From Microcaldota archaeon (GTDB lineage: Archaea; Micrarchaeota; Micrarchaeia; Burarchaeales; Fermentimicrarchaeaceae): DNA of 49,566 bases. Below the pieces are notes generated by a model, which worked only from the letters and a program-made list of their open reading frames with translations, did not search any database and had not been told where the DNA came from. This document shows positions 1 to 49,566 of this stretch, piece after piece. The stretch lies in NCBI GenBank assembly GCA_013425405.1, contig JACCLF010000023.1, forward strand, positions 1 through 49,566. The letters run 5' to 3'. The position numbers and the translations under genes are program-made. Positions within the stretch are counted from its first letter, which is position 1; each line of letters opens with the position of its first letter.

Positions 1-1272
1 GGTGAGGTCGGAAGGAACTGTATACTGGTTGAGGATGGAAGGGCAAATCTTCTGCTTGATGCTGGCGTGAAGCTGGGGGAAACTGACGAATACCCGCTCA
101 TACGCGACGATGAGGTAAGGAAACTGCAAAGGATAGCCATAAGTCATACCCATCTTGACCACATGGGTTATTTGCCTTTTATGTATGCAAAGGGCTGCAG
201 GGCGCAGATATACTCAACCAAGCCGACGCATGACTTGAGCCAGCTGCTGCTTGCGGATTACCAGCGCATAAACAGGGGCATGAAGTTCAGCAGTAACGAC
301 ATAATAAAGGCAATGAAGATGTGGAAGATGGTTGAGTATGGGGAAGTTGTTGGCGATGGGCTGAAATTCTCCTTCCATAAATCCGGCCACATACTTGGAA
401 GCTCCATGGTGCTTGTGCAGGGCGACAGCAGGCTGCTCTTCAGCTCTGATGTCAATGACAGGGAGACAAAGTTGCTGGACCCTGCTGAGAAGAACCTGGT
501 TGCCGAGAACCTTATAATTGAGAGCACCTACGGGGCTCCGGGAGATGAGCATCCGACCCTTAAGAATGCTTCAAAGATGCTGTGCGACAGCATAAACAGG
601 ACAATAAAGAAAGGAGGGAAAGTCATCATACCGAGTTTTGCTGTAGGGAGGGCGCAGGACATACTTTTCGTCCTTGAGAGCTACATGAGCTCTGGAGTTC
701 TTGAACATGTGCCTATATTTGTTGACGGGATGATACTGAAGGCGAACAGGATATACCGGCAGAATGTGATATATGCAAGAGATGAGATACAGAAGAGAAT
801 ACTGATGAGCGATGACGACCCGTTCAAAAGCAGATTCTTCCATACCCCCCACACAAAGGACAGGAGCGATGTGATTGAGAGCGGGAGCGCAATAATTGTA
901 TCCACCTCGGGAATGCTCACTGGAGGTCCTGTGCTGCACTACATGGAGAAGCTTGCAGGAGACAACAGGAACCTTCTCATCTTTGTTGGCTACCAGGCGG
1001 AGGGGACACTGGGGAGGAAGCTGGTTGAGGGGCAGAAGCACATGACAATAGATGGCAAGGAAATTGAGATTAAAATGGGTGTTGAGCAGCTGTCTTTCAG
1101 CGCCCATGCAGACTATAAGGGCTTGCTGGATATGGTGAGGAGCACAAAGAAGCTGAAGAGGGTTTTTGTGATACACGGGGAGGAGGACAAGCCCAGGGAG
1201 CTTGGAGAGGCAATAGGCAAGATGGGTTATGAAGTTATCATCCCAAAGAATGAGGAGAGCTTCAGGATTTAA
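1..1272 (+). CDS. beta-CASP metallo-beta-lactamase ribonuclease (aCPSF/RNase J-like), 5' truncated by window
   Basis: Frame open from base 1 (GEVGRNCILVEDGRANLLLDAGV...), HTHLDH metal motif, FSSDVNDR, IPSFAVGRAQD, SGMLTGGP, FSAHAD motifs. Confidence 0.93.
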   Translation, partial: GEVGRNCILVEDGRANLLLDAGVKLGETDEYPLIRDDEVRKLQRIAISHTHLDHMGYLPFMYAKGCRAQIYSTKPTHDLSQLLLADYQRINRGMKFSSNDIIKAMKMWKMVEYGEVVGDGLKFSFHKSGHILGSSMVLVQGDSRLLFSSDVNDRETKLLDPAEKNLVAENLIIESTYGAPGDEHPTLKNASKMLCDSINRTIKKGGKVIIPSFAVGRAQDILFVLESYMSSGVLEHVPIFVDGMILKANRIYRQNVIYARDEIQKRILMSDDDPFKSRFFHTPHTKDRSDVIESGSAIIVSTSGMLTGGPVLHYMEKLAGDNRNLLIFVGYQAEGTLGRKLVEGQKHMTIDGKEIEIKMGVEQLSFSAHADYKGLLDMVRSTKKLKRVFVIHGEEDKPRELGEAIGKMGYEVIIPKNEESFRI

Positions 1273-1302
1273 TATTTAAATTAGAGACGCCATTCTAATT
1301 GT

Positions 1303-2619
1303 ATGGAATCTGAGTTCATTGAGAGGTGCCAGGAAGTCAGAAAATGCATAGAGAGCTTCAGCAAGCCCCTTATTGTGCACCACTACGATGCAGATGGAAT
1401 GGCTGCAGGCGCTCTTGTTGCAAAGGCACTGAGAAAGAGGGGAATCGCATATAATATGCTGACTCTGCGCAGGCTGGAAGCGAGAAGTGAAATAAAGGAG
1501 GCAAAAGAGCTGATTTTTGTTGATTTTGGCGGAGTTGAGGAGGCACTGGGGGGAGTGCTGGAAGGAAAGGATGTTGTTATAATAGACCACCACCAGGGCA
1601 AGGAAGGTAAGTTTCTGCAGGCGAATCCGCACCTCTCTGGATTTGACGGGGGGAGCGACATAAGCTCATCCGGCACAGCTTACCTTGTGTTTGGAGATGC
1701 CGAGCTTGTAGACTTGGCTCTTGTGGGCGCTGTGGGAGACATGCAATTCCCGCTCAAGAGCCTAAACAGGGAGATTCTCAAGGAGGGAATAAAGAATGGA
1801 ATTGCCAGGTGCGATATTGATTTGGGCATCTTCGGGAGGATGAGCCGGCCCCTTGTGTGGTTCCTCTCCTACTGCACAGAGCCTTTCCTGCCAGGCCTCA
1901 CTGGGAATGAGAAGAACTGCCACAAGTTTCTCAAAGAGGCAGGTATAGAAGTTAAGCAGGAGAACAAATGGAGAAGGTATTTTGAGCTCAGTATGGAGGA
2001 GAGGGTGCAGCTCATCTCGGCTCTTGTTTCATACCTCTACTCAAAAGGGATTGGGGAGGTTGCCAACGAGCTCATTGGAGAGGTGTATATCCTTGCAAAA
2101 CAGCCAGAGGGGAGCGAGCTGAGCGATGCCAAGGAATACAGCACTCTTCTGAATGCGTGCGGGAGGCATGACCGGCCGGACATAGGAATAAGGGTGTGCC
2201 TAGAGGAGGAGGGAGCTCTGGAGGAAGCCAGAAAGCTTCTTTATGAACACAGGAGGCAGCTGAGGGAAGGGATGTTCTACGCAATTTCCAAGTATGAAGA
2301 TTACGGGAAGTTTTATTTCCTTGACGGGAGGGGCCACATAGAAGACGGCGTTATAGGAATTATCGCAGGCATGCTCTACGGGGGGGCTCTTGCCAGCGAC
2401 AAGCCGATAGTTGGAATTGCAACTGATGAGGAAGGCAGGGTAAAAATCTCTGCAAGGGCAACCAAGAAGCTTGTTGAGAGAGGAGTGAATTTGGGTGAAG
2501 CCCTTGGCAATGCATGCAGAGGAATAGGAGCGGGGGGAGGGCATAACATAGCTGCAGGCGCAACCATAGAAAGCAATAAGCTCAATGAATTCCTCATAAA
2601 CTTCGCAAAAGAACTATAG
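1303..2619 (+). CDS. DHH/DHHA1 family phosphoesterase, archaeal RecJ-like nuclease
   Basis: HHYDADGMAAGAL, IIDHHQ, C-terminal GAGGGHNIAAGATI motif. Confidence 0.88.
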   Translation: MESEFIERCQEVRKCIESFSKPLIVHHYDADGMAAGALVAKALRKRGIAYNMLTLRRLEARSEIKEAKELIFVDFGGVEEALGGVLEGKDVVIIDHHQGKEGKFLQANPHLSGFDGGSDISSSGTAYLVFGDAELVDLALVGAVGDMQFPLKSLNREILKEGIKNGIARCDIDLGIFGRMSRPLVWFLSYCTEPFLPGLTGNEKNCHKFLKEAGIEVKQENKWRRYFELSMEERVQLISALVSYLYSKGIGEVANELIGEVYILAKQPEGSELSDAKEYSTLLNACGRHDRPDIGIRVCLEEEGALEEARKLLYEHRRQLREGMFYAISKYEDYGKFYFLDGRGHIEDGVIGIIAGMLYGGALASDKPIVGIATDEEGRVKISARATKKLVERGVNLGEALGNACRGIGAGGGHNIAAGATIESNKLNEFLINFAKEL

Positions 2620-3504
2620 TATCCTGCAGCCTACTATTTCGAATAGAGCCATTAGAATGAACTGCGCGATAAGATTGGCCACCATGGGAAGCACAGCATT
2701 TGCACCAAAAAGTTTTAGCACTATGGCAAACGACAGCATGGCATTCTTGACGCTGGTTGCAACGAAAAAAGTTACTGCTGACTTCTTTCCGTATCTCATG
2801 CCAAATAGATAGGCCAGCACACCGCCAAGAAGGAGTATGAAGAAAATCATGACCGTCTCCTGTAGGAAGAGGTACTCGTTTCCAACTATGTTTCCATAGC
2901 TCACTCCGATAATGCTTGAGGCGAGGAGGAACATGACAACAAGCTGGCAGTCCTTGTGTTTGTTTATGCTTTCAACCAGTTTTTTGAAGAGTTTTTTTGA
3001 AATCAGTGCGGTGAGTATTGGAATTATTATAACTTCGATAAGAATTGTGAAAATTTTATTATTATCAATTGAGCCTGCAGCCCCGCCCAGCAGGTATACT
3101 GTTGTGGGAAGCGTGACTATTGAAAGAAGCGAGGCAATGAAAGAGATTGCAACCCCAAGTGCAATATCCCCTCCTAGAAATGATGAGAAGAATGCTGTTG
3201 CCGCTGCGCTTGGTGACGCCAGGGCGAAAAGCACTCCTATGAAAGTCATGGAGTCTGTAAGCTTGAAAGGCAGGGAGAGCAGCGGCATTAGAACAAAGAC
3301 AAAGAGCAGAAGAACCAACAGCTGCCTGGGGTTGGCCTTTTCCAAATCTTTCTTTTCCACCCTCAGTGCAGAGAAAAACATCAGCAGAGCAAGAAGGAAG
3401 TTCTGGTAATCTTTCCACAGCACGGTCACATTTGGAAACAGCAATCCGGAGATTATTGAAAGAAATATAACAATTGAGAAAAGGTATTTACTCATCTGCA
3501 TCAA
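2614..3504 (-). CDS. Bile acid:sodium symporter (BASS/SBF)-like membrane transporter
   Basis: ~9-10 hydrophobic helices, LALLMFFSALRVEKKDL and FALASPSAAATAFFSSFLGGDIALGVAIS pattern. Confidence 0.7.
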   Translation of the reverse strand: MMQMSKYLFSIVIFLSIISGLLFPNVTVLWKDYQNFLLALLMFFSALRVEKKDLEKANPRQLLVLLLFVFVLMPLLSLPFKLTDSMTFIGVLFALASPSAAATAFFSSFLGGDIALGVAISFIASLLSIVTLPTTVYLLGGAAGSIDNNKIFTILIEVIIIPILTALISKKLFKKLVESINKHKDCQLVVMFLLASSIIGVSYGNIVGNEYLFLQETVMIFFILLLGGVLAYLFGMRYGKKSAVTFFVATSVKNAMLSFAIVLKLFGANAVLPMVANLIAQFILMALFEIVGCRIL

Positions 3505-4144
3505 ACTCGCTGAGCTTTCTCTGCTTCAGTTTATCAATTGTTTCCCACTCCTCCCGTATGTACTTGTGAATTTCCGCCCTGTGGAAGTTCTTCTTTAGAA
3601 AATCTATAGTCCTGTCATCAGACGTGTAGCCGCTCCCGAAATTACATCCGAGTTCCTTCTTAATTTCCTCAATCACTGCATCCCTCTCAACCTTTGCTAT
3701 GATTGACGCGGCAGAACATATCGGATAGTTGAAGTCCGCCTTGTGCTCGCAGATAAGCTCCTCATTCCCAGAATGGTATTTCCTTATTCTTGTGCAGAAT
3801 CTTTTTGCAATGGTGTCTGGGGAGTCAATGTAAACAACCTCAGGAGGAGTTTTGAGCAGCGACAGGGCTTTCCCAAGCTCCATTGCCTCAATTTCATTCA
3901 GGCTATGCTTTTTCATCTCCTCATTTAAAGAATTTGCAGTCGTCTTCATCACCACAAACTCGCTGCATATTGAAACTATCTTACCGTAAAGGTGCTCCCT
4001 CTTTTTAGGCGTGAGCAGTTTGGAATCCTTCACCCCAATCTCCCTGAGCTCCTCCTCCCTGTCTTTTTCAACTGTTGCAAGGCATATGACAAGCGGGCCG
4101 AGCACGCACCCCCTGCCAGCCTCGTCTGCCCCTCCTATGAGTAT
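3488..4144 (-). CDS. rnhB: Ribonuclease HII, apparent AUA start
   Basis: Upstream of the ORF-track start the same frame reads (ATA)LIGGADEAGRGCVLGPLVIC; IGVKDSKLLTPKKRE; NYPICSAASIIAKVERD. Confidence 0.88.
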   Translation of the reverse strand: MLIGGADEAGRGCVLGPLVICLATVEKDREEELREIGVKDSKLLTPKKREHLYGKIVSICSEFVVMKTTANSLNEEMKKHSLNEIEAMELGKALSLLKTPPEVVYIDSPDTIAKRFCTRIRKYHSGNEELICEHKADFNYPICSAASIIAKVERDAVIEEIKKELGCNFGSGYTSDDRTIDFLKKNFHRAEIHKYIREEWETIDKLKQRKLSEFDADE

Positions 4145-4193
4145 GGCATCACCTCTCTTAGACTAAAGAAACAGAATGAGAAGGATAAAAAAA

Positions 4194-4454
4194 TCAAAGC
4201 ACTTTTTTGTCCAGTATTATGTGGTCTGAAACGGCAAGGACTGCGGTGTACGGAATGAGGAGCATTCCTTCCTCCCTCTTCATCTTCCTCACTGTGGGGT
4301 TGTCGACGTTGGGCTCAACAATCAGCGACTCAATCCTTCCAGTGACCTCGCTGACGTAGGCGTCAACGAATTTCCCTATCTCTTCACCGTCGTTTGTTAT
4401 CAGTTTCTTGCCAGCCAGCTGTTTCGCAATAACAAATTTTCCCATTAATACCAC
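4194..4454 (-). CDS. PRC-barrel domain protein
   Basis: AKQLAGKKLITNDGEEIGKFVDAYVSEVTGRIESLIVEP pattern. Confidence 0.8.
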   Translation of the reverse strand: MVLMGKFVIAKQLAGKKLITNDGEEIGKFVDAYVSEVTGRIESLIVEPNVDNPTVRKMKREEGMLLIPYTAVLAVSDHIILDKKVL

Positions 4455-4490
4455 CTTTCAATTACAAGAGACTTCTTTCTTCTAGGTTAT

Positions 4491-4955
4491 TTAAATAGCT
4501 TTCGCATAGCCACGCCAGAAAAGCGGAATTAGACCTGCCATGAAAGCTAAGGCGAAGATTATTCTAACTTGTTTTTCATCGCTAATGCCGAAGTATAACA
4601 TGCCAAATACGGCTGCCAACACAATTATGAGCATTATAATCAGCTCCTTAAAAGGCGGGTACAAAATATGATGGAGAGGTGTCCTCAAGATATCACGTAT
4701 CTTTTCTGCCTCCTCCTTAGATTCTTTGATTTTTTTATCAAGTTCATTCCCTCTGTGGTATAGATATGGGAAGGCAAGTATTGCTCCAATCAGAAAAGCT
4801 ATCCAAGGATTAACATTAAAAATAACGGATAGGGTAAGTGTTATCGCAACGAAAACGAATCCTCCTACATACTGTATTTTTTTAAGCTCTTTCGCAAAAC
4901 TTTCTATTTTCCTTCTTTCTGCTTGGCTCAAACAATCACTTAGGGCTGCTCCCAC
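4491..4955 (-). CDS. Uncharacterised membrane protein (about 4 TM)
   Basis: Hydrophobic segments; start overlaps endA 3' end by 16 nt on the same strand. Confidence 0.65.
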   Translation of the reverse strand: MGAALSDCLSQAERRKIESFAKELKKIQYVGGFVFVAITLTLSVIFNVNPWIAFLIGAILAFPYLYHRGNELDKKIKESKEEAEKIRDILRTPLHHILYPPFKELIIMLIIVLAAVFGMLYFGISDEKQVRIIFALAFMAGLIPLFWRGYAKAI

Positions 4956-6127
4956 TCTATCTCGTAATATTCGTACTTGCTTCCCGGCAGCTCTATCCTC
5001 CTCACCCGGTAGTATGTGACAGATGTCTCCCTGTCGCTTATAGCAAGAATCAAATCCAGCCCGAGCTTCTTTGCACCTTCAATTGCCTCTGCGAGCTCAG
5101 CTCCTCCTATCTGCTCCTCCTCGCTGAGTGAGAGCATCACAAAGCTAGGGTCATCCTTGCCAGGAACTTCCACCCCTCCATTCTTCCTGTGGTAGAGAAG
5201 GAAATCCAGCTTTGCCGTTGCCTTTCTCTTAGCACCTGGGATTGCGAGTATGAATGTTTTCCTCACGCTGTGCGCCACTCTTATTGCCCTTGCCCACTCA
5301 GAGATTAACATTCTGCTGCTCCTTGGGAATACATGTATAACATGCTTGGAGTGCACCCACTCCTCCCCCGTCTTTGTTGGAGAAGCCTTGGGGAAATACA
5401 CCCTGAAATGCGTCCCGAACTTGAAGCCTGTCTTGAGTATGAAACCCCTCAGCCTCCAGTTTTCATATACATCATACATGTAATGCAAATCTGGCCTGCT
5501 CTTTTTAGCATATGCCTTGACCTTCTTCTCGCTTGAATTTTTTAGATGCAGCCCGCAGTGCTCCAGCATGAAAAGAGTTTCGTACACATCCAGCTTTGAG
5601 AGCTTGCCTCTCTGCTCCGCCTTGTAGCTGCCAAACTGCCCCAGCCAGTAGTTCTCATACAGCTCTTTTCCAACCTCCGCATCATCAATAATTGTAATCA
5701 AATCATCCGGGAAGAACAAGCCTTCAATGCTGTATTTGGGGGATGTGAATTTGCCAGAGGGGTATTTCTTGATTGGGCTTTTCCCGTACCCTCCCTTTGC
5801 TTCTTCAATATTCCTTATCATGAGTCCCCTGTCCCTCCAGTCTTTATAGGTGAAATACCTTGCCATTAGCTTCTTTGAGTACAAGAAATATGAAAGGTCG
5901 TTGAACCTCAGCTCGTTGCCCTTCTCATCATAGCATTTTGCGTTCCTTATGTCCATGAGGTAGAGTGCCTCCTCGGGAAAAAGGTAGACGGCTCCTTTCT
6001 TCATCAAGCCGTAATGCCCGTTCTGCAAGGAGCTGACAGACTCGGGCTCGCTAACGATGAGCTCCCTGCTCTGCCTGTTGAACTCAATTGTCACCGGCAT
6101 CTCTTCACTGAATATAAATATATTCAT
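4940..6127 (-). CDS. endA: tRNA-splicing endonuclease, three-unit (epsilon2-type) EndA
   Basis: 395 aa; catalytic-unit motif YDVYENWRLRGFILKTGFKFGTHFRVY plus KHVIHVFP and RKTFILAI; additional N- and C-terminal EndA-like units. Confidence 0.88.
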   Translation of the reverse strand: MNIFIFSEEMPVTIEFNRQSRELIVSEPESVSSLQNGHYGLMKKGAVYLFPEEALYLMDIRNAKCYDEKGNELRFNDLSYFLYSKKLMARYFTYKDWRDRGLMIRNIEEAKGGYGKSPIKKYPSGKFTSPKYSIEGLFFPDDLITIIDDAEVGKELYENYWLGQFGSYKAEQRGKLSKLDVYETLFMLEHCGLHLKNSSEKKVKAYAKKSRPDLHYMYDVYENWRLRGFILKTGFKFGTHFRVYFPKASPTKTGEEWVHSKHVIHVFPRSSRMLISEWARAIRVAHSVRKTFILAIPGAKRKATAKLDFLLYHRKNGGVEVPGKDDPSFVMLSLSEEEQIGGAELAEAIEGAKKLGLDLILAISDRETSVTYYRVRRIELPGSKYEYYEIEWEQP

Positions 6128-6149
6128 ATAAATTTAAATTGGTGCCACA

Positions 6150-7121
6150 ATGCCGTACATACCAGAAGTTCTTGCATCGCAGCTGAGGAAGCAGCAGTAT
6201 CATATAGTTGGCAGCCATTCTGCAGTGAAGAGCTGCAAATATCTGAAGGAAGGCATACTCGGTAAGAGGCTGTGCTACAAGCACACATTCTACGGAATAG
6301 ACAGCTGGAGGTGCCTGCAGTGCTCCACCATGGTGAGCTGCAACCTTTCCTGCCGCTTCTGCTGGAGGATATCGCCCGAGGATGTTGGCCTAAGCTGGAA
6401 CGAGATGAGCACGCCTGAATGGGATTCGCCTGAAGTGCTTGTTGAAGGCTTTCTTAAGGAGCAGAAGAGGATAGTTTCGGGCTACAAGGGAAACCCGGTG
6501 GTGGACAGGAAGAGATGGGAGGAGGCAAACAAGCCTGCCCATGTTGCAATAAGCCTTGTTGGAGAGGTGACAATGTACCCCTTCCTCTCGGAGCTCATTG
6601 AAATATTCCATAAAATGGGGATGAGCACCTTCATTGTGACAAACGGCACCCTTCCAGATAAACTCAGTAGCATGAAGGATCTTCCAACGCAGCTCTACAT
6701 GTCCCTTGAGGCTCCTGACGAGGAAACCTACCTCAAGACGTGCAGACCAAAGGTGAAAGGTGCATGGGAAAATGTGAATAGGACCCTTGAGCTTTTTCCC
6801 TCGCTTAAAACAAGAAAAGTCTTGAGGCTTACTCTTGTGAAGAGGTTGAACATGCACAAGCCTGAAGGGTATGCAAAGCTCATTCTCAGGGCAGAGCCGG
6901 ACTATGTTGAGCCCAAGAGCTTTGTCTTTGTAGGCGGCGCGAGATATAACAGAGGGCTGGAGCTTGGGGACATGCCAAGCCATGGCGAGATAAGGGAGTT
7001 CGCAGAGAGACTTTCCAAGGAGACGGGCTACATCATATCAGATGAGAGGACTGACAGCAGGGTTGTTCTTCTATGCAGGGATAAGGATGCCGAGAGGAAA
7101 AGAATGCTTCAGAAGAAGTAG
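6150..7121 (+). CDS. taw1: 4-demethylwyosine synthase (archaeal Taw1/TYW1, radical SAM)
   Basis: CLQCSTMVSCNLSCRFCWRI radical SAM cluster, HVAISLVGEVTMYP, TNGTLP, YMSLEAPDEETY. Confidence 0.92.
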   Translation: MPYIPEVLASQLRKQQYHIVGSHSAVKSCKYLKEGILGKRLCYKHTFYGIDSWRCLQCSTMVSCNLSCRFCWRISPEDVGLSWNEMSTPEWDSPEVLVEGFLKEQKRIVSGYKGNPVVDRKRWEEANKPAHVAISLVGEVTMYPFLSELIEIFHKMGMSTFIVTNGTLPDKLSSMKDLPTQLYMSLEAPDEETYLKTCRPKVKGAWENVNRTLELFPSLKTRKVLRLTLVKRLNMHKPEGYAKLILRAEPDYVEPKSFVFVGGARYNRGLELGDMPSHGEIREFAERLSKETGYIISDERTDSRVVLLCRDKDAERKRMLQKK

Positions 7122-7405
7122 GTATTTCTGTCATGCTCCTTTGCTTTTGCTTCCATGACTGCACCCCTCAGCTCATCCGAAGTTGGAACGCCGACAAAGG
7201 TCAGTCTCCCGTTTATCAATATTGCAGGCGTAGACTCCAAGCTTAATTCATCTGCCATTGCCTGCCCCTCTTCGGTTATTATGCTTGACTCGTGCACTAT
7301 TACTGGGAACTTGCATTTTGAAACAAACCTGCTGGCAATTTTCAACGCCTTCGGAGAGTGGGGGCAGTTTGGAGAAGTTATTACTTCTATGTATATAGGA
7401 TCCAT
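7109..7405 (-). CDS. Thioredoxin-like fold protein (CPHS)
   Basis: IEVITSPNCPHSPKAL ... STPAILINGRLTFVGVPT. Confidence 0.8.
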   Translation of the reverse strand: MDPIYIEVITSPNCPHSPKALKIASRFVSKCKFPVIVHESSIITEEGQAMADELSLESTPAILINGRLTFVGVPTSDELRGAVMEAKAKEHDRNTYFF

Positions 7406-7449
7406 GATTATTTTTTGTTGTCAGTTGTATAAAAACCCATAACAAAAGG

Positions 7450-8157
7450 TTAGGCAGACCTTAGAAGCCCCAGTTTCCTCTCGCTCTTGAAAACCTTGAT
7501 TTTTGAATTCAACTTCACTCCGTGAATGAACTGCCCGTCTATCACAAGGTCTGCATTGCCTGCAGTGACGCTCATCTCGCACCTTGTTGAATCTTGCACC
7601 ATAACTGGCTTGAATTCCCTCCTGTAAGGCGCTATTGGCACAATTTCATATTTCCTCGCTCTTGGTTTAAGCTGCTGCGCCCCTGCGGAATAGGCATAGG
7701 CACTTGAGCCCGTTGGTGTTGAGAAGAGCACCCCATCTGCTCTGAATTTTTTACCTTTGCCATGTAATGAAAGTGAAACATCAATAACCCGGTGGTCCCT
7801 GCTCCTGATGCATATTTCATTCAGAGCATTCTCGTAAACTCTGCCAGAAATGCTGCAGCGGAGCATGCTCCTCCACTCAATTCTTGAGCTGCGCAGCAAA
7901 GCTGAAAGCATCTCCCTCCAGTTCTTGAAGTTTGACTGGCAGATGAAGCTCCTTCCGCTCCCAATTCCAAAAATAGGCTGTGTATACCTGTCCTTGTTGT
8001 AAAGCATTGTGCCATCTCCACCGATGGTTATGAGAACATCCCCCCCTCTCCTCAGCTCGACTCCTTTCTTCTCAAGGAAGCTCTCAACCTCTTTTTTAAG
8101 CTCAACGGCTATTCTTTTCTCCGGATTTGGAATGACAAATGCGCTTCTTATCCTCAT
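7450..8157 (-). CDS. NAD kinase
   Basis: ITIGGDGTMLYN, RADGVLFSTPTGSSAYAYSAGAQ. Confidence 0.92.
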   Translation of the reverse strand: MRIRSAFVIPNPEKRIAVELKKEVESFLEKKGVELRRGGDVLITIGGDGTMLYNKDRYTQPIFGIGSGRSFICQSNFKNWREMLSALLRSSRIEWRSMLRCSISGRVYENALNEICIRSRDHRVIDVSLSLHGKGKKFRADGVLFSTPTGSSAYAYSAGAQQLKPRARKYEIVPIAPYRREFKPVMVQDSTRCEMSVTAGNADLVIDGQFIHGVKLNSKIKVFKSERKLGLLRSA

Positions 8158-8161
8158 CTAA

Positions 8162-8560
8162 TCACTGCGATTTGAGTATGCTCACAACTATTTCCCTGTT
8201 TGACCTTGGCCCATCAAGCTCGCAGACTATTATCCTCTGCCATGTACCAAGAGCGAGCTTGCCATCCTCTATAGGTATTGTCCTCCCGCTTCCAATCAAC
8301 CCGCTGAGCAAGTGTGAGAGCGCATTGTTGTCTATGTGGTCGTGTGCATAATCCATCTTGGGCAGCATTTTTTCAAAAACCTGCTCAAAATCACGCTGGA
8401 GGTTCGGTTCAAACTCGTTTAGGACTATTGCAACGGTTGCATGAGGCGCATGCACAACGCAGGCGCCGGACTTCACCCCGCTCCTCTCCACTGCGTATTC
8501 GATCTGGCTGGTTATGTCAACCAACTCAACCTTCTTCTTTGTTGATATGGAAAACTGCAT
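8162..8560 (-). CDS. YjbQ/UPF0047 family protein
   Basis: GACVVHAPHATVAIVLNEFEPNLQRDFE, DNALSHLLSGLIG, LALGTWQRIIVCELDGPRSNREI. Confidence 0.9.
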   Translation of the reverse strand: MQFSISTKKKVELVDITSQIEYAVERSGVKSGACVVHAPHATVAIVLNEFEPNLQRDFEQVFEKMLPKMDYAHDHIDNNALSHLLSGLIGSGRTIPIEDGKLALGTWQRIIVCELDGPRSNREIVVSILKSQ

Positions 8561-8564
8561 TACA

Positions 8565-8915
8565 TCACCTCATCCTGCAAAGATCAGCAGTATCATTATC
8601 CTGGATGAGATTGCACACAAGTGAGCTGTTAGCCCTCAATCCCAGCACCACATGCACACACTGCTCCCTGAGAGATGTGGCATCGCTACAGTCTGCCTCG
8701 GACAGCCTTGAGATTGCTATTCTCATCACGCAGTAATCTCTCATTGTTTCATTCTGAACTTCCTTGCATTCTGTTGAATTGGCATCCCTCAAGGCAAGGG
8801 AAGAAAAGCACTTATCCTTCAAATCGGGATTTGGGGACTGCCCGCACACGGAGCGCATATCCAATCCTAGGCATCCCAGCAGCAGAACGGACAGGAAGAG
8901 AAGCTTAAATTTCAT
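8565..8915 (-). CDS. Cys-rich secreted protein/lipoprotein
   Basis: Signal peptide with LLLGC lipobox, regularly spaced cysteines. Confidence 0.65.
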   Translation of the reverse strand: MKFKLLFLSVLLLGCLGLDMRSVCGQSPNPDLKDKCFSSLALRDANSTECKEVQNETMRDYCVMRIAISRLSEADCSDATSLREQCVHVVLGLRANSSLVCNLIQDNDTADLCRMR

Positions 8916-8941
8916 AGGAGGTATAATGCAGCTGAGTTATT

Positions 8942-9688
8942 TTAAGGACATATGAAATGCTTTAGCGCCTCCTCTTCCATGAAGTGAAGCTTGCCAGGGA
9001 TAACAAGTATGAAAGGCGGCTTTCCAAGCTTTTTTTGAAGGAGTTCTTCCGGTTTGCCGTAGGTTATCTTCTGCTCACGGCTCCCCACTCTGCTCAGCAC
9101 CACGGCATGGAATTCCCCAAGCCTCTTTTTTTCCTTCTCAATTTTCAGCAGCTGCTGGAGAGCTTCGGATGCTTCCATGCACCTCTCTTTGATATCCAGA
9201 AACACAACTGAGTGCAATCCTCTCTCCCGGTTCTCGGCTATCACATCATAGCTGCTTGTGGGCTCATAGCCCTTGCTCCAAATTGCGAGGGTGCAGGGCT
9301 TTCCAAGCTTGTATGCCTGGAGACCGCACTCCCCAATCGCTGCCGTGAGGATGGATGAGGAGTGCACAACGGCAGTTTCTATCCCGTTTTTCTCTGCAGA
9401 GAGTTTCAGTGATATATGTGTTGTCGAAATAAGAGGATCGCCAGGGACAAGAAGGGCAACCTTCTTTGAGAGAGCTTCCTTCAGTATCTTTTCCTCTCCC
9501 TCAACCTCCTCCCTCCCAAGGAGGATTATTTTCTTGCCCGCAAGCTTTTCAAGGCGCTTGAGAGAGCTCTCTTCCCTACTCCCAGTATACTGCTCAGCAA
9601 AAATAACATCGCAGTCCTTCAGCTCCTCCAGCCCTCTTAGGCTGATGTCGCTTTCATCCCATATCCCCATTCCAACGAGAAGCAACAT
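8942..9688 (-). CDS. dphB: Diphthine synthase
   Basis: MLLLVGMGIWDESDISLRGLEELKDCDVIFAEQYTG; GDPLISTTH; SSSILTAAIGECGLQAYKLGKPCTLA. Confidence 0.94.
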   Translation of the reverse strand: MLLLVGMGIWDESDISLRGLEELKDCDVIFAEQYTGSREESSLKRLEKLAGKKIILLGREEVEGEEKILKEALSKKVALLVPGDPLISTTHISLKLSAEKNGIETAVVHSSSILTAAIGECGLQAYKLGKPCTLAIWSKGYEPTSSYDVIAENRERGLHSVVFLDIKERCMEASEALQQLLKIEKEKKRLGEFHAVVLSRVGSREQKITYGKPEELLQKKLGKPPFILVIPGKLHFMEEEALKHFICP

Positions 9689-10573
9689 TTACACACCTGC
9701 AAGCAGCCTGAAGATATCCCTCACACCTGGTGCCAGGCCGAATATTATGAGCAGAAGCAGGATATAATTTTTCTCATCTCTCTTGTCTTCTGAAGTTTCA
9801 ACAACCCAAACGGCAAGGGTTGAGAAGAGAACCTTCACAACATAGAATGCAAACATCGTTCCGAAGATTGTTCCGAGCGCGCCGCCTACAACGTGCTGCT
9901 CGAAATAGGCTGTTCCGCCCATGAAGAGGTTTATTGCCACATAGGATGCAGCTCCATCAAGGGAGTGGGAGAGAACAACAATGAGCTGTGAAAGGCCTGC
10001 CTTTATTTTCATTTTTTCCAGAAGCATCTTACCGGAAACCAGGCCGAAAAATGAGAAAAGCAGGATGAGCATGACGTGGAACCAGTTTCTCATAAGTGGC
10101 AGTAATAGGATGAGGTGAGGAAGAAGCAACACCAGGGCGAACACCGGCAGCAGATCCATCCTCCTTATCCTGTTGAAGAAGATTATTGAAAGGAATGTCA
10201 GTATGCCTATTAGGACATAAATCCCGGGAGTTGCGGTGAGGAAGCCGTACTCGTATATGCGGGAGCTGCCGACAACTCCATACATGCCAAAAAGGGTTGA
10301 GCCGCCCTGCATGAATTGATTAGGAAGTTCTGCAGAGCCACTTCCTGTTGCATCGGTTACGACTCTCACAACCGAGCCGAGGAGTATGAATGGTATGACG
10401 CGTAGAATGAATTTCTCGTCCAGCTTTACTTTCTCTTTTTTGAGAATTTTGAAGAATATAAATGCAAAGAACAACGCTATGACTGCATAAACCAAGGTGT
10501 TGATTATATTGTAGCCCGTCCTATCGTAGACCGGCTTTATGAAGTATGAGTTAATGAATTCTGCAATATCCAT
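9689..10573 (-). CDS. DUF63-like polytopic membrane protein
   Basis: FILRVIPFILLGSVVRVVTDATGSG, multiple TMs, SHSLDGAASYVAI. Confidence 0.72.
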   Translation of the reverse strand: MDIAEFINSYFIKPVYDRTGYNIINTLVYAVIALFFAFIFFKILKKEKVKLDEKFILRVIPFILLGSVVRVVTDATGSGSAELPNQFMQGGSTLFGMYGVVGSSRIYEYGFLTATPGIYVLIGILTFLSIIFFNRIRRMDLLPVFALVLLLPHLILLLPLMRNWFHVMLILLFSFFGLVSGKMLLEKMKIKAGLSQLIVVLSHSLDGAASYVAINLFMGGTAYFEQHVVGGALGTIFGTMFAFYVVKVLFSTLAVWVVETSEDKRDEKNYILLLLIIFGLAPGVRDIFRLLAGV

Positions 10574-10574
10574 A

Positions 10575-11087
10575 TCATCTCTCCCAAATTTCTATGAATC
10601 TGTCAACTATTGCATCAAGAAAGCTGGAGCGGTAGGTTATTATGACTCGTGCCATCTCATCGGGTTTAACTAGATTGTACATTACCTCCTTTCCCCTCCT
10701 TTTTTTCTTGGCAATGCCCGAATCGAGCATCTTGTCAAGATACCATGAAGTAGTTGCCGGGGAGAGCTGGAGCTCTTTCATTATGCCCTTGTGATTGAGC
10801 TCCTTGCCTATGAGAAGCATAATTGCAATATGCCTTATGGGCTTCTGCCTAAGCAGGGAGAGGAGCTTCTTCTCTCTCTCCGTGAAGAGCCCTATAGCAT
10901 AATACCTAGCATATTCGCCGTCTCTCTTCTGTATTATCGTGCCGTCATTTGAAAGATTGGTTAGGTGGTACTGCAGCGTGCCCACCGGTAGCTTCAGATG
11001 CCTCTGCATCTCCCTGAAATGGCTTCCTGGGAAACGCAGGATGTGCTCGTATATCTGCTGGCGCTGCTCCAGACCCTGGACTCTCAT
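10575..11087 (-). CDS. Double winged-HTH transcriptional regulator
   Basis: HFREMQRHLKLPVGTLQYHLTNLSNDGTI and IMKELQLSPATTSWYLDKMLDSGI wHTH units. Confidence 0.82.
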   Translation of the reverse strand: MRVQGLEQRQQIYEHILRFPGSHFREMQRHLKLPVGTLQYHLTNLSNDGTIIQKRDGEYARYYAIGLFTEREKKLLSLLRQKPIRHIAIMLLIGKELNHKGIMKELQLSPATTSWYLDKMLDSGIAKKKRRGKEVMYNLVKPDEMARVIITYRSSFLDAIVDRFIEIWER

Positions 11088-11090
11088 ATT

Positions 11091-11363
11091 CTACGCCCTC
11101 ACCACCGCAAAGAATATCAGTGCCAGCGTCAGGAAATCAAGAAAGTTTGAGAGCGATAATGTGAGGATGGACTGCTGCTCACTTGTCAGTTTTATGAGAG
11201 TCCTTGCAAAGTAGGCGACAAATGCCAGTGAGACCAGCAGGATAATCCTCCTCCTATTCTTCCTGTATGCTAGAAATGATATCAGAGCCATCCCCAAAGC
11301 AAAGATGACCGTTGACACACCCACTAGCAGGTTAAAACCAGTTATGTATTCGTCCATTTTCAT
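11091..11363 (-). CDS. Small membrane protein (3 TM)
   Basis: Hydrophobic segments; directly upstream of the wHTH gene on the same strand. Confidence 0.55.
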   Translation of the reverse strand: MKMDEYITGFNLLVGVSTVIFALGMALISFLAYRKNRRRIILLVSLAFVAYFARTLIKLTSEQQSILTLSLSNFLDFLTLALIFFAVVRA

Positions 11364-11965
11364 CCCCCCAAGACTTTAACAATTTCCTCGCCAAACCCCT
11401 TGGCTGATGACGGCCCATCCGCCGTTACAAGCTTTCCATCCCTCTCAACAGGTTTTCCGGTGTAGACCGCGCCTGCGCGTTTCAGAGATGAGATGGTATC
11501 ATTATCTGGGAAGGATGTGACATTCCTCCCCCTCACAATATCCGCAGCCGCAAGTATCCTCGGCGCAATGCACACGGCGGCAACAACCTTTCCGGAGCTG
11601 CTCGCATCCTTTGCAAGCTTCACCACAGCGGGATTTTCCGGCAGGCCGTTTGTCTCAACTCCCTGCCCGCCAATGAAAACAACTGCGTCATACTGGGAGA
11701 GATTCGCCTGCGAGACAAGCAGGTCTGGCTTGACCCTCCCCCCAAGCATCCCCACTGCTTCATTCATACTCGTGCTTGCTATGTAAACCCTGAAGCCTGC
11801 ACTCTCAACAGCTTCCTTGCTGTGGAACAACTCCTCATCACGGAAATCCGACGGAGCTATGACGAAAAGCACCTTTCTCATCCCCTCACCCCCAGAGGCT
11901 TTTTGCCCAGCCTGTTGCGCACAGCCGAGCAGCAGAATTGCAAACATGAGAATATGAATCCTCAT
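11360..11965 (-). CDS. DJ-1/PfpI family lipoprotein
   Basis: Start at MRIHILMFAILLLGCAQQ (lipobox); FVIAPSDFRDEELFHSKEAVESAG, AVVFIGGQGVE, VVAAVCIAPRILAAADI, TADGPSSAKGFGEEIV. Confidence 0.86.
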   Translation of the reverse strand: MRIHILMFAILLLGCAQQAGQKASGGEGMRKVLFVIAPSDFRDEELFHSKEAVESAGFRVYIASTSMNEAVGMLGGRVKPDLLVSQANLSQYDAVVFIGGQGVETNGLPENPAVVKLAKDASSSGKVVAAVCIAPRILAAADIVRGRNVTSFPDNDTISSLKRAGAVYTGKPVERDGKLVTADGPSSAKGFGEEIVKVLGG

Positions 11966-11969
11966 CGAA

Positions 11970-13406
11970 TCACTCAAACTTCCAGCTCGCCCCCACCTTT
12001 TCATCGTTGAGAGCCACGCCCGCCTTCTTGAGCTCCGCTCGTATCTCATCAGAAGCCTTCCATTCACCTTTCTTCCTGAGCTCCTCCCTTGCCTTTATAA
12101 GAATACCCATAATGCGTTCCACAAGCTCCCCGCCTGCTTTTTTCTCCTCCGTGAGCCTGAGCCCAAGAATGCCGCCAAGCTCCTCAAACATCTTCAGGAT
12201 TTTTTCCTTCAGCTCGGGGCTCATTGAATCGCTTTTTGATGTGAAGGAATTCAGAGTTCTTGAGAAATTGAACAGTGAAGCCAGCGCACCAGGTGTGTTG
12301 AAGTCGTCGTCCATCGCCTTCTCAAACTCCTCCCTTGTCTTTTTCACCTGCTTCTCAAGCTCCTCCTCCTTTGCTCCTTTTGAAGGCGTGAGCCTCTTCA
12401 GAAGCATGATTGAATTCTTCAAGCTCTCTAAGCTCCTCCTTGCCTGCTCCAGGTTCTTCTCGCTGTAGTCTATGGGGCTCCTGTAGTGCGTTGAGGTGAA
12501 GAAGAAGCGCAGAGTGTCAGCATCATATTTCTCAAGGGCCTGCCTCAGGGTCACATAGTTACCTAAAGACTTGGCCATTTTCTCCCCGTTTATTTTGAGA
12601 AACTCCGTGTGGAGCCAGTACTTCACGAAAGGCTTCTTGCCGGTAAGAGCTTCTGCCTGCGCTATTTCATTCTCGTGGTGCGGGAACTTCAAATCCCTCC
12701 CCCCTCCGTGTATGTCGATCTGTTCGCCTATATACTTCGCAGACATCACTGAGCATTCAATATGCCAGCCTGGGAAGCCCACTCCCCACGGGCTGGGCCA
12801 TTTGAACGGGTCGCTCTCCTTGGCCTTCTTCCATAGGGCAAAATCCTCTGGGTTCCTCTTGTCTGGATGCACCTCAAACCTTGTGCCCGCAGCCATCTCC
12901 TCAGTGTTCACCTTGGAAAGTTTCCCATAATCCTTGAATTTGGAGACGTCAAAGAATACGTTTCCGTCAACCTCGTATGCATATCCCTTCTCAATGAGCT
13001 TCTGGACTGCCTGAATCATGTCAATGATGTGCCCTGTTGCCCTTGGCGAGATGTCCGGCCTGATGACCCCTAAGCTGTCCATATCCCTGAAGTACTCCCG
13101 CATATACTTTTCAACAAGCGCCATGGGCTGAATTTTCTCCTCGCTGGACTTCTTCCCTATTTTATCCTCACCGCTGTCCTCCCTCATGTGCCCTACATCA
13201 GTTATATTTTGTATATACGTAACAGAAAATCCCCTGTGCTTAAGCCAGCGCAGAATTATGTCAAACGCTATGTAGGTTCTTGCGTGCCCTAGATGCGCCC
13301 AGTCATAGACTGTCGGGCCGCACACATACATCCCAACTTTTCCTTTTTTGAGTGGTAGGAACTCGTCCAACTTTCCGCTTAGGCTGTCGTAAACTTTCAA
13401 TGACAT
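11970..13406 (-). CDS. cysS: Cysteinyl-tRNA synthetase
   Basis: MYVCGPTVYDWAHLGHARTYIAFD, GWHIECSVM, GGGRDLKFPHHENEIAQAEA, KMAKSLGN; start set at MSLKVYDS (RBS ggtgag) 3' of the tRNA. Confidence 0.95.
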   Translation of the reverse strand: MSLKVYDSLSGKLDEFLPLKKGKVGMYVCGPTVYDWAHLGHARTYIAFDIILRWLKHRGFSVTYIQNITDVGHMREDSGEDKIGKKSSEEKIQPMALVEKYMREYFRDMDSLGVIRPDISPRATGHIIDMIQAVQKLIEKGYAYEVDGNVFFDVSKFKDYGKLSKVNTEEMAAGTRFEVHPDKRNPEDFALWKKAKESDPFKWPSPWGVGFPGWHIECSVMSAKYIGEQIDIHGGGRDLKFPHHENEIAQAEALTGKKPFVKYWLHTEFLKINGEKMAKSLGNYVTLRQALEKYDADTLRFFFTSTHYRSPIDYSEKNLEQARRSLESLKNSIMLLKRLTPSKGAKEEELEKQVKKTREEFEKAMDDDFNTPGALASLFNFSRTLNSFTSKSDSMSPELKEKILKMFEELGGILGLRLTEEKKAGGELVERIMGILIKAREELRKKGEWKASDEIRAELKKAGVALNDEKVGASWKFE

Positions 13407-13418
13407 CTGCTCACCCAG

Positions 13419-13489
13419 AGCCAGGAAGGGGAATCGAACCCCTCTATGCCGGTCTGCAGCCGGCCACATGGCCACTCTGTCATCCTGGC
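13419..13489 (-). tRNA. tRNA-Cys (GCA)
   Basis: Cloverleaf: GCCAGGA/TCCTGGC acceptor, GCCGG-CTGCAGA-CCGGC anticodon arm (GCA), AGGGG-TTCGATT-CCCCT T arm, U73 discriminator; no encoded CCA. Confidence 0.95.
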
Positions 13490-13554
13490 ACGAGATATAC
13501 TTTGATTGATTTATTATTTAACACTTGCGAGCAGGGAATCCTAAGCTCTTTAGA

Positions 13555-13798
13555 AGTGGATGAAAGTGAATTTATAAGAGAGGGTTCAGATACCCCAATA
13601 ACAGCTTCACTGGAAAGCTACCCCTCCAAATTGTTTAAATACCTTCTTTCAGTAGATGATAGTACTACGCTGGGGCACAGCGGAAGTAACACCTGCAATT
13701 CCTTCGGGAGTGAGATGTGCAGAAGCGCGCCGTCAATGAAGCAGGAAGCTAGACCCTTACGGGTGGGAGCATGCCACCTACGTGCCCTCCTTCCATGA
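13555..13798 (+). pseudogene. IS200/IS605-family TnpB C-terminal remnant with omega-RNA-like right-end sequence
   Basis: In-frame tail STTLGHSGSNTCNSFGSEMCRSAPSMKQEARPLRVG resembles TnpB C-termini; GTCAATGAAGCAGGAAGCT + ACCC-TTAC-GGGT hairpin typical of IS605 right ends; no full tnpB. Confidence 0.72.
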
Positions 13799-15061
13799 GC
13801 GGGCATAGCTCTCCTGCTCCTCGCTGGGCTTGGAGAGCTTTATTCCTTTTGCTTCGAGTGCAAGCTCCGCAACTTCGTCATCTATGCTTCTTGGGACGGA
13901 GATTACTTTTGCGGGAAGCTTGTTTTTCAGTATGAACTCCAAACTCAGGGCTTGAATTGCAAAGCTTCCGTCCATTATTTCTATGGGGTGGCCCTGCCCG
14001 GAAGGCCTTGCAAGGTTGACAAGCCTCCCCTCGGAGAGCAAATATAGCTTCTTTCCATTTCTCAAAGTGAAGCGCTCCACATTCTCCTTAACCCTCTCCC
14101 TCTTTGAGGAAAGCTGCTCCAGACCCTTTATGTCTATCTCATTGTTGAAATGCCCTGCATTTGCAAGTATTGCACCATCTCTCATCTTCCCGAAATGCTT
14201 TCTGCTTATAACATTGATGTTGCCAGTTGATGTTATGAAGAACTCTCCCTCCGTTGCAGCTTCATCAAGGTTCATCACCCGGAATCCGCTGTAGAGTGCT
14301 TCCAAAGCCTTGTGCTGCCCAGCAGGACCCTCCTCCCTTCCAAGCCTGCCTGAAACTTCAACAACTATCACATTTGCACCGAGGCCTCTCAGCCTCTCGC
14401 TTATACCCCTTCCGCACCACCCGAAGCCAATTACTACAATGGTTTTTCCAGCCAGGAGCTTATTCGTAGCGCGCATTATTGCGTCGATGGTGCTCTGGGC
14501 CGTGCCAAACCTGTTGTCAAAAAGGAATTTTGAGTAGGCGTCATTCACTGCAACAACAGGAAACTTCAGCCTGCCCTCTCTCTCCATTGCATGGAGGCGC
14601 GTTACTCCGGTCGTGGTTTCCTCGCAAGCGCCTCTGATACTTGGAATGAGCTCCTTCCTCTTTGTGTGCACCATGAATATCTGGTCGCACCCGTCATCAA
14701 TCAGCAAATCTGGCTTATGGTCCAGAACGCTGTTTATATTCTTATAATAATCCTTCTCATCTTCCCCAGCCCATGCATAAACATCCATCTCCTCATCGGC
14801 GAGCGCAGCTGCCACTCTGTCATCTGTCGTAAGTGGATTGCAGCTTGCCGCAGCTATGCTCGCACCTCCTTTTTTGAGGGTTTCAAGCAGCACGCCTGTT
14901 TTTTTCTCCAGATGCAGGCACACACCAATGGTTATTCCCCTGAAAGGCTTCTGCTTCTCAAACCTCTTCCCTATCATGGCAAGAAGAGGCATGTTCTCCC
15001 TGGCCCACTCCAGCTCCTCCCTGCCCTCCTTGGAAAGCTTCGCGTCTTTTATTCTGCTCAT
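13778..15061 (-). CDS. ahcY: Adenosylhomocysteinase
   Basis: AAASCNPLTTDDRVAAAL, DDGCDQIF, EETTTGVTRL, VNDAYSKFLFDNRFGTAQSTIDAI, VIGFGWCGRGI. Confidence 0.95.
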   Translation of the reverse strand: MSRIKDAKLSKEGREELEWARENMPLLAMIGKRFEKQKPFRGITIGVCLHLEKKTGVLLETLKKGGASIAAASCNPLTTDDRVAAALADEEMDVYAWAGEDEKDYYKNINSVLDHKPDLLIDDGCDQIFMVHTKRKELIPSIRGACEETTTGVTRLHAMEREGRLKFPVVAVNDAYSKFLFDNRFGTAQSTIDAIMRATNKLLAGKTIVVIGFGWCGRGISERLRGLGANVIVVEVSGRLGREEGPAGQHKALEALYSGFRVMNLDEAATEGEFFITSTGNINVISRKHFGKMRDGAILANAGHFNNEIDIKGLEQLSSKRERVKENVERFTLRNGKKLYLLSEGRLVNLARPSGQGHPIEIMDGSFAIQALSLEFILKNKLPAKVISVPRSIDDEVAELALEAKGIKLSKPSEEQESYARSWKEGT

Positions 15062-15189
15062 ATTCTCACAGTATGTTTATGCACTCTATTCTAAAAACTT
15101 CTTACTGGTGTAGGTAGCAATATCTACTGGCCCAGATATAACCGAGTTTTATTTAAAACTATTTGTTCAAAAATAACTCAGGTGAACCC

Positions 15190-15567
15190 ATGATGATGCC
15201 ATGCGAGGTCATAGTGCGCTATTACCTGCCTGCAATGAGGTACAGGATAGCCGATGAGTTGATGAACAAGTACGGCTGGACTCAGGTCAAAGTATCTGAT
15301 AGGCTGAGGATAACGCAGGCTGCGGTAAGCAAGTATATGGGAGGGAAGCTTGATGAGAAGACAAAGAAATTCTCAGAGATGGGCGAGGTGAAAAACGCAG
15401 CCAAGAAAATTGCAAAGGAGATTGCAGAGGAAAAATGGAAGTCCGACTCCATAGCCGAGCTGTGTCTTGTATGCGGCACCCTTAGGAAAGAGGGGAAGCT
15501 TTGCAAGATGCATCTTAGCATGAAGAGGCTGAAGGAGTGCAACTGCAACATATGTCTCAGCAGGTGA
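15190..15567 (+). CDS. HTH transcriptional regulator with C-terminal Cys cluster
   Basis: YGWTQVKVSDRLRITQAAVSKYMGGK HTH; CLVCGTLRKEGKLCKMHL...CNCNIC possible metal site. Confidence 0.8.
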   Translation: MMMPCEVIVRYYLPAMRYRIADELMNKYGWTQVKVSDRLRITQAAVSKYMGGKLDEKTKKFSEMGEVKNAAKKIAKEIAEEKWKSDSIAELCLVCGTLRKEGKLCKMHLSMKRLKECNCNICLSR

Positions 15568-15571
15568 ATGG

Positions 15572-16441
15572 TTGAAACGTAAAATGCAGAGCAGCCATGT
15601 TCTTGAGTTTATATTCTACCTGTGCTTTTTCCTAGTTTCGGTATACCTCTTTCTTATAATCCTCTCTCCGTTGCTCATCCAGTCTGACAACAGAATTCTT
15701 CTGGGCATGGGTGCAGTGAGCTACATCTCAAATGTATTGATGTGCCACCAGCTCCCGGAGAGGAGCCTGGAGCTCTTCGGGCAGTACATGCCCATATGCT
15801 CAAGGGATGTGAGTTTATTCGCAGGGGTATTCGTTGCTTGCATCGCCTCATTTGCCAGTGATAAGCTCCCGAAAGTTCTAAAGAGCAGCTGGCTGGCGAT
15901 TCTTAGTGTAGTTCCTCTTGGCGTTGACGGTGTCGTGCAGCTCTTCGGCTTCTGGGAGAGCACCAATGCAAGCAGGTTTGCGACAGGTCTCTTTGCAGGC
16001 TTCTGCATATCATACTACGCAGTAAACGTCTTCGTAAGCCCACCTCGTTTGAGCAAGAGGACGCTCACTGCCCTTCTGGTGCTACTGCCCTTCCTCGCGA
16101 TTCTGCTCGGTACATCGGTCTATGTCGGCAGTGGCTACCGAACAAAATCGGAAATCTTATCTAAAGCAAAAGCAATAAATAATGATACGGACATAAAGGT
16201 ATTCTACATCGCTCCGAGAGCTTTCAGCTCCAGCATAAGGAATGATGAATACCTGAGAGATTACAACGACACTGTGCTGAGCGATGTTTCGGGAATCAGA
16301 AGCAGCTCGGGCATATATGGAGTGTGGGTTGCAGTTGCTTCGGGGGACAGCAACGGGAGGTATATTTTCGCATCTGGAAACGGCAGTAATTATTTTTATG
16401 ATGCTATGAGCGGAGAGCTTATAGCAGAATTCAAACATTGA
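15572..16441 (+). CDS. DUF2085-like membrane protein
   Basis: MCHQLPERSLELFGQYMPICSRDVSLFAG, PLGVDGVVQLFGFWESTNASRF. Confidence 0.72.
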   Translation: MKRKMQSSHVLEFIFYLCFFLVSVYLFLIILSPLLIQSDNRILLGMGAVSYISNVLMCHQLPERSLELFGQYMPICSRDVSLFAGVFVACIASFASDKLPKVLKSSWLAILSVVPLGVDGVVQLFGFWESTNASRFATGLFAGFCISYYAVNVFVSPPRLSKRTLTALLVLLPFLAILLGTSVYVGSGYRTKSEILSKAKAINNDTDIKVFYIAPRAFSSSIRNDEYLRDYNDTVLSDVSGIRSSSGIYGVWVAVASGDSNGRYIFASGNGSNYFYDAMSGELIAEFKH

Positions 16442-16450
16442 GGTGAAAAC

Positions 16451-18076
16451 ATGAAGTATAAGAAGGAAAAACATGCCACTAGAGGACACGCTACGACGAC
16501 TGCTCCGAAAAGTCTATTCGGAAATCCCTTGACGATTGCACTGGGTTTAATTGTGATAGTGCTATTGGCGTACATCGGCTACAACTCCATGAATATACGA
16601 CTGCCGCCACCTAACGGCAACAGCGATACGGGCATTATAGATCAAACCCCGCCCACCAAGCAGGCAAAGGCGACAATAGAGCTTTTCGTAATGAGCAAAT
16701 GCCCGTATGGGGTTCAGGCTGAGACTGCAGTGAAGAAAGTCATTGACAAGTTTGGTGGTGAGGTGAACCTGAGCCTGCACTTCATAGTGAGTGAGACAGG
16801 CACTGGAGGGTTCAGCAGCCTGCACGGAGACACTGAGGTTGCGGAGGATTTGAGACAGGTCTGCATAATTAAGCACTACCCACAGAACCTTATCAGCTAT
16901 CTCTCGTGCATAACTCCCGGCTACCCGAATTTCGAGAATGTTTGGGAGAACTGCGCAACCCAGAACCATATTGATGCTAATGTCATTAAGAGCTGCAGCA
17001 CAGGTAGTGAGGGGGCATCATTGCTGAGTGACAATATAAAGAGGACGGACGAGCTGAATGTTCAGTCTTCACCTATAATCTATCTGAACGGCAACGCGTT
17101 CGGCGGGTCGGCTACAGAGAACTCGATTACAAAAGGCATATGCGCAATTATCCCCGGAAGCGACACCTGTAAGAACCTCCCGCCCGATGTTGCTGTTGGG
17201 CTTACAATTGTGAATGATAAGAGCTGCATGATATGCGACACCAGTCAGATATTGAGCGTGCTGAACGGTCAGTTTGAGATGACCAACCTGACAGTTAGGA
17301 ATATCGAGTATTCAAGCAACGAGGGGAAGGCATTGATTAAGGAGTTCAATCTGACTGGAGTCCCTGCATACATATTCGATGCTTCAATTAAGAAGCACCA
17401 GAGCTACGACAGCATTGGCAGGTACTTACTCAATGTGAGTGATTCGTACCTCCTAAACCCGCAGGCCGTGCCACCTGTTAAACTCCTGAATGCAGTTGAG
17501 AGTAACAACACAATTGTGCTCTTTGTCATGAGCCACTGCCCCTACGGAGTGCGCGCCGAGAACAACACGAAAGCTCTGCTGGATGCGCTTCCTGATGTGA
17601 AATTTGGAGGGCTGCGCTTCATTGCAACTCAGAACCCGGATGGGAGTTTCTCAAGCATGCATGGAGCAGATGAAGTTGCGGAGGATTTGAGACAGGTCTG
17701 CATAATGAGGTACTATCCAGCAAAGATCGTGGACTATACTGTCTGCATATCTGCGGATTACGCAAACTCTGGCAACATATGGCAGAACTGCAGCAACCAA
17801 AATGGCATTGACACGAACAAGATACAGACATGCGCCACTGGTGATGAAGGAAAGACACTTCTGAAAGATAACATAGCGCTCGCAAGCTCCTTGGGAGTGG
17901 GTTCTTCACCAACTATCCTCCTGAACAACAACACTCTGCTCAGCGGCTATTACGCAGCATCTCCTGAGCTGATGAGGCAGGTGATATGCGGTTATAGTCC
18001 CACTCTAACTGGCTGCAATAAGACTTTGAGCGGCTCGGGAGTCACTACACCAGCAAGCGGTGGTGGATGCGGCTAG
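16451..18076 (+). CDS. Multi-domain thioredoxin-fold membrane-anchored protein (two CPYG domains plus a central CMIC domain)
   Basis: N-terminal TM; ELFVMSKCPYGVQAE and VLFVMSHCPYGVRAE in duplicated ~150 aa domains; central CMICDTSQILSVL; C-terminal GGGCG. Confidence 0.82.
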   Translation: MKYKKEKHATRGHATTTAPKSLFGNPLTIALGLIVIVLLAYIGYNSMNIRLPPPNGNSDTGIIDQTPPTKQAKATIELFVMSKCPYGVQAETAVKKVIDKFGGEVNLSLHFIVSETGTGGFSSLHGDTEVAEDLRQVCIIKHYPQNLISYLSCITPGYPNFENVWENCATQNHIDANVIKSCSTGSEGASLLSDNIKRTDELNVQSSPIIYLNGNAFGGSATENSITKGICAIIPGSDTCKNLPPDVAVGLTIVNDKSCMICDTSQILSVLNGQFEMTNLTVRNIEYSSNEGKALIKEFNLTGVPAYIFDASIKKHQSYDSIGRYLLNVSDSYLLNPQAVPPVKLLNAVESNNTIVLFVMSHCPYGVRAENNTKALLDALPDVKFGGLRFIATQNPDGSFSSMHGADEVAEDLRQVCIMRYYPAKIVDYTVCISADYANSGNIWQNCSNQNGIDTNKIQTCATGDEGKTLLKDNIALASSLGVGSSPTILLNNNTLLSGYYAASPELMRQVICGYSPTLTGCNKTLSGSGVTTPASGGGCG

Positions 18077-18164
18077 ACTTCCATCAAATTCTCGCGGTCT
18101 ATTTATTTTTTATTGATTTTCTCTAGAGTAAGCATTATTCCGTATGAAGTCCTCTGCGAGAATT

Positions 18165-18344
18165 CTATAAGCTTATTGCATGCACAGGGCAGTTGTCCGC
18201 CGCAGCCTTGCAATCGCATTTCTTGCATCCCGTAGGGTTGTATGCCTCAGACTTGCCGTCACTTCCAATTCGGAATACGTCTGGGCAGAGCGAGACGCAA
18301 GCTCCGCAGCCTATGCACGTATCCTTGTCAACCTTTGCTACCAT
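18165..18344 (-). CDS. Small ferredoxin (59 aa, absent from ORF track)
   Basis: MVAKVDKDTCIGCGACVSLCPDVFRIGSDGKSEAYNPTGCKKCDCKAAADNCPVHAISL read by hand on the minus strand. Confidence 0.92.
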   Translation of the reverse strand: MVAKVDKDTCIGCGACVSLCPDVFRIGSDGKSEAYNPTGCKKCDCKAAADNCPVHAISL

Positions 18345-18443
18345 CTGATTACCTCCAAAGATTTAAATATAACTGAGTTATATATATCTAACAATATCTC
18401 TTGTGAATAAACACTTTTAAAAGCATTTGTGGGAAGTGAACAT

Positions 18444-19634
18444 ATGAAGAGGATATATCTGGATCATTCCGCGACAAGTCCTCTTGACAAGGAGGTTTTT
18501 GAGCAGATGAGGCCCTACTTCAGCTCAAAGTTTGGCAACGCATCCAGCCTGCATTCATTTGGGAGAGAGGCATATGAGGCTGTTGAGAATGCAAGGGAGA
18601 AAATTGCCAAGGTTCTGAACTGCAAACCGACAGAAGTTTTCTTCACTTCTGGGGGGACAGAGGCAGACAACTGGGCGCTGAAGGGAGTTGCACTTGCAAA
18701 GAAGGATGGCAGGCACATCATCACAAGCCCCATAGAGCACCACGCTGTGTTGCATACCTGCCAGTACCTTGAAAAGAACGGCTACAGGGTGACATATCTT
18801 CCTGTTGATAAATACGGTTTCGTGAAGCCAGCCGATGTTGAGGATGCAATAAGGAAGGACACCATTCTCATATCTGTCATGCACGCAAACAACGAGATAG
18901 GAACTATTGAGCCCATTGAGGAAATCGGCAGAATTGCCAAGGAAAAAGAAGTGTATTTCCACAGCGACGGGGTGCAGAGCTTCTGCAAGATTCCAACAGA
19001 CGTGAATAAGCTAAACGTCGACATGTTCTCAATTTCAGCACACAAGTTCTACGGCCCCAAGGGCATTGGCGCTCTCTATATACAGGAGGGCACAAAAATA
19101 GAGCCCCTGCTTCACGGGGGCGGGCATGAAAGGGGGATGCGCTCCGGCACTGAGAATGTGCCAGGCATAGTCGGGTTTGGTGCAGCTTCAGAGCTGGGCC
19201 TGAAGAGGATGGGGAAAGATTCTGAGAAGATGATTTCATTGAGGGACAGGCTCATAAGAGAGACTCTGAAGATAAAAGATTCCTGGCTCAACGGGCACCC
19301 TGTGAAAAGGCTCCCGAACAACGCTCACTTCTGCTTTGGATTGATTGAGGGGGAGTCGCTCATACTTTATTTGGATGAGAGAGGAATAGCTGCATCAACC
19401 GGCTCTGCATGCTCTTCGAAGTCATTGGAACCGAGCCACGTTCTTCTTAGAATTGGCCTGAAGCATGAGGAGGCGCACGGCTCCCTAAGAATTACACTGG
19501 GAAGGGAGAACACAAAGGAAGAAATAGAGTATGTGGTAAAGGTTCTACCGGGAGTTGTTAAGAAGCTGAGGGCAATCTCTCCATTCAAGAGCAGGAAGGA
19601 GCTGTCCTCGTTCAAATCCACGGAGGAGGATTGA
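18444..19634 (+). CDS. iscS: Cysteine desulfurase (IscS/NifS)
   Basis: IYLDHSATSPLDKEVFEQM, TSGGTEADNWALKG, SISAHKFYGPKGIGALYI, STGSACSSKSLEPSHVL. Confidence 0.95.
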   Translation: MKRIYLDHSATSPLDKEVFEQMRPYFSSKFGNASSLHSFGREAYEAVENAREKIAKVLNCKPTEVFFTSGGTEADNWALKGVALAKKDGRHIITSPIEHHAVLHTCQYLEKNGYRVTYLPVDKYGFVKPADVEDAIRKDTILISVMHANNEIGTIEPIEEIGRIAKEKEVYFHSDGVQSFCKIPTDVNKLNVDMFSISAHKFYGPKGIGALYIQEGTKIEPLLHGGGHERGMRSGTENVPGIVGFGAASELGLKRMGKDSEKMISLRDRLIRETLKIKDSWLNGHPVKRLPNNAHFCFGLIEGESLILYLDERGIAASTGSACSSKSLEPSHVLLRIGLKHEEAHGSLRITLGRENTKEEIEYVVKVLPGVVKKLRAISPFKSRKELSSFKSTEED

Positions 19635-20015
19635 ATGTATTCCGAGAAACTCATGAAGCTTTTTAGGAAGCCGCACAACTTCGGCAAGATAAAGAATCCA
19701 GATGCGGTGGGAAAGGTCGGGAACCCTCTGTGTGGTGATGTAATGTATTTATACCTGAAAATTAAGGACAACAGGATAAAGGATGTGAAGTTTGAAACCT
19801 TCGGCTGCGCGGCTGCAATCGGCACCAGCAGCATCATCACGGACATGATTAAGGGGAAGACAATTGAGGAAGCCCTCAAAGTGAGCAAAGACGACATTGC
19901 GAAGGAGATCGGGGGCCTGCCTCCGATAAAGATGCACTGCTCTGTGCTGGCAACTGAGGCGTTGAAAAAGGCGGTTGAGGATTACAGGATGAAGCAGAGG
20001 GGAAAGAAGAAATAG
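19635..20015 (+). CDS. iscU: Fe-S cluster scaffold IscU/NifU-like
   Basis: NPLCGDVMYLYLKIKDNRIKDVKFETFGCAAAIGTSSIITDMIKGK, PPIKMHCSVLATEALKKAV. Confidence 0.94.
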   Translation: MYSEKLMKLFRKPHNFGKIKNPDAVGKVGNPLCGDVMYLYLKIKDNRIKDVKFETFGCAAAIGTSSIITDMIKGKTIEEALKVSKDDIAKEIGGLPPIKMHCSVLATEALKKAVEDYRMKQRGKKK

Positions 20016-20167
20016 ATCACAGGTAAATCCGCAGAAAGCCTAGCAAAATCCGGTTTTTCAGGTGTTTTAAATTACTACTGGAGATACCCGGCTTGCGGAA
20101 TAATGGCACCAGTGTGGACAGGACATTTATTTAAATACAGAAAATGAGCAATTCTAGTGGTGGGATT

Positions 20168-20929
20168 ATGGCCAATAAAGCAGACGAGTTCATTAAGGAA
20201 TTGGAAGCAGGCGATGTCTTTTATTATGAAATGCCACCGAAAGAAAGAAAGAAAATCCTGGAATTGTTAACTTCGCCGGAAAACAAAAAGAAAGCCCTCG
20301 ATTCGCTGGTTGCTGCAGCTAAGGGCAAGCCTATTACTGCAAGAGAAGCGGCTGCAGATTTGATTGATGCAATTAGGGATGAGGGTGCAATAAAAGAAGT
20401 CGCAAAGTTCTGGATGCCATTTCTTGACACCGAGTATGGTGAAAAAGTGACTGGTGATTATCCGTTTTCTCAGTATGAGAGATTTAACAGAAGACAGGCA
20501 GTGGAAATCTTCGAGAGGATGAGGTGGCCACCTGCCGCAGACCATGAAGCCCTGCTTATTAAAAATGGGGGATTGAAAGACCTTGACTTCATCCAAGTCG
20601 GAGCTATCTTTAATGTAATAGAAAAATGCGGCAGCGAAAAGCATGAGGATGTTGTCCTAAAGGCAACAAAAGAGGCCATAGCGGCAAACGATGATGTGAA
20701 TCTCTCCTTTGGTACACTAAGGGCGATTGGGACTGGAAAGTCAAAAGCGGTGCTGAATGAATTCATAGACAAAAACAAAAACAACCAGGATCCGTATGTT
20801 AGAGTATACGTTGAGGAGGCCCGCGAAGCAGTAAAGAAGATTGAAAGTAGAATTGGGGTTTCTGCAAAGCCAGCCGAGAAGACGCTCAAGGATGCAATGA
20901 AAAGGGGAGAGAAAAAGGTGCCTGCTTAA
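20168..20929 (+). CDS. Uncharacterised alpha-helical (HEAT-like) protein
   Basis: Intact ORF with TATA-like tttatttaaata upstream; helical repeat character. Confidence 0.6.
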   Translation: MANKADEFIKELEAGDVFYYEMPPKERKKILELLTSPENKKKALDSLVAAAKGKPITAREAAADLIDAIRDEGAIKEVAKFWMPFLDTEYGEKVTGDYPFSQYERFNRRQAVEIFERMRWPPAADHEALLIKNGGLKDLDFIQVGAIFNVIEKCGSEKHEDVVLKATKEAIAANDDVNLSFGTLRAIGTGKSKAVLNEFIDKNKNNQDPYVRVYVEEAREAVKKIESRIGVSAKPAEKTLKDAMKRGEKKVPA

Positions 20930-21030
20930 ACTGATTTAAAGACCAGTTTCACTCGGGTATGATTTACGTAATCGTCATATCCTTTCATACCCCACTCCGA
21001 GCTCCTTCAGAAACCCAATTTTACTTTGAT

Positions 21031-21552
21031 TTATGTTACCAATACTATTTTCTTTGCGGTGGCCAATGGTGGAACTTTCGCGACTATTTGATCATAATCT
21101 AGTTCAGATGTGCAATTGGCTCCCAGTATTTCTTCAATCTGAGCGCAGTCGTAGACTGTAAGCTCGTAGATGTAGGTTCCTGGAGTTGTGAAGTTTCCTG
21201 GCACGCAAAACGCACCTCTCTCTGTTATTTCGCACGGCACGAAATAACCACCCGTAGTACTGCCAGCTAATTGAGTACCAATTGATGTACTTTTGCAATC
21301 CGTTTTATAACCTTCCCTTCTGCAAATCATCACTTTATAGGCTTTGAAAGGAGAGCCGTAGTTTTCAACTATGTATTTTGCTTTAAGGATTTCACCAACA
21401 GTGAAAGATTTTTTTGTGATATTTATAGTTAAATTAAGTCTAGTTGTGATTCCTTGCTTCGTCACATTTTCCTCTGGTTTTTCAGATTGCTGGACACAAC
21501 CACTAAATAACAAAATAGTTATAATTAGAATGACTTTAGATGTAAGTTTCAT
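21031..21552 (-). CDS. Putative lipoprotein
   Basis: MKLTSKVILIITILLFSGCVQQ lipobox; beta-rich extracellular body. Confidence 0.65.
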   Translation of the reverse strand: MKLTSKVILIITILLFSGCVQQSEKPEENVTKQGITTRLNLTINITKKSFTVGEILKAKYIVENYGSPFKAYKVMICRREGYKTDCKSTSIGTQLAGSTTGGYFVPCEITERGAFCVPGNFTTPGTYIYELTVYDCAQIEEILGANCTSELDYDQIVAKVPPLATAKKIVLVT

Positions 21553-21587
21553 GTCCCTGATTTATAATTTTTGGTTTATAATTGTTG

Positions 21588-22361
21588 TTATATCTTTCTG
21601 TAATCTAGACTCGTCTCTTTCAAGAAACCAATAATCTTCTCCCTCTGCTGCTTGTTCATCCCCTTCCAGTCCAGCAGGGCAATTTCTATTTTCTCCGCAG
21701 ACTTCTCTACTCCCTGCCTGAAGCACTCAAAATCAATCTCATCAATGTAATACTTCGGGAGCATATGCCCCACTGCATACCTGCCTTCGAGAATCGCTTT
21801 TGTGAATGAAGGTGCATAGTGCCCCCCGCCGATGCCGAAAGCAGCAGGAAAAGTTTCCTTTGACTCAAGTATTTTCATCACGGAGCGCGCGACTATTTCT
21901 GCAGCCCTTTCATTCTTCCACTCCTTTTCAGAGCTGCCTATCTCCACGAAAATTGAGGGTGCATTTGTCAAGGGGCCATGGTGGTCAACTTCTGCACACA
22001 CCTGCCAGCCCAGATCATTCAATGAATTCATCTCCTTCAGCACAACTTTCAGTTTGCTGGGCCAGCAGATGCACAGTGTTTTTGGTTTTCCCCCAAGCTC
22101 CGCCTTCCCCCAGTTGCCCTGCGTGTGCGCAGTGAGGCACGACTTCCCAGTCTCGCTCCTGTGCTTGCTTATGAAAACAAGAAAGTCCGTCTCCTTGTCA
22201 TAAAGATGCTCTGCATCGACAATCTTTGTTTCAACCTGAATAAGCTCCAGCTCTCCTTTCACCCATTTATCTCCTTTCTTCTCAAAGCCGAACAACTTTA
22301 TCAGCTTGTCCGCTATATTTTTACCAGCCACATCCAGTGACGAGAAAACAATTATTGGCAT
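21588..22361 (-). CDS. dtdA: D-aminoacyl-tRNA deacylase (archaeal DtdA)
   Basis: SKHRSETGKSCLTAHTQGNWG, EVDHHGPLTNAPSIFVEIGSSEKEW, GIGGGHYAPSFT. Confidence 0.93.
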   Translation of the reverse strand: MPIIVFSSLDVAGKNIADKLIKLFGFEKKGDKWVKGELELIQVETKIVDAEHLYDKETDFLVFISKHRSETGKSCLTAHTQGNWGKAELGGKPKTLCICWPSKLKVVLKEMNSLNDLGWQVCAEVDHHGPLTNAPSIFVEIGSSEKEWKNERAAEIVARSVMKILESKETFPAAFGIGGGHYAPSFTKAILEGRYAVGHMLPKYYIDEIDFECFRQGVEKSAEKIEIALLDWKGMNKQQREKIIGFLKETSLDYRKI

Positions 22362-22483
22362 TCAAACTCACACCACATAGGCAAATTTTTTCTTGTTGTA
22401 CTCTTCCAGCCTTTCGCTTCCGCAATTGCCCGAGGGATTGTTACAAGCAGTTGCCCGGTCTTGAGCTCCTGGATTTTCACCAT
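22352..22483 (-). pseudogene. Truncated or frameshifted AbrB-like DNA-binding protein
   Basis: MVKIQELKTGQLLVTIPRAIAEAKGW then non-family tail; shares start and promoter repeat with 23196..23366; overlaps dtdA start. Confidence 0.6.
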
Positions 22484-22539
22484 AATACCACAACCTATAA
22501 AAAGAATAATGAGATTAATAATAACTAAGGATTCGGAAA
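22473..22539. repeat. 67-bp direct repeat copy A (start codon + promoter of AbrB-like gene)
   Basis: Differs from 23356..23422 at 4 of 67 positions by eye. Confidence 0.85.
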
Positions 22540-22703
22540 CTCCGAATATTCATTACGCAATAACATTTTCTTGGGCTTTGTAGCTTCGGAGCTACTATAA
22601 TGCTATATAGAACTAGGAAGCTGATAAATTCTGCTGATGCTGTTTATATTTACTTCTAAACTTTCAATCGATTACTTCCTGCAGCTCGCCGTAAAATCAT
22701 GGG

Positions 22704-23156
22704 CTAGGGCTGGCAGGTTCCAACCAACGGTTTTTCACCACTGAGGACGGAGATAGTTCTGTAGGTTACATCCTTGTACGTTATCACAGTCGTCAGTACG
22801 TATGACTGGCCAGGTGTGCAACTCGGCACGTTTGTCAGGGTTATATTGGTTGAAGAGGCTGGAGACAGCAGAGTTGGAGTGCTGAATACCTCGGTACCGC
22901 CAAATTTTATGCTTGTGACGTTTAGCGGGACTACTCTATTGTTCCTTATGACCAACACGCTAGTGCCTGGCGTGGCGGATATGAAATACCATACTATGCC
23001 GATATCAGCACTAGTCCAGTAGCTTGCCGAATCCCGCTCAGTCACACCTCTCGTCATGCCTGGGAATCCACCAATGACGCTTATGACTATGAGAGCGATT
23101 ATGATGACCGCTGCCAATATGACCAGATACTCAATTGCGGACTGTCCTTTTCTCAT
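22704..23156 (-). CDS. Archaeal type IV pilin-like protein (class III signal peptide)
   Basis: MRKGQSAIEYLVILAAVIIIALIVISVIGGF. Confidence 0.87.
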   Translation of the reverse strand: MRKGQSAIEYLVILAAVIIIALIVISVIGGFPGMTRGVTERDSASYWTSADIGIVWYFISATPGTSVLVIRNNRVVPLNVTSIKFGGTEVFSTPTLLSPASSTNITLTNVPSCTPGQSYVLTTVITYKDVTYRTISVLSGEKPLVGTCQP

Positions 23157-23195
23157 TCAAACCACCTTATTATATGTTTAATATTCCGGGGTATA

Positions 23196-23366
23196 TTAAC
23201 CTTTCTTTGGTCTCAGAAGCAGATTCCCCAAGTTATCAATCACATACTCAAGTTCCATGCCTTTCTTGAATCCCTTTGCTTGCGCTATTGCTGAGGGGAG
23301 GGTTATGAAAAGCTGGTTTTTTGTTTGCTGTATTTTCACCATTTTTGTTTGCTGTATTTTCACCAT
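23196..23366 (-). CDS. AbrB/SpoVT-like DNA-binding protein (56 aa, absent from ORF track)
   Basis: MVKIQQTKMVKIQQTKNQLFITLPSAIAQAKGFKKGMELEYVIDNLGNLLLRPKKG, read by hand. Confidence 0.8.
   Translation of the reverse strand: MVKIQQTKMVKIQQTKNQLFITLPSAIAQAKGFKKGMELEYVIDNLGNLLLRPKKG
23319..23366. repeat. 24-bp perfect tandem duplication inside the AbrB-like gene
   Basis: ttttgtttgctgtattttcaccat x2 (23319..23342, 23343..23366). Confidence 0.97.
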
Positions 23367-23422
23367 AATACCACAACCTATAAAAAGAATAATGAAATTA
23401 ATAATAATTAGGGAATCGGAAA
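23356..23422. repeat. 67-bp direct repeat copy B
   Basis: See 22473..22539. Confidence 0.85.
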
Positions 23423-23452
23423 TACAATCAACCCGAGTAAGATTTACATTCT

Positions 23453-25090
23453 TTAAATTTTCCTTATTGTGAGATTGCCAACTACAACTTTTGACTCACT
23501 GCTTCCTTGAATTGAGTAGTTGAGATAGAGTTTCGTATCAAAGTATGTGTAAGTCACCTGCACGGTTCCGCCTGCCTCGTCATAGCATGGCGAAGTCAGC
23601 ATCATAGACGAGTTTGACTGCAGTATTATTGGCTGGGCCAGCTGGAAGGATGCTTTTGAGGCGTTTGCTTGGGAGGAGCATCCAAACCCATTCAGCACAA
23701 CATTCTTGCCGGTATTCTGCGTGAGGTTGAGCTGCAGTGTTGCATTGCTGAGATCGTATGAGAGGCAGCCGAAGTTGTCCGGCAGCTCGCATCTCTGCTG
23801 GTGCAGCAGGCTGAGAATGCTCACCCACATCCTCTCCTCCCCGGAGTAGTTGAGAGAGTAGCACAAGTCGAGAGCCTTCTCCTCAACGCCTATTGTCAGC
23901 CCCCCAGTTTTTGGGGTTGAGAGGCATGCGATGGCGTAGTTTCCAACTTTTCTCTGCACTGCCGCCCAGGTTGAGTTGATTGGAGGCGCCTCGCAAGTCT
24001 GCATTGAACTCCGGTTGAGTATTCTTCCGAAGCAGGTATTGTTGCGCGGCGTGTACTGCTCTTTTGTGGTGTAGAACACATAGAACCCTTCCACATCATC
24101 AAATGCAGCTCCGTAATCGGACTTGCTTGTGTTTGTGAGGTTTGCGATGTGGAGAGTTGCCCCGAGAAGAGTTGAGTTGAATGGAGGTGTTCTTGCGAAC
24201 TCGTTTCCGATGCTGAGGGGCTCCTCTGCGTAGGATGGATCATACTTTCCAAACGTGTCATAGCACGTATCGAGAGTTATTGCGTCTATATAGGAAGTCA
24301 GCTTCAGCCAGCCGTTCTCCCTCCAGATGCACACAGGGGCAGGCAGTCCGTCACTGTTTATTATATAAACCAGAGTACGATTTATTGTTTTATTCTGCAC
24401 AGTAGAGTCCTGGTCGGTTTCCAGCTTTGTAAGACCTGCAAGCGCTCCGGACATCTGCTCAACAGATACCGGGCCCTTGATGAAAATAACTACTGCATTG
24501 CGCCCATTTGCATAATCCAAAGTCCCTATATGCACTTCTTTTAAATTCCTCAGGTAAGGCCTTAGGAAAGCAGCATACGTTGGGTTTAAAATATCCGGCA
24601 TCGTCGGCAGGTATGTATATAGAGAACTTATGCCCTTGTTTGTTGCATTTATTATGGCGACATTCTGCAATTTTCCCGCAGGAACTGCTGAGAATATGCT
24701 CTCCTCCACAGCTGGGAGAACTGAGATGCGAATCCTGCTCTCCTTATCCGCCGATGCATCCGATACAAGATTGCCCGAATCGACTCTTGCGATAACGTCA
24801 TAATCTCCTCCCGAGTAGGGGAACCATGAGATGGAAATTGTCTGGTTTGAGTTTGGCTGCAGTGTCAGGACATCAGTTTTCAGTGAAACATTTCCGACGA
24901 GTACTTCCACCCTGAACTCCTTTGCCTCAACTGAAGCTGTGTTCGCAACGTTAACGCTGAGCGTCACCTCATCACCCTCATGAAGCTGGATAGATGAGGC
25001 CGGAAGAAATGATATGGAAAGATGCGACTTGCTGCCCGTGCAGCCGAAAAGCAACAGCAGCAGTATGAGTGGAATGAAATACCTCTTCAT
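23453..25090 (-). CDS. Secreted lipoprotein with N-terminal CARDB-like domain
   Basis: LILLLLLFGCTGSKSHL lipobox; EGDEVTLSVNVANTASVEAKEFRVEVLVGN. Confidence 0.75.
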   Translation of the reverse strand: MKRYFIPLILLLLLFGCTGSKSHLSISFLPASSIQLHEGDEVTLSVNVANTASVEAKEFRVEVLVGNVSLKTDVLTLQPNSNQTISISWFPYSGGDYDVIARVDSGNLVSDASADKESRIRISVLPAVEESIFSAVPAGKLQNVAIINATNKGISSLYTYLPTMPDILNPTYAAFLRPYLRNLKEVHIGTLDYANGRNAVVIFIKGPVSVEQMSGALAGLTKLETDQDSTVQNKTINRTLVYIINSDGLPAPVCIWRENGWLKLTSYIDAITLDTCYDTFGKYDPSYAEEPLSIGNEFARTPPFNSTLLGATLHIANLTNTSKSDYGAAFDDVEGFYVFYTTKEQYTPRNNTCFGRILNRSSMQTCEAPPINSTWAAVQRKVGNYAIACLSTPKTGGLTIGVEEKALDLCYSLNYSGEERMWVSILSLLHQQRCELPDNFGCLSYDLSNATLQLNLTQNTGKNVVLNGFGCSSQANASKASFQLAQPIILQSNSSMMLTSPCYDEAGGTVQVTYTYFDTKLYLNYSIQGSSESKVVVGNLTIRKI

Positions 25091-25128
25091 GGTAGCACCT
25101 CACATTAGATTTGCAACAGAAATAATAA

Positions 25129-25605
25129 CTACTTTTGCCTGTGCATCTTCCGCAGGCTGTTCAGCGCCTCCTGTATTTTTGAGAAAGCCGCGTCAGACCT
25201 GCTCTTGTAGTTGTATTCAATGGAACTTGCCACATCACCTTTCTCTGAGTAGGGCGAAACTGAGAATGAGTATCTGCTCTTCTCCCTCCTCACCAAACCT
25301 GCATTCTTCAACTGGAGCAGGTGGTAGAGTATTGTTTTCTCGCTCACATTTGCACTCTCATTGCTCTTCCTCATCTGTTCGGCGAGCTCATGCACATCTG
25401 GGTCCCTGTTCTCGGAAAACTGGAAATAGAAAAGAGCCTCGAGCAAATCAAGGATGCTCTTCCTGCTCTCATTTGGAGAGATGAGCCCGAGTGCCAGGGC
25501 GAGCCATCTTACGAGGGACTTTTTCGTCATTCTCACCTCCTTGGTGAGCTGCATGTCCCTTATGACGAACTCTCTCTCAATCAATGCCGCTTCAGGAATC
25601 TGCAT
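25129..25605 (-). CDS. Winged-HTH transcriptional regulator
   Basis: VSEKTILYHLLQLKNAGLVRREKSRYSFS. Confidence 0.75.
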   Translation of the reverse strand: MQIPEAALIEREFVIRDMQLTKEVRMTKKSLVRWLALALGLISPNESRKSILDLLEALFYFQFSENRDPDVHELAEQMRKSNESANVSEKTILYHLLQLKNAGLVRREKSRYSFSVSPYSEKGDVASSIEYNYKSRSDAAFSKIQEALNSLRKMHRQK

Positions 25606-25682
25606 ATTCTCACTTTAAGTTTGAGTGCAACGCTTATATTTAAATAGCGGAGAGTAAATTATAATTTGTTCGGGGTGATTTA

Positions 25683-26384
25683 ATGGAAGATAGAGTTATG
25701 ACGGGCATACCGGGTCTTGATGGGCTCATAGAAGGCGGCTTCAGGAGAGGCCAGGTAATAAGCGTCAGCGGAACAAGCGGCTCTGGCAAAACAACTTTTG
25801 CCGTCCAATTCCTAGTCAACGGAGCGATAATGTATAACGAACCGGGCTTGTACATAACTCTCGGTGAGCAGAAGAAGCAGATTTTCGCAAACATGCTGAG
25901 GTACGGCTGGGATTTGAAGAAGCTTGAGGAGGATAAGAAAATTCTGTTTGTGGAGTACCCTCCCTACGAGATTGAGGTCTTTCTCTCCCAGGAAGTTGTG
26001 ATACGAGACTCCGTGGAGATGGTGGGAGTTAAGAGGCTTGTCATAGATCCCGTGAGCTCACTACTCATGGGCTATGGGGACGAGCAGAAGAGGAGGGAGA
26101 GGCTTCTGAGGCTGCTGGAGAGGCTGAGGTCGCTTGGCTGCACTTCTCTCATGACTTCTGAGAGCGGCGGGATTGACGCCGAAGTTCCCCTGGGCAAGTT
26201 TGAAGTTGAGCTTTTCTCTGACGGAATTTTATACCTCTATAATATGAGGAAGGACCTAAAGGATACAAGGAGGCAGAGGGGGTTTGAGGTCATAAAATTA
26301 AGAGGAACAAAGCACGACAACAAAATATGCCCGATTGAATTCACAGACCATGGAATAGAAGTTTATCCAAACAAAGAATTTTGA
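25683..26384 (+). CDS. KaiC-like RecA-superfamily ATPase
   Basis: TGIPGLDGLIEGGFRRGQVISVSGTSGSGKTTFAVQFL Walker A; RLVIDPVSSLL Walker B. Confidence 0.92.
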   Translation: MEDRVMTGIPGLDGLIEGGFRRGQVISVSGTSGSGKTTFAVQFLVNGAIMYNEPGLYITLGEQKKQIFANMLRYGWDLKKLEEDKKILFVEYPPYEIEVFLSQEVVIRDSVEMVGVKRLVIDPVSSLLMGYGDEQKRRERLLRLLERLRSLGCTSLMTSESGGIDAEVPLGKFEVELFSDGILYLYNMRKDLKDTRRQRGFEVIKLRGTKHDNKICPIEFTDHGIEVYPNKEF

Positions 26385-26396
26385 GAGTAGAGAAAC

Positions 26397-26762
26397 ATGG
26401 CAACATACCGGATTTCTACAAAGTTCTACCCTATAAGATTAAATGCATTCATGAGGAACGAGGTAGAACTAACTATAGAGATTGAGAACACCGGCAATGA
26501 GCCGCTCTGGACGCAGTGTGAGGTCGTGGTTCCCCCTACAGTGTCTCTTGCAGCAGACAAGGAAGTAGAGCGCGGCAGAATAAACGTCGGCATAATCAAC
26601 CCGAACGAGATAATGACGAAGAAATGCAAAATATTCGGGAGCGCGAAGAGCTACCCTGATTTGTACCAGATAAAGCTCACTGTATTCGGCTTTGGAAAGG
26701 ATGCTGCAATAGTTGCAAGGGAGGACAAGACTGCAGAGCTTCGATGTGAGAGGATAAGGTAG
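26397..26762 (+). CDS. Cytosolic beta-sandwich (CARDB/NEW3-like) protein, paralog of 48949..49365
   Basis: KFYPIRLNAFMRNEVELTIEIENTGNEPL...; no signal peptide; 12 nt after the KaiC-like gene. Confidence 0.7.
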   Translation: MATYRISTKFYPIRLNAFMRNEVELTIEIENTGNEPLWTQCEVVVPPTVSLAADKEVERGRINVGIINPNEIMTKKCKIFGSAKSYPDLYQIKLTVFGFGKDAAIVAREDKTAELRCERIR

Positions 26763-26856
26763 CTATTCCTTCTTCCTGTCCCTTCTTTTCAACTCCTCGC
26801 GGATTAATTTTAGCTTTCCCACTAAACATCCGCACGGGGAGCTTTTTAAATAAAAA

Positions 26857-27933
26857 ATGCGTAATCTATGCATGAATAAAATTGCAGTGAAGGAAGAGAA
26901 GCCAGCAATGCCCGGAATACTGAAAGAAGATGATTTGCTCGAGAGAATCATGGCACCCAAAGCTGGCGAGGGAACGCTGTTTCAGAATTTTAAAAAGGAG
27001 ATAGCGGAAAACCTGCACATCAACTCAGGCTGCATGGCATTTGCAAGAAAAATGTGCGATGACCCCGACTTCTACAAATTTGTAGAAGGTGCATTGCTTG
27101 AAAGGGAGAAAAAAGGGTATAAGTACCAGGTTGGGAAAGATATCTACAGTTTTATGGAGACTGAGGTGTTCAACCTGCGCTCAGTTTTGTCTGAGATTTC
27201 TGGGAAAGGAGAATTCAGGTACGACAACCTGCCGTCAAGGATTTTGAGCAGCAAGGCGGGTTATTCTGACCTAAAGAAATGGACAGAAACCGACTACGAA
27301 GTAAAGCAGGAGTATTCGGCTCTTAATGAACTTTATGCCAAGCATTGCGAGAAGTTCAGGGAGGCGCTCGAAACCTGGACTCTGCATGGATATGTGCCGG
27401 ACCACAAGGCAGCCAAGTTTATGATAAGCCTTTTGAGAACTATGTGGGAGAAAAAGCTGTACGAGGGGGAATTCAAGTTTGCAGACATAGGAACTGGCTC
27501 TGGCGAGTTTTCTGACAAGTTCATATCTTTCATAGGGGAGAGATTCAATGGCTATAAAATCGTGAGAACGAACCCTGTGGAGCTCGAGATAAAAAGCCAG
27601 AAAGACCTGAGCGTGACGATTCATGATATAAGCAAGGAGTCACTTGGCGAGAAATTCAACCTTATACTGATTAAGGATGTTATGAAATTCTTTGAGAGAG
27701 GAGAAGCCCGAGGTAGAATTTGGGAGAATGTGAGGCAAAGCGCCTCTGAGGGGAGCATCGTCATATCAGGTGGAGGGGGGCAAGCGTTCAGGCCGCATGT
27801 TCTGTACAACAATGAGCTTATTGGGGTCGAACCAGAAGCATTTTTGGGGCAGTTGAAGAAAGTTAAGAATTATGCGGAGTATCTCAAAAATTTAAAAGAG
27901 ATAGTTAAGAATAGTGAATCCCATATTGTATAG
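26857..27933 (+). CDS. Class I SAM methyltransferase-like orphan, paralog of the C-terminus of 32597..34501
   Basis: FADIGTGSGEFSDKFISFIGERFNGYKIVRTNPVELEI, LILIKDVMKFFERGEARGRIWENV. Confidence 0.68.
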   Translation: MRNLCMNKIAVKEEKPAMPGILKEDDLLERIMAPKAGEGTLFQNFKKEIAENLHINSGCMAFARKMCDDPDFYKFVEGALLEREKKGYKYQVGKDIYSFMETEVFNLRSVLSEISGKGEFRYDNLPSRILSSKAGYSDLKKWTETDYEVKQEYSALNELYAKHCEKFREALETWTLHGYVPDHKAAKFMISLLRTMWEKKLYEGEFKFADIGTGSGEFSDKFISFIGERFNGYKIVRTNPVELEIKSQKDLSVTIHDISKESLGEKFNLILIKDVMKFFERGEARGRIWENVRQSASEGSIVISGGGGQAFRPHVLYNNELIGVEPEAFLGQLKKVKNYAEYLKNLKEIVKNSESHIV

Positions 27934-27997
27934 GATATAATAGTTCGCAAAGATGGGTTTTTAATCCTTGGAACAGAAATAGTATCGAGGTGCTAGG

Positions 27998-28897
27998 ATG
28001 GACAGAATTGTGGAGTGCATACCCAACTTCAGTGAGGGAAAGAGGAAGGAAGTCATAGACAAAATTGCGGGTGAAATAAAGAAAGTAAAAGGAGTGAAGC
28101 TTCTTGATGTTGAGAGTGATGCGGACCACAACAGGAGCGTTGTCACATTCATCGGCGAGCCCGAGGCTGTTGCAGAGGCGGCATTTCTCGCAACGAAGAA
28201 GGCATCTGAATTGATCGACTTGAATCTCCACAGGGGGGAGCATCCTCGTATTGGCGCAACTGACGTCATCCCATTCGTTCCGATTTCGAATATCACGATG
28301 AATGAGTGCGTTGAGCTTGCAAGAAACGTTGGAAAGAGGATTGCAAGCGAATTGGGAATACCTGTTTACTTATATGAAGCAGCCGCGCTGAAGCCCGAAT
28401 GCACAAACCTTGCGGACATAAGGAAGGGGGAGTACGAATGCCTGAAGAATGAAATTGAGATGAACCCTAAGCGGAAGCCGGACTACGGGCCGGCAAAGCT
28501 CCACCCAACTGCGGGCGCAACAGTTGTGGGAGCGAGGGAGCCACTCATTGCATTCAACGTCAACCTTGCAACGAATGACATAGAGATTGCAAAGAAAATT
28601 GCGAATGCTGTGAGGTTCAGCTCCGGAGGCTTGAAGTGCGTTAAGGCAAAGGGGTTTGAAATCAAGAACAGGGGCATCGTTCAGGTTTCAATGAACCTAA
28701 CAAACTACAAGGAAACTCCTATTTTCAAGGCCTATGAAATGGTGAAAAATGAGGCCGAGAAGTGCGGTGTTAAAATAATAGGATGCGAGATAATAGGTTT
28801 GGTTCCCCTTGACGCAATCGCCGATGTTGCGAACTTCTACCTCAAGCTTGAGAACTTCAAGAATGAGCAGATACTTGAAAAAAGATTGTGGGAGTGA
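27998..28897 (+). CDS. Glutamate formimidoyltransferase (FTCD N-domain)
   Basis: MDRIVECIPNFSEGKR, DVESDADHNRSVVTFIGEP, HRGEHPRIGATDVIPFVP. Confidence 0.93.
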   Translation: MDRIVECIPNFSEGKRKEVIDKIAGEIKKVKGVKLLDVESDADHNRSVVTFIGEPEAVAEAAFLATKKASELIDLNLHRGEHPRIGATDVIPFVPISNITMNECVELARNVGKRIASELGIPVYLYEAAALKPECTNLADIRKGEYECLKNEIEMNPKRKPDYGPAKLHPTAGATVVGAREPLIAFNVNLATNDIEIAKKIANAVRFSSGGLKCVKAKGFEIKNRGIVQVSMNLTNYKETPIFKAYEMVKNEAEKCGVKIIGCEIIGLVPLDAIADVANFYLKLENFKNEQILEKRLWE

Positions 28898-28901
28898 TTG
28901 A

Positions 28902-29519
28902 ATGCTGAATGATATGAAAATGTATGAATTCCTTGATGAACTGGCCTCCTCCTCGCCTACGCCGGGGGGAGGGAGCGCATCCGCGCTGCTCTGCTCCATT
29001 GGAGCTTCACTGCTGTGCATGGTGTGCAGGCTGACCATTGGAAAGAAAGATTATGAGGAGAGCGAGGCGGAACTTAAGAAAGTTCTTGCAGAAGCAGAAA
29101 TTCTAAGGAAAAGAGCTGAGGGGCTTATTGATGAGGATGCAAGAGTTTTCAACGAGGTGATGGCAGCTTACCAAACTCCAAGGGACAACCCTCTGAGGCC
29201 CAACATAATTCAGGATGCGTTGAAGAATGCAAACTCCGTTCCTCTTCAAGTTGCCGAGATAGGGATACGAGTTCTGGAACTGTCCAAAGTTGTTGCATTC
29301 AAGGGGAATGTGAAATCGATAAGCGATGCAGGCGTCGCCGCTCTCGCTGCAGACGGTGGGGTGCGGGGCTCCATACTGAATGTGAGGATAAACATGCAAT
29401 CAATGAAGGAGGATATGTCGAAAGGGGAGTTGCTCACCAGGGTAAAGGGAATGGAAGAAAGAGCCAAGATTCTTTTCGATGAGGTGAACGGAGTCATCTC
29501 ATTCAAGCTTAGAAACTAG
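28902..29519 (+). CDS. Formimidoyltetrahydrofolate cyclodeaminase (FTCD C-domain)
   Basis: FLDELASSSPTPGGGSASALLCSIGASLLCMVCRLTIGKK, DARVFNEVMAAYQTP. Confidence 0.92.
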   Translation: MLNDMKMYEFLDELASSSPTPGGGSASALLCSIGASLLCMVCRLTIGKKDYEESEAELKKVLAEAEILRKRAEGLIDEDARVFNEVMAAYQTPRDNPLRPNIIQDALKNANSVPLQVAEIGIRVLELSKVVAFKGNVKSISDAGVAALAADGGVRGSILNVRINMQSMKEDMSKGELLTRVKGMEERAKILFDEVNGVISFKLRN

Positions 29520-30080
29520 CTGGTCCACCTGCTTTTTAATACTCTCTGCCTGCCTAGCGAAGGCAGATGCCTCTTCCAGCTCGCGTGAGAACAACTCTAT
29601 CTTCTCCAGCCTCTCTTTTGTGAATGCACAGCGGCATATCTCCATGTGCTCTGCCTTCACAAACTCCTGCGCTCTTTTCGCCTGCTCAATGGTCAGCCAG
29701 CCAAAGCTATTTACTTTTACATCGTATTTCATGAAGCGCCTCACATCCTCGCCAGTCATCCCTTGGATGAGAATTTCATCTCCTACCTTCCTAAGATTCG
29801 CCTTAAGCAGCGCCTTGAATGTATCTTCATTCGGGGAAAAGAAGTCCTTGCCTTTCTGGCTGGCAGTGATCTGTACTACACCGCCTCCCTCGTATTCCGC
29901 CCTCAAAGCGAATTTGTCCTCGCCGACTTTTCTGCTACTTTCCAGTACGATGAAGTGCTTGCTTATGGTTATGTCTGCCTCCCCGAGTTTCCCTCTAAAA
30001 AGCTTGTCCTTTTCATCAAAATTCAAAGTGACGGGTTTTTCGTCAACCATCAACTCGAATTTCTTTTTTGTAGTTGGCAT
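29499..30080 (-). CDS. Orphan protein, possible tandem paralog of 30085..30705
   Basis: Intact ORF; local resemblance ITISKHFIVLES/VFVAKHMVIVKG and VKVNSFGWLTIEQAKRA/IEVDGNGFLNLSHIKKA. Confidence 0.6.
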   Translation of the reverse strand: MPTTKKKFELMVDEKPVTLNFDEKDKLFRGKLGEADITISKHFIVLESSRKVGEDKFALRAEYEGGGVVQITASQKGKDFFSPNEDTFKALLKANLRKVGDEILIQGMTGEDVRRFMKYDVKVNSFGWLTIEQAKRAQEFVKAEHMEICRCAFTKERLEKIELFSRELEEASAFARQAESIKKQVDQLVSKLE

Positions 30081-30084
30081 GCTC

Positions 30085-30705
30085 TCAACCCAAACGTCTC
30101 CTCTGCAGCTCTAGGTTTTTAAGGTCCTCGGCTATAACTGGGTTGTTGGGGAGTGTTACGGCTTCGTTGAAAACCCTGCCTGCCCGCATTATCGCTTTCT
30201 CAAAAATCAATATATGCGTCAATTGCTCCTTTGAATCATCTTCAATTTTAATTTCACCGGCAGCTGCGGAATCAGCCGCTTTTTTTATATGGCTTAGATT
30301 CAAAAAACCATTTCCGTCGACTTCAATCCTGCTAGCGAGTTTCCCCATATCTGTTTTGTCAATTTTTGCTGAAACAAAAAAGTTTTTGCCATGCACACTT
30401 ACGCTCTTGGATATTATCAAATGGGGGAACCTGCCTCTCAAACTTGCCTTTGACACCGACATATCCATTTCGAAAGTTTCTGCATCTGCGGGCTTGCATT
30501 TCATTGTCCATTCTGCCTTCTTTATCCCTACATTATCCAGGTTGGTTTTTCCTTTCACAATTACCATATGCTTGGCAACAAACACCTTCAATTCCCCAGC
30601 CTTATACTCGAAACAGTTTTCGTGCTTATAGACTTTCTTCAGATTCTCCCCGTCAAGTACTGGTTGTTCTTCCTTCCTCATTTTGAACATGATGGTATTT
30701 TGCAA
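30085..30705 (-). CDS. Orphan protein, possible tandem paralog of 29499..30080
   Basis: Intact ORF 4 nt from its neighbour on the same strand. Confidence 0.6.
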   Translation of the reverse strand: MQNTIMFKMRKEEQPVLDGENLKKVYKHENCFEYKAGELKVFVAKHMVIVKGKTNLDNVGIKKAEWTMKCKPADAETFEMDMSVSKASLRGRFPHLIISKSVSVHGKNFFVSAKIDKTDMGKLASRIEVDGNGFLNLSHIKKAADSAAAGEIKIEDDSKEQLTHILIFEKAIMRAGRVFNEAVTLPNNPVIAEDLKNLELQRRRLG

Positions 30706-30740
30706 AATCCCTTTAATAATTCTAACCTTCTTAAATTATC

Positions 30741-30753
30741 TTAGAATTTCTAA
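30741..30753. promoter_or_regulatory. 13-bp palindrome TTAGAATTTCTAA in orphan promoter
   Basis: Perfect 6-bp arms around one base; upstream of 30085..30705. Confidence 0.5.
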
Positions 30754-30770
30754 TAAAGTTTTAGATTATA

Positions 30771-31109
30771 TCAAAACATCCCGAGCTTTGACCTTTTCCT
30801 TATCGACTCCAGCAAATCCCTAGGTTCAAGCAGGCTGACCTCTGTTTCCCATCTATCCATCTGGGTGTTACGCCATTCCCTCCTCTTGGGAGCCGCCTCA
30901 TCATGAAACGCACTTTCAATTTTCTCATTGCCTGCCCTTCTCCCGATAACCCACGCTGCCTTTATGAGCTGCTGAGAGATTTTATAGCCTTCCTCGTTTT
31001 TCAGCCAGGGAGTGTTTTCAAGAACTGCTGTTTTCTTTCTGAATTCTGGCTCCACATAGAGCCATCCCATACGCGGCGGCTGGGTTAAATCCAATCTGAT
31101 GAATCCCAT
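30771..31109 (-). CDS. GNAT-like C-terminal region, possibly N-terminally frameshifted
   Basis: Same frame extends upstream as LVILALSDDKPMGFIRLDL...GWLYVEPEFRKK; N-terminal portion appears in another frame. Confidence 0.45.
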   Translation of the reverse strand: MGFIRLDLTQPPRMGWLYVEPEFRKKTAVLENTPWLKNEEGYKISQQLIKAAWVIGRRAGNEKIESAFHDEAAPKRREWRNTQMDRWETEVSLLEPRDLLESIRKRSKLGMF

Positions 31110-31300
31110 TGGTTTGTCATCGGAAAGAGCTAATATGACTAACCGAGATTGCCTCTATAACTGCCCCTTTCTCCTCCAAAGTGACATCCGATGTCCCCAG
31201 GACATATATTGGGATGGGCTTCTCTTCCATGCTATAATTGCTCAAAGACGGTTATTAAGCAATAGTTACCATTTAATATTTCCAGTGAGATAAATTACAC

Positions 31301-31702
31301 GTGAGAAAGGAGAAGCAGAAGTCCATTGAAGTATCAGTCGAAAGTGCCAGCCAGGAGGATATGCCGACTGTCATCCATCTTTATAACAGTAAAAAACATA
31401 CCGCAGATACTTGCGGAGTGGGTCCTGCCAATACGTATATTGCGGAAACCGTAAATGGCACAATAGCGGGGGCCTTGTCGGTTTTCACAAGGGGAGGAGT
31501 GCCTATTATCAAAAACTTGGCGGTTGATAGTGAATTTGAGGGAATGGGTGTGGGAAGGCAGCTTTTTGAGCATGTTATTGATGAACTCAAAAAACAGGGC
31601 TACCATTACATAATCGTGGCCCATAAAAATATGAATCAGGGATTCTATTCAAAATTTGGTTTCAAGGAACTGAATCCTTCTGAAATGGTGCTTGCGGTAT
31701 GA
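31301..31702 (+). CDS. GNAT family N-acetyltransferase (GTG start)
   Basis: TYIAETVNGTIAGALSVF, IIKNLAVDSEFEGMGVGRQLFEHVIDEL, NQGFYSKFGFKEL. Confidence 0.9.
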   Translation: MRKEKQKSIEVSVESASQEDMPTVIHLYNSKKHTADTCGVGPANTYIAETVNGTIAGALSVFTRGGVPIIKNLAVDSEFEGMGVGRQLFEHVIDELKKQGYHYIIVAHKNMNQGFYSKFGFKELNPSEMVLAV

Positions 31703-31993
31703 ATGCAAAAAATCAGAGTTTATTGGAATTAAGAGGGATCAGCGGGAAATTGTAATGAGAACGCATATTTAGGAGTTTGAAATTTCCCCCCGAATTTCAA
31801 GCCAAATTTCAAACCTTTTTCCAGCAGCCTGAAAAACCATTTTCACAAACCAATTTGTTTCATAAACATGGAATTTGATGCTCATGGGTGAAGCAAGCCA
31901 GCTTCCAAGGCAAAAGAGGGGTGAAAAAAGCGATTACGACGGGGAGGTTGATTATGGATTTGTATATAACATTTTTATATAGGAAGTAACTAA

Positions 31994-32389
31994 ATGAATT
32001 ACATGGTTGTGAGAACTGAGAAGCCAAAGGGTATTATTTCAAAGATATTAGAAGTTTCTATCTCACCAGAGAAGATGGAGAAACCAATCGAAATTCGTAA
32101 TGAGAAGACACAACTATTCCTTAATATTTTTTTTATTATTCTCCTCTCTCTTATTTTGTTGGGCGGGGCGTATTACCTCACCCAAAACTGGTTGATTGCC
32201 GTGATTATGGTGCCGCTGCTCATTCTTGTTATTACAATATTTCGTAAAGTAAAGCATATGTCTCTGAGTAAAGCAGTTGGCACAGCAGCAGTTTTAATCT
32301 TGGTACTGTTGTTAGGGGTGATTGCATGGTACCTCACCATAATCGCACTAATTGCTCTATTGTGGTATGCGGGAAAAGGTAGCTCATGA
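31994..32389 (+). CDS. Small membrane protein
   Basis: Several TM segments; upstream TATA-like tttttatata. Confidence 0.55.
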   Translation: MNYMVVRTEKPKGIISKILEVSISPEKMEKPIEIRNEKTQLFLNIFFIILLSLILLGGAYYLTQNWLIAVIMVPLLILVITIFRKVKHMSLSKAVGTAAVLILVLLLGVIAWYLTIIALIALLWYAGKGSS

Positions 32390-32407
32390 AATAAATTAGG
32401 TGGTTGA

Positions 32408-32596
32408 ATGAAAGAAAAAGAAACCCAAATCTACAAATTCGGGAGAGGGGGCTCATGCATCTACATCCCCATGGACATTTTCAAGGACAGCGCATTCCCC
32501 TTTGAAATAAACGAGAAGGTGAGGATGAGGATTGATGGAAGGAAGTTGATTATTGAGAAGCTGAAGGAAGAGGTGAAAGAAACTCAAACCCCGTAG
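32408..32596 (+). CDS. AbrB-like small DNA-binding protein
   Basis: YKFGRGGSCIYIPMDIFKDSAFPFEINEKVRMRIDGRKLIIEKL swapped-hairpin pattern. Confidence 0.6.
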   Translation: MKEKETQIYKFGRGGSCIYIPMDIFKDSAFPFEINEKVRMRIDGRKLIIEKLKEEVKETQTP

Positions 32597-34501
32597 TCAT
32601 TTCTCTTCATATGCGCTCCTTTCGAGTATTCCATCCAGTTTATTCAAATAATCGCCGTAATCCTCAACTTTTACGCATTCTTCTAGGAATTTTTTAAAGT
32701 CAACCTTCACAAGCTCTCCGTTATGCATCACATGGGCCTTGTAAGCTGACTCGTGCGGGACGAAAAGTGTGCTTCCGGAAACAATCACGCCGCCCTCTGC
32801 AAGCGCCGAGGTTACATTACCCCAGATGGTTCCTTTTGAATCAGTATCAAAGAATTTCATAACATCTTTTGTTATAATCAGTTGGCATTTCCCCCCAAGG
32901 TTGACCATCTCTCCCAGAGGGCCTCTTGTGGCATCATAGATGGCGACGAATTTCTTTAGCCCTTCTTCAATTTCGATTTCAGATGGGTTTGTGAGTATTA
33001 CTTTGGGGTTCTTGAAATTCTCATTTATATAATCAACAAAGCACTTTGAGAATAATCCTGAGGAAGTCCCCACATCAACAAACATGAATTGCCATTGGAA
33101 GAGATGTTTTTCTTTCGCAATTTCCAGGAAGGAGTTTATGAATTCCGTAGCCTCATCTGCTCGTATATTCTTGGTTTGGGTCAGGGTTTCGATTCTTCTT
33201 CCGAACTGCCCTTTGTATTCCGCCCAGATTGCATCTAGAGCAGACGACTCCCCAACCACCTCCTGGCGGGATTCTGCAACTTTCTTCAGGTCTAGGTATC
33301 TTATCATGGTGACATTCGCAAGCTCTGGGAAGCCGCCTGATTTTTCTGCAATATCCGGAGCATAGTATGGGATGGGAGGCTTGTTTTCAGAAGCTCTGAA
33401 ATCATTGAGCATCTTAATTGGGTCCAGCAACAATTCCGCGTGGGAGAACAGGTCGTAATAGCCCTTGCTTCTCCTCTCAGAGACTGAGCTTTCGATAAGA
33501 AGACAGAATCCCTCATCCTCCGACATCTTTTTGGCGAATGCAACAGCACCGGCATGCCAGCTAAGATTGGAGCTAACCTCAATTTTGAAGTTTCGGTATG
33601 GTTCTGAGCCACTCTCAGGGGACAGAGCTTTCTGGAATGGGTCGCTTTTCCTCTCAAAATCCTTTAGGTATTTTATGAATTCATCTACTGTGTCTTTTGG
33701 TGCCACTTCGTAATTGGTTTCAAGGAGGAGCTGTTTTAATTTATCGGAGATTGTTTTGAGCGTCCATTCGGGCTTGTCATAGACGAAAAGCTTCTTATCA
33801 CTTGGCAAACCTATAGAGAAATCAGGTGCCTCAACCTCATCATACTTAGTTTCAAGATTGGGCAGAATTTTTGATAGATCATTAACAATTGTAGTGAATT
33901 GTTCCTTACTGGGCGGGTGTTCTTTCTTGTTCATTAGCACTACAAATATTTCAAAGAGATGCTCGGGGTTTATTCCTCTTTCAACACAAACCTTGCCCAA
34001 TTCCACACATTGCGCAAGTCCATCCCCAACAGCATTTGCAAGTTCTGCCGTGACCTTGATTACATTGTCTTCATTAATTCTCACCGAGGGGGTGAACGCC
34101 CTCCTATTCCAGTTGTTAAGTCTCTCAATAAGGGGGAGGGATTTAAGGAGTTGTTCGGGTGAGGTGGTTCGTGATAATTTTTCAGTATTCTTAAGAAGCC
34201 ACTGATCTGGAGATTTTTCCAGCTCTTCCACGATTCTGTTAAGAGTCTCCTCCTCGCCTTTGTGCTTGGAGAGATTTGCTATGATTAACACTGCATCTGA
34301 CGGATTTTCCTTTTTTGCCGAGATGCGCTCGCATATCAATGCAGCCCTCTCAAGAAGTTTTTCATCCATCCCCCTGCATGCTTCGCTCACTTCCTTAGAA
34401 GTGAAACTCTCCACTCGTGTGAGGAGCATGTCATTCTTGCTCTTTATAACATCGAGCGGGTTTTCCTTTTGCGGTTTCTGAGCTATGTCGCCCATATTCA
34501 C
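32597..34501 (-). CDS. Large orphan: helical N-terminal region + methyltransferase-like C-terminal domain
   Basis: C-terminus aligns by eye with 26857..27933: FVDVGTSSGLFSKCFVDYINENFKNPKVILTNPSEIEIE, LIITKDVMKFFDTDSKGTIWGNV. Confidence 0.68.
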   Translation of the reverse strand: MNMGDIAQKPQKENPLDVIKSKNDMLLTRVESFTSKEVSEACRGMDEKLLERAALICERISAKKENPSDAVLIIANLSKHKGEEETLNRIVEELEKSPDQWLLKNTEKLSRTTSPEQLLKSLPLIERLNNWNRRAFTPSVRINEDNVIKVTAELANAVGDGLAQCVELGKVCVERGINPEHLFEIFVVLMNKKEHPPSKEQFTTIVNDLSKILPNLETKYDEVEAPDFSIGLPSDKKLFVYDKPEWTLKTISDKLKQLLLETNYEVAPKDTVDEFIKYLKDFERKSDPFQKALSPESGSEPYRNFKIEVSSNLSWHAGAVAFAKKMSEDEGFCLLIESSVSERRSKGYYDLFSHAELLLDPIKMLNDFRASENKPPIPYYAPDIAEKSGGFPELANVTMIRYLDLKKVAESRQEVVGESSALDAIWAEYKGQFGRRIETLTQTKNIRADEATEFINSFLEIAKEKHLFQWQFMFVDVGTSSGLFSKCFVDYINENFKNPKVILTNPSEIEIEEGLKKFVAIYDATRGPLGEMVNLGGKCQLIITKDVMKFFDTDSKGTIWGNVTSALAEGGVIVSGSTLFVPHESAYKAHVMHNGELVKVDFKKFLEECVKVEDYGDYLNKLDGILERSAYEEK

Positions 34502-34558
34502 CAGTTAAATTACGAGTTTATAGTATATTAAAGTTTTGAGAAGAAATTCTTTTATAAT

Positions 34559-34644
34559 CTAAAACTATATTGGAATTTCTAAAACTATTTATGCTATGGA
34601 TGGTTCGGCAGGGGGAGAATTGATGATTTCTAATATAGTTTTAG
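34559..34644. repeat. 13-bp perfect inverted repeat CTAAAACTATATT/AATATAGTTTTAG plus related palindromes
   Basis: Arms at 34559..34571 and 34632..34644; TTGGAATTTCTAA at 34570..34582. Confidence 0.75.
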
Positions 34645-34698
34645 TATTTCTAAAAGATATTTGGAATAACGGGAAGGGCCCCTCTGAGCCCTATGCGT

Positions 34699-35898
34699 CT
34701 ATTCCTCTTCCTTCTTCTTTCGAACCTTTTTCTCCTCTGGAAGCTTCTCCTGCAGGAGAATGTTGGGGACTCTCTTGCTCCTCCTTGTGTATTCGCCGGC
34801 TGCAACTGCCAGAATGCCCGGTATGAGGAGCAGGAGTAGCTCGTAAAGCCACTTTAAGGTTGGATTGTTGCTGTAGAGGAAGTCGTTGAATCCTATGAGG
34901 AATACTCCAACGGCAGGAGCGAGCAGCACAACCCCGCATAGGAACATTGATGTGGTGAAGCCTGTTGTCTCTTCCCCATCCTTGCTTGCGAGATTATCGC
35001 CAATGAGGGAGAATGCAATTCCAAGAACTGCGTACACTGCAGATTCAATAAACCAGTTTATGCTCTTTGTTCCGTAGTCTCTGTATATCCAGTCAAAGGA
35101 ATAGAAGATGTACACTCCGAGCATCATGAGCAGGAAAACCACTCCGAGAGAAGCTGTGGGGAAGGAGAAAATTGATTTCGTCACTCCTTCTTCCCTCTTT
35201 ATCTTCTCGCTCGTTTTGAGGAGGAAGTAGGCCATGAAGCCGAAGATGAATGTCTCAATGAGCCAGGCAAGACTCTGCCGGTAGTCTGTATAGTTTGTCA
35301 AATATAGGAATGAGTGGAAGCCGGATACAAAGAGAAGGAAAGTTGAGAGCAGCAGAAAAACTCCGAGAGGAGTTGTTGCAGAGGGAATTGTTGAGTGCGT
35401 TTCATTGGCCTCCTTTCTAGTGTACTCCGCACCGTACATCAGGCCGAGCCCAATTATGCCGTATACAACGAACTGAATCAGCCAGCCGTACTGCTGCCCG
35501 AAGGTTGGTGGCTTAGTGGTTTCGTATGTTGTGAATGTGAGCAGGTCATGCAAGCCCATCACAAGGCTGTAGAGGCTCATGAAGAGAAAGATTATTCCGA
35601 CAATTGCAAGGATAGTTGGGATGTTTGCCTTTATTTTCTCTCTCAAATCACTAAGAGACCAGAGGAATATGATGATTCCAATGATGAAGGAAACAAGAAA
35701 ACCTGCCGATGCAAGCGGGTTGTATACATGGTAGCGGCCGCCTGCTGCGATATTCCCAGCCATTTCAGTCCCACCACCCGTTCCTCCAGCAGGCGTCATT
35801 TCTGCAGGGCTGAGAACCCCGAGGTAGAAGAAACTCATACCGAAAAACGCCACGAAAACTAAAGCAACAACTACCAACCATATGGGTTTGTTTTCCAT
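34699..35898 (-). CDS. Polytopic membrane protein with repeated 4-TM-like units (DUF5671-like)
   Basis: Recurring LGVFLLLSTFLLFVSGFHSFLYLTNY...LAWLIETFIFGFMAYF pattern. Confidence 0.65.
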   Translation of the reverse strand: MENKPIWLVVVALVFVAFFGMSFFYLGVLSPAEMTPAGGTGGGTEMAGNIAAGGRYHVYNPLASAGFLVSFIIGIIIFLWSLSDLREKIKANIPTILAIVGIIFLFMSLYSLVMGLHDLLTFTTYETTKPPTFGQQYGWLIQFVVYGIIGLGLMYGAEYTRKEANETHSTIPSATTPLGVFLLLSTFLLFVSGFHSFLYLTNYTDYRQSLAWLIETFIFGFMAYFLLKTSEKIKREEGVTKSIFSFPTASLGVVFLLMMLGVYIFYSFDWIYRDYGTKSINWFIESAVYAVLGIAFSLIGDNLASKDGEETTGFTTSMFLCGVVLLAPAVGVFLIGFNDFLYSNNPTLKWLYELLLLLIPGILAVAAGEYTRRSKRVPNILLQEKLPEEKKVRKKKEEE

Positions 35899-35948
35899 TG
35901 GAACCACCAAGTAGGTATACAGAAATGTAGTTATTATTCCTTTCCGTT

Positions 35949-36170
35949 TCATTCGGTCTTTCTCTTGAAATGGATGGCGCCATGAGGGCAGTTGAGTGCG
36001 CATACCTTGCAGCCTGTGCATGCTGAGGGTTTTACAATTGTCGGGTTGTCCAAAGTGAGTTCAAAAACTCCTGCCGGGCAGGCTGAGACGCACGCGCCGC
36101 ATGATGCACAGCGTCTTTTTTCAATGTTTGGGAGCATGAGGTGTTTTTTGTTGAGCAGGTATTTATGCAT
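35949..36170 (-). CDS. 2[4Fe-4S] ferredoxin
   Basis: CASCGACVSACPAGVFEL and CTGCKVCALNCPHGAIHF. Confidence 0.92.
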   Translation of the reverse strand: MHKYLLNKKHLMLPNIEKRRCASCGACVSACPAGVFELTLDNPTIVKPSACTGCKVCALNCPHGAIHFKRKTE

Positions 36171-36239
36171 TTGTCAGTAATGCTTATATAATCCAAGAAA
36201 ATAAAATTTCTGGGTGAACTTGTTTACGGAGGTGGGCAC

Positions 36240-36749
36240 TTGTTATATCTTTACACCGGGGAAGGAGGCGGCAAGACGACTGCTGCCCTGGGGCTTGCTC
36301 TGAGGTCTGTGGGGCACGGGCACAAGGTTGTGGTGATTCAGTTCATGAAAGGCAGGAAGGATATTGGGGAGTACAAAATAGCGAGGAGGCTGCACCCAAA
36401 TTACGAGATTCACCAGTTCGGCAGGGAGGAATTTGTAGATTTGAAGAATCCTGCAAAGGAGGACAGGGAGCTTGCTGAGAATGGTTTGAAGTTTGTAAGA
36501 GAGGTTTTGGGGAGAAGACCAAACCTGCTTGTGCTTGACGAGCTGAACCTTGCGGTCGCCGCGGGGCTTGTGAAAATTGAGGATGTGATGAAACTGCTTG
36601 ATGAGGCTCCAAAGGACATGGTGATAGCAATAACCGGGAGGCAGGCTCCAAAGGAGCTCATCTAGATGGCGGATTTTGTGAATGAGGTGAAGGATATAAA
36701 GCATCCTTACGGGAAGGGCATTCCCGCGCAGGAGGGCATACAGTACTGA
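36240..36749 (+). pseudogene. cobO: Cob(I)alamin adenosyltransferase (CobO/BtuR) interrupted by in-frame TAG at 36663..36665
   Basis: MLYLYTGEGGGKTTAALGLALRSVGHG (TTG start, GGAGGTG RBS), VIQFMKG, LLVLDELNLAVAAGLV, GRQAPKELI-TAG-MADFVNEVKDIKHPYGKGIPAQEGIQY in one frame. Confidence 0.87.
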
Positions 36750-36758
36750 GGTGGAAGA

Positions 36759-37223
36759 ATGAGATGCCCCTACTGCTCTAATGCAAAAACAAATGTGATA
36801 GATTCGCGCGATGTGGGCGAGCTAGAGATTACCAGGAGGAGGAGGCAGTGCAGGAAATGCAAGAAGAGGTTCACTACGTATGAGCGAGTGGAAACAATTG
36901 ATTTGGTTGTGATAAAGAAGGATGGGAGGAGGGAGAAGTTTTACAGGGATAAGCTGCTCGCTGGCGTGCAGAAGGCATGCGAGAAGAGGCCCATAAGTCA
37001 GGAGAAAATTGAGAGTTCGGTTGAGGAAGTTGAAAGGGAGCTCAGAAACATGGAGACACTGGAAGTGGAGAGCAGCAAGATTGGGGGGCTGGTCATGAAG
37101 AAGCTGAAGAGGCTTGATAAGGTTGCTTACATAAGGTTTGCCTCGGTGTATCGCTCCTTTGCGGATATTGAATCGTTTGAGAATGAGCTAAGGGCGATGA
37201 GAAGAAAGCTGAAAAGAAGGTAA
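36759..37223 (+). CDS. nrdR: Ribonucleotide reductase transcriptional repressor NrdR
   Basis: MRCPYCSNAKTNVIDSRDV...RRRRQCRKCKKRFTTYERVE zinc ribbon + ATP-cone. Confidence 0.96.
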   Translation: MRCPYCSNAKTNVIDSRDVGELEITRRRRQCRKCKKRFTTYERVETIDLVVIKKDGRREKFYRDKLLAGVQKACEKRPISQEKIESSVEEVERELRNMETLEVESSKIGGLVMKKLKRLDKVAYIRFASVYRSFADIESFENELRAMRRKLKRR

Positions 37224-37250
37224 ATCCTGAAAACGCAAGGTTTAAATAAA

Positions 37251-37266
37251 TCACGATATATAGTAT
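37251..37266. promoter_or_regulatory. NrdR-box-like palindrome 1 (TCACGATATATAGTAT)
   Basis: 13/16 match by eye to ACACWATATATWGTGT; downstream of TATA-like TTTAAATA. Confidence 0.68.
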
Positions 37267-37282
37267 TTAGGCTTCTATTGAA

Positions 37283-37298
37283 CTACTATAGGTTGTGT
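37283..37298. promoter_or_regulatory. NrdR-box-like palindrome 2 (CTACTATAGGTTGTGT)
   Basis: 12/16 match; 16-bp spacer from box 1. Confidence 0.62.
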
Positions 37299-37324
37299 TG
37301 AGCGTATATTATGAAGGTGATGGG

Positions 37325-40300
37325 ATGGAGGGAAAGGCGACGGTTACTCAGATTAAAAAAAGGGAAGGGAAGATTGTTGAGTTTGACAAGAGCAAAATAA
37401 CAAACGCTATTTTCAAGGCTGCAGTCGCAGTTGGAGGGGAGGACAGGGAGACTGCAGAGAAGCTTGCGGATAAGGTTGTTGAAATTGTGAATGAGAATTT
37501 TGCAGGAAAGGTTCCGACAGTTGAGGATGTGCAGGATACTGTTGAGAAGGTGCTCATTGAGAACGGGCACGCCAAAACTGCAAAAGCGTATATTCTCTAC
37601 AGGCAGAAGCGAGCTATTCTCAGGGAGCTGAAGGCCGAGCTGCTCAATGTTCCCGTGGATGAGGTGGACAACAAACTCACTGTGAATGCAATAAAAGTTT
37701 TAGAGAGAAGGTATTTGAAGAAGGATAAGAACGGGAATGTGGTTGAGACTCCCAAGCAGATGTTCAGGAGGGTCGCAAAGGCTATTGCGCTTGTTGATAT
37801 GTTCTACGACAAGAACGTTGACACACTGCAGATGGAGGAGGAGTTTTATAATGCTATGATTAACCTGGAGTTCCTTCCCAATTCTCCAACTCTGATGAAT
37901 GCTGGCACGGAAATAGGACAGCTCTCTGCATGCTTCGTGCTTCCCATTGATGATTCCATCGAGAGCATATTCAATGCGGTGAAAAATACTGCATTGATTC
38001 ACCAGAGTGGAGGGGGCTGCATTTCGGAAGGCTCAAAAGTTTTCACAACGATGTGCGGTATAGAAAATATAGAAATTGTATACGGAAAATGCGCTAAGGA
38101 AAGGCAGCCTTTGAAGGATAAGTCATGCGAATGGATAGATATATCTGATAAAAATATTCATACTCTTGCGTTTAATCCAAACAACAATACATTCTACAAT
38201 GATAAAATAACCAGGATATGGAAATACCTGAAAGTCAATCCTGCATGTAACATTGAGACATCGGGACCGCAGATAATTACAAGCCCATGGCACCCCTTCT
38301 TTGTCTTAACCCCTGAAGGTCTTATTAAAGAGAAAAGGGCTGATGAGTTGCAGGTTCAAGATATTGTTGTTAGAGCTAACGATACCATTCTTCCTGCTTG
38401 GCCATTTGAATCTTATAATAGCATATCTGGCATAAATGTAGATGAAGATATTGCATGGTTGTTGGGCTTCTGGACTGGGGATGGCTCTGTTGGGAATTCG
38501 AAAAATGGTCTACGTTTCCGCTTATTTGACGGTAGAACAGATTGCCTAAAAAAAGCTCAAAGAATATTGGATAAGAAATTTGGGATAAATGTAAAAATCC
38601 AAAAGGATAGCAGAGGCGAGGCGTACAGCTTAACCACAACGAATAAAGATTTCGTCAATAACTGGCTTAGTCTCAATAATGGAATTGTTGGTTCAAAAGA
38701 GGGCAAACTAACTATACCTTCCTTCATTATAAAATCTCCATTGAAGGTTGTTTGCTCATACTTGGCTGGACTCATAGATTCTGATGGTTATGTTGATAAC
38801 AGAAATTCAAGAGTCTCTTTTGCCACTACATCCTATGCGCTAGCAGAGCAGCTTATTTACATCTTGTCTTTACTAACCCTAGACCCAAAAGTTCGAAGAA
38901 GGCTTCCGTATGGGAACGGTAAACGCATTGTTTACGATGTCACCTTTTCAACATGCGAGAGAGCGGGCAAGCTAAAGGAACTTTTATTGCCCTATATGTA
39001 TGATAGTTTTAAGAAGGAAAGACTTACCAATCAAAAAATTTCAAAGGTTGGAAAAGCAAGTTGCCTGCCAATAAAATTTGAGTTCATCGAGCAGTTCCTT
39101 AATGAGCTTGAGATAGGAACTCATTCAACAGCCATACATAAAAAACCCGTGCATATTAGCAATAAAAAGTTCTGGTTACATCGCTTAAGATGGGGGCTTG
39201 GTATTAACAGATTGTATCTCCTTAGAGTCTTGCAAGAACTCTATAAAGTAAGTAAAAACAAGGATAGTAAGGAAAAAATTGCTAATTTAATAAAGGTAGT
39301 GCAAACTTGTGTTGTTGTTAAAAAAATCACGAAGGTTGCTACAACTCGGCCGTTCTATGATTTCACAGTTGAGAAGCATCAGAACTATCTTGCCGGCATA
39401 AATGGATTTTCCGTAGTTCACAACACGGGCTTCTCTTTCTCAAAACTGAGGCCGAAGGGGGATGTGGTGAAGTCAACCGGAGGAATTGCCAGCGGCCCTG
39501 TCTCTTTTATGAGGGTGTTTGATGTTTCAACTGATGTAATAAAGCAAGGGGGAAAAAGGAGAGGAGCCAACATGGGGATGCTCAGAGTGGATCATCCGGA
39601 TATATTGGAGTTTATAACTGCCAAGAGCAGCACACACGCATTGAACAATTTCAACATATCCGTTGCAGTGACTGATAAATTCATGGATGCCGTGGAGAAG
39701 GATGAGGATTATGACTTATTGAATCCCAGGAGTGGAACGCCGGTTGACAAGCTGTCTGCAAAAAAAGTTTTCAAGCTAATAGTGCAGCAGGCATGGAAGA
39801 ACGGCGAGCCCGGGGTGGTTTTCATAGACAAGATAAATGCTGCAAACCCGACTCCTTCCCTGGGGCAGATTGAGAGCACTAATCCATGTATAGCTGGTGA
39901 TTCTCTCGTATCAACTGCAAATGGAATGGAGAGAATGGAAGAACTAGCCAGTGCGGGAGAAGCGGAAGTGTGTGTGGATAACCGAATGCTTGCAATGAGT
40001 GCTGTTTCTAGCGATGGTGAAAGGGCAGTCAGCAGAACAGGAACCTCGCTGAGCCATGTCAGTCGGATATGGATGAGCGGCATGAAAAATACTATGAAGT
40101 TTGTCACAAGGAGCGGTTTGAGTATTGTCGCAACACCAGATCACAGAGTAATGACTACGGAAGGGTGGGTGGAGCTGGGGAAGCTGGTGCCTGGGAGACA
40201 TGGGGTGTTTGTGCAGGGTGGCGGGCTTGACGAAGTTGCAGAAGTCTCGCCGTTTGGAGTGATTCCTGTTTACGACTTGACAGAGCCGAGAACACATTCA

Positions 40301-41344
40301 TTCATAGCAAATGGGATAGTGATTTCAAATTGCGGTGAGCAGCCTCTGCTCTCCTATGAGTCATGCAATCTGGGTTCAATAAACCTCTCAAAAATGGTGA
40401 AAGAGGATGGGGAGATTGAGTGGGAGGGGCTGAGAAAGGTTGTGTGGACCGCAGTGCATTTCCTGGATAATGTGATTGACGCGAACAAGTACCCGATTCC
40501 TGAAATTGAGAAGATGAGCAGGGGGAACAGGAAGATTGGGCTGGGCGTGATGGGATTTGCGGATATGCTTTTCCAGATGGGAATTGCCTACAATTCTGAG
40601 AAGGCTGTTGAAGTTGCTGGGAGTGTCATGAGGTTCATAAACGACGAGAGCAAGAAGGCATCGGAAAAGCTTGCCGAGAAGAGAGGGGCATTCCCGAATT
40701 TTGAGAGAAGCGTTTACAACAAGCCCGGCGCACCCATGCTGAGGAATGCCACAACGACGACAATTGCCCCTACAGGAACATTGAGTATTATTGCTGGATG
40801 CTCCAGCGGTATTGAGCCTCTGTTTGCAATTGCCTATGTGAGAAGGGTGATGGACAACACGGAGCTGCTGGAGGTTCATCCAGTGTTTGAGAGAATTGCA
40901 AGAAAAGATGGGTTTTACAGCCTGGAGCTCATAAGGAAAATTGCCAAGAGCGGGGGAGTGCAGGGTGTTGAGGAAGTTCCCGATAAATGGAAGGAAGTTT
41001 TCGTAATAGCCTATGGGGTTTTGCCTGAGTGGCATGTGAAAATTCAGGCGGCGTTCCAGGAGTACGTAGACAACGCGGTTTCAAAGACGATAAACTTCCC
41101 GGTGGATGCAACCCCTGAGGATGTTGAGAAGGTGTACCTGCTTGCTTACAAGCTCGGGTGCAAGGGCGTAACAGTATACAGGGACAAGAGCAGGGAAGGG
41201 CAAGTGTTGAGCATAGAGGCTTTCAAGGGAGGGAAGAAGAAGGAAATTATTGAGGAAGGGGCTGTGGCGCACCCCAACGGAGTTGATGAAAACGGGGTGA
41301 TTGCTGCTGATTATGCCGGCGGGTGCGAGACCTGCCATGCCTAG
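37325..41344 (+). CDS. nrdJ: Adenosylcobalamin-dependent (class II) ribonucleotide reductase with two inteins
   Basis: N-terminal ATP cone; NLEFLPNSPTLMNAGTEIGQLSACFVLPIDDS; HQSGGG/TGFSFSKLRPKGD; ESTNP/CGEQPLLSYESCNLGSINL; C-terminal CETC; start at MEGKATV. Confidence 0.95.
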   Translation: MEGKATVTQIKKREGKIVEFDKSKITNAIFKAAVAVGGEDRETAEKLADKVVEIVNENFAGKVPTVEDVQDTVEKVLIENGHAKTAKAYILYRQKRAILRELKAELLNVPVDEVDNKLTVNAIKVLERRYLKKDKNGNVVETPKQMFRRVAKAIALVDMFYDKNVDTLQMEEEFYNAMINLEFLPNSPTLMNAGTEIGQLSACFVLPIDDSIESIFNAVKNTALIHQSGGGCISEGSKVFTTMCGIENIEIVYGKCAKERQPLKDKSCEWIDISDKNIHTLAFNPNNNTFYNDKITRIWKYLKVNPACNIETSGPQIITSPWHPFFVLTPEGLIKEKRADELQVQDIVVRANDTILPAWPFESYNSISGINVDEDIAWLLGFWTGDGSVGNSKNGLRFRLFDGRTDCLKKAQRILDKKFGINVKIQKDSRGEAYSLTTTNKDFVNNWLSLNNGIVGSKEGKLTIPSFIIKSPLKVVCSYLAGLIDSDGYVDNRNSRVSFATTSYALAEQLIYILSLLTLDPKVRRRLPYGNGKRIVYDVTFSTCERAGKLKELLLPYMYDSFKKERLTNQKISKVGKASCLPIKFEFIEQFLNELEIGTHSTAIHKKPVHISNKKFWLHRLRWGLGINRLYLLRVLQELYKVSKNKDSKEKIANLIKVVQTCVVVKKITKVATTRPFYDFTVEKHQNYLAGINGFSVVHNTGFSFSKLRPKGDVVKSTGGIASGPVSFMRVFDVSTDVIKQGGKRRGANMGMLRVDHPDILEFITAKSSTHALNNFNISVAVTDKFMDAVEKDEDYDLLNPRSGTPVDKLSAKKVFKLIVQQAWKNGEPGVVFIDKINAANPTPSLGQIESTNPCIAGDSLVSTANGMERMEELASAGEAEVCVDNRMLAMSAVSSDGERAVSRTGTSLSHVSRIWMSGMKNTMKFVTRSGLSIVATPDHRVMTTEGWVELGKLVPGRHGVFVQGGGLDEVAEVSPFGVIPVYDLTEPRTHSFIANGIVISNCGEQPLLSYESCNLGSINLSKMVKEDGEIEWEGLRKVVWTAVHFLDNVIDANKYPIPEIEKMSRGNRKIGLGVMGFADMLFQMGIAYNSEKAVEVAGSVMRFINDESKKASEKLAEKRGAFPNFERSVYNKPGAPMLRNATTTTIAPTGTLSIIAGCSSGIEPLFAIAYVRRVMDNTELLEVHPVFERIARKDGFYSLELIRKIAKSGGVQGVEEVPDKWKEVFVIAYGVLPEWHVKIQAAFQEYVDNAVSKTINFPVDATPEDVEKVYLLAYKLGCKGVTVYRDKSREGQVLSIEAFKGGKKKEIIEEGAVAHPNGVDENGVIAADYAGGCETCHA
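38018..39424 (+). mobile_element. Intein 1 (469 aa) with LAGLIDADG homing endonuclease
   Basis: C1 (CISEGSKVFTT), TSPWHPFFVL block B, WLLGFWTGDGS and YLAGLIDSDGYV endonuclease motifs, VVHN/T splice junction. Confidence 0.95.
39887..40330 (+). mobile_element. Intein 2 (148 aa mini-intein, no endonuclease)
   Basis: CIAGDSLVST, VATPDHRVMTTEGWVELG, VYDLTEPRTHSFIANGIVISN/C. Confidence 0.94.
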
Positions 41345-41352
41345 GTTTTGCG

Positions 41353-42009
41353 ATGGGAACTGAAACTCTTTTCTGGAAAGATCCTTATATGAAGGAGTTT
41401 GAGGCAGGGGTTGTTTCAGCTAATGGGAGGGAGGTTGTGCTTGACAGGACGTGCTTCTTCCCGCAGGGAGGGGGGCAGGTTGGGGATAGTGGTTTTTTGA
41501 ATGATGAGAAGGTTGTTGACACAAGAAAGGATGAAAATTATAATGTAACGCACTTCCTTGAGAGGGAAAGCTCATTCAAAGTTGGAGAGGCTGTAAAAGG
41601 AAAGATAGACTGGGAGAGGAGGTACAGGATAATGAAGCTGCATTCTGCCGCGCATGTTGTGTATTATATTTTGATGGATGTGTTTGGTGAAAAATGCAAA
41701 CTTGCCTCCTCTGGAATTGTGAACGAGAAGAAGGATATAACAGATTACCTTACCGATTCTTCTTTTGAAAGGGAGAAGCTGAAAGTTATTGGGGGCAAGG
41801 CGAACGAGTTGATTAAGAAGGGAGGGGAGATAAGGACTTGGAGCGATGAGCAGAAGCCAAATTACAGGTTCTGGGAGATTGACGGCTTTCCAAAGATGCC
41901 ATGCGGTGGGACGCACCCAAGGAGGCTGGAGGAAATTGGGGAGATAATGGTGCAGAGGGGGAAGAAGCCGGGCGCGGGTAAAGAGAGAATAGAAATTCTG
42001 TTGCGCTAG
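41353..42009 (+). CDS. alaX: Alanyl-tRNA editing protein AlaX
   Basis: DRTCFFPQGGGQVGDSGFL, MKLHSAAHVVYYIL, MPCGGTHPRRLEEIG. Confidence 0.93.
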   Translation: MGTETLFWKDPYMKEFEAGVVSANGREVVLDRTCFFPQGGGQVGDSGFLNDEKVVDTRKDENYNVTHFLERESSFKVGEAVKGKIDWERRYRIMKLHSAAHVVYYILMDVFGEKCKLASSGIVNEKKDITDYLTDSSFEREKLKVIGGKANELIKKGGEIRTWSDEQKPNYRFWEIDGFPKMPCGGTHPRRLEEIGEIMVQRGKKPGAGKERIEILLR

Positions 42010-42098
42010 GGATTAAACTTACTAAATTTTATACATTAGCGTCTTACTTTTACCAATTTTTACGGTTTCGTGAGATATATTAAGCCTCCTTTCCCCCC

Positions 42099-42350
42099 TT
42101 ACACATTCCTGTAAACCTCATCCCTTTTTCTAACTCTTTTGAAGTAGATTTTATCGCCTTCGATAAAATAGATAACCCTGAAAATTCCAAATCTCACTCT
42201 GAAGAAGTTGGAGTAGCCCTTAAGCCTTTTGCCAACATAGGGGTTTTGCTTTATTTTAAGTATTATTTTTCTGAGCTGCTCTCTTACGCTCTTGTCCAGT
42301 CTGTCAACATCTTTGCTGAAGTCTGCATCGAAAAAAAGCTCATATGGCAT
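42099..42350 (-). CDS. RelE/ParE-family toxin
   Basis: DFSKDVDRLDKSVREQLRKIILKIKQNPYVGKRLKGYSNFFRVRFGIFRVIYFIEGDKIYFKRVRKRDEVY. Confidence 0.88.
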   Translation of the reverse strand: MPYELFFDADFSKDVDRLDKSVREQLRKIILKIKQNPYVGKRLKGYSNFFRVRFGIFRVIYFIEGDKIYFKRVRKRDEVYRNV

Positions 42351-42354
42351 CGGA

Positions 42355-42615
42355 TCACTTCAGCATTGCCAGCATCTTTTTTTCGCTGATAAGCTTTGCT
42401 TTTCCTTTTTTGACAGCACTTCTCATCTCTTCGAGCTCTTTTGTATCCTGCATATCCTCAATCTCCTCTGCTCTACGCTCCAGTAGGTGGTATCTGTTGT
42501 TCAATTCCAGCACTCCAAGCCTCAGCGCCTCTGTTTTTGTCTTTGCTATCCCTCTCCGCTTTGCTTCCTCTAGAATCTCCTCCATAAGCCCTTTGAACTG
42601 CACGTTCACGTTCAT
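42355..42615 (-). CDS. RHH-like antitoxin paired with 42099..42350
   Basis: GIAKTKTEALRLGVLELNNRYHLLERR; 4 nt upstream of toxin. Confidence 0.8.
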   Translation of the reverse strand: MNVNVQFKGLMEEILEEAKRRGIAKTKTEALRLGVLELNNRYHLLERRAEEIEDMQDTKELEEMRSAVKKGKAKLISEKKMLAMLK

Positions 42616-42752
42616 ACATACACCTTTTATGTTTTTTATAACTATATTTATGATACTTATAGTATAAAAACGTTTGCATGCCGAATTTTATACGTTCTTT
42701 TACTAATTTTGCAGCTTAGTTAGCGAGATTCAAGATTGCGTTGGCTTAGCAA

Positions 42753-43016
42753 CTATCCGTAAACCTTGTCGTGATGCTCATAGTCAAGCAGCACAACTGT
42801 CTTGCTTGCTTCTTCAATTTTATATGTAAGTACGAAGGAGCCTATCTGGACGCGCCTCAAGCCCTGCATTGGAAATCTAAGCGGCTTGAACTGGTGGGGA
42901 TTCTCAAGAATCTGCTCAACCTTCTTAGCTACCGCCTCAAATGCAACCTTGTCTTTCTTGGTGAGCTTCTTGAACTTCTTGTGAATAGTGGTAGAAAGCT
43001 CCTGCTTGTAGCTCAT
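42753..43016 (-). CDS. RelE/YoeB-like toxin
   Basis: KFKKLTKKDKVAFEAVAKKVEQILENPHQFKPLRFPMQGLRRVQIGSFVLTYKIEEASKTVVLLDYEHHDKVY. Confidence 0.85.
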   Translation of the reverse strand: MSYKQELSTTIHKKFKKLTKKDKVAFEAVAKKVEQILENPHQFKPLRFPMQGLRRVQIGSFVLTYKIEEASKTVVLLDYEHHDKVYG

Positions 43017-43264
43017 GCTTTCAACCCGAAGTGCTTTCTGAAGTTGCTCACCCTAATGCGGGGTTCCTTTTCAATCCTCTTCAGTTTTTCCACATACTCT
43101 GGCCTCAGGGCAGGCTCCAGCACCTTCTCCTCATACTCCCTGGCCATAAGCTCTATTGCTTGGGACTTATCGTTTAAGCCATGCTTAGCCTTGACTATCG
43201 CCAGCACCCGATTAGCATGCTCGGAGATGTCTATAACTGCCTGTACCATCCAAAACCACCTCAC
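43013..43264 (-). CDS. DUF2683-like antitoxin paired with 42753..43016
   Basis: ANRVLAIVKAKHGLNDKSQAIELMAREYEEKVLEPALRPEYVEKLKRI; 4-nt overlap with toxin. Confidence 0.78.
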   Translation of the reverse strand: MRWFWMVQAVIDISEHANRVLAIVKAKHGLNDKSQAIELMAREYEEKVLEPALRPEYVEKLKRIEKEPRIRVSNFRKHFGLKA

Positions 43265-43274
43265 AGGACTTTAA

Positions 43275-43335
43275 CGGTATATATACGAAGGGTTTATATA
43301 TAAATATATACGGTATTAATACGGGATATATACGG
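43275..43335. promoter_or_regulatory. Iterated TATATACGG-type operator-like cluster
   Basis: cggtatatatacg, tatatacggtattaatacgg, gatatatacggc immediately upstream of antitoxin 43013..43264. Confidence 0.5.
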
Positions 43336-43450
43336 CACCTTGAGCTATACCTGCATACCACCGAAAAAAGTCCTATCTAGTTCAGGATTGCCCAAAAGAG
43401 GAACCTCGCGGTTCCCTCCATCCTCCCCTTGCTTCGGCGTGAGAATTAAA

Positions 43451-43957
43451 TTAAGACTCATATCTCGCTGACAAAGTCCCGCTTATAGTTCTTGTTATGT
43501 TTGTATCAAGTTCAGTATATCTCATATATATCCTTCTGTTATAAAACGTTCCAATGCTCCTCTCATTCGGTAGATTACCATCAGCGGTAGTGCAGCTTAT
43601 GCTAAGCCATGGTTTTGTTGTATCATTTGGGTACGATATAACGGCCACCTCGCCGGAGTACATTGTGACGTTATTCCCGTTCCCATACAAGATAATATGC
43701 TCTTTGGCGAAGTCCGGGCTATCGTTCTGTGTGCAACTTACTCCTCTAATGGATATATTATGCCCCGTTCCCTGCCCCAGTTTAAAATGGAGCTTGCCTG
43801 TGCTTGCGCTAAGCTTGGTTCTAATGCATACGAATCCCGGCTTCTGGAAGCTGCATTGAGTTATTGGTCTTGTGGGAGGAGCTTCAAGATAAAAGAGTAG
43901 CAGAAAGCCTATTACTATTATAATGATCATTGCCGCAAGAATTGCCAGATTCTCCAT
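43451..43957 (-). CDS. Membrane-anchored extracellular beta-rich protein, possibly pilin-like
   Basis: MENLAILAAMIIIIVIGFLLLFYL then Cys-containing beta-rich body. Confidence 0.55.
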   Translation of the reverse strand: MENLAILAAMIIIIVIGFLLLFYLEAPPTRPITQCSFQKPGFVCIRTKLSASTGKLHFKLGQGTGHNISIRGVSCTQNDSPDFAKEHIILYGNGNNVTMYSGEVAVISYPNDTTKPWLSISCTTADGNLPNERSIGTFYNRRIYMRYTELDTNITRTISGTLSARYES

Positions 43958-44151
43958 TTTTCGTTCAACGCCCTGCTCAATTCTAATCCTATAGCTCCTG
44001 ACAGAAGTACAATCAAACTTATAAGAATTACTCCAAAAACAAACTCAGTTGTGAACAATATATGTGCAAAGAAATACTGGTAGCCATAACTAACCACAAA
44101 TGGCGCTTTGCTTTTTGCATTTACTGAGGATAGATTTAAGTGCTGCAGCAC
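43927..44151 (-). CDS. Small membrane protein
   Basis: One or two TM segments; overlaps the start of the following gene. Confidence 0.4.
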   Translation of the reverse strand: MLQHLNLSSVNAKSKAPFVVSYGYQYFFAHILFTTEFVFGVILISLIVLLSGAIGLELSRALNEKWRIWQFLRQ

Positions 44152-44155
44152 ACGC

Positions 44156-44476
44156 TTATAATTCCGTGTGAATTACTTTGAGGAGCAGACCATCCTTTAT
44201 TTTCTCAAATAGTACAAGGTCCTTATCATGGATTTTCTCCTCTTTAACCAATTTTTCTGGCAATGTGACCACTTTTGAATGACCGACCACCCTTACTCTC
44301 CTGGCTAATGATTTCCTTCTGCCAGTCAGGACTTCCCACCTCAGCATTTCGCTTGAGGGAAAGAAAGTCTCCGAACAATTCTGGCACTTCCATCCTCTAA
44401 TCTTGACCCCCTCGCTTACTTTCACATGTCTTTTTAACTGGCCTTTGCAAATTGCGCATCTTTCCATAAACATCAC
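44156..44476 (-). CDS. YgiT/MqsA-type zinc finger + AbrB-like antitoxin
   Basis: CAICKGQLKRHVKVSEGVKIRGWKCQNCSETFF; RVVGHSKVVTLPEKLVKEEKIHDKDLVLFE. Confidence 0.75.
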   Translation of the reverse strand: MMFMERCAICKGQLKRHVKVSEGVKIRGWKCQNCSETFFPSSEMLRWEVLTGRRKSLARRVRVVGHSKVVTLPEKLVKEEKIHDKDLVLFEKIKDGLLLKVIHTEL

Positions 44477-44727
44477 CTCACAAGTTTTAGATGAATCAAT
44501 ACAATCTCCTTATCAGTTTCAACATAAACCAACTCCCAAACTCCCTTTTTTGTTTTCTTCTCAACTCTTACTTTCTCCTTCGATTCTTTTTCATGTTCTC
44601 CTTTTTCCAAAATCTCTAGAACAAAATCCAAATTTTTTCCATATATGTTGTAAAGTTCATTCTTGAAATGCCCGGTTTCAATCAAATCTTTGTTCTTAAA
44701 TCTCATCTCTTCAGGCATATATCTCAA
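44473..44727 (-). CDS. Putative toxin partner of 44156..44476 (family uncertain)
   Basis: 84 aa, 4-nt overlap with Zn-finger antitoxin. Confidence 0.55.
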   Translation of the reverse strand: MRYMPEEMRFKNKDLIETGHFKNELYNIYGKNLDFVLEILEKGEHEKESKEKVRVEKKTKKGVWELVYVETDKEIVLIHLKLVR

Positions 44728-44733
44728 CTGACT

Positions 44734-44747
44734 AAAGTATATACTTT
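44734..44747. promoter_or_regulatory. 14-bp perfect palindrome AAAGTATATACTTT
   Basis: 7 nt upstream of the 44473..44727 start. Confidence 0.6.
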
Positions 44748-44961
44748 TAGGTATTTATATATCTTTCTATAATTGGCGTACTAAGCGCCTCTAAAGGACA
44801 ACAAAGTCTGTTCCATCTTGGTTTCTTGGACTTCCGACTTCCATAAGAACCTCCTGCGAGTTCTTATCATCTCCTGCAAACATCGCTTCTTTTCAGGAAA
44901 AGTAGCGGAACCGCCGAAAAGCATAAATATATCATTTTGGTATAATTTTGTGGTGATTTAA

Positions 44962-45219
44962 GTGGAAACCGTGGTAAGACTGGAAGGAGTTGTGGAGAAT
45001 GTCCTAGAGCGCCTCATAGAAGAGGGGTATTACAAGACGAAGGCAGAGGCGATACGTGCAGGAATTCTGGAGCTGGGAAGGGAATACGCGCTCATTGGAG
45101 GAAGAGAAGCGAGCCTCGTGTCCAGAAGAATAGAAGAGATGGAGGAAGCGCTGAAGACAGGTAAGAAGAAACTAATTCCCGTAGAAGAAGTTGCAAAAAA
45201 GTCAGGCGTGAAGATATGA
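44962..45219 (+). CDS. RHH-like antitoxin
   Basis: EGYYKTKAEAIRAGILELGREYALIGG; related to 42355..42615. Confidence 0.8.
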   Translation: METVVRLEGVVENVLERLIEEGYYKTKAEAIRAGILELGREYALIGGREASLVSRRIEEMEEALKTGKKKLIPVEEVAKKSGVKI

Positions 45220-45476
45220 GCTTTGAAGTCCTGCTGCACGAGGATGCAGCCGCCAGGCTCCTCAAAATGGATGCATCAACGCGCGAACGCATAATAAAGA
45301 GGATTGCACGTATGCGCGATGAGCCAGCAGGAAGGCATCTGAAATACGGGTTGGATTTCTTCGTTATCGTGGTTGGTCAATACAGGATAGTTTACACATG
45401 CGAAGGGAAAAGAAAGACGATCTACTTTGTTGGCACTCATAAGGAGTATGAGAAATGGTATTCAGCCAAGCATTAA
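45216..45476 (+). CDS. RelE/ParE-family toxin
   Basis: EVLLHEDAAARLLKMDASTRERIIKRIARMRDEPAGRHLKYGLDFFVIVVGQYRIVYTCEGKRKTIYFVGTHKEYEKWY; 4-nt overlap with antitoxin. Confidence 0.85.
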   Translation: MSFEVLLHEDAAARLLKMDASTRERIIKRIARMRDEPAGRHLKYGLDFFVIVVGQYRIVYTCEGKRKTIYFVGTHKEYEKWYSAKH

Positions 45477-45594
45477 AGCAGTCTACCCTCTATTAAATTT
45501 TGCCCCTTTCTACGAGGATCGATTTAAATAATATCAAAGTTAGTAATATCCACGGGATTGAAAAACAATCAGCCCAAGATTTGTTGACAAAGTG

Positions 45595-46134
45595 TTAACT
45601 AAACTTTTCAAAATGCAGAATTTCTTTCAGCGGCTTTCTTTCCTTTGGTTTTGGCTTCTCATCAGGATAGCCGAGGGCAACTATGCCGATTATTTCATAG
45701 TTTGAGGGTATTTTGAAAAGCTCCCTCAGTTCATTGAGGGTTTTCTCAACTCTGAGAGGCCTGCACATCCAAACACTTCCCAAGCCAAGGGCAGTTGCCG
45801 CAAGGAGCATGTTCTCAACCGCTGCGGATGTGGAGAATTGATGCAGCACATTACCAGTGTCTGAGAGCACTATGATGAGCGTTGCATTCTCAACAAACTC
45901 AGTATCCTGCTTGTACAACCCGCTTGTGCTGGAAGCCTCATCGTATATCTCTCTTACCCTCTTTTTGAGCTCCTTATCCCTCACAAGTATGAATGCCCAA
46001 GGCTGTGTGTTTACCGCAGAGGGGGCCCAGGTACCTGCTTCAATGACTTTCACGAGAAGTTTGAGGGGAACTTCCTTCCTCTTGAGCTTCCTCACAGCCC
46101 TCCTTCCTTTCACAACAGCGAAGAAATCAGGCAT
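45595..46134 (-). CDS. Nitroreductase family protein
   Basis: VKGRRAVRKLKRKEVP, GTWAPSAVNTQPWAFILVRD, ALGLGSVWMCRP, GIVALGYPDEKPKPKERKPL. Confidence 0.92.
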   Translation of the reverse strand: MPDFFAVVKGRRAVRKLKRKEVPLKLLVKVIEAGTWAPSAVNTQPWAFILVRDKELKKRVREIYDEASSTSGLYKQDTEFVENATLIIVLSDTGNVLHQFSTSAAVENMLLAATALGLGSVWMCRPLRVEKTLNELRELFKIPSNYEIIGIVALGYPDEKPKPKERKPLKEILHFEKFS

Positions 46135-46166
46135 AGTTTTATTTTTATAAGCCTAATTTAAATATT

Positions 46167-46535
46167 ATGAGAATAATTGGGGGCTGGTTGAACTTCCTGC
46201 TCGATGTTTTTCTTTTTGCAGCATTCCTTGCAGGAGTGTTCATACAGCTGAACAGAGATTTTTACCTAGGAACCGGGATAGTGCTTATAACTCTGGGAAT
46301 TGAGTTTGCAAAAGAGGTTTCAAGGACTGAAAAGAAGAGGAAGATGCGCTGGAGGAATGTTATTGGCCTGGGCTTCGGCACATTGACGTCAATGGCTGGG
46401 CTGTTTCTCTCCTTGCTGCTTGCTTTGGTTTTGAAGGATAAAGCATTTTACATACTGCTTCTTGACAGCTCATTTTCAACAATGGTTTTTCTTTCCAGTT
46501 CCTTCCTGAGGTTCTGGAAGTATTTGAAGAGATGA
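46167..46535 (+). CDS. Small membrane protein (about 4 TM)
   Basis: Hydrophobic segments, intact ORF followed closely by GTPase gene. Confidence 0.6.
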   Translation: MRIIGGWLNFLLDVFLFAAFLAGVFIQLNRDFYLGTGIVLITLGIEFAKEVSRTEKKRKMRWRNVIGLGFGTLTSMAGLFLSLLLALVLKDKAFYILLLDSSFSTMVFLSSSFLRFWKYLKR

Positions 46536-46547
46536 GAAGGAGTTTGC

Positions 46548-47360
46548 ATGGGAGTTGAGGAGAAGATAAAGACTATTGAGGATGAAATGGCGAGAACCCA
46601 GTATCACAAGGGCACTGAACATCATTTCGGAAAACTCAGGGCAAGGCTTTCGCAACTCAGAAAGCTGGCCGGGCAGCACAAGAAAGGCAGGGTGAGATTC
46701 TCTGTGAGGAAAGGTGGGGATGCCACTGTGATACTCATAGGCGAGTCATTCGTAGGTAAATCCAGCATATTCAACAGGCTCACTGGGGCGCATTCAAAAA
46801 TTGGAGATCATCCATTCACAACGCAGAAGATGATTCCTGGCATCATGAATTATAAAGGTGTCCAAATACAGGTGCTGGATACGCCTGCGCTGGAGCTTAG
46901 CGAGGCTGAGATACTTTCTTTTGCAAGCATAGCGGATTTGGTTGTCATTGTATGCGACTCTTCAAAAGGAAATCTGTCTAATGTGATGGAGGGCTTGGAG
47001 AGGGCGAAGGTAAGCGGGGTGCCCTTTGTTGTGATTAATAAATGCGATGTGGAGTGGGGAGGGGGTTTCTGCGTCTCTGCCCTGAGCGGGGAGGGAATTG
47101 AGGGGTTGAAAGAGGACATATACAGCAGGCTGAGGCTTTTAAGAGTTTACCTGAAGCCGAAGAGGGGAGAAGCAGACAGGAACAGACCTCTAGTTGTGAA
47201 AGAGGGTGCTGCAGTGAAGGATGTTTGGGAGAAGCTTAGGCTGAAGGGGGAGATGGGGTATGCGCTTGTGTGGGGCAACTCTGCAAAATTTCCAGGGCAG
47301 AAGGTGGGGGCGGATCATGCTCTTAAGGATGGGGACGTACTAACAATCGTGATGAGGTAG
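46548..47360 (+). CDS. DRG/Obg-like GTPase with C-terminal TGS domain
   Basis: EDEMARTQYHKGTEHHFGKLRARLSQLR, GESFVGKSSIFNRLTGA, NKCD, TGS tail KFPGQKVGADHALKDGDVLTIV. Confidence 0.88.
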   Translation: MGVEEKIKTIEDEMARTQYHKGTEHHFGKLRARLSQLRKLAGQHKKGRVRFSVRKGGDATVILIGESFVGKSSIFNRLTGAHSKIGDHPFTTQKMIPGIMNYKGVQIQVLDTPALELSEAEILSFASIADLVVIVCDSSKGNLSNVMEGLERAKVSGVPFVVINKCDVEWGGGFCVSALSGEGIEGLKEDIYSRLRLLRVYLKPKRGEADRNRPLVVKEGAAVKDVWEKLRLKGEMGYALVWGNSAKFPGQKVGADHALKDGDVLTIVMR

Positions 47361-47364
47361 TTGC

Positions 47365-47814
47365 ATGGTTTCTCTGAAATACTGGGAATGGGAGGATGCG
47401 GTGCTGAAGGAGAAGCTCAAGCACATTTCGGTGAAGGAGATAGCAAGAGCTTATTTTGACAATGAGACGCAGGCTTATAGGTTTGCCTCTGCCCTGCTGC
47501 TTGTGAAGAGGAGGGGGTTTTTGAAGCTGAGGGAATGCCCAGAGGAACTGCCTGCTGCAACTTGGAAGAGATATTTGGATTTTGGGGTGCAGGTGGGCAT
47601 ACTGAAGCATGAGGATGAAGTTTATTCTTTCACTGACAGGTTTACAAAGCCGTTGAAGAACTTCGGGGAGTATGTGAAAGTATGGGTGAAGGAAGGAGAT
47701 GCAAATGAGGATTTGGGCTTGACTTTCGCACTTGCAAAAAGAGGGAAGGAGAAGAAGAGAGGAGGCAAGTCTACCTCTTACTCATCGCAGCAAGTACCCT
47801 CTCCTTCGCTATAG
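47365..47814 (+). CDS. Uncharacterised protein
   Basis: Intact ORF 4 nt after GTPase; 3' end overlaps gdh convergently. Confidence 0.5.
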   Translation: MVSLKYWEWEDAVLKEKLKHISVKEIARAYFDNETQAYRFASALLLVKRRGFLKLRECPEELPAATWKRYLDFGVQVGILKHEDEVYSFTDRFTKPLKNFGEYVKVWVKEGDANEDLGLTFALAKRGKEKKRGGKSTSYSSQQVPSPSL

Positions 47815-48868
47815 CCATGGCTGCATCCCTTGTCGGAGTTGAGTCATTCTTTGCTTTCTCAAGGACCATTCTTGTGTTTTTCTTAACCCTCTCGGTTATG
47901 GTGGAGAATGCCTGCTCCTTGGTGCCGCCTATGCTTTCGGTATATGAGAGTATTACTCCTCCGGCATTGGCAATGAGGTCTGGAACAATCAGCACGCCTC
48001 TCTTGGAGAGAATGTTCTCGCTTTCAAGCTTCACGGGCAGGTTGGCAGCCTCCACGAGTATCTTCGCCTTGATATTGTTGACATTCTTCTCGTTTATGAC
48101 ATCGGGCCTTGCTCCGGGTATTAGTATTGCAACGTCAAGCCCGAAGAGGTCTGCAGTTGGGAGCTGCTTGCCGGAAGGGTAGCCAAGCACTGTCCCTTTC
48201 TCCTTCTTGGTTTTCATAAGTTCTTCATAGTTCAAGCCGTTGGGATCGTAAATTGTCCCTTTTGAATCTGAGACTGCCACTACTTTCGCGCCTTTCTCAG
48301 AAAGGAATTTCATTGTGAATGTCCCCACATTTCCGAACCCCTCAATTGCAACAGTGGTTCCGTTGAGGCCGATGCCGGCAAACTCTGCAGCAACTTCAGT
48401 TGATTCGACAACACTGAAGCCCGTGGAGCCGAGCTCATGCGGTAAGCCGCCCATGTCTGTTGGCTTGCCTGTTGCGGCCTTGGGGTTTCCTGCGCCATCA
48501 ACGAATATTCTCATCTCCTCTGCGCCGGTATTCATATCGGGGCCTGCCAGGTACTCGCCGGGGCAGAGCAATTTTAGAGCCCTGCCGAAAGCACGCATCA
48601 TGGAAGCCTTGTCACCGCGGGGGTCTCCCTTTATTCCGCTCTTCCCGCCTCCGAAAGGAAGCTCCGCGAGGGCGTTCTTCCATGTCATCACTCTTGCAAG
48701 CCTGAAAACTTCCGTCACGGTGAGGTCTGGCACGAGCCGTATGCCTCCCTTGCCAGGTCCGAGAGCAGAGTTGTCTATGACAACAATTCCCTTAGTTTTC
48801 GTCTTCTGGTCGTAGATTATGATAATTTTCTCCGGTCCCCACTCATCTATAAATCCATTCGCTTCCAT
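47771..48868 (-). CDS. Glu/Leu/Phe/Val dehydrogenase (glutamate dehydrogenase-like)
   Basis: GPGKGGIRLVPDLT, ARVMTWKNALAELPFGGGKSGI, AGPDMNTGAEEM, IEGFGNVGTFTMKFL; start set at MEANGFIDEW. Confidence 0.93.
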   Translation of the reverse strand: MEANGFIDEWGPEKIIIIYDQKTKTKGIVVIDNSALGPGKGGIRLVPDLTVTEVFRLARVMTWKNALAELPFGGGKSGIKGDPRGDKASMMRAFGRALKLLCPGEYLAGPDMNTGAEEMRIFVDGAGNPKAATGKPTDMGGLPHELGSTGFSVVESTEVAAEFAGIGLNGTTVAIEGFGNVGTFTMKFLSEKGAKVVAVSDSKGTIYDPNGLNYEELMKTKKEKGTVLGYPSGKQLPTADLFGLDVAILIPGARPDVINEKNVNNIKAKILVEAANLPVKLESENILSKRGVLIVPDLIANAGGVILSYTESIGGTKEQAFSTITERVKKNTRMVLEKAKNDSTPTRDAAMAIAKERVLAAMSKR

Positions 48869-48948
48869 TTCAAATACCTCTAGGAGTAGACATTTAATTA
48901 AGTAAAGAATAAAAAGGGTGTGGGGCAATAAGCATAACATAAGGTGAT

Positions 48949-49365
48949 ATGGTGGGTCTGCTTGATATTTTTGGCAAGAAGAATGTGGGTGAGGAACTTG
49001 TCAGAAAAGTCCCCTACGGGATGAAGCTTACGTTCCATCCCTATAGATTGAATGCTAATAAGGTGGAGAGCGTGCTTTTGATTGTTGATCTGAAGAACCT
49101 GAAGGAGGAGGTGCTGCTCACTTCAGTCGTTGTGAAGCTCCCGAAGAATTTGGGGTTTGACCAGATGGCCCTATCCAACGCCAGGGAGATAAGGCTGGGG
49201 GAGATAAAGCCTGGTGAGGATAAGGTTGTGAAGGTTGAGGTGTGGGGCAACCCGAGGACGGACCTCGGGGATTACCCGATTGAAGTTACGGCAATATGCC
49301 ACTACAGGAATTATGGGTATATGCTTAATGCCGAGAAAAAAGAGATAGTGCTGAGGGCTGTTTAG
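48949..49365 (+). CDS. Cytosolic beta-sandwich protein, paralog of 26397..26762
   Basis: LTFHPYRLNANKVESVLLIVDLKN...; no signal peptide. Confidence 0.65.
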   Translation: MVGLLDIFGKKNVGEELVRKVPYGMKLTFHPYRLNANKVESVLLIVDLKNLKEEVLLTSVVVKLPKNLGFDQMALSNAREIRLGEIKPGEDKVVKVEVWGNPRTDLGDYPIEVTAICHYRNYGYMLNAEKKEIVLRAV

Positions 49366-49566
49366 CTACTCCTTGAACTCCTTCTTTTCTGCTTCCTTCT
49401 CCTCGAGCTTGGGCATTAGTTCACTGATTGCAGAGGCGAGCTGCATCCCCTTGTCAGTGAGCTTCACCTTCTTAACCCTGCCCTTGGGCTCGAATGCGAT
49501 GAGGTTGGATTTCTTGAATTCCTTGAGGAGCTTTGTTGTGTGGACATAGGTGGCTCCGCAGCTGGC
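49366..49566 (-). CDS. wHTH transcriptional regulator, N-terminus outside window
   Basis: Minus-strand open frame ASCGATYVHTTKLLKEFKKSNLIAFEPKGRVKKVKLTDKGMQLASAISELMPKLEEK. Confidence 0.75.
   Translation of the reverse strand, partial: ASCGATYVHTTKLLKEFKKSNLIAFEPKGRVKKVKLTDKGMQLASAISELMPKLEEKEAEKKEFKE

Follow-up and report, generated by a model that had tools for sequence, protein, structure and literature searches.

The window analysed here is a stretch of 49,566 nucleotides that forms contig C14 of a metagenome-assembled bin of the genus Ca. Fermentimicrarchaeum (Micrarchaeota). The bin (G000) comprises 945,707 bp on 58 contigs and is 91% complete and 6.5% contaminated. On the forward strand of the window lies cobO (cobA), which encodes an ATP:corrinoid adenosyltransferase. 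Its frame opens with a TTG at 36240, meets an in-frame TAG at 36663–36665 and runs on to a TGA at 36747–36749. A Shine-Dalgarno-like sequence, GGAGGTG (36228–36234, +, with GGAGG at 36228–36232), is found 5 nt 5' of the TTG, and a congener contig in the same bin (G000:C1) likewise carries ggaggtgggcatTTG at this site. The 141 codons ahead of the TAG (36240–36662, +) match PF02572 and TIGR00708/NF004637 and encode the P-loop, DE and TGR motifs. Directly 3' of the TAG is an ATG (36666), from which 27 in-frame codons (36666–36746, +) lead to the TGA; according to TIGR00708 and a model of the read-through protein, they encode the last beta strand (residues 146–149) and the conserved C-terminal tail, and they would be beyond the ribosome's reach if the TAG terminates. 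An earlier note on this DNA had described cobO as split in just this way, and the coordinates and frame are as it reported. The comparison of congeners suggests that the TGA (+) is the original stop, with TGA at the same position in one relative (G003), TGA in a second (G002) and TAG in a third (G001).

The gene directly downstream is nrdR, encoding the transcriptional regulator of ribonucleotide reductase (RNR; 36759–37223, +; TIGR00244, 193.7 bits, above cut-off), and it is followed by nrdJ (37295–41344, +). As the earlier note had proposed, the latter encodes an adenosylcobalamin-dependent class II RNR (TIGR02504, 719.5 bits, above cut-off); its Pfam domains and the comparison with a congener indicate two inteins and an intact frame. 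The LAGLIDADG intein (about residues 242–710) is missing at the same point of nrdJ in F. limneticum, and the mini-intein (about residues 865–1012) is common to both.

The two parts of cobO belong together. The read-through protein matches PF02572 with 186.5 bits (range 184–186.5 bits; cut-off 25.7) and contains the GxGxGKT P-loop, DE and TGR motifs that, with a profile score above the curated cut-off, define the CobA/CobO/BtuR family. These motifs are invariant or almost so among 43 homologues, and all 10 invariant columns of that alignment are kept in the cobO product, nine of them inside the 141-codon piece. The unbroken frame including the C-terminal tail that members of the family have is interrupted here by the TAG at 36663, and the 141-residue piece alone reaches 110.2 bits against TIGR00708, below the cut-off of 167.75. 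On this profile the 141-residue piece covers positions 7–149 and the 27-residue tail positions 151–177 (E 3.7e-6 for the tail). By this alignment the two pieces follow each other without a break on a single CobA profile and the tail is the true homologous C terminus, as had been suspected, which rules out a chance arrangement of open reading frames. Compared with known members (PF02572, TIGR00708; Salmonella CobA, 1g64 and 4hut), the read-through product corresponds to a full CobA whose tail aligns to the end of the Salmonella protein, whereas the stop after residue 141 splits off the last 27 residues, a feature absent in the other members examined.

Structural models indicate what truncation would remove. 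The read-through CobO was modelled with a pLDDT of 95, and its best structural match was Salmonella CobA (1g64, TM 0.82–0.83); the last part is predicted to form a helix (138–143), the strand at 146–149 and a short helix (156–159). In the model of the 141-residue protein the core is kept, and confidence drops around residues 31–50, from 94/91 to 79/80 per block. Among the 43 homologues, the lost tail contains one invariant residue (G166) and the near-invariant A144, D145, V147, K154 and I167, so its loss probably impairs the enzyme.

The stop is private to this genome. The congeners compared were Ca. Fermentimicrarchaeum limneticum Sv326 (G001, CP058998), Sv174 (G002, JACCLG) and two bins from Lac Pavin (G003 and G004). 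In the three that cover the TAG site cobO is uninterrupted, with GAC in G001 and GAG in G002 and G003; the comparison with G004 stops short of the site, where the gene is cut by a contig end. Matches to cobO were found in 28 of 301 genomes of the phylum, and solely in this genome do they contain an internal stop. It is likewise absent from 57 further related loci, which mostly have E or D here. The stop is thus missing in close relatives, and the codon comparison marks the TAG as a change private to this genome that a single base separates from a sense codon, GAG. The earlier note had asked whether the TAG is conserved in siblings, and it is not; by the note's own rule, siblings with an uninterrupted cobO narrow the options to an error of assembly and a private mutation. 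Private codon changes upstream of the stop are 31 synonymous and 4 non-synonymous, against 3 and 3 from the stop onward with the TAG included (Fisher p = 0.05; 0.15 without the TAG). The non-synonymous excess in the tail would fit relaxed constraint as a weak hint, too small to rely on.

One way in which some full-length CobO could still be made is readthrough or suppression, with a residue inserted at the UAG. The tail is still homologous and in frame, as it would be if translated, and in-frame stops with low dN/dS have been reported as common, mostly short-lived, in bacteria (PMC7918605). The codon usage of the genome speaks against such decoding. For a census of stops, F. limneticum open reading frames were aligned to the bin, and 672 genes with 179,513 aligned residues were kept. 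TAG ends 213 of 660 conserved genes (~32%), beside 300 for TGA and 147 for TAA, which bears out the earlier note's view that TAG serves as a normal stop. Across the 672 genes, only the cobO TAG is a clear interior nonsense codon, flanked by conserved coding sequence on either side, the other interior stops having been sorted by eye into N-terminal leaders, extreme C termini and spurious antisense frames. A cytidylyltransferase-like gene (L083:4113, TAG vs CAG) was considered as a second interrupted gene and dismissed on inspection, the codon lying in an N-terminal leader, with a plausible start further downstream.

The decoding machinery gives the same picture. No tRNA with a CUA anticodon was found in the ~91% complete bin with ARAGORN and the Rfam tRNA model; three Rfam matches unassigned by ARAGORN have anticodons GCC, CGA and TCC, as read by eye. 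No pylS was found above the cut-off, the best match scoring 25.9 bits against 178. Since ARAGORN overlooks some of the tRNAs that are expected and ~9% of the genome is missing, a tRNA could have escaped detection, and the tRNA evidence does not settle the matter by itself; stop-codon usage is the stronger argument against recoding. Amber recoding would call for pylS with a CUA tRNA, and for a TAG that is avoided as terminator and present inside several conserved genes. Here TAG is a normal terminator without conservation at the cobO site or a second interior occurrence in a real gene, and neither a CUA tRNA nor a pylS was detected, so amber recoding or pyrrolysine is unsupported and was rejected. 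Readthrough of any kind is accordingly very improbable. In F. limneticum, ARAGORN also called a tRNA-SeC (tca) with an intron (L193:2703–2807), which may be a false call; it found no tRNA-SeC in the genome of the window.

The ATG directly after the TAG raises a different option, in which ribosomes stop at the TAG, restart at the adjacent codon and produce the missing 27 residues as a separate peptide, so that the complete enzyme consists of two chains. Reinitiation has been measured in archaea, where it requires overlaps or very short distances (PMC10666635; PMC6728339), so it would be possible across a distance of 0 nt (PMC10666635). Stop and start adjoin at 36663–36668, and a Shine-Dalgarno-like AAAGGAG (36650–36656, +) lies 9 nt ahead of the ATG. 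In these respects the site resembles overlapping, translationally coupled gene pairs (PMC6728339; PMC10666635), from which it differs in a second frame of just 27 codons that is not conserved as a gene of its own, and in a stop and start that do not overlap (distance 0 rather than -1 or -4). The AAAGGAG encodes a conserved P-K-E and also occurs in the uninterrupted gene of G002, which has no TAG/ATG (ccaaaggagttgattgagata). Motifs as strong precede 221 of 4215 internal in-frame ATGs (~5%) and 40 of 407 gene starts. The codon after the TAG site is ATG here, ATA in G002 and AGA or AGG in the other congeners, so that the ATG is one transition from the ATA of G002. Ordinary coding sequence accounts for both elements. 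Neither points to a site designed for reinitiation, and the sequence bears no sign of selection for restart at 36666. The split is kept in no relative, with cobO uninterrupted in the three congeners and all other members of the phylum, and the tail is without sign of extra constraint. The 27-residue piece is modelled as a buried strand and tail and not as a domain. Reinitiation is mechanically possible and, on this evidence, unlikely to be what happens at cobO; a two-chain CobO, with the peptide docking back to supply the fold's last strand, is most improbable. No positive support was found for either reinitiation or readthrough.

Of the three candidates that the earlier note had named, the fresh nonsense mutation therefore gains from the comparisons, and readthrough and a selected reinitiation site lose. 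The explanation that we prefer, with a probability of roughly 0.47, is a recent G-to-T nonsense substitution, private to one lineage or strain, that turned a GAG of its sole cobO into the TAG. It is favoured because the congeners are intact, the stop is private, TAG is a normal terminator and no suppressor was found. It shares with the private nonsense substitutions and young pseudogenes of prokaryotes (PMC7918605) a single-base stop, conserved flanks and restriction to one lineage; it differs in being seen in one genome only, a metagenome bin, and in the consensus alone.

The bin is of mixed strains, so the base may not be real, and an error of consensus or assembly is the serious competitor of a nonsense mutation. 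The true base at 36663 would then be G, and the wrong one would stem from low coverage or mixed strains. Contig G000:C1 (L077, 1–16363) is collinear with the window from 19.6 to 36.5 kb at 74–89% identity. Within cobO, its end and that of Sv174 contig JACCLG010000037 (k141_9492144) share an overlap of exactly 141 bp. Since this overlap equals the k-mer size given in the contig's name, G000:C1 is, on sequence grounds, demonstrably a mis-binned contig of the sister species Sv174. The two contigs are read as neighbours in one k=141 assembly graph that branched within cobO itself. Strain mixing in the bin is demonstrated at the cobO locus; an error at 36663 itself is not. In G002 and G004, too, the cobO match breaks off where a contig ends. 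For one nonsense codon to arise by chance in 536,967 coding bases, only ~25 random errors (4.6e-5 per base) would be required, a rate that a metagenome consensus could plausibly have. In addition, cobO is expected to be essential. Against an error stand the rest of the gene, which is clean, free of frameshifts and marked by the steady private divergence described above, and the rarity of broken frames genome-wide (3 weak frameshift candidates in 593 genes), which indicates that the consensus is generally good. An erroneous base is a substantial possibility, if a tentative one.

Two other readings were considered and rejected. The 71-codon cobO fragment on G000:C1 is not a second functional copy, as it belongs to the mis-binned sister-species contig and is not a paralogue. 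A local chimera within cobO is not indicated, as a walk of identity to G001, G002 and G003 was without an abrupt switch. Elsewhere in the bin, the contig pairs L096/L144 (G000:C21/C39) and L092/L128 (G000:C17/C23) share 10–11 kb of matching DNA, mostly at 76–87% identity, and are probably further co-binned congener contigs.

The physiological setting bears on both the mutation and the error. CobO is the sole corrinoid adenosyltransferase detected in the genome, and class II NrdJ is the sole RNR detected. In this genome and the four congeners, no PduO-type adenosyltransferase (PF01923), class III RNR (PF13597), class I small subunit (PF00268) or CobS (PF02654) was found. The earlier note had argued that loss of cobO would matter, and these searches strengthen the point: a true null would matter because the only detected RNR is of class II and the only detected adenosyltransferase would be gone. 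A real loss would be costly unless adenosylcobalamin is supplied from outside, which weighs against a nonsense mutation; dependence on CobO speaks for some remaining activity or, alternatively, for a base that is not real.

If the nonsense mutation is real, a G-to-T change would have turned GAG into TAG, and ribosomes would stop there and release a 141-residue CobO. Its P-loop ATPase core would be kept, with the final helix cut short and both the last beta strand and the conserved C-terminal tail lost. A change this young would leave the tail recognisable, and the cell would rely either on whatever activity the shortened enzyme retains or on importing ready-made adenosylcobalamin. Both the reality of the substitution in the population and this physiological consequence are inferred. 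In either case, the evidence points to an ordinary event, a recent mutation or a consensus error, and not to new decoding. The case is mainly a caution: where a metagenome bin is mixed, one in-frame stop should not be taken as evidence for recoding. Should the stop be real, damage would have struck the one adenosyltransferase detected in a tiny archaeon whose only detected RNR depends on adenosylcobalamin. Without any CobO the cell would have to obtain adenosylcobalamin from outside, and the damage would imply either uptake of the finished coenzyme from neighbours or a truncated enzyme that tolerates the loss of its tail.
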